From a virus, in the IMG/VR virus record IMGVR_UViG_3300045995_000622, positions 1-24,244 of that record: 24,244 nt of DNA; one strand, written 5' to 3'. Position 1 is the stretch's first letter. The number at the start of each line of letters is the position of its first letter. Below, one piece after another: positions 1-24,244 of this stretch. A program made the position numbers and the translations under genes. The notes under the pieces were generated by a model that was given only the letters and a program-made list of their open reading frames with translations, searched no databases and was not told the DNA's origin.

Positions 1-9
1 AAATACTTT

Positions 10-996
10 ATGTTTGACAAGGAAAGATCTGGCTCGGGTACGCGGGAATGGTCGGAATATAGCCACAACATCGGCCGTGGCTGCTCGAATAACTGCCTGT
101 ATTGCTACGCCCGGGCTGATGCTGTGCGATATCGGATGATAAAAAATATCTCCGACTGGCCCACTGAAACCCTCCTCAAAAATGCCTACCTCAAATCCTA
201 CCCCAAAAAGAACGGGGTAATCATGTTTCCCACTACTCACGATATTACCCCGTTCTACCTGCCTCATTTTATCCGCGTGGCCTTGTTGCTCCTGGAGAAG
301 GGGAATCATCTCCTGATTACGTCGAAGGCCTCCCTGGTTTCAATGTCGCTGATGGCTGCTACGTTTCTGGATTATCAGGACCGCGTTCTATTCCGGGTGA
401 CTATTGGCTCGTTGGACGATGGCGATTGCTCATTCTGGGAGCCGGGGGCGCCATTGCCAGCGGAGCGGCTCGCGGCTCTGCGGGTGGCCCGGGAGGCGGG
501 TTATGAAACGTCGGTGTCGATTGAACCGATGCTGGCCGGCAGGGATGAAACGATGCAGGTTATTTATGAGGTTTATCCGCTGGTTTCTGAAACGATCTGG
601 GTGGGGAAAATGAATAGGGTCCGGAGCCGGGTTAATATGATGACGCCGGAAAATGCGGCTGCGGTGGAGGGAATCGAGGTACTCCAGTGCGATGGGCAGA
701 TCCTGCGGCTGGTGGAGGATGTGCGGCGGTTCGGGATGTATAAAGTGAGGTGGAAGGATTCGATAAAGGCAATTATGAAGGATGAAAGGTTGATCGAGGC
801 GGTTTGTCTGGTGTTCCCCGATGGCAGTGTCCAATGGTTCGAGGCCGAGGAGGGCCAGGAACATATGAGGGGCCTGATTGCCAAATGGAAGGAGCAGCAC
901 CCGGAGTTTGAGGGAACCGATTGCGCTATGGGAGCCGTTCATATCAAGATGCCTATGAAGGCGTTTTTAGAAACGCAGATCAAGGTAACGAGGTGA
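10..996 (+). CDS. Radical SAM protein, SplB-like (possibly 5'-partial)
   Basis: A Cx3Cx2C cluster (Cys25, Cys29, Cys32, followed by Tyr-Ala-Arg) is the 4Fe-4S/SAM-binding signature of radical SAM enzymes. The approach to it (W, then H-N-I-G-x-G-C) and the downstream strands (a 'FPTTHDIT' segment near residue 74 and a 'LITSK' segment near 103) resemble the SplB-like/phage radical SAM group, which generate a 5'-deoxyadenosyl radical. The SplB group includes spore photoproduct lyase, but the substrate here cannot be read from sequence; nucleic-acid repair or modification is inference. The reading frame is open to base 1 with no ribosome site visible, so the true start may lie upstream of the window. 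The stop overlaps a strong ribosome site (GAGGTGATCC, 990-999), suggesting co-translation with what follows. Confidence 0.75.
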   Translation: MFDKERSGSGTREWSEYSHNIGRGCSNNCLYCYARADAVRYRMIKNISDWPTETLLKNAYLKSYPKKNGVIMFPTTHDITPFYLPHFIRVALLLLEKGNHLLITSKASLVSMSLMAATFLDYQDRVLFRVTIGSLDDGDCSFWEPGAPLPAERLAALRVAREAGYETSVSIEPMLAGRDETMQVIYEVYPLVSETIWVGKMNRVRSRVNMMTPENAAAVEGIEVLQCDGQILRLVEDVRRFGMYKVRWKDSIKAIMKDERLIEAVCLVFPDGSVQWFEAEEGQEHMRGLIAKWKEQHPEFEGTDCAMGAVHIKMPMKAFLETQIKVTR

Positions 997-1033
997 TCCA
1001 TGCCAAAGGACGGGATATCGATGGAGGAGAGGA

Positions 1034-1363
1034 ATGACGAGTGGGGGAAGGGCTGTGTTGTTGACGGAAAACGATGTTTCGACTGCGGAGACTGCTGTGA
1101 TGATGAGCCCGTCTATGACCCCTGCAATGAAGGTGGCAGCTCTATATCTGACGGTTTCGCTGGGATGCGTGGAGGCGGTGCTGGCGACGGAAAGAAGGGG
1201 TAGCGCCAGGCACACGAAACTTTGTAACCTGATCGATCATGTCAACCGGGTTGTGGATATTTACCGACTGGAGGCGTTTCCCCTGGAGGATATGCGCAAT
1301 GCCGGGGCGCTGATCGACCTGGTGAATGATCAACTGAAATCGATGTATTCCGAGGTTAACTGA
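1034..1363 (+). CDS. Small helical phage protein, unknown function
   Basis: 109 residues, not recognised. The first ~45 residues are rich in Ala, Met, Ser and Thr with a short hydrophobic stretch (about 33-50, too short and polar for a sure membrane segment); the C-terminal half is amphipathic helix with His and Asp. The start has a good ribosome site (GGAGGAGAGGA just before ATG). It ends in TGAATG, coupled to the replication initiator, so a role around DNA replication is possible from context only. An overlapping reading frame (1000-1203) has an even better ribosome site but encodes a Gly/Cys-rich peptide that looks less protein-like; the choice between them is not certain. Confidence 0.6.
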   Translation: MTSGGRAVLLTENDVSTAETAVMMSPSMTPAMKVAALYLTVSLGCVEAVLATERRGSARHTKLCNLIDHVNRVVDIYRLEAFPLEDMRNAGALIDLVNDQLKSMYSEVN

Positions 1364-2209
1364 ATGGCACGAATCCGCACGATCAAGCCTGAATTTTGGA
1401 CTGACGACGCAATCACCGAGTGCTCGACGAGTGCTCGGCTATTATTCATCGGCATGTGGAATTTTTCCGACGACAACGGGAATATCGATAGGTCGGCAAA
1501 ACAATTAAAGATGAAGATTTTCCCGGCGGACAATATCGACGCCGAGCCATTACTCCAGGAACTGCTGGCACAGAACCTAGTGATCGAATACCAAGCGAAC
1601 GGTTGTTTATTCCTGCATATTCGCGGGTTTGCAAAGCATCAGAAGGTTGATAAACCATCAAAATTCTCGCTCCCTTTGTACTCGGATTCGCTGAGGACTC
1701 AACGAGTAGTCAGCGAGGACTCAACGAGTAGTCAGCGAGGACTCGCGCCTGAAAGTAAAGTAAAGGAAGGTAAAGGAATAGTAAAGGAAGAAGCAGCAGC
1801 AGGAATTACCAGTGAAGGTAATTTGAACGAGGGAACGGCAAAAGGCGTTGTTGAAGAAAAGCAAGAACCGGAAAGGCAGCCGGTTTTGATTTTGGTTGGT
1901 GAACAGGAACGAATGCCGGTCAGTGAGGCGCTGGACCTGAGCCGGAAAAGCCTTGGGCGGTTGATGGAGACGGCAGGTCAGGTGACGATTTTACAGGATA
2001 TCTGCCGGTATTACTCTCCGGAGCGCATCCGGGAGGCGTTTGCAGCGGCGCAGGCTTCTGCCGTGGGAAATCTGGGCTGGGTGCTGAAGCGGCTGGAGGC
2101 TCGCGGCCGGGATTCGCCGCGGATGACCAAGGATGATGAACGGCGTCAGAGGAACAGCGAGGCTGCACGGGAATTCTGCGCGGAGGTGAGTGGACATGAC
2201 GGCAAATGA
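1364..2209 (+). CDS. Phage replication initiator (lambda O / DnaD-like)
   Basis: 281 residues. The opening 'MARIRTIKPEFW' followed by a winged-helix-like segment (residues ~15-105, with 'ARLLFIGMWNFSDDNG') is typical of phage replication initiators that bind the origin. Residues ~110-180 form a charged, Lys/Glu/Ala-rich linker; residues ~185-260 form a second helical domain containing a Y-S-P-E-R-I-R and G-W-V-L pattern, as in DnaD-like C-terminal domains that contact the helicase loader. The ATG overlaps the preceding stop (TGAATG). The linker DNA carries a tandem 22-bp repeat and a purine-rich A-rich tract, the same arrangement as the lambda origin inside gene O. Its next neighbour looks like a helicase loader, which supports this role. 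Confidence 0.75.
   Translation: MARIRTIKPEFWTDDAITECSTSARLLFIGMWNFSDDNGNIDRSAKQLKMKIFPADNIDAEPLLQELLAQNLVIEYQANGCLFLHIRGFAKHQKVDKPSKFSLPLYSDSLRTQRVVSEDSTSSQRGLAPESKVKEGKGIVKEEAAAGITSEGNLNEGTAKGVVEEKQEPERQPVLILVGEQERMPVSEALDLSRKSLGRLMETAGQVTILQDICRYYSPERIREAFAAAQASAVGNLGWVLKRLEARGRDSPRMTKDDERRQRNSEAAREFCAEVSGHDGK
1693..1744 (+). repeat. Tandem 22-bp iteron-like repeat inside initiator gene (candidate replication origin)
   Basis: Two perfect copies of a 22-base unit (1693-1714 and 1715-1736) are followed by the first 8 bases of a third (1737-1744). Each unit holds the inverted repeat ACTC-AAC-GAGT. The 22-base period is not a multiple of three, so the repeat is not a protein repeat: successive copies are read in different frames. 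About 1750-1800 follows as a purine-rich, A-rich tract built around GTAAAG. By analogy with the lambda origin (iterons plus AT-rich tract inside gene O) this is a plausible origin; the function is inferred. Confidence 0.5.
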
Positions 2210-2618
2210 TGGCAAGGGTTATGCGACGGGGATGAACCTGCTTGCTGAGGTGTTTCGAGGGCAAGGGGGAGATGTGCCGAAGATGCGGCTGGCGGTTTAT
2301 TTCGAGGCGCTGAACGCCGAAGGGGTGTCGCTGAGGCAGTTCGAGTTTGCGGTGAAGCGGCTGATCCAGACCAGGAAGAGCCCGTTTTTCCCTGTGCCCG
2401 GCGAGATCGTGGAGGTTGCGCGACAATGCCCACGGCTGGCCCTGGCTGCCGGCGTGGACACGCCTCTCCTTCCACGGGTGCCGATTTCGCTGGAGCAACG
2501 CAGGGCGGATATGGAACGGCTGAAGCTGTTGAGGGTAAAACTGGACGAGCTGGACCGGGATCACGGTACGCACATTGCGGCGAAGGTGTGCGGGGAGGAG
2601 GTGATGGATGGCGGATGA
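2196..2618 (+). CDS. Putative DNA helicase loader (G39P-like)
   Basis: 140 residues from the ATG at 2196; GGAGG at 2182-2186 sits 9 bases ahead of it, whereas the in-frame GTG at 2190 is only 3 bases away, so I choose the ATG. The first ~75 residues show the pattern of phage helicase loaders/inhibitors of the G39P type: short helix, 'YFEAL', then a helix ending in 'SPFFPVPGEIVE'. Such proteins deliver the replicative DnaB-type helicase to the initiator-bound origin. The C-terminal half has a basic/acidic helix (residues ~100-130) that may contact helicase. The gene overlaps the initiator by 14 bases, a typical O/P-like pairing. Assignment rests on pattern and context. Confidence 0.6.
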   Translation: MTANDGKGYATGMNLLAEVFRGQGGDVPKMRLAVYFEALNAEGVSLRQFEFAVKRLIQTRKSPFFPVPGEIVEVARQCPRLALAAGVDTPLLPRVPISLEQRRADMERLKLLRVKLDELDRDHGTHIAAKVCGEEVMDGG

Positions 2619-2880
2619 GGAGCGGTTTTGCGCGTGGCGGAGGTGCGGGAAGGTGTTGGTTCAGGGGGAGCATGAGAGGTTGTCGATGTTTCGGGCACGG
2701 ATTACCTGCGGCCATGTTTGTGGAGGCAAGCTAACTGCGGCGGCGAGGGTTAAGCATGGAACTATCCGGGCTTGTCCCAAACCGTATGAGGCGAATCTGA
2801 AGCCGGAGGTGCGGTTGCAGGTGGATGAACTGGCGGCGGAGATGCTGCGCAAGCGGATGATGCGGGGGGCGCTGAGATAA
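2608..2880 (+). CDS. Small Cys-containing protein, possible zinc binder
   Basis: 90 residues, not recognised as a named family. Cys8, Cys13, Cys34, Cys38 and Cys56 with His22 and His36 nearby suggest a metal-binding N-terminal half; the C-terminal third (from ~65) is an amphipathic, Arg-rich helix. The ATG overlaps the end of the loader gene by 11 bases and has a very strong purine ribosome site (GGGGAGGAGGTG, 2591-2602). It is the last gene before a terminator, so it belongs to the replication operon. Nucleic-acid binding is a guess. Confidence 0.6.
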   Translation: MADEERFCAWRRCGKVLVQGEHERLSMFRARITCGHVCGGKLTAAARVKHGTIRACPKPYEANLKPEVRLQVDELAAEMLRKRMMRGALR

Positions 2881-2933
2881 GGCAGGCTGATCCTCCTTCG
2901 CGATGAACCTGCTTCGGCGGACAAGGGAAGTGC

Positions 2934-2967
2934 AAAAGCGGTTCGGGAAATATCCCGGCCGCTTTTT
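2934..2967 (+). terminator. Factor-independent terminator ending the replication operon
   Basis: AAAAGCGG at 2934-2941 pairs with CCGCTTTT at 2959-2966, and CGGGA (2944-2948) pairs with TCCCG (2953-2957), leaving the loop AATA. The stem is followed by a T-rich run (TTTTTGTT to 2970). The A-run on the left also lets it act on the - strand. It sits 54 bases after the stop of the Cys protein and just before the 17-bp palindrome and small terminase gene. Confidence 0.8.
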
Positions 2968-2973
2968 GTTGAT

Positions 2974-2990
2974 TTCACAACTGTTGTGAA
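2974..2990. promoter_or_regulatory. 17-bp palindrome, copy 1 (putative operator)
   Basis: TTCACAACTGTTGTGAA is a perfect inverted repeat (8 + 1 + 8). It lies between the terminator and the small terminase start, where a late promoter would be expected. A copy with one base changed occurs at 8751-8767. Two near-identical palindromes, both between genes, suggest a binding site for a dimeric regulator. I see no convincing -35/-10 pair next to it, so the regulator and promoter type are unknown. Confidence 0.6.
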
Positions 2991-3034
2991 GATTTTTCTT
3001 GCAATCGGCGGGATGTTATTGTAACTCCTGAAAT

Positions 3035-3706
3035 ATGAGCGAGATGAACGAAAATAGCCAGGTGCCTGGGCAAATGGTGCTATTCCGAGAGGTGATGCAA
3101 TGTGAAACCAGACGGCTGAAGAGCCTCGCAAAAGAGCGTTTTTGTTGGGAGTATGTCACGAGTGGGGGGAAAGCCCCTGATTCGTATTTGGCAACGATCA
3201 ATCCCAGTGTGGACAGGGTCCAGGCGTCGAAGAATGCGTCGAAACTTTTGAATAATGGAGAAATTAGGAGAAGAATCGACGAGATAGCGCAGATCATCAG
3301 GCAGAAGTACATGAACGAGGTTATTGCGTTCCGAGCGAAGACCCTGAATTTCGATCCCGGGCTGTTTTTTAAGAACGGAAGTCTGCTCCGAGTGCATGAT
3401 CTGCCGGAGGATCTGCGGAAGGGGATCGGCCTGGAGGCGAAGATCGTCGACGGCTGTCTCCATTACCTGCCGGTTTTCCCGTCGCCGGAGAAAGCGGCCG
3501 ATGCGCTGCAGAAGATTTTCGAGATGAACAAGGAAGGTCTGGCGCTGACCGGCCCGAACGGAGTACCGCTTGGAGATGGCATTACCGACATTGAACGAGC
3601 TTCGCGACTTGCTGCAATACTTGACACCGCAAGAACGCGACGAGATGGACAAGATCCTGCTGGCGGGGACGCCCCGGTGGGTGCCTCTGCCGGGTCCGCA
3701 GAGTGA
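3035..3706 (+). CDS. terS: Terminase small subunit
   Basis: 223 residues. Residues ~25-90 fit the terminase small-subunit DNA-binding domain: an 'F-x-x-E-Y-V' helix, a Y-L-A-T-I-N-P turn, 'ASKLLNN-x-E-I-R-R-R-I' and a following helix. This domain recognises the packaging site and loads DNA on the large subunit. The Arg-rich helix near 187-204 (I-E-R-A-S-R-L-A-A-I-L, then R-T-R-R-D-G) and the Gly/Ala-rich tail are usual for these proteins. The ribosome site before the ATG at 3035 is weak; the in-frame ATG at 3044 is an alternative. The 3' end overlaps the large terminase gene by 137 bases in another frame, unusually long. First gene after the terminator and palindrome. Confidence 0.8.
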   Translation: MSEMNENSQVPGQMVLFREVMQCETRRLKSLAKERFCWEYVTSGGKAPDSYLATINPSVDRVQASKNASKLLNNGEIRRRIDEIAQIIRQKYMNEVIAFRAKTLNFDPGLFFKNGSLLRVHDLPEDLRKGIGLEAKIVDGCLHYLPVFPSPEKAADALQKIFEMNKEGLALTGPNGVPLGDGITDIERASRLAAILDTARTRRDGQDPAGGDAPVGASAGSAE

Positions 3707-5732
3707 GGCGTATTACTGCGAGGCGGATGAGCTGCTGTTCGGCGGGGCTGCCGGCGGGGGTAAGACCGACCTGGCCCTCGGGCTGGCTCTCACTCAACAT
3801 CAGATTTCGGTAATTTTCCGTCGCGAGGGTGTCCAGCACAAGGGAAACATCGAGCGGCTTGCGGAGATACTCGGCACTCGGGACGGCTTCAACTCGCAGG
3901 ACCATATCTGGCGGACTAGCGGCAGGCTGATAGAGCTGGGCGCATGCAAGGACCCGGGGGACGAGGAGAAACACCAGGGGAGGCCGAAGGATCTGATCGT
4001 TTTCGATGAGATCTGCCATTTCCTGCGGATTCAATACCTGTTCCTGAAGGGTTGGAATCGAACGACGAGACCCGGCCAGCGTTGCCGGGTGGTTTGCACC
4101 GGAAACCCGCCGACAACGGCGGAAGGTCAGTGGGTGATTAAGCACTGGGCTCCATGGCTGGACAAGACGCACCCTAATCCGGCTCTGCCGGGGGAGCTTC
4201 GCTGGTTCGCGGTTCTGAACGGGGAAGATACGGAACTGCCGGACGGTCGGCCGTTCATGCACAAGGGAGAGTTGATAACGCCGAAGTCGCGGACGTTTAT
4301 CCCCTCAAAGGTTTCGGATAACCCGTTTCTGGTGGAGAGCGGCTATATTTCGACGCTCCAGGCGCTGCCGGAGCCTCTCAGATCGCAGATGCTTTACGGT
4401 GATTACCTGGCAGGGATGGAAGACGACCCTTGGCAGATAATCCCGACTCAGTGGGTGGAACTGGCAATGGCCAGGTGGAAAGAGGGCGGCATGCAGGGAC
4501 CGATGACATCAGTTGGGCTGGACGTTTCCAGGGGCGGGAAGGACAAGAATGTTGTCGCTCCCCGTTACAGTTCCTGGTATGACCGCCTGATTACCACTCC
4601 CGGCAAGGAAACGCCGAACGGCGCGGCCTCTGCCGGACTTGCCATGGCGCACCGAAAGGATGGCGCCGTGGTCAATGTGGATGTGATCGGGGTCGGGTCG
4701 AGCGCGTTTGATCACCTGATCGACAACGGTGTGCCGGTAAAACCGATTAATGGGGCGGAAGGGAGTACGCGGACAGACCGAAGCGGTCAGCTACGATTTG
4801 TCAACAAGAGATCGGCGCTGTACTGGGGATTCCGGGAAAAACTTGACCCGGAGCACGGTTCCGATGTGGCACTGCCGCCGGACAGCGAACTGAAGGCGGA
4901 TCTGTGCTCCGTGAAGTGGAGACCGACAACACGCGGGATCCAGGCCGAGAGCAAGGACGACATTTTCAAACGCCTGCGGAGATCGACTGATAAGGGAGAC
5001 GCGGTTATTTACGCCTCCGATGATTCCGAGGGGATTTTCGACCGGGCAAACCTGAAGTTTATGGAGGTCAGGCCGGAGACGCTGAACATCTACATCCTGG
5101 TGAGCAGGGCGTCGTCACGGCGGGCGGGCACCGATAACACGGCGATCGCGGTTATCGGAATCGACGCAGCGCGCAACAAGATCCTGCTGGACGGCTATTG
5201 CCATACCCTGACCCTGGAGGAACGCTACCTGGCGGTGAAGAACCTGCGCCGTTACTGGACGGAGCAGAAGGGCATTCAGATTGTTTCAGTCGGTTATGAG
5301 CGGCTCACCTACCGGTCTGATATCGAGTTCTGCGAGCAGCAGATGGAGCGGGACAAGGTTTGCTTTCAGATTGAGGAGCTTGTCTGGCCGCAGGATAACG
5401 ATGAGGCGGAGAAGGACCGGATCCGCAGGCTTACGGCTGATTTTTCCCGGAAGGCATTTTACCTGATCGCCAAAACGGAGCGCGACACGACCCTTCAGGC
5501 GAAGTTCCGGAGCAGCGGCAAGGCCCACCTGATCCGCCAGCCGACGAAGCGCAAAGACCAGAACGGACAGGTCTATTCCCTGAACAACAAGTTTACCAAC
5601 GAATATCTGGTTTATCCTTCGGTCCCCTACGCCGATATGCTGGATGCCTGCTCCCGGATTTACGACATGGATTACAGCGCTCCGCAGATCGTAGACGACA
5701 GGGACCTGGAACCCCAGGATTGGAGTGAGTGA
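3570..5732 (+). CDS. terL: Terminase large subunit with two apparent nuclease modules
   Basis: 720 residues, some 200 longer than most large terminases. ATPase: Walker A (G-G-A-A-G-G-G-K-T, 58-66), Walker B (L-I-V-F-D-E, 142-147), coupling motif T-G-N-P-P (177-181). First nuclease: G-L-D-V-S-R-G-G with Asp318, Asp371 in V-N-V-D-V-I-G, and Asp477 in K-G-D-A-V, a complete acidic trio. From ~505 a second RNase H-like module begins: 'V-S-R-A-S' then G-T-D-N-T-A-I-A-V-I-G, V-G-Y-E-R (Glu577), and A-D-M-L-D-A (Asp689, Asp692); the usual first Asp (V-D-P-A) is Ser512 here. The TTG at 3570 has GGAG six bases upstream; ATG 3576 or 3645 are alternatives. It drives DNA packaging with the small subunit and portal. 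Confidence 0.85.
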   Translation: MEMALPTLNELRDLLQYLTPQERDEMDKILLAGTPRWVPLPGPQSEAYYCEADELLFGGAAGGGKTDLALGLALTQHQISVIFRREGVQHKGNIERLAEILGTRDGFNSQDHIWRTSGRLIELGACKDPGDEEKHQGRPKDLIVFDEICHFLRIQYLFLKGWNRTTRPGQRCRVVCTGNPPTTAEGQWVIKHWAPWLDKTHPNPALPGELRWFAVLNGEDTELPDGRPFMHKGELITPKSRTFIPSKVSDNPFLVESGYISTLQALPEPLRSQMLYGDYLAGMEDDPWQIIPTQWVELAMARWKEGGMQGPMTSVGLDVSRGGKDKNVVAPRYSSWYDRLITTPGKETPNGAASAGLAMAHRKDGAVVNVDVIGVGSSAFDHLIDNGVPVKPINGAEGSTRTDRSGQLRFVNKRSALYWGFREKLDPEHGSDVALPPDSELKADLCSVKWRPTTRGIQAESKDDIFKRLRRSTDKGDAVIYASDDSEGIFDRANLKFMEVRPETLNIYILVSRASSRRAGTDNTAIAVIGIDAARNKILLDGYCHTLTLEERYLAVKNLRRYWTEQKGIQIVSVGYERLTYRSDIEFCEQQMERDKVCFQIEELVWPQDNDEAEKDRIRRLTADFSRKAFYLIAKTERDTTLQAKFRSSGKAHLIRQPTKRKDQNGQVYSLNNKFTNEYLVYPSVPYADMLDACSRIYDMDYSAPQIVDDRDLEPQDWSE

Positions 5733-5881
5733 TGTCAGACGCCCCGACTTTTACAACTATCCAGTGGAGAGAAATTGTCGAAAGGGTTGACCCTGAGCCG
5801 GAAGATACCACGGAGTACGAGTTTTCCAACGGCAGGAAGTTCAAGCGTGAGTCAGATGGGAAACTGCATGGAGAAATCTGA
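5732..5881 (+). CDS. Small acidic protein between terminase and portal
   Basis: 49 residues, not recognised. The ATG overlaps the terminase stop (TGATG) and has GGAG six bases upstream (5722-5725). The peptide runs from a Thr-rich N-terminus through 'QWREIVERV' to an acidic stretch and ends 'NGRKFKRESDGKLHGEI', which reads as a folded helix-plus-strand mini-protein. Tight packing between two essential genes and a good ribosome site make it likely real. Function unknown. Confidence 0.6.
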   Translation: MSDAPTFTTIQWREIVERVDPEPEDTTEYEFSNGRKFKRESDGKLHGEI

Positions 5882-6014
5882 CCAGGACGATTACGAAAAG
5901 CTCCCCGCCTCGATCCAGGCCATATATTCCCGCAAGGAATGGCTCTGGCTGTCGGATGCCGAGAAGGCGGGGCTGGTGGAGCGTGAATGCGAACCGGAGG
6001 TTTATGATGATTAA
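5868..6014 (+). CDS. Small conserved-looking phage protein
   Basis: 48 residues from the ATG at 5868. The frame stays open further upstream (to an ATG at 5775), but that part overlaps the preceding gene and looks non-protein-like; ATG 5856 is another option. The peptide is acidic, with 'LPASIQAIYSRKEWLWLSDAEKAGLVERE', a helix-turn-helix-like layout frequent in small proteins between terminase and portal genes of related phages. It overlaps the genes on both sides by 14 and 8 bases. Function unknown. Confidence 0.55.
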   Translation: MEKSDQDDYEKLPASIQAIYSRKEWLWLSDAEKAGLVERECEPEVYDD

Positions 6015-6357
6015 TGTTGATGATTCCCTTCAGAGGATTCTTTTTCCGCAGGATGTCATGCTCCAGACCGAGCTGGAAAAGGTGCTCCACCGCCATTACC
6101 CTGGCCATGCATGGTCTGTTGACTGTAACATCCGCCAGGGGATGATCAATGTCCATAACCTTTTCCTTTCCGGGATGTACGGTTTTCGGCTGAAGCTGCA
6201 CGGCGCATTTTCGGCATCACAGGTGGAGCATGATGTGATGATGGCGGGCGGGGAACTGCTGGAGAGATACCGATTGACCAGGGGAGAGTTTAACGTTGAG
6301 AAATGGTGCGGTCTGCGCACCGATTTCGCGGGTAACCTGATTGCCGATAGGGGCTGA
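6007..6357 (+). CDS. Small protein upstream of portal, unknown function
   Basis: 116 residues. Two adjacent ATGs occur at 6004 and 6007; GGAGG at 5996-6000 favours 6007 by spacing. The frame extends further upstream to 5956, but that part is Arg/Trp-rich shadow of the preceding gene. The N-terminus is helical with hydrophobic periodicity (L-Q-R-I-L-F, L-E-K-V-L); the middle (~40-75) looks like beta strands with 'WSVDCNIRQGMINVHNLFLSGMYG'; the C-terminus is helical. Not recognised. It ends one base before the portal ATG, within the packaging operon. Confidence 0.6.
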   Translation: MINVDDSLQRILFPQDVMLQTELEKVLHRHYPGHAWSVDCNIRQGMINVHNLFLSGMYGFRLKLHGAFSASQVEHDVMMAGGELLERYRLTRGEFNVEKWCGLRTDFAGNLIADRG

Positions 6358-6358
6358 A

Positions 6359-8464
6359 ATGATCACTGACATCGCCACCAGGTCAAATGTAGATCAGAAC
6401 CAATACCGGGAATGGCTTGAGCTTGCCGACAATTCCTTCAGTACATCCTCGTCATGGTTTGATTTAAATGTCCGCCCTGAAGTCGAAAAGAACCTGCGCC
6501 AATTCCAAAGCCTCCACCCGCAGGGCTCTAAATACCTCTCCAACGATTACAAGAACCGGTCGAAACTATTCAGGCCCAAATCCCGGGCGGTGTTGAGAAA
6601 GAGCGAGGCGGTCTGCGCCGGTGCTTTCTTTTCATCGGAGGATGTTGTCGCGATCCGTCCGATGAATGAACGGGACCCGTTCAACCTGATGGCCGTGGAT
6701 TTTTTCAAGGAGCTCCTGCAGATACGTCTGACCCGGCCTTTTCCTGTCGGCATCCCATGGTTTATGACGCTTGTCGGCGCGTTCCAGGAAACGAACGTTT
6801 GCGGCGTGGTCGTCTCGAAGCAGGAATGGCATGTGGACGAGAAGAAGGGTATTGACCGCCCGCGCATAATCCTGCGCCCAGTGGAGAATGTGCGAATCGA
6901 TTCCGCGGCCGACTGGACGGACCCGGTTAATTCGTCGCCGTTTCTGATCGACATGATCCCCATGTATGTCGGCGATATCAAAAAAAGGATGTCCGACTCC
7001 ACGCCTGAAGACGAGAGATGGTTCCCCCTTTCCGAGGCCGATATCCGCAGCGCCGTATCCAATTCATTCGATTCTACCCGGCAGGCCCGTGAAGGCCAGG
7101 GCCGCACGGACAGCAAGGAGACGTCGAACGCCATCACCGATTATACTATCGCCTGGGTCCACGACAATATCATCTCCAGGGACGGGGAGGATTACGTTTA
7201 CCAGACCCTGGGCACCAGGTACATGCTGAGTGAGCCGAAGCCGCTGGCCGAAGTCTATGCCATGGGGATACGACCCTATGCCATGGGGATATCCATCCTT
7301 GAGGCGCATAGGGTGTACTCCACCGCCAAGATTGCCCTGGGACGTGACACTCAGAAGGAGGCTAACGAGATCAGCAACGAGCGCCGGGACAATGTGAAGC
7401 AGATGCTTAACCCGCGCTGGAAGGCGTTGAAGGGAAAGCAGGTCGATCTGCGCAGCCTGACCAGGAATGTCCCTTCGTCCGTTACGCTCCTTACTAACCT
7501 GACGGACGCGGAGATGATCGAAACGCCAGATGTGACCGGTGAAAGTTTCGCCGAGCAGGACCGGGTGAATGGTGATTTTGACGAGGTTATGGGGAACTTC
7601 TCATCCGGCAGCGTCCAGAACAACCGCCGGCTGAATGAAACGGTGGGCGGGATGGATCTCCTATCCATGGATGCAGATATTGTTGGGGAATATGACCAGA
7701 AGGTTTTTGTCGAGACTTGGGTGGAGCCGGTTCTTCGCCAGATGATAAAGCTGGAAAGACGCCACGAGACGAACGACGAGGTTCTGCGTATGGCCGCGAT
7801 GGCTGCCGGAATCAAGGAGGAGGATATCAGCGAAGGGTTGATAGACCTGCTCCTGAATCAGGAGGTGCTCCTGAATGTCAACGTGGGGATAGGATCCACG
7901 AATCCTCAGAAACAGTTGGACCGGTTTGTTACGGTGACCAAGTCGGCGCTGGAACTACTTGGAGACAGGGTAGCGGGGAAACTCAAGGTCGATGAGGTGA
8001 TTAAGGAGCTCTACGGCAAGGCCGGGTACAAGGACGGCGCCAGGTTCTTTGATCTGTCGGAAAAGCAGGCCGACCCGATGGAGGCGCTACAGGCGGCGGT
8101 TGTCCAGGCGAAGGTGGAACTTACCCAGGCGCAGACGAAGAAGACGCTGGAGGATGCGGAGCAGTCGAAGGCGGCGAAGGTGGTCAAAATGGTCGAGGCG
8201 CTTTATTCCGCCATGCAGACTGCGCAGACTGCCGTTACCGTGCCGGGGGTTGCGCCGACAGCGGACGCTATAGCCAAAAGCGCCGGCTACGTTGACCAGG
8301 ACCGCGCTCCGATCTATCCGGACCAGCAGGGAGTTGTCGAGGCCGCGCCGGTTCCGGAAGTTCGGGAGAATACGTCTCCCATGTTTCCGCCTCAACCGAT
8401 AGGCCCGGGCGAAGGGATGATGAAGGGGATTGAAACTCAGGACAATGACGGGGTGAATGAATGA
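6359..8464 (+). CDS. Portal protein
   Basis: 701 residues, the size usual for portals of short-tailed phages. It follows the terminase, and AGGGG at 6349-6353 lies five bases before the ATG; the in-frame TTG at 6341 is rejected. Features: N-terminal 'YREWLELADNSFSTSSSWFDLNVRPEVEKNLRQFQS', 'LFRPKSRAVLRKSEAVCAGAFF' around residue 75, wing/stem segments, and Asn-rich 'NRRLNETVGGMDLLS' near 425. The last ~130 residues hold long helices rich in Ala, Gln, Glu and Lys, fitting a barrel or crown domain. Twelve copies form the ring that terminase docks on and DNA passes through. A 21-bp near-tandem duplication (about 7255-7296) gives Y-A-M-G-I twice, seven residues apart. Confidence 0.8.
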   Translation: MITDIATRSNVDQNQYREWLELADNSFSTSSSWFDLNVRPEVEKNLRQFQSLHPQGSKYLSNDYKNRSKLFRPKSRAVLRKSEAVCAGAFFSSEDVVAIRPMNERDPFNLMAVDFFKELLQIRLTRPFPVGIPWFMTLVGAFQETNVCGVVVSKQEWHVDEKKGIDRPRIILRPVENVRIDSAADWTDPVNSSPFLIDMIPMYVGDIKKRMSDSTPEDERWFPLSEADIRSAVSNSFDSTRQAREGQGRTDSKETSNAITDYTIAWVHDNIISRDGEDYVYQTLGTRYMLSEPKPLAEVYAMGIRPYAMGISILEAHRVYSTAKIALGRDTQKEANEISNERRDNVKQMLNPRWKALKGKQVDLRSLTRNVPSSVTLLTNLTDAEMIETPDVTGESFAEQDRVNGDFDEVMGNFSSGSVQNNRRLNETVGGMDLLSMDADIVGEYDQKVFVETWVEPVLRQMIKLERRHETNDEVLRMAAMAAGIKEEDISEGLIDLLLNQEVLLNVNVGIGSTNPQKQLDRFVTVTKSALELLGDRVAGKLKVDEVIKELYGKAGYKDGARFFDLSEKQADPMEALQAAVVQAKVELTQAQTKKTLEDAEQSKAAKVVKMVEALYSAMQTAQTAVTVPGVAPTADAIAKSAGYVDQDRAPIYPDQQGVVEAAPVPEVRENTSPMFPPQPIGPGEGMMKGIETQDNDGVNE

Positions 8465-8736
8465 GTGAAGCGGCGCAGGAAACGTTTTTGAGCACACTGT
8501 CTGAAGACGCGCAGAGATTCAAGGCATCGAAACTCGGTATCTATCTGGACCTCCGGGCAAAAGAGGTATTGGCCGAAGCTTTGGAAGGATTGAAAAAGGT
8601 TGATCCTGAAGACAAGAAAACCATAACCAGGCTCCAGTCTGACGCATGGAAGGCGGAGAGCTTTATGGACTGGCTTGATGAACTTATCGAGGCAGATAAT
8701 GCGGGGGCAGAAGCCGTGCCTGATTACGATGAGTAG
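8461..8736 (+). CDS. Small acidic protein after portal
   Basis: 91 residues, acidic and predicted all-helical. Not recognised. The ATG overlaps the portal stop (ATGA) with GGGGTG upstream as ribosome site. The layout (short N-terminal Ser/Glu segment, helix 20-48, helix 52-78 with 'AWKAESFMDWLDELIEAD', acidic tail) and place between portal and scaffold are common for small assembly-related proteins, but no specific role can be assigned. Confidence 0.6.
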   Translation: MSEAAQETFLSTLSEDAQRFKASKLGIYLDLRAKEVLAEALEGLKKVDPEDKKTITRLQSDAWKAESFMDWLDELIEADNAGAEAVPDYDE

Positions 8737-8750
8737 TTTCACCTAGTCCA

Positions 8751-8767
8751 TTCACAACTATTGTGAA
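8751..8767. promoter_or_regulatory. 17-bp palindrome, copy 2 (putative operator)
   Basis: TTCACAACTATTGTGAA differs from the copy at 2974-2990 at one position (A for G), which leaves seven of eight arm positions paired. It lies in the gap before the scaffold gene. A TATAAA-like element occurs at 8778-8783, but spacing to any -35 match in the palindrome is poor. A second regulated transcription start or an RNA/DNA-binding control point for scaffold and capsid genes is possible. Confidence 0.55.
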
Positions 8768-8801
8768 CGACAGGGATTATAAAAAAAGCGAGGTAATGAA
8801 A

Positions 8802-9743
8802 ATGGGCAACGCCATCCATACGGACGCGGACGACCACGAAGAACAGGATGAATTATTGGAAGAAAAAGTAAGAGAAGAAGGGGAAGAGCGCCCCCTTTCG
8901 CAGCGGGAACTTATGCTGGAGCATATCGCGGCATCCCGCGAACAGGAGATGCTGAAGGAAAATCCAGCCGATGAAGAGCCGGCTGCGAAAGAAAAAGGCG
9001 CGGATCAGTTGGCTTCCAACCGGAAATTCCGGGTGAAGATTGACGGCCAGGAGCTCGAAGTCTCAGAGGAAGAACTGATCAAGGGATATCAGAAGGAGAC
9101 ATCGGCGGACAGGAAACTCCGGGAGATTTCCGATATCAGGAAAGAACTCCAGGCGGAGAAGGCCGAACTCGACGTGCTGAAGGAACAGCTTACCCGCCAG
9201 GTGCAGCCCGTAGTAAAAGAAGAGACCACCGATGGCGGCGAGGTTGACGAGTTTCAGGAGGCTTACGACCTCTCCCTGGAGGGAGATCCCAGTAAACTGC
9301 TGGCGCTCATGAAGCAGGGTTCCGGCAAAAAAGACATCTCGGCGGAAGAGCTTGACATTATCGTTGAGGAGCGCCTGAGCAAGAGGGAGACCGACCGCGA
9401 GCACAAGTGCGCCGAAGAAGCATTCAAGACGGATTATCCGGAGATATTCGGGAACCCGCACCTTCTTTCGGCGGCGAATGAGCGATATTTCGCAAAGGTT
9501 AATGAGGGGAAACCACTCAAGGAGGCCATGCTGGAAGCGGGGAAGGAAACCCGTGAATGGCTGGCGGAGATGGCCGGAGTCCGCAAACCGGATGTCGTAA
9601 CGAGGGAAGACAGGCTGAAGAACAAATCACGCATTTCCAACCTCCCTATAAGGGGAGCTCGGGCAGTGACGCAGGTTGATGACGACGATAAACCGCAGGA
9701 TCAAAGTTCGATCATTGCGGAGATGAAGGCCTCACGCGCGTAA
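8802..9743 (+). CDS. Putative capsid scaffolding protein
   Basis: 313 residues from ATG 8802; GAGG at 8790-8793 is 8 bases upstream, while ATG 8796 is too close and the in-frame GTG 8763 lies in the palindrome. The protein is highly charged, Glu/Lys-rich, with predicted coiled coil (~100-140, 'RKLREISDIRKELQAEKAELDVLKEQL'). 'KFRVKIDGQELEVSEEELIKGYQ' near residue 80-102 is a segment seen in many phage scaffold proteins. It stands directly before the major capsid gene. Scaffold directs shell assembly and leaves before or during packaging. A basic C-terminal stretch followed by an acidic end could be the capsid-binding tail. Confidence 0.7.
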   Translation: MGNAIHTDADDHEEQDELLEEKVREEGEERPLSQRELMLEHIAASREQEMLKENPADEEPAAKEKGADQLASNRKFRVKIDGQELEVSEEELIKGYQKETSADRKLREISDIRKELQAEKAELDVLKEQLTRQVQPVVKEETTDGGEVDEFQEAYDLSLEGDPSKLLALMKQGSGKKDISAEELDIIVEERLSKRETDREHKCAEEAFKTDYPEIFGNPHLLSAANERYFAKVNEGKPLKEAMLEAGKETREWLAEMAGVRKPDVVTREDRLKNKSRISNLPIRGARAVTQVDDDDKPQDQSSIIAEMKASRA

Positions 9744-9766
9744 CTGCCCCATAAGGAGAAAGTACC

Positions 9767-10759
9767 ATGGGACAATTGTGGATTGATCATTCGGCGGACG
9801 GATATATGGCCTCCCCGAGACTTTCAAAGGTGCTGCGCTTTGCCGTGAAGCCCAAATGCAAATTCCGCCAGTTCGCAGACGTAAAAGACGCGGCGATTCA
9901 GGGCAAAGGCAAGGGCGATACCTTCCACTGGAACATCTATTCCGACCTGGCCACGCAGGGAACGACACTGACTGAGACCGACGTGATGCCGGAAACCAGC
10001 TATGCGGTCACCCAGGGGACGATGACGATCACGGAATTCGGGAACAGCGTTCCTTACTCCGGAAAACTGGACGATCTGTCCGAGATCCCGGTGAAGGATA
10101 TTATCACCAAGAACCTGAAGAAAGACGCCTACCGGGCTTTCGATATCGCCGCTCACGCCGAATTCAAACGGACCAAGTTGCGCATTTGCCCGACAGGCGG
10201 AACGTCAACCGAGGCGATTACCCTCACCACCAACGGCACATGCACCGCCACCAACTCCATCGCCCTGGGCCTCCTGCATGTAAAAACCATCTCCGACCTG
10301 ATGAAGGAACGGGATGTGGAGCCGTACACCGGTGATGACTATATGGCCATCAGCCACCCGACCACCTTCCGCCCCTTCAAGAATGATCTGGAAAGCGTAT
10401 ACAAATACACCGAATCCGGTTTCGACAGGATTTTCAACTCCGAGATCGGCAGGGCCGAAAACGTCCGCTTCGTAGAACAGACTTTCATCCCCAAGGGAGG
10501 CGCCGCCAACTCCACCACCTGGAACCCCAACACCCGCACGGCGGATGCCTGGGACAACGGTAAATCTTCCTGGGTATTCTTCTTTGGCGATGATGCAGTC
10601 GCCGAAGGGGTAGCCGTAGCCGAAGAAATCCGGGGCAAGTTGCCGTCGGATTACGGCCGGTCAAAGGGTGTCGCCTGGTATGCGCTGGAGGGCTTCGCCC
10701 TTGTCCATTTCGGGGATGTCGCCAACGAGAAGGTTTTTATGTGGGATTCGGCGGCATAG
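9767..10759 (+). CDS. Major capsid protein, N4 gp56-like
   Basis: 330 residues. Sequence pattern fits the N4 gp56-family major capsid protein (HK97 fold): an N-terminal arm with 'KVLRFAVKPKCKFRQFADVKDAAIQGKGKGD', Thr-rich strands (T-E-T-D-V-M-P-E-T-S-Y), 'FGNSVPYSGKLDDLSEI', a long helix with 'AAHAEFKRT', and C-terminal 'YALEGFALVHFGDVANEKV'. Such proteins form hexamers and pentamers of the icosahedral head. Placement right after the scaffold and a strong ribosome site (AAGGAGAAA before ATG) agree with high expression. Length is normal and no frameshift is visible. Confidence 0.85.
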   Translation: MGQLWIDHSADGYMASPRLSKVLRFAVKPKCKFRQFADVKDAAIQGKGKGDTFHWNIYSDLATQGTTLTETDVMPETSYAVTQGTMTITEFGNSVPYSGKLDDLSEIPVKDIITKNLKKDAYRAFDIAAHAEFKRTKLRICPTGGTSTEAITLTTNGTCTATNSIALGLLHVKTISDLMKERDVEPYTGDDYMAISHPTTFRPFKNDLESVYKYTESGFDRIFNSEIGRAENVRFVEQTFIPKGGAANSTTWNPNTRTADAWDNGKSSWVFFFGDDAVAEGVAVAEEIRGKLPSDYGRSKGVAWYALEGFALVHFGDVANEKVFMWDSAA

Positions 10760-10872
10760 ATAGAGGCAGACTGATCCGCCGTCGAAATCAAAGAATCGGC
10801 GCATACGCGCAAGCGGCCTTCCCCGCGTGACGTGATTTCTTGCTGGGAGGCAGCAGGGAAAGGAGAAATAAG

Positions 10873-11268
10873 ATGGCAAAGAAAATAAGAGCCTACGATG
10901 ATGCGGCTTACCGGGCAAGATACAGCACGATGATAAACATCTCCGCGGTAGCGGCATCCATACCCGCAGGCAAGTTCATCGCCTTCGCGGCATGCAAGAT
11001 CAAGTCGCTGAAGGCCGCAGTCAATATTGCCGGGACCAATGCAGCAGCCGGCTATGACATCTACAACGGCACGACTTCAATCGGCGAGTTTGTCTGCGGG
11101 ACCAGCACTGCGGGATCTCTCATAACAGAAGTGCTCCCCACTGCCATTACCGGCGCCATGGCAGAAGATACAATCCTCGATTTCAGGACCAAGGCGAACA
11201 GCGCCACACTGGCCGCTACCATTTCGGTTGAATACGAAATCACCCCGGTCGCGAATATCACCTATTAA
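10873..11268 (+). CDS. Probable head decoration or minor head protein
   Basis: 131 residues from ATG 10873 (AAAGGAGAAAT upstream). An ATG in frame at 10840 is less well placed. The protein is Ala/Ile/Thr-rich with alternating strands: 'MINISAVAASIPAGKFIAFAACKIKSLKAAVNIAGTNAAAGYDIYNG', consistent with a small beta-sandwich. Small beta proteins next to the capsid gene are often decoration proteins that stabilise the shell, so this call is from position and composition. A strong hairpin follows it at 11295-11320. Confidence 0.5.
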   Translation: MAKKIRAYDDAAYRARYSTMINISAVAASIPAGKFIAFAACKIKSLKAAVNIAGTNAAAGYDIYNGTTSIGEFVCGTSTAGSLITEVLPTAITGAMAEDTILDFRTKANSATLAATISVEYEITPVANITY

Positions 11269-11294
11269 GCGGTATAAAAACATTATTCAAATGA

Positions 11295-11320
11295 GGCAGG
11301 GGCGGCACAGAGCCCCTGCC
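11295..11320 (+). terminator. Strong GC hairpin after head genes (possible attenuator)
   Basis: GGCAGGGGC (11295-11303) pairs perfectly with GCCCCTGCC (11312-11320) around an 8-base loop. It is followed by ATCTTCC, not a run of T, so full factor-independent termination is doubtful. Partial termination or mRNA 3'-end protection after the highly expressed capsid genes is more likely. The ribosome site of the next gene starts about 10 bases later. Confidence 0.5.
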
Positions 11321-11340
11321 ATCTTCCAAAGGAGATAACG

Positions 11341-11691
11341 ATGAAGCAACTTGACAGGAACAGGAACTATGCGGAAATCTGGGGGGATAGCGAGGACGGC
11401 CACAAGTTCGAACAGGACGGCTTGAAGTTCGGGCCGGATGGGACGGAAATGCAGGAGAAAGGTAAAAAGGAAAAGGTGACAGAAAACCAGAAACCTGCTG
11501 CTATCGAAACAACTGAGGCCATTCCTTCTAAAGGTGATGCCGATGAAATGAAAATAAAAGGCTCTGCCGAACCTGCAACGGAGACCATACACCTCGAAGG
11601 TGATGCCGATGAAATGAAAATAAAAGGCTCTGCCGAACCTGCTTTGACTTTTGGGCATGGGCACAAAGAGACACACGGAGCAAAGAAGTGA
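11341..11691 (+). CDS. Low-complexity hydrophilic protein with duplicated segment
   Basis: 116 residues, highly charged, little hydrophobic core, probably disordered from ~35 on. The first 35 residues (N-R-N-Y-A-E-I-W-G-D, then Q-D-G-L-K-F-G-P-D-G) may be a small folded element. Residues ~64-101 contain two copies of G-D-A-D-E-M-K-I-K-G-S-A-E-P-A, 22 residues apart, encoded by a perfect 46-base duplication. The end is His/Lys-rich (G-H-G-H-K-E-T-H). Ribosome site AAAGGAG lies before the ATG. Function unknown; it separates the head genes from the sugar/methyl-transfer genes. Confidence 0.6.
   Translation: MKQLDRNRNYAEIWGDSEDGHKFEQDGLKFGPDGTEMQEKGKKEKVTENQKPAAIETTEAIPSKGDADEMKIKGSAEPATETIHLEGDADEMKIKGSAEPALTFGHGHKETHGAKK
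11531..11642 (+). repeat. Perfect 46-bp direct repeat
   Basis: Bases 11531-11576 and 11597-11642 are identical over 46 bases; the period is 66 bases (22 codons), so the reading frame is kept. Perfect identity at synonymous sites points to a recent duplication by recombination or slippage. Confidence 0.9.
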
Positions 11692-12206
11692 CCTGGAGCC
11701 TTGAAAATTCCTGCGGCTTCGAATCGCGCAAGATCAAGTATCTTATCCCCCGCTATACCCGTGGCCGTGGCCTGGAGATCGGCTGCGGCCAGGAGAAGGC
11801 TTATCAGCACTTCATTGGCGTGGATAACGGCCACCATTTCGGCAAAGGCGCCGCCGACATTGTAGCGCAGGCGGATGACCTTTCCATGTTTGCCGATGAA
11901 TCCATGGATTTTGTTTTTTCATCCCATGTGCTGGAGCATATGGTGGATATGGGCAAGGCCCTGAGCGAGTGGGGCCGGGTAATCAAACCGGGCGGTTACC
12001 TGGTCCTATACGTCCCCTCCGCCAATCTCTACCCGAAAATGGGGGTGCCTGGAGCGAATCCGGATCATAAGCATGATATCTACCCAGGAGATATAGAGAA
12101 GATGTTAGAGGATGGAGTGCCCCACTGGGAAGAGATTGAATCGGAAGAAAGAAATCAAGATAACGAATACTCTCTGTTTGAAGTTTATCGGAAGGTGAAG
12201 CCATGA
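11688..12206 (+). CDS. SAM-dependent methyltransferase (class I)
   Basis: 172 residues. Motif I G-L-E-I-G-C-G (28-34), acidic end of strand 2 at F-I-G-V-D (42-46), motif with S-S-H-V-L-E-H-M (78-85) and I-K-P-G-G-Y-L-V-L-Y-V-P (~98-109) give the Rossmann methyltransferase order of the Methyltransf_11 group. It lacks an obvious DNA-methylase motif (no D/N-P-P-Y), so small-molecule, sugar or protein methylation is more likely. GTG start at 11688, with GGAG seven bases upstream; it overlaps the stop of the repeat protein. The ATG of the homing endonuclease overlaps its end. Paired with the glycosyltransferase downstream, it may modify a sugar on the virion or host surface. Confidence 0.75.
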   Translation: MTWSLENSCGFESRKIKYLIPRYTRGRGLEIGCGQEKAYQHFIGVDNGHHFGKGAADIVAQADDLSMFADESMDFVFSSHVLEHMVDMGKALSEWGRVIKPGGYLVLYVPSANLYPKMGVPGANPDHKHDIYPGDIEKMLEDGVPHWEEIESEERNQDNEYSLFEVYRKVKP

Positions 12207-12883
12207 CGGTGACTGTCTATGGGTTGGCATCATCCGAGGATGGGATTATCCGTTATATCGGACAGACGGTACAGCCAGCAAATTCCAGGTTGAGACAACA
12301 TATTTGGGAGGCCACAAGAAGGAAGGGGTTAAATGGCAAAAGCCGTAGAGTCTGGAACTGGATAGCGTCAGTCCTGAAAAAAGATCACAATATTTCAGCT
12401 ATAATCCTTAATCCCGACTCAGTATTACATGAGACTGAGATGAATTTCATCAAAGAGTATCGTGAAAATGGATATGACCTTATCAATGCAACAGATGGTG
12501 GGGAAGGGACGGTAGGGTATAAACTACATATGAAGCGGCCTTGGGTTTCTGAAATGAACCGAAGTAGGGCAGGAATTAAAACCAAACCGTTATCAGAAGA
12601 ACATAAGGCAAAAGTGTCAGCAGGTAACAAAGGGAAAAAACATCCCTGGCTGGTTGAAAGAAATAAACTTCTAACAGGCAAACCGGGAAGGCCGCAAACA
12701 GATGAAGAGCGAGCAAAAAGAAGCGCAACATTGAAAGGCAGAGTGTTCACCCCTGAATGGAAAGCAAAAATCTCGGCAAAGGCAAAAGGCAGAAAAGTAT
12801 CTCCTGAAACGACTAGAAAAAGAGTTGAAGGATTGCAGCGGTATCATCAACAAAGAAGAGAGGCCAAGATTGCAAGTTGCTAA
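12203..12883 (+). CDS. GIY-YIG homing endonuclease with NUMOD3-like repeats
   Basis: 226 residues. GIY-YIG core: V-Y-G-L (5-8) and R-Y-I-G-Q-T (17-22), catalytic Arg29 in R-L-R-Q-H, catalytic Glu79 in E-T-E-M-N-F-I, then L-I-N-A-T-D-G-G-E-G (93-102). The C-terminal half has several NUMOD3-type DNA-binding motifs (S-E-E-H-K-A-K-V-S-A-G-N-K-G near 130; D-E-E-R-A-K-R-S-A-T-L-K-G; P-E-W-K-A-K-I-S-A-K-A-K-G; P-E-T-T-R-K-R-V-E-G). It cuts DNA lacking the insert and copies itself by repair. Codons are clearly more A/T-rich than in flanking genes, a sign of separate origin. It is free-standing between methyltransferase and glycosyltransferase genes. Confidence 0.9.
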   Translation: MTVTVYGLASSEDGIIRYIGQTVQPANSRLRQHIWEATRRKGLNGKSRRVWNWIASVLKKDHNISAIILNPDSVLHETEMNFIKEYRENGYDLINATDGGEGTVGYKLHMKRPWVSEMNRSRAGIKTKPLSEEHKAKVSAGNKGKKHPWLVERNKLLTGKPGRPQTDEERAKRSATLKGRVFTPEWKAKISAKAKGRKVSPETTRKRVEGLQRYHQQRREAKIASC

Positions 12884-13883
12884 GAAAAAACAGATAACAT
12901 GCGTAAAAACAGCATGTTGCATAAGATTCGGTGGGATGGGTGACATGCTCCAGGCGGCTGTTGTTTTCCCGCGGCTGAAGGAGCAGGGCTACCATGTCAG
13001 CGTGATGACCACACCGAAAGGGATGGACGTGATCCGCCATGATCCGAACGTTGACGATTTCTTTCTCCTCGATCAGGACCAGGTTCCCAATGGCGAACTG
13101 GCGGCGTTCTGGAAGTTGCAGGCGCAGCGGTTTGACAAGTTCGTGAATCTCTCCGAATCTATCGAGGGAACTCTTCTTGCGCTGGCCGGCCGCACAAATC
13201 ACGCATGGCCCGCTTCCGTTCGCCATAAGCGCATGAATACCAATTACCACGAATGGACTGCGGAGATTGCAGAGGTCCCGTTCAAGCCATGCAAGCTGTT
13301 CTATCCCACCAGCCTGGAAACATTCAATGCCGGGGAACTCATCGACCAGGCATCTTTCAATATCCTCTGGGCTCTTTCCGGGTCCAGCCTCCATAAGTTC
13401 TACCCTCACCAGGACGCGGTTATTGCCCGCATTCTCCTGGAGATGCCCGAGGCCCGCATATTCCTGGTGGGTGATGAGGCTTGCCGGCTGCTGGAACAGG
13501 GCTGGGAGAATGATCCCCGCGTCACGCTTCTGTCTGGCAAAATGCAGATCCGGGAGACGCTGACCCTTGCCGGTATTGTGGATCTGGTTGTCGGCCCGGA
13601 AACGGGTGTACTGAATGCGGTGGGCATGGAGAAAAACCCGCACAAGGTCATATTCCTTTCACATTCGTCCGCCAATAATCTTACGAAGTACTGGGTAAAC
13701 GTCCAGGCACTCACGCCTGTATCATGCCCATGCCATCCTTGCCACCAGCTACATTACACAGCCGAATTGTGCAGCCAGGATGCGGAGACCGGTGCTGCGC
13801 TTTGCGCTCAGGATATCCCGCCATACAAGGTCTATGACGCCATTGAGAAGGTTTATAAGAACTGGAAACGGGAGGCACTGTGA
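12870..13883 (+). CDS. Glycosyltransferase family 9-like (heptosyltransferase-like)
   Basis: 337 residues. 'CIRFGGMGDMLQAAVVFPRLKEQGYHVSVMTTPKG' is the GT9 N-terminal nucleotide-sugar-transferase pattern; further signs are 'FVNLSESIEG', 'ARIFLVGDE', a 'VVGPETGVLNAVGM' donor-site loop, and a Cys-rich 'CPCHPCHQLHY' segment near the end. GT9 enzymes such as WaaC/WaaF add heptose to lipopolysaccharide core. No in-frame ATG precedes the GGMGD motif; TTG at 12870 has GAGAGG six bases upstream and is chosen, though TTG 12825 is possible. The start lies inside the endonuclease 3' end, suggesting the original 5' end was rebuilt when that gene inserted. The target may be a virion or host envelope glycan. 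Confidence 0.7.
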   Translation: MQVAKKKQITCVKTACCIRFGGMGDMLQAAVVFPRLKEQGYHVSVMTTPKGMDVIRHDPNVDDFFLLDQDQVPNGELAAFWKLQAQRFDKFVNLSESIEGTLLALAGRTNHAWPASVRHKRMNTNYHEWTAEIAEVPFKPCKLFYPTSLETFNAGELIDQASFNILWALSGSSLHKFYPHQDAVIARILLEMPEARIFLVGDEACRLLEQGWENDPRVTLLSGKMQIRETLTLAGIVDLVVGPETGVLNAVGMEKNPHKVIFLSHSSANNLTKYWVNVQALTPVSCPCHPCHQLHYTAELCSQDAETGAALCAQDIPPYKVYDAIEKVYKNWKREAL

Positions 13884-14551
13884 ATTACGGAGATATCGAC
13901 AAGATTGCCAGGCGTGAGATGGCGGACGAGACCGGCACCGATAGCGAGAAATATATCAAGCCATGGCAGATGCTGGACTATGCCAACGAGGCTGTTAATG
14001 AGGCCAGCCGAAGGGCAAAGCTGATAGTTGACTCCACTACCACGGCTATCTGCCGGATTACAGTTGTTTCCGGGACCGCCGTATATACCCTTGACCCGCG
14101 AATTATAGCAATCCGCAGGGTGAAGCTGGCAAGTAACGCCAGGGTTCTCGGAAAGTCCGTTTACTGGGAACTGGATGAAGCGTATCCCCGCTGGGATGAA
14201 AGTACGGGGACGGTCGACAGGATTGTAACCGGAATGGATACGGACAAGATCCGGCTTTTTCGCATACCGACCGTAGCCGACACGCTGCAACTGACTGTTG
14301 TGAGGTTGCCCCTTCTTCCGTTGGCGAAGGACGGCGATACCCCGGAAATCAATGCCAGGTTTCACCGCTCGCTGGTCTACTATATCAAGCACAAGGCGTA
14401 CAATAATCAAGATTCGGAAGTGTTTGACCCGAACAAGGCTGATGTTCACCTTGCGTTCTTCGAGCAGGAGTTCGGGCCGAAGTCGGCGGCGATCAATGAG
14501 GTTTTTGAGGAAATGAATTACGGGTATCAGCCGGGGGATGGACATTACTGA
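13880..14551 (+). CDS. Head-tail adaptor protein, SU10 adaptor-like
   Basis: 223 residues, GTG start with GGGAGG a few bases ahead, overlapping the glycosyltransferase stop. The layout fits phage adaptor proteins of the SU10 type: N-terminal helices (I-A-R-R-E-M-A-D-E and W-Q-M-L-D-Y-A-N-E-A-V-N-E-A-S-R-R-A), a beta core with 'YTLDPRIIAIRRVKL', 'W-D-E-S-T-G-T', 'RLFRIPTVADTLQLTVVRLP', and a C-terminal helix pair with 'INARFHRSLVYYIKHKAYNNQDSEVFDPNKADVHLAFFEQEFG'. Such proteins sit in a ring under the portal and join it to the tail. It opens the tail gene block. Confidence 0.7.
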   Translation: MNYGDIDKIARREMADETGTDSEKYIKPWQMLDYANEAVNEASRRAKLIVDSTTTAICRITVVSGTAVYTLDPRIIAIRRVKLASNARVLGKSVYWELDEAYPRWDESTGTVDRIVTGMDTDKIRLFRIPTVADTLQLTVVRLPLLPLAKDGDTPEINARFHRSLVYYIKHKAYNNQDSEVFDPNKADVHLAFFEQEFGPKSAAINEVFEEMNYGYQPGDGHY

Positions 14552-14557
14552 GAGGCA

Positions 14558-14592
14558 GGCTGAAGGCTGAAGGTAGAAGGCTGAAGGAGAAA
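14558..14592 (+). repeat. GGCTGAA heptad repeat in intergenic gap
   Basis: Five consecutive 7-base units: GGCTGAA, GGCTGAA, GGTAGAA, GGCTGAA, GGAGAAA. The last unit supplies the GGAG ribosome site of the gene at 14597. Change in the number of units would shift spacing around the ribosome site very little, but could alter mRNA upstream of it. Confidence 0.75.
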
Positions 14593-14596
14593 CCAG

Positions 14597-15514
14597 ATGC
14601 AAATCACTGTTTCCGGCTTTGCCGGGATGAACAATCTGCAGGACAAGCGGCGGCTCGGTGGGCCGAAGCTCGGGAAGCAACGAGCGCCCGCCGAATGCCG
14701 GGAGATCGTGAATTGCGATATCACGGACTCGCTGGCGGCTCTTCGCCGTCAAGGTCATGCCCTGGCGCTGGCCGGGGCTCCCCATAGTTTGTGGAATACG
14801 CCTGATGAGACTCAGGCTTATTTCGTGGACGGTTCTTTCAAGCGGCTTTTTGCCGGTTCGCCGAATTACACGGCGGCTTCGCTTCGCTCCCTGGCTGCTC
14901 CTACTTTCCCCATGAGCTACGCGCCGGTGAATTACCTGACGGCCTGTTCCAACGGGATTGACCTGTTCCTGATAGAGAACGGTGTTGTTTCGGAGTTCGT
15001 GTTTTCCTCGGCAGAGTTCAAGGAAGCGGTCATGGCCGGTCATATCCTGGCCTACTTTAACGGCTGTCTCTATATCGCGGTGGGCAATGCGCTCTACCGG
15101 ACTGATCCCTACGATATCCAGCGCCTGGACGAGCGGGATGATCCGTTTGTTTTCGGCGAAATGATAAACATGGTCCTGCCGTGCGGGAAAAACGGAATGT
15201 ATGTCGGGGCGGATAAGGTCTACTGGCTCTCCGGTCGGGGGCCTGACGAGTTTACCCCTTCCGATGCCTACGATGGCACGGTGATTGAGGGGACCGGTCT
15301 TGTCCTTGACGGCGCTCTGCTGGCGGAGAAGGATTTTCCTATTCAGTCGGGGCCTGCATGCATCTTCACGGCGGAAAACGGAATATGCGTCGGCAATGAC
15401 CAGGGGCAAGTCATAAATCTCACTTCGGATTCACTCGGCTTCGCATCTCAACAGCGCGGGGCCGCTCTTATACGGAAAAACGGCGAGTTTAACCAATACA
15501 TTTCTTGGGTTTAA
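14597..15514 (+). CDS. Tail nozzle-like or beta-propeller-like structural protein
   Basis: 305 residues. Opens with 'VSGFAGMNNLQDKRRL', then 'ECREIVNCDITDSLAALRRQGHALAL', a pattern common in phage proteins that bind the adaptor ring (strand with a conserved Asp and R-R-x-G), followed by repeated short beta units: 'YFVDGSFKRLFAG', 'LTACSNGIDLFLIENG', 'AYFNGCLYIAVGNALYRTDP', 'CGKNGMYVGADKVYWLSGRGP', 'CIFTAENGICVGNDQGQVINL'. These ~45-residue blade-like units suggest a beta-propeller. Position after the adaptor supports a tail-hub/nozzle role. No family name can be fixed by eye. Confidence 0.5.
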   Translation: MQITVSGFAGMNNLQDKRRLGGPKLGKQRAPAECREIVNCDITDSLAALRRQGHALALAGAPHSLWNTPDETQAYFVDGSFKRLFAGSPNYTAASLRSLAAPTFPMSYAPVNYLTACSNGIDLFLIENGVVSEFVFSSAEFKEAVMAGHILAYFNGCLYIAVGNALYRTDPYDIQRLDERDDPFVFGEMINMVLPCGKNGMYVGADKVYWLSGRGPDEFTPSDAYDGTVIEGTGLVLDGALLAEKDFPIQSGPACIFTAENGICVGNDQGQVINLTSDSLGFASQQRGAALIRKNGEFNQYISWV

Positions 15515-15526
15515 AGGAGGTAGGTC

Positions 15527-16315
15527 ATGAAGTTGTCAAGCGGGTTTGTGGCGGCACTGTGCCAGGGTGGGGGGTATTTCCGTAACATGGCGAATGGCGT
15601 GTTAAAGCTGTATTCGGGCGCGGAACCCGCGACGGCAGACGCGGCGGTAACGGGTTCGTTGCTGGCTACTCTCACCAAGAGCGGCAGCGCGTATACGCCG
15701 GAAACTCAGGCTGAATGGAAGATCACCCTTACCGGTGCAGCCGGTTCGGTCAATACCATCAAGATCGGCGGTCTGGAAGTCCTCGGCACGGCGGTTGACT
15801 TCATCACGGACCTGACGACCACGGCGGCGGCGGTTGCGGCCATGATAAACAATCACAGCACGGCTCCGCAGTTCGTTGCCCGGTCAAGCGGGGCGGTTGT
15901 CTATATCAAGGCCCCTATCGCCTCGGGAACATCCTACAATGCCCTCGTCTGTGCAACCACAGTAACAACCATGGCGGCGACGGTCGCCGGGGATGGTACA
16001 CCCGCAGGATCAAACGGGACTGCCGGGGTTGCGGCGGCGAACGGCCTGAACTGGCAGTTTCCCGCAGCCGATGGAGTTTTTACGAAGGAAACGACCGTAT
16101 GGCAGGATTCCTCCGCCGATGCCTCGGGAACGGTCGGCTATGCCCGCCTCGTCCTGGACGGCGCGGATGACGGAACCTTGAGCACTTCCTTCCGGCGAGT
16201 TCAGTTTTCCGTAGGCACTTCCGGCGCGGACATCACCAGCCAGATACTCACGACTACGGCGGCGGCTCCGGCCATTCTTAATACCCTGTCTCTCACGGCT
16301 ACAAAATCCGCATAA
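15527..16315 (+). CDS. Virion-associated protein, unknown
   Basis: 262 residues, Ala/Thr/Gly-rich, predicted mostly beta. N-terminus 'FRNMANGVLKLYSGAEPATADAAVTGSLLATLTKSG' resembles a segment found in many phage hypothetical structural proteins. Residues 60-165 look like an inserted domain with 'NTIKIGGLEVLG' and two strand-rich parts around 'AAVAAMINNHSTAPQFVARSSGAVVYIKAP', a pattern seen in virion repeat domains. The start has an excellent site (AAGGAGGT, 15514-15521). Low sequence complexity limits the call; a tail or head-fibre role is inferred from its place. Confidence 0.5.
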   Translation: MKLSSGFVAALCQGGGYFRNMANGVLKLYSGAEPATADAAVTGSLLATLTKSGSAYTPETQAEWKITLTGAAGSVNTIKIGGLEVLGTAVDFITDLTTTAAAVAAMINNHSTAPQFVARSSGAVVYIKAPIASGTSYNALVCATTVTTMAATVAGDGTPAGSNGTAGVAAANGLNWQFPAADGVFTKETTVWQDSSADASGTVGYARLVLDGADDGTLSTSFRRVQFSVGTSGADITSQILTTTAAAPAILNTLSLTATKSA

Positions 16316-16327
16316 CCGGGGGCGTCC

Positions 16328-17251
16328 GTGGCTGAGTTCAATGGAGCTTCAAACTTCCCTTTTCCCACTGCAAGCGGGGTTATCAACGGCGTCAATGGCT
16401 CTGCTGATTTCCCCTTTCCAGCGGTTTCCGGGGCTCTCCTGCTGGCGATTGCCTTTGATGGTGCGGCGTCGTTCCCTTTCCCGGAGGCCGCTGGCCGGTT
16501 AAACCAATACTTCGACGGCGTGGCGGAGTTCCCGTTTCCTACCTGTTCGGGTGCGCTGGTTCTCGGAAGCGCGTTCGACGGCGCTGCTTCTTTCCCCTTC
16601 CCCTCGGCTCGGGGGACCATGGAAGCGGCATGGATCGGCGCGGCATTTTTCCCCTTCCCTACCGCAATCGGGGTTTTGGCGGCTTCAATCCCGCAAATGG
16701 AGGGTGCGGCATCGTTCCCCTTCCCCGTCGCAGTCGGCATCATGGCAGGCGCAAACCCGGACGAGTTTACAGTCCTGGTCATGAACCTGAAGAATAAGGT
16801 CGTCTCAATTTTCCAAAACTACAACTTCAATTCCGCCTGCAAGCTGAACGGCGTCTACCTGGGGGCGGCTTCCGATGGTATTCATATCCTTTCCGGGGCC
16901 GATGACAACGACGATCCCATAAGCGCCTCGATCACCATGGGGGATTCGGACTTCGGCCTGCCGAATGTGAAGATGATCCCGGAGCTTTTCCTTACCCTCT
17001 CGGGCGGGGAGATGGAGGTTTCTGTGTCCCGCGACCAGGCTGCGGAGATGGGAGACGCGGAGAATGATGTAAGAGGCCCCTACCCGGTTCCGGCCCCTGC
17101 GGATGGGAAGACGCAGACAAAACGGGCGAAGCTGCCGCAAGGTTTCCGGGGCGGACATTGGCAATTCAAGATTGCGAACGTGGCCGGGGGAGATTTCAAC
17201 CTGCAATCCATCGAGATCCCGGTGGAGAAGTCACAGAGGAGGCTCAACTGA
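16328..17251 (+). CDS. FPFP-repeat tail protein
   Basis: 307 residues in two parts. Residues 4-137 are seven imperfect repeats of about 18-22 residues of form [F/V/M]-x-G-[A/V/S]-[A/S]-x-F-P-F-P-x-x-x-G-x-[L/I/M], with FPFP starting at residues 10, 28, 49, 68, 89, 108 and 130. Residues ~150-307 form a separate beta domain ('VMNLKNKVVSIFQNYNFNSAC', 'GVYLGAASDGIHILSG', 'FRGGHWQFKIANVAGGDFNLQSIEIP', ending in R-R-L-N) that recalls domains in other phage tail proteins. GTG start at 16328 follows GGGGG. The stop overlaps the next ATG (TGATG). Likely a tail structural or receptor-binding component; function not established. Confidence 0.6.
   Translation: MAEFNGASNFPFPTASGVINGVNGSADFPFPAVSGALLLAIAFDGAASFPFPEAAGRLNQYFDGVAEFPFPTCSGALVLGSAFDGAASFPFPSARGTMEAAWIGAAFFPFPTAIGVLAASIPQMEGAASFPFPVAVGIMAGANPDEFTVLVMNLKNKVVSIFQNYNFNSACKLNGVYLGAASDGIHILSGADDNDDPISASITMGDSDFGLPNVKMIPELFLTLSGGEMEVSVSRDQAAEMGDAENDVRGPYPVPAPADGKTQTKRAKLPQGFRGGHWQFKIANVAGGDFNLQSIEIPVEKSQRRLN
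16337..16738 (+). repeat. Seven FPFP protein repeats
   Basis: The seven repeats vary at synonymous positions (TTCCCTTTC, TTCCCGTTT, TTCCCCTTC and others), so they are old and kept by selection on protein rather than a fresh DNA duplication. The result is a regularly spaced pyrimidine-rich tract on the + strand. Confidence 0.85.
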
Positions 17252-17883
17252 TGGGTGCAGGAATCTATAATTTCGTCGTGGAGCAGGGAGCTACCTGGAG
17301 CAAGCAGTTCTTTTTCGCGCAGAGCGATAAGGGGCTAATCACTCAGGCCGACTCGGAAAACTCAATAGTCGTTGACGCCACGGCTAAGACTTTCACCCGC
17401 GACGATGGCGGCTCATGGATTGATGACGGCCTCCAGGTGGGTGATTATCTGGTCAATGCCGGGCTCCAGGAGCAGGAAAACAACGGCTCTCACATCATCA
17501 CGGCACTGACGGCGCTGGTAATCACATGCGCGGGGTCCACGCTGAAGGATGAAACGGCGGTCCCATCCGTGACTGGTGAGCAGATCGTCATTCTGAAGGC
17601 GGAAGACCTGACCGGCCTGACCGGTGCGGCGATGGTTCGGAAGAGATACAAGGACACGGCGGCGGCGGCGACTATCGCGGTTTCTTTCGATGCCCTCCGC
17701 GTCAATGGCGCTGTTACCCTCTCTATGGCAAACACCGTCACGGCGGCAATCACATGCGGCGAAGCTGTTGATGCGCCTGCCAGCCAGTACGTTTGGGATT
17801 TCGAGACTACCAAGACCTCAACTGGGGTTGTGACAAGAAGACTTCAGGGCGTCGTATCCGTTTCCCCGGAGGCGACAAAGTGA
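17251..17883 (+). CDS. Phage structural protein preceding fibre gene
   Basis: 210 residues from ATG 17251, with GAGGAGG upstream and TGATG overlap. The longer open frame to 17158 is shadow of the previous gene. N-terminus '[19 protein letters not shown]' and C-terminal '[14 protein letters not shown]', '[17 protein letters not shown]', '[34 protein letters not shown]' match a widespread phage protein type found next to fibre or baseplate genes. Residues ~25-110 appear to be a domain inserted between these conserved ends. Its last codons overlap the fibre GTG by 4 bases, so the two are co-translated; a fibre anchor is possible. Confidence 0.55.
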
Positions 17884-20630
17884 GCGACGAACAGGATATA
17901 ACCGTTGTCGTGTCGTCAGAGGCGGGGGTGGTTGTCGTCCCGGCTCCCGATGCTCCGCAGCCGGTGGTTGTCGCGCCTGCCGATCCTCCCATGGTTGTAA
18001 TCGTGGGGAATATTCCGGGCGCGGACGGTGCTGATGGCGAACCTGGAGCGGACGGATTACCGGGGACTCCCGGCGCAGCGGGGGCCGATGGTGCTGCTGG
18101 AGCCGATGGGCAACCGGGGGCTGATGGACTGCCGGGCGCGCCCGGTCAAAACGGCCAGGACGGAACAGACGGCCAGGACGGCGCTCCGGGCGCAGATGGT
18201 GGAGATGGATTAAGTGCCTACCAGCTTGCACTAGTTGCCGATCCTCCCTTTGTCGGGACTTTGGAGGAGTGGTTGCTGTCGCTACAAGGTGCTGACGGTG
18301 CTGACGGCACTCCGGGAGCGGATGGCCAAGCGGGAGCGGACGGCTTAAATGGTGCTGACGGCGCTCCGGGCGCGCCAGGCTTAGACGGCGCTGACGGCGC
18401 TCCAGGGACGCCAGGCTTAGACGGCGCTGACGGCGCTCCAGGGACGCCAGGCTTAGACGGCGCTGACGGCGCTCCAGGGACGCCAGGCTTAGACGGCGCT
18501 GACGGTTTAGATGGCAACGACGGCGCGGATGGCGCAGCAGGAGCCGATGGAGCAGACGGTATTGGAACTGCCGAGTCTGTTGGTGCCTTAGTAAATTCTC
18601 TCACGGCTAAAACTACGCCTATTGATGCCGACCAGCTTGGCCTGATGGACAGCGCGGCAGCGAATGTCTGGAAGAAACTGTCCTGGGCAAACATCAAAGC
18701 AACGCTGAAAACTTATTTTGACACCCTTTATCCTTCAGGCTCTGGGACTTCAACCGGGGCAAATACGGGAGATCAAACCCTTCCTACAACACTTCCTCCG
18801 AATGGTTCTGCTGGCGGGGATTTAACAGGAACTTATCCTAATCCTACTCTTGCCGCTCTTGCTTCTCCTCCTACAGGTAGCTTTACAAACGCTAGTGTAA
18901 CTGTTGACGCTAAAGGTAGAATAACTGCTGCTGAAAGCGGCGCTGTTGTTAGTGGTTCAAGTACCAGTAAAAATATAGCACAAACTGCACACGGGTTTAG
19001 CATTGGTGAAATACTGACATTAAGCGGCAGCACTTACGTAAAAGCCAAAGCAGATAGTGTAACGACCTCAGACGTTGTAGGCATGGTATCCGCCGTAATA
19101 GACGCAAACAACTTCACACTCACTTGCTCAGGTTTTGTTTCCAGTCTGACAGGATTGACAGCAGGAGAGACGTACTTTCTTAGCGACAGCACAGCGGGAG
19201 CTATCACACTCACCGATCCTACAGCAATAAATTCGGTGTCCAAGCCTGTTTTCCTGGCAGCCACTACTTCCAGTGGCTATGTAATCAACTATCGCGGACT
19301 GATAAATGACGCCCCTGTTATTGCCAAGATTCTGACCGGGTATGTTTCCGGTGCAGGAGTTGTTGCAGCAACAGACTCGATTCTCCAGGCAATCCAGAAG
19401 TTAAATGGGAATGACGCTACCAACGCGAATCTGACAGGCCCCATAACCTCGGTTGGCAATGCCACCGCTATAGCTTCTCAGACTGGGACTGGCTCAACCA
19501 TTGTTGTCTCCGCCTCCCCGACTCTTACAGGAACTACAATATGCCCCACGATAAATGGTGGTACTGGAGCTAACGATGACATTACTATTCAAGGCACGTC
19601 AAACAGTACGAGAACAACAAGTTATGTAAATTTACAGCCTAATGGTGGTACTGTTGGAATAGGGACAGTAACTCCCGAAGCCGCCCTGGAGATTGGTTCG
19701 TATGGTAATCTTAGATTATCAGATTCTAATGTTTCAAGAATAGAAATACTTAACGGAGGAGCAAATAATAGTTCTCTGCTTTTTGACGCGGGATATTCTG
19801 GAGGGTATAAGAGTTCAAGTGCTCAAAGTAATTTCATGATAAATAAAGATGTGACAACACTGAATTTTAAGTACGCAGCGGGAGTTAGTGTTGGTAGTAC
19901 AGTTACTTGGATTGCTGGCTTGGTGTTTGATACAAGTGGTAGGTTGGGGATTGGAGTATCACCTAGTTACCTTCTCCAAGTAAATACCGACTCCGCCGGA
20001 AAACCTGGAGTTGGTGGGTTATGGACAGTAGTCTCGGATGAGCGGATTAAAAAGGACATAGTTAATGCCGATCTGACACTTTGTTATGAAAATATAAAAG
20101 CAATCCCCCTTAAATACTTCGGTTGGGCCGACGGGGTTTATTCTGAAGAACAGGTTAAAGACAGGCATAATCTGGGCTGGATAGCCCAAGATGTTCAGAA
20201 GGTATTTCCTAAAGCAGTAGGTGTTACACCTTTTACAAAAGCAGAGAAAGTTCCTAATGGAGTTGAAGAGTATGAAGAGCAGGATTTCATTCTAGAACAG
20301 GTGATTAAGAAGAATGTAACCTTTGATATAGTAAATGGTAAAGCTAAAAAAGTGGTAACTACTGAAATAGTTGAGGAAAAGAAACTGCTTTATGATGTTA
20401 TAGACATTGTAGACGATAAAGGCAAACCTGTTTTAGGCGAGAAAGGTGAACAGGAGAAACATCAAGTCCCCAAGATGGTCAAAAAGAGTAGAGATAAGGT
20501 CAAACAAGAAGTCATAGAAGACTGTCTTGATCTTAACTCCGGGCAATTAATTGCAACACTATACGGCGCAGTTCAGCATCTGATGATAAAGGTCGAAGAC
20601 TTGGAAAAGAAACTAAAGGTTAAGGTGTAA
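17880..20630 (+). CDS. Collagen-like tail fibre with C-terminal S74 chaperone domain
   Basis: 916 residues from GTG 17880 (GGAGG 17868-17872, seven bases upstream). Residues 47-110 and 137-229 are Gly-X-Y collagen-like tracts, rich in A-D and P, split by '[26 protein letters not shown]', a small motif common in phage fibres. Residues ~230-715 are Thr/Ser/Gly-rich beta segments. S74 peptidase/chaperone motif S-D-E-R-I-K-K-D-I starts at 719: Ser719 and Lys724 match the known Ser-Lys dyad, and '[17 protein letters not shown]' follows. In this family the domain trimerises the fibre, then cuts itself off before the Ser, so residues 719-916 should be released. Ends in a coiled coil. Host-receptor binding. 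Confidence 0.85.
18381..18505 (+). repeat. Three and a half perfect 36-bp tandem repeats in collagen-like tract
   Basis: A 36-base unit occupies 18381-18416, 18417-18452 and 18453-18488, with a partial copy to 18505. Each encodes [12 protein letters not shown], four Gly-X-Y triplets. The copies are identical at the DNA level, so gain or loss by recombination would lengthen or shorten the fibre shaft in steps of 12 residues without shifting frame. Confidence 0.9.
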
Positions 20631-20632
20631 TC

Positions 20633-21670
20633 ATGGGAGATAGTTCAAAGGCGATATCAAGTGGTGAGATTTTAGTCAAGGCGACTGGCGCGGAGGTCAC
20701 TACAGGCACGGATGATGCGAAGTTTGCAACGGCGAAGGCTCTTGCCGACGCCGGTAACGTGCTTACTACCAAAGTCCAGACGCTTACGAATAAATCTATC
20801 TATCTTCCTGATGGACAGGGGTTAAATTACACACTCGCGGCGAGCATCGCTTCCAGCAACCTTGCTATCGCACTCAAAACCTTCGCCGGAACAGATCCTT
20901 CGGCAACGGATGTAGCCATATTCAGCATAGGTGCGACTATGCTATCTGTTTCTGCGGCTCTTTCGGTTGCCGTGAATGCTGCAATGGGAGATATCTTCGC
21001 CTGGGATGCCGGGAAAATCCAGGCAAACGACGCTCAACTGTTCGTATATCTCATAAATAATAACGGCACTCCGCAAATCGGGGTTTCGCCATGTCCGACC
21101 CTTCTTTCCGTAGCGACGAATTATTATGATGCTGGTGGGCAAACCGGCGCAGCAGGTCATAAAAATATCGTCATGAGCGGCACACGGAACGCTACAAACT
21201 CTTGTCGGGTTATCGGGAGGATCAATGTAAGCCAAGCAGATAACAATAACTGGCAAGCGCCAACAGCATCTTTGACGATAAACAGCCCCATCTTTGAAAC
21301 TGATTGGCTGAACTACGTTTCTACTTATACGGGGTATTCTACCGCCCCATCCAGTAATGTTAGTATCTACAAGGTCAAGGGTCAGGATGTGTGGGTAACT
21401 GAGCGCGAGAATGCTGCCGGAACAAGCAATTCTACATCAACATCAATGACTATGCCTGTGCTGTCAGTTAATAGCACTGGTCTATACTGGTATGGCATTC
21501 TCCATAACGTAATAGATAATAATACAAGCACTGTTACGCTAGGAGATTGTCTGCTTGCTTACAATAGCAGGGCTTTGACTCTCAGGAAACTGCCTGACAC
21601 AGCTGCTTCATGGACCGGATCAAGTAACAAAAGGTGTAGCTTCACAAATCTGGTCTATCGAGCGACCTGA
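20633..21670 (+). CDS. Second tail fibre / receptor-binding protein
   Basis: 345 residues. The N-terminus 'VTTGTDDAKFATAKALADAGNVLTTKVQTLTNKSI' is a motif shared by many phage fibre and tail-spike proteins. The rest is Asn/Ser/Thr-rich with predicted beta strands ('VSIYKVKGQDVWVTERENAAGTSNSTSTSMTMPVL'). No enzyme motif is apparent. The start is two bases after the fibre stop, and 3' end overlaps the following ATG. With the collagen-like fibre, it probably forms the host-binding apparatus. Confidence 0.6.
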   Translation: MGDSSKAISSGEILVKATGAEVTTGTDDAKFATAKALADAGNVLTTKVQTLTNKSIYLPDGQGLNYTLAASIASSNLAIALKTFAGTDPSATDVAIFSIGATMLSVSAALSVAVNAAMGDIFAWDAGKIQANDAQLFVYLINNNGTPQIGVSPCPTLLSVATNYYDAGGQTGAAGHKNIVMSGTRNATNSCRVIGRINVSQADNNNWQAPTASLTINSPIFETDWLNYVSTYTGYSTAPSSNVSIYKVKGQDVWVTERENAAGTSNSTSTSMTMPVLSVNSTGLYWYGILHNVIDNNTSTVTLGDCLLAYNSRALTLRKLPDTAASWTGSSNKRCSFTNLVYRAT

Positions 21671-23415
21671 TGCCTCTCAAACTCCAAATACTCTCCACGG
21701 AGGGCGCGAAATGGCTAGGCTGGTGTAAAACCCGGCTGGTGGCATTTGCTTTGATGAGGAGACCCGGACAGATATTTAAAAAAACGTACATTCTCCCCGA
21801 CAACATCATGGCTCAAATTATTTCCTCAGACATTTGCGACATTATCCGAATATGGGGTGGAGCGGCTGCGGGTTTCATCTGCCACCCTCGGAGTGTTTCT
21901 TCCCCTGGAGGATTAAAGCCGGACGGGGGCGAGATCAGCACCGTATACGATTACCCCCTGGTAGATGACGACCAGGGAAGCGTTGTCCTCACGTCGAGTG
22001 AAACAGACCCGGTTACATGGGAGGCATCGACTGACGTTGAAAACTACGGTAATACTGATTGGCTCGGCGATGATGGGACGGTGTTGTCCTGGAGAGGTCC
22101 GGCAGGGCGGGATTTCCCTTTCGATACCGGTATATTTGTTTCTGGACTGACTATAGGAGATGGAGAAACCACCCTCGGGGAGCCACGTTATACCGTTTTC
22201 ATGCCCTATGTTTACCAAGCCGGGGAGGTTTATGCCACGGCCCCGCAGGTTGGTGTTACACCCGCAAAAGTGCTTGGAGCGGCGTTCGTCGCTGACGGCA
22301 GGCTGATTGCTGTTGTGAACAATAATTACCAGGATGTTCCCAACCCTGCCGGTGCTGTTGGCGGGTTTTTCGATGAGGTCTGGTTAACTGGTGGGAGTGA
22401 TGGATTATTTGATGAGGCAAAAAATACTGGAGGCTGGCGCAGAATTGGGTATAAACACGCAGGTAGACCGGAAAGCTGCTGGTTTTTTAATAGCAGCGGG
22501 ATGCTTGCGGTCAACGACGCGCTCACCCTCACAGTCAATGACGATCTCAATGGCGTAGTGTTTGGGCAGATCGAACCTGTATATGGCTCACGCACTAACC
22601 ATCAAGAAGGCCGATCTGATTGGGGTTATTCTCAGTCAGGCCAATGGCCGGGTAACTATCCTGATTACGCGGGTGCCGTGCTGAAGGGCCTCACGGCGAT
22701 GGTAATTGGCTCGGAACTCACCAGCAATCATTTTGATATAAACACAGAAAATCAGGATTTAGTTTTATATAACAACGGAGAACCGACACCAGAAGTATTT
22801 ACTATATCTTTAACATCAGGCACACAAGACCCTTGGGGTATGGGCCTGGCAGTATTTGAGGAGGCCACTTTATCTGGTGTGAACTGCGGCTGTTCTGCTC
22901 CTGTGGACGTATGGACAAGGATAGGTTTTGATCCTGTAGCTGATTGTGTTGTTGATGGAGACAGGCGAAGTGTAACTGTCACCAGAACAATTTCCTGCGT
23001 TGGTACGGGTGATGCTACGGCTACGGTCACTGTGGACTGTGGCCCTAATTTGGGTACTGGTATGGGGTGGGTGTTCACTGGAGCAGTGGACTACCCTGAA
23101 ACAACAGGAGCGAATTGTTATGGTAATGTTTGCACTTGTGGCTTTCAACAAGGAACTATATATAGTTCTGGACCTACTTTATATATAGAGACAATTGAAG
23201 CATGTAATCAGTTCAGACCAGACGTTACTGATTGTGTTTGTAATGTTTATCCACCTTTAGGCACTTACGCACCATGTAGTTGCAGTGACCTAGGAACAGA
23301 GGTGTACACAACGCTTCGTAGAGAGCAATATACTTGGTTATGCTTAGCTAATTATGATAATAGTTTATGGCATATCTATCTGCGTGGAAATAATGGTCCC
23401 GCTTATGTACCTTAA
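21670..23415 (+). CDS. Large virion-type protein with Cys-rich C-terminal region
   Basis: 581 residues, not recognised. Residues 1-70 are basic/hydrophobic ('LMRRPGQIFKKTYILPDNIMAQIISSDICDIIRIWGG'). Residues ~85-400 are beta-rich, with 'VFMPYVYQAGEV', 'FVADGRLIAVVNNNYQDV', 'GGWRRIGYKHAGRPESCWFFNSSGMLAVND', which looks like repeated blade-like units. Residues 406-558 contain 14 Cys, several as C-x-C or close pairs, unusual for a phage virion protein. DNA from about 22730 on is more A/T-rich than before. The ATG overlaps the second fibre's stop (TGATG). Location after fibres suggests a tail-tip or surface-binding role; this is inference. Confidence 0.6.
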   Translation: MPLKLQILSTEGAKWLGWCKTRLVAFALMRRPGQIFKKTYILPDNIMAQIISSDICDIIRIWGGAAAGFICHPRSVSSPGGLKPDGGEISTVYDYPLVDDDQGSVVLTSSETDPVTWEASTDVENYGNTDWLGDDGTVLSWRGPAGRDFPFDTGIFVSGLTIGDGETTLGEPRYTVFMPYVYQAGEVYATAPQVGVTPAKVLGAAFVADGRLIAVVNNNYQDVPNPAGAVGGFFDEVWLTGGSDGLFDEAKNTGGWRRIGYKHAGRPESCWFFNSSGMLAVNDALTLTVNDDLNGVVFGQIEPVYGSRTNHQEGRSDWGYSQSGQWPGNYPDYAGAVLKGLTAMVIGSELTSNHFDINTENQDLVLYNNGEPTPEVFTISLTSGTQDPWGMGLAVFEEATLSGVNCGCSAPVDVWTRIGFDPVADCVVDGDRRSVTVTRTISCVGTGDATATVTVDCGPNLGTGMGWVFTGAVDYPETTGANCYGNVCTCGFQQGTIYSSGPTLYIETIEACNQFRPDVTDCVCNVYPPLGTYAPCSCSDLGTEVYTTLRREQYTWLCLANYDNSLWHIYLRGNNGPAYVP

Positions 23416-23839
23416 AGAATATATTTATGGTCTTTTGAAAAATGGGTTAAAGGGAGATTACCAAGCTTTTACTGATTACTGCAAGATTGCTGGAATTGTG
23501 AACCTTCCTGTAAACAAGTTCATAGATTTGGAATTTGATTTAATAGTTGCTATGCGGGATGTTCCTACGGTTTGTCCCTATGTGTCTTATATGAGATACA
23601 AGCAGTTAGATTTTATGAAGTTACCGCCTTTAACAGAACAAGCTAAGAACTTAGTAAGATCAGCATGGGACTTTGCTAATAGTGGTTTTGAATTAGCTTC
23701 TGATGATGAGCAAGAAATAAGATATAATATCTGTAGCATCTGTGATTACCTAACTGGTGGCAGATGCTCGAAATGTGGTTGTTTCATGAAGTTTAAAGCA
23801 AAGATCAAAGTAGTATCTTGCCCAGATGGGAGATGGTAA
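23405..23839 (+). CDS. Protein with C-terminal zinc-ribbon-like motif (DUF6171-like)
   Basis: 144 residues from ATG 23405; the frame is open further upstream to 23354 but overlaps the previous gene there, and neither start has a strong ribosome site. The N-terminal ~80 residues are helical, with 'FTDYCKIAGIVNLPVNKFIDLEFDLIVAMRDVP'. The C-terminus has six Cys (110, 113, 121, 124, 126, 139) in the order CxxC, CxxCxC, then C-P-D-G-R-W, as in a small zinc-binding domain widely seen in phage structural clusters. Gene is A/T-rich. It overlaps the Cys-rich protein by 11 bases. Role unknown. Confidence 0.65.
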   Translation: MYLKEYIYGLLKNGLKGDYQAFTDYCKIAGIVNLPVNKFIDLEFDLIVAMRDVPTVCPYVSYMRYKQLDFMKLPPLTEQAKNLVRSAWDFANSGFELASDDEQEIRYNICSICDYLTGGRCSKCGCFMKFKAKIKVVSCPDGRW

Positions 23840-24244
23840 ATGTCGAGTTGTGAAGGCCCACTTTATTCGTGTGGAATTACTGTAAATTGGCAAACTGCCG
23901 TTGATAACGTAGGGGTATTGTCTCAAACGATAGATACCAAACGCTCTTTTATGTTGGGGGCTACAGAGATCATTGTCGCAAAACGTGTCAGAACCTTTAC
24001 GATTGCTGTAGATTATGGGTGGGCAGATGAAAATCCGTTTTTGATTTATAATGATGACGGGCCTGGGCTTTGCGCGACAATCAACAGGCATATGACAGGT
24101 TCTATCAGTGAGGATTACCAGTACACAACAACGGTTCTGCATTTCCTTGATACGCGGTACAATAATGCCTTTGGTGTTGAAAAGGTGGAATCTATCACGT
24201 TCAGCGACGGTGCCGCGGAAGAGATTGAATTTATCGGTGTGTGG
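23840..24244 (+). CDS. Beta-rich phage protein, 3'-partial
   Basis: 135 codons are open to the last base of the window, with no stop, so the gene continues beyond it. The ATG begins directly after the preceding stop (TAAATG) with GGGAG about seven bases upstream. The start 'MSSCEGPLYSCGITVNWQTAV' has two Cys; the rest alternates short strands ('RTFTIAVDYGWADENPFLIYNDDGPGLCATI', 'YTTTVLHFLDTRYNNAF', 'VESITFSDGAAEEIEFIGVW'). I do not recognise a family. Likely another virion or tail-tip protein by position. Confidence 0.55.
   Translation, partial: MSSCEGPLYSCGITVNWQTAVDNVGVLSQTIDTKRSFMLGATEIIVAKRVRTFTIAVDYGWADENPFLIYNDDGPGLCATINRHMTGSISEDYQYTTTVLHFLDTRYNNAFGVEKVESITFSDGAAEEIEFIGVW

Follow-up and report, generated by a model that had tools for sequence, protein, structure and literature searches.

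A large terminase subunit (TerL) of 720 aa, encoded in a 24,244-nucleotide stretch of the IMG/VR virus record IMGVR_UViG_3300045995_000622 (hereafter, the window), joins two terminase lineages in one chimeric protein. Sequence comparison establishes this fusion because the two halves belong to separate families of single-nuclease terminases and the junction is the linker that joins ATPase and nuclease in the second family. An ATPase and nuclease of the BPP-1/AP1 type (lineage A; nuclease A) run in frame into the nuclease of the resident lineage (nuclease B, nucB), which has lost its first catalytic Asp. Our main reading, to which we assign a probability of roughly 0.55, is that the phage took in a foreign motor core and retained its old nuclease as an adaptor that no longer cuts and serves for docking on the portal. 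Both domains come from known families; as far as could be checked, a terminase that combines these three domains, the second nuclease being retired, is undescribed, and full-text searches of open-licence papers found nothing relevant on tandem or chimeric terminase nucleases.

Table 1. Positions in the window of the chimeric terminase, its parts, and the surrounding packaging and head genes.
Feature	Position	Strand	Basis or remark
Small terminase subunit (TerS), overlaps TerL start	3035..3706	+	body resident lineage, C-terminal tail lineage-A TerS-like
Chimeric TerL, ATPase A + nuclease A + nuclease B	3570..5732	+	720 aa ORF, homology, motif alignment
Approximate left junction, TerS/TerL border	3575..3590	+	TerS-resident similarity stops at residues ~180–184; sister DNA similarity from 3587
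ATPase domain, residues ~3–300, BPP-1/AP1 lineage	3576..4469	+	tblastn 49–53% identity to AP1, DC33, BPP-1; motif alignment
Nuclease A (nucA), residues ~305–482	4482..5015	+	lineage alignment; D318, D371, third acid D474/D477
Right fusion junction, residues ~483–487	5016..5030	+	inside nucB-family ATPase–nuclease linker; compared with loci L007, L011, L003 and lineage-A C-termini
Nuclease B (nucB), residues 488–720	5031..5729	+	resident lineage, terminase nuclease fold, motif-I Asp lost
Ser512 codon, first catalytic Asp position	5103..5105	+	alignment of single-nuclease relatives
C-terminal arm past last helix, residues 700–720, candidate portal contact	5667..5729	+	model secondary structure; arm role as proposed in PMC5727402
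Small conserved gene between TerL and portal, resident lineage	5956..6357	+	shared with nucB-lineage loci
Portal protein, resident lineage, SU10_portal (PF23899), phrog_1216	6341..8464	+	family match and locus comparison
Head scaffolding protein	8763..9743	+	context
Major head protein, resident lineage	9767..10759	+	context

Two terminase lineages in one open reading frame

Judged by alignment, residues 5–486 are a complete single-nuclease terminase of the BPP-1/AP1 type, with tblastn identities to isolated-phage TerLs of 52.8% (Acidovorax phage AP1), 51.5% (Limnohabitans phage DC33), and 49.4% (Bordetella phage BPP-1). The TerLs of this type (phrog_979, phrog_2) share the ATPase and first nuclease with the window protein at 49–53% identity but are 522–533 aa long, with one nuclease, a short C-terminal tail, and other portals. 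An earlier note on this DNA had recognized a full ATPase and a full nuclease here, and both held up: Walker A (GGAAGGGKT, residues 58–66) and Walker B (FDE, residues 145–147) align with lineage A, the window TerL matches phrog_979 in its N-terminal ATPase (E 1.4e-36), and nuclease A keeps 21 of 21 lineage-invariant residues. The catalytic acids that the note assigned to nuclease A stood in part: the parent lineage never varies at D318 and D371, and the third acid may be D474 instead of the proposed Asp477; BPP-1 and four loci have Ser at the latter position and retain D474. The assignment of nuclease A as an RNase H-like nuclease bearing catalytic acids comes from homology. The full-length AlphaFold model showed low confidence in this domain, an effect that probably stems from nucB-family rows in its alignment, and was left out of our reading of the domain arrangement.

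Unlike a two-domain TerL with a single nuclease, the window protein continues in the same ORF into a second nuclease domain, with 234 residues following the point where the AP1/BPP-1 TerLs end (the "SPDxGx" region and a short tail). The right junction is clean: within ~5 residues the end of nuclease A (KGDAVIYAS) gives way to the resident ATPase–nuclease linker, which reads GIFDRANLKFMEVRPETLNIYIL in the window and GMFDKKDLRFADVRPATLNVYIM in locus L007. The TTG start at 3570 was assigned mechanically, and ATG 3576 is a possible alternative. Relatives of both halves are normal single-nuclease terminases of ~500–560 aa, so the extra length is not a family-wide trait.

Two other readings of the extra domain were considered and rejected. 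An intein does not fit, as the protein ends with nucB instead of returning to its earlier sequence, and the added stretch is a terminase nuclease in its own right. Production of nucB as a separate protein from an internal start would depend on the ATG at residue 498, which lacks a clear Shine–Dalgarno sequence and is not conserved in the sister phage described below; a single polypeptide is therefore assumed.

Inserts were observed in other terminases. Four loci carry nucB-family terminase ORFs of ~730–930 aa with an insert-split ATPase (L015, 1046–3739; L044, 3919–6711; L056, 4102–6705; L058, 3–2204); the ATPase matches of L056 lie at 6–93 and 418–631, with ~325 aa between them. The inserts in these four terminases are likely inteins, because that of L015 has a LAGLIDADG_3 match. 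The lineage-A terminase of Aphanizomenon phage vB_AphaS-CL131 (MG209611, 58985–61615) was matched in two pieces over 877 codons, which suggests that it too carries a large insert, possibly an intein.

Origin, fold, and catalytic residues of nuclease B

In IMG/VR searches, residues 487–720 proved to be the regular nuclease at the C-terminus of a second terminase family. Their full length aligns to this domain in other TerLs with identities up to 53% (E down to 2e-79), bearing out the earlier proposal of a second nuclease module, here residues ~488–720. Across all fetched environmental-virus loci there were 130 distinct nucB proteins, of which 111 had a "B" ATPase before nucB (mostly 520–570 aa), 8 had an ATPase distantly like that of the window (~500 aa), and 9 were cut by contig ends. 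ATPase A and nuclease A preceded nucB in only two, the window and IMG/VR 3300002219_000827 (724 aa). The phrog_38 terminase large subunit was matched by 52 of the 54 members of a first nucB set; phrog_38 TerLs of environmental phages with SU10 portals share nucB and the same downstream portal and head genes with the window, but they have another ATPase directly before the nuclease, an intact motif-I Asp in all cases, and lengths of ~500–570 aa.

An AlphaFold2 model of nucB built with 54 natural homologues (pLDDT 90.6, pTM 0.89) has an RNase H-like terminase nuclease fold. By fold comparison, its best matches in the PDB are the TerL nuclease domains of phages G20c and P74-26 (5m1f, 5tge), at ~10% sequence identity and a TM-score of ~0.5; these are single and active. 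The best viral predicted structure is a 499-aa terminase (TM 0.95, 46% identity). A sequence-profile search of the PDB with nucB found nothing where fold comparison did, Pfam returned almost nothing on the window nucB, nucB alone had no match in GenBank phages, and none was confirmed with either alignment in 84,980 prokaryote genomes.

By homology and fold nucB belongs with the phrog_38-type terminase nucleases, except that the invariant motif-I Asp of this family is replaced. The substitution of Ser512 for the first catalytic Asp, which the earlier note had pointed out, falls exactly in the motif-I Asp column: of the single-nuclease relatives with coverage here, 123 of 123 have D, and Ser occurs in the two double-nuclease proteins only. 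The other acids listed there do remain, as E577 and D692 are invariant across the nucB family and D689 nearly so (Asn in two relatives). In the model's secondary structure, Ser512 directly follows the core strand 505–511, Glu577 ends the strand 569–577, and Asp689/Asp692 begin the last long helix, which would put S512, E577, and D689/D692 at the places of the usual D-E-D set. They correspond in kind to D401, E458, and D542 of T4 gp17 (PMC9958956), which differs in having one ATPase and one active nuclease. Among the 48 nucB positions that are at least 95% conserved in an initial set of 59 relatives, 39 are kept in both fusions, four are changed in both (D512S, P513R, G580T, and K614E), and five more differ in one fusion only; position 614 is K in 127 of 127 relatives and E in both fusions.

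The loss of an otherwise invariant metal-binding Asp supports the earlier suggestion that the second module is not a cutter, and we predict from it that nucB no longer cuts. The terminase nuclease fold has also been kept after loss of nuclease activity in phi29 gp16 (PMC7672431), a loss that in the window nucB is predicted from the missing Asp. In the phi29 protein the vestigial domain is the only nuclease domain, and the DNA it packages is of unit length, whereas the window TerL has an intact nuclease beside the retired one.

A sister fusion and selection on nuclease B

The TerL of 3300002219_000827 is 78% identical to that of the window (69% in nucB) and has the same architecture, in-frame junction, flanks, and Asp-to-Ser change. 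DNA similarity between the two begins abruptly at 3587, at the TerL start, and is unbroken across 3587–5850. In the nucB tree both fusions form one clade with a long stem (~1.0 change per site) within a well supported group, so a single fusion event and a single loss of the Asp are indicated rather than many. Comparison of the two phages gave pN/pS ratios of 0.135 for the ATPase, 0.19 for nuclease A, 0.28 (0.22–0.35) for nucB, 0.29 for the portal, and 0.22 for the head protein, all of them upper estimates since synonymous sites are near saturation. Though nucB is the fastest-changing of the three TerL domains, its ratio and the complete lack of indels over 234 codons indicate that it is maintained, at about the rate of the portal; at the codon level, purifying selection on nucB is shown.

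Genomic neighborhood of the fusion

The body of TerS (residues 1–184) matches the TerS of nucB-lineage phages at up to 49%, and its C-terminal tail weakly resembles lineage-A TerS (BPP-1; 41% over 53 aa, E 0.001). Together with the abrupt start of sister DNA similarity and the low identity of TerS between the two fusions, this mosaic shows, as far as sequence similarity can delimit it, that the foreign segment begins at the TerS/TerL border and stops where nuclease A ends. It is flanked by the resident TerS upstream and the resident nucB and portal downstream. TerS is only 36% identical between the fusion phages, compared with 78% for TerL, and thus appears to be either exchanged or fast-changing. 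The TerS and TerL frames overlap by ~130 bases (3570–3706) in both fusion phages, with a plausible protein in each, compared with 4 bases in BPP-1.

Downstream, the portal, the small gene that precedes it, and the head protein are of the nucB lineage, not the ATPase lineage. NucB turns up in 107 of the 108 distinct records that have the resident SU10-type portal and extend far enough upstream (102 within the fetched stretch and 5 elsewhere on the contig; the single exception is a 27-kb fragment), an association that arises partly from gene neighborhood and search bias. This portal was absent from all 12 lineage-A loci taken from IMG/VR, and lineage-A phages have at least three other portal types (phrog_332/449, phrog_156, and phrog_30703); the last ~119 residues of the AP1 portal are common to the window portal. 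A comparison of trees within the nucB family found no fine-scale co-evolution of nucB and portal. The two trees differ, with TerLs that have A-like ATPases forming one group by nucB and being scattered by portal, so the pairing of nucB and portal holds at the family level only. Whole terminases have thus been exchanged inside the nucB family. Seven loci (L008, L010, L011, L013, L019, L020, and L021) have single-nuclease terminases in which an ATPase distantly like lineage A (~30% identity) is joined directly to nucB, apparently another change of ATPase in front of this nuclease family.

Elsewhere, the window encodes a Radical SAM superfamily protein (PF04055; 10–996), a GIY-YIG/NUMOD3 homing endonuclease (12203–12883) with a methyltransferase-like gene on one side and a 352-aa ORF lacking a family match on the other, an ORF with repeated FPFPxAxG-type motifs and no family match (16328–17251), and a tail fibre with collagen-like repeats and a C-terminal S74 intramolecular chaperone (17793–20630; ORF start mechanical).

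Proposed mechanism and alternative explanations

We suggest that in a tailed phage with an SU10-type portal, the phage's own terminase ATPase was replaced by a complete foreign motor core, a BPP-1/AP1-type ATPase with its nuclease, which was joined in frame to the phage's own terminase nuclease. Nuclease A would make the genome cuts, and nucB would be retained, non-cutting, for the fit of this domain and its C-terminal arm to the resident portal, acting as a docking ring through which the foreign ATPase–nuclease unit is attached to the procapsid. Loss of the nucB active site would remove a second, uncontrolled cutter, and the lineage-A-like tail of TerS would match the foreign ATPase. Engine and cutter would then be foreign and central, flanked on either side by interface pieces that are native or matched, and it is from this layout that we infer the retention of nucB as a non-cutting docking ring. 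The docking role that we propose draws on the gene association of nucB with the portal. The nuclease ring of HK97 was fitted immediately under the portal (PMC10359639), terminase nuclease domains are believed to bind the portal (PMC7672431), the terminase C-terminal arm has been proposed to contact it (PMC5727402), and the C-terminus of T4 TerS determines specificity for its own TerL (PMC9958956). The orientation of terminase on the portal, including which domain faces it, is debated (PMC7672431). Against docking, lineage-A terminases elsewhere work with three or more types of portal and have no adaptor, and the two known fusion members represent one evolutionary event.

The earlier note had instead suggested a DNA clamp or regulator, in which nucB would keep its DNA-binding groove to grip or sense DNA or to gate nuclease A, like the vestigial domain of phi29 gp16. 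We consider this possible but less likely. The fold and most conserved residues of nucB are kept and the vestigial nuclease of phi29 still binds DNA (PMC7672431), but G580T and the charge reversal K614E, both outside motif I and present in both fusions, would disfavor DNA contact, and a clamp leaves unexplained why the domain of the resident lineage was retained beside the resident portal. No evidence specific to a clamp was found, and the genomic context, with nucB accompanying the resident portal and the resident TerS body, favors the portal-docking adaptor.

Less probable still is a recent fusion in which nucB is a decaying, functionless leftover. Its lost motif-I Asp, long stem branch, and rapid change relative to the other domains are what a relic might show, but the selection data already make this unlikely, as nucB is intact and without indels in two phages at 69% identity and a pN/pS of 0.28, with no change in either phage at 39 of 48 conserved positions. 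We likewise see little chance that nucB still cuts through an altered active site, with Ser512 or the nearby D522 standing in for the Asp in a two-nuclease motor that cuts the strands separately: the other acids are kept and D522 is present in the window, but D522 is variable across the nucB family, the motif-I Asp never varies in the active-type relatives, and P513 and K614 are changed too. An assembly or sequencing chimera could be suspected in a metagenomic virus record with only two examples of the arrangement, but it is refuted by the second contig, in which the architecture, the junction, the flanks, and the Asp-to-Ser change all recur around and within a protein of 78% identity, and DNA similarity runs unbroken through the fusion.

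Implications for terminase evolution

The fusion amounts to a natural domain-swap experiment, in which a foreign ATPase and nuclease were installed and the resident nuclease fold was kept minus an invariant catalytic residue. If nucB was retained for docking, the portal-binding and cutting jobs of the terminase nuclease domain have been separated, and the question of portal recognition becomes testable with purified domains. More tentatively, at somewhat less than even odds, we propose that the retired nuclease of this three-domain terminase is a dedicated portal adaptor and that phages could in this way swap whole packaging engines across incompatible capsids. If true, a retained native docking domain would offer a plug-in route for motor swapping, by which motors may pass between unrelated capsids.
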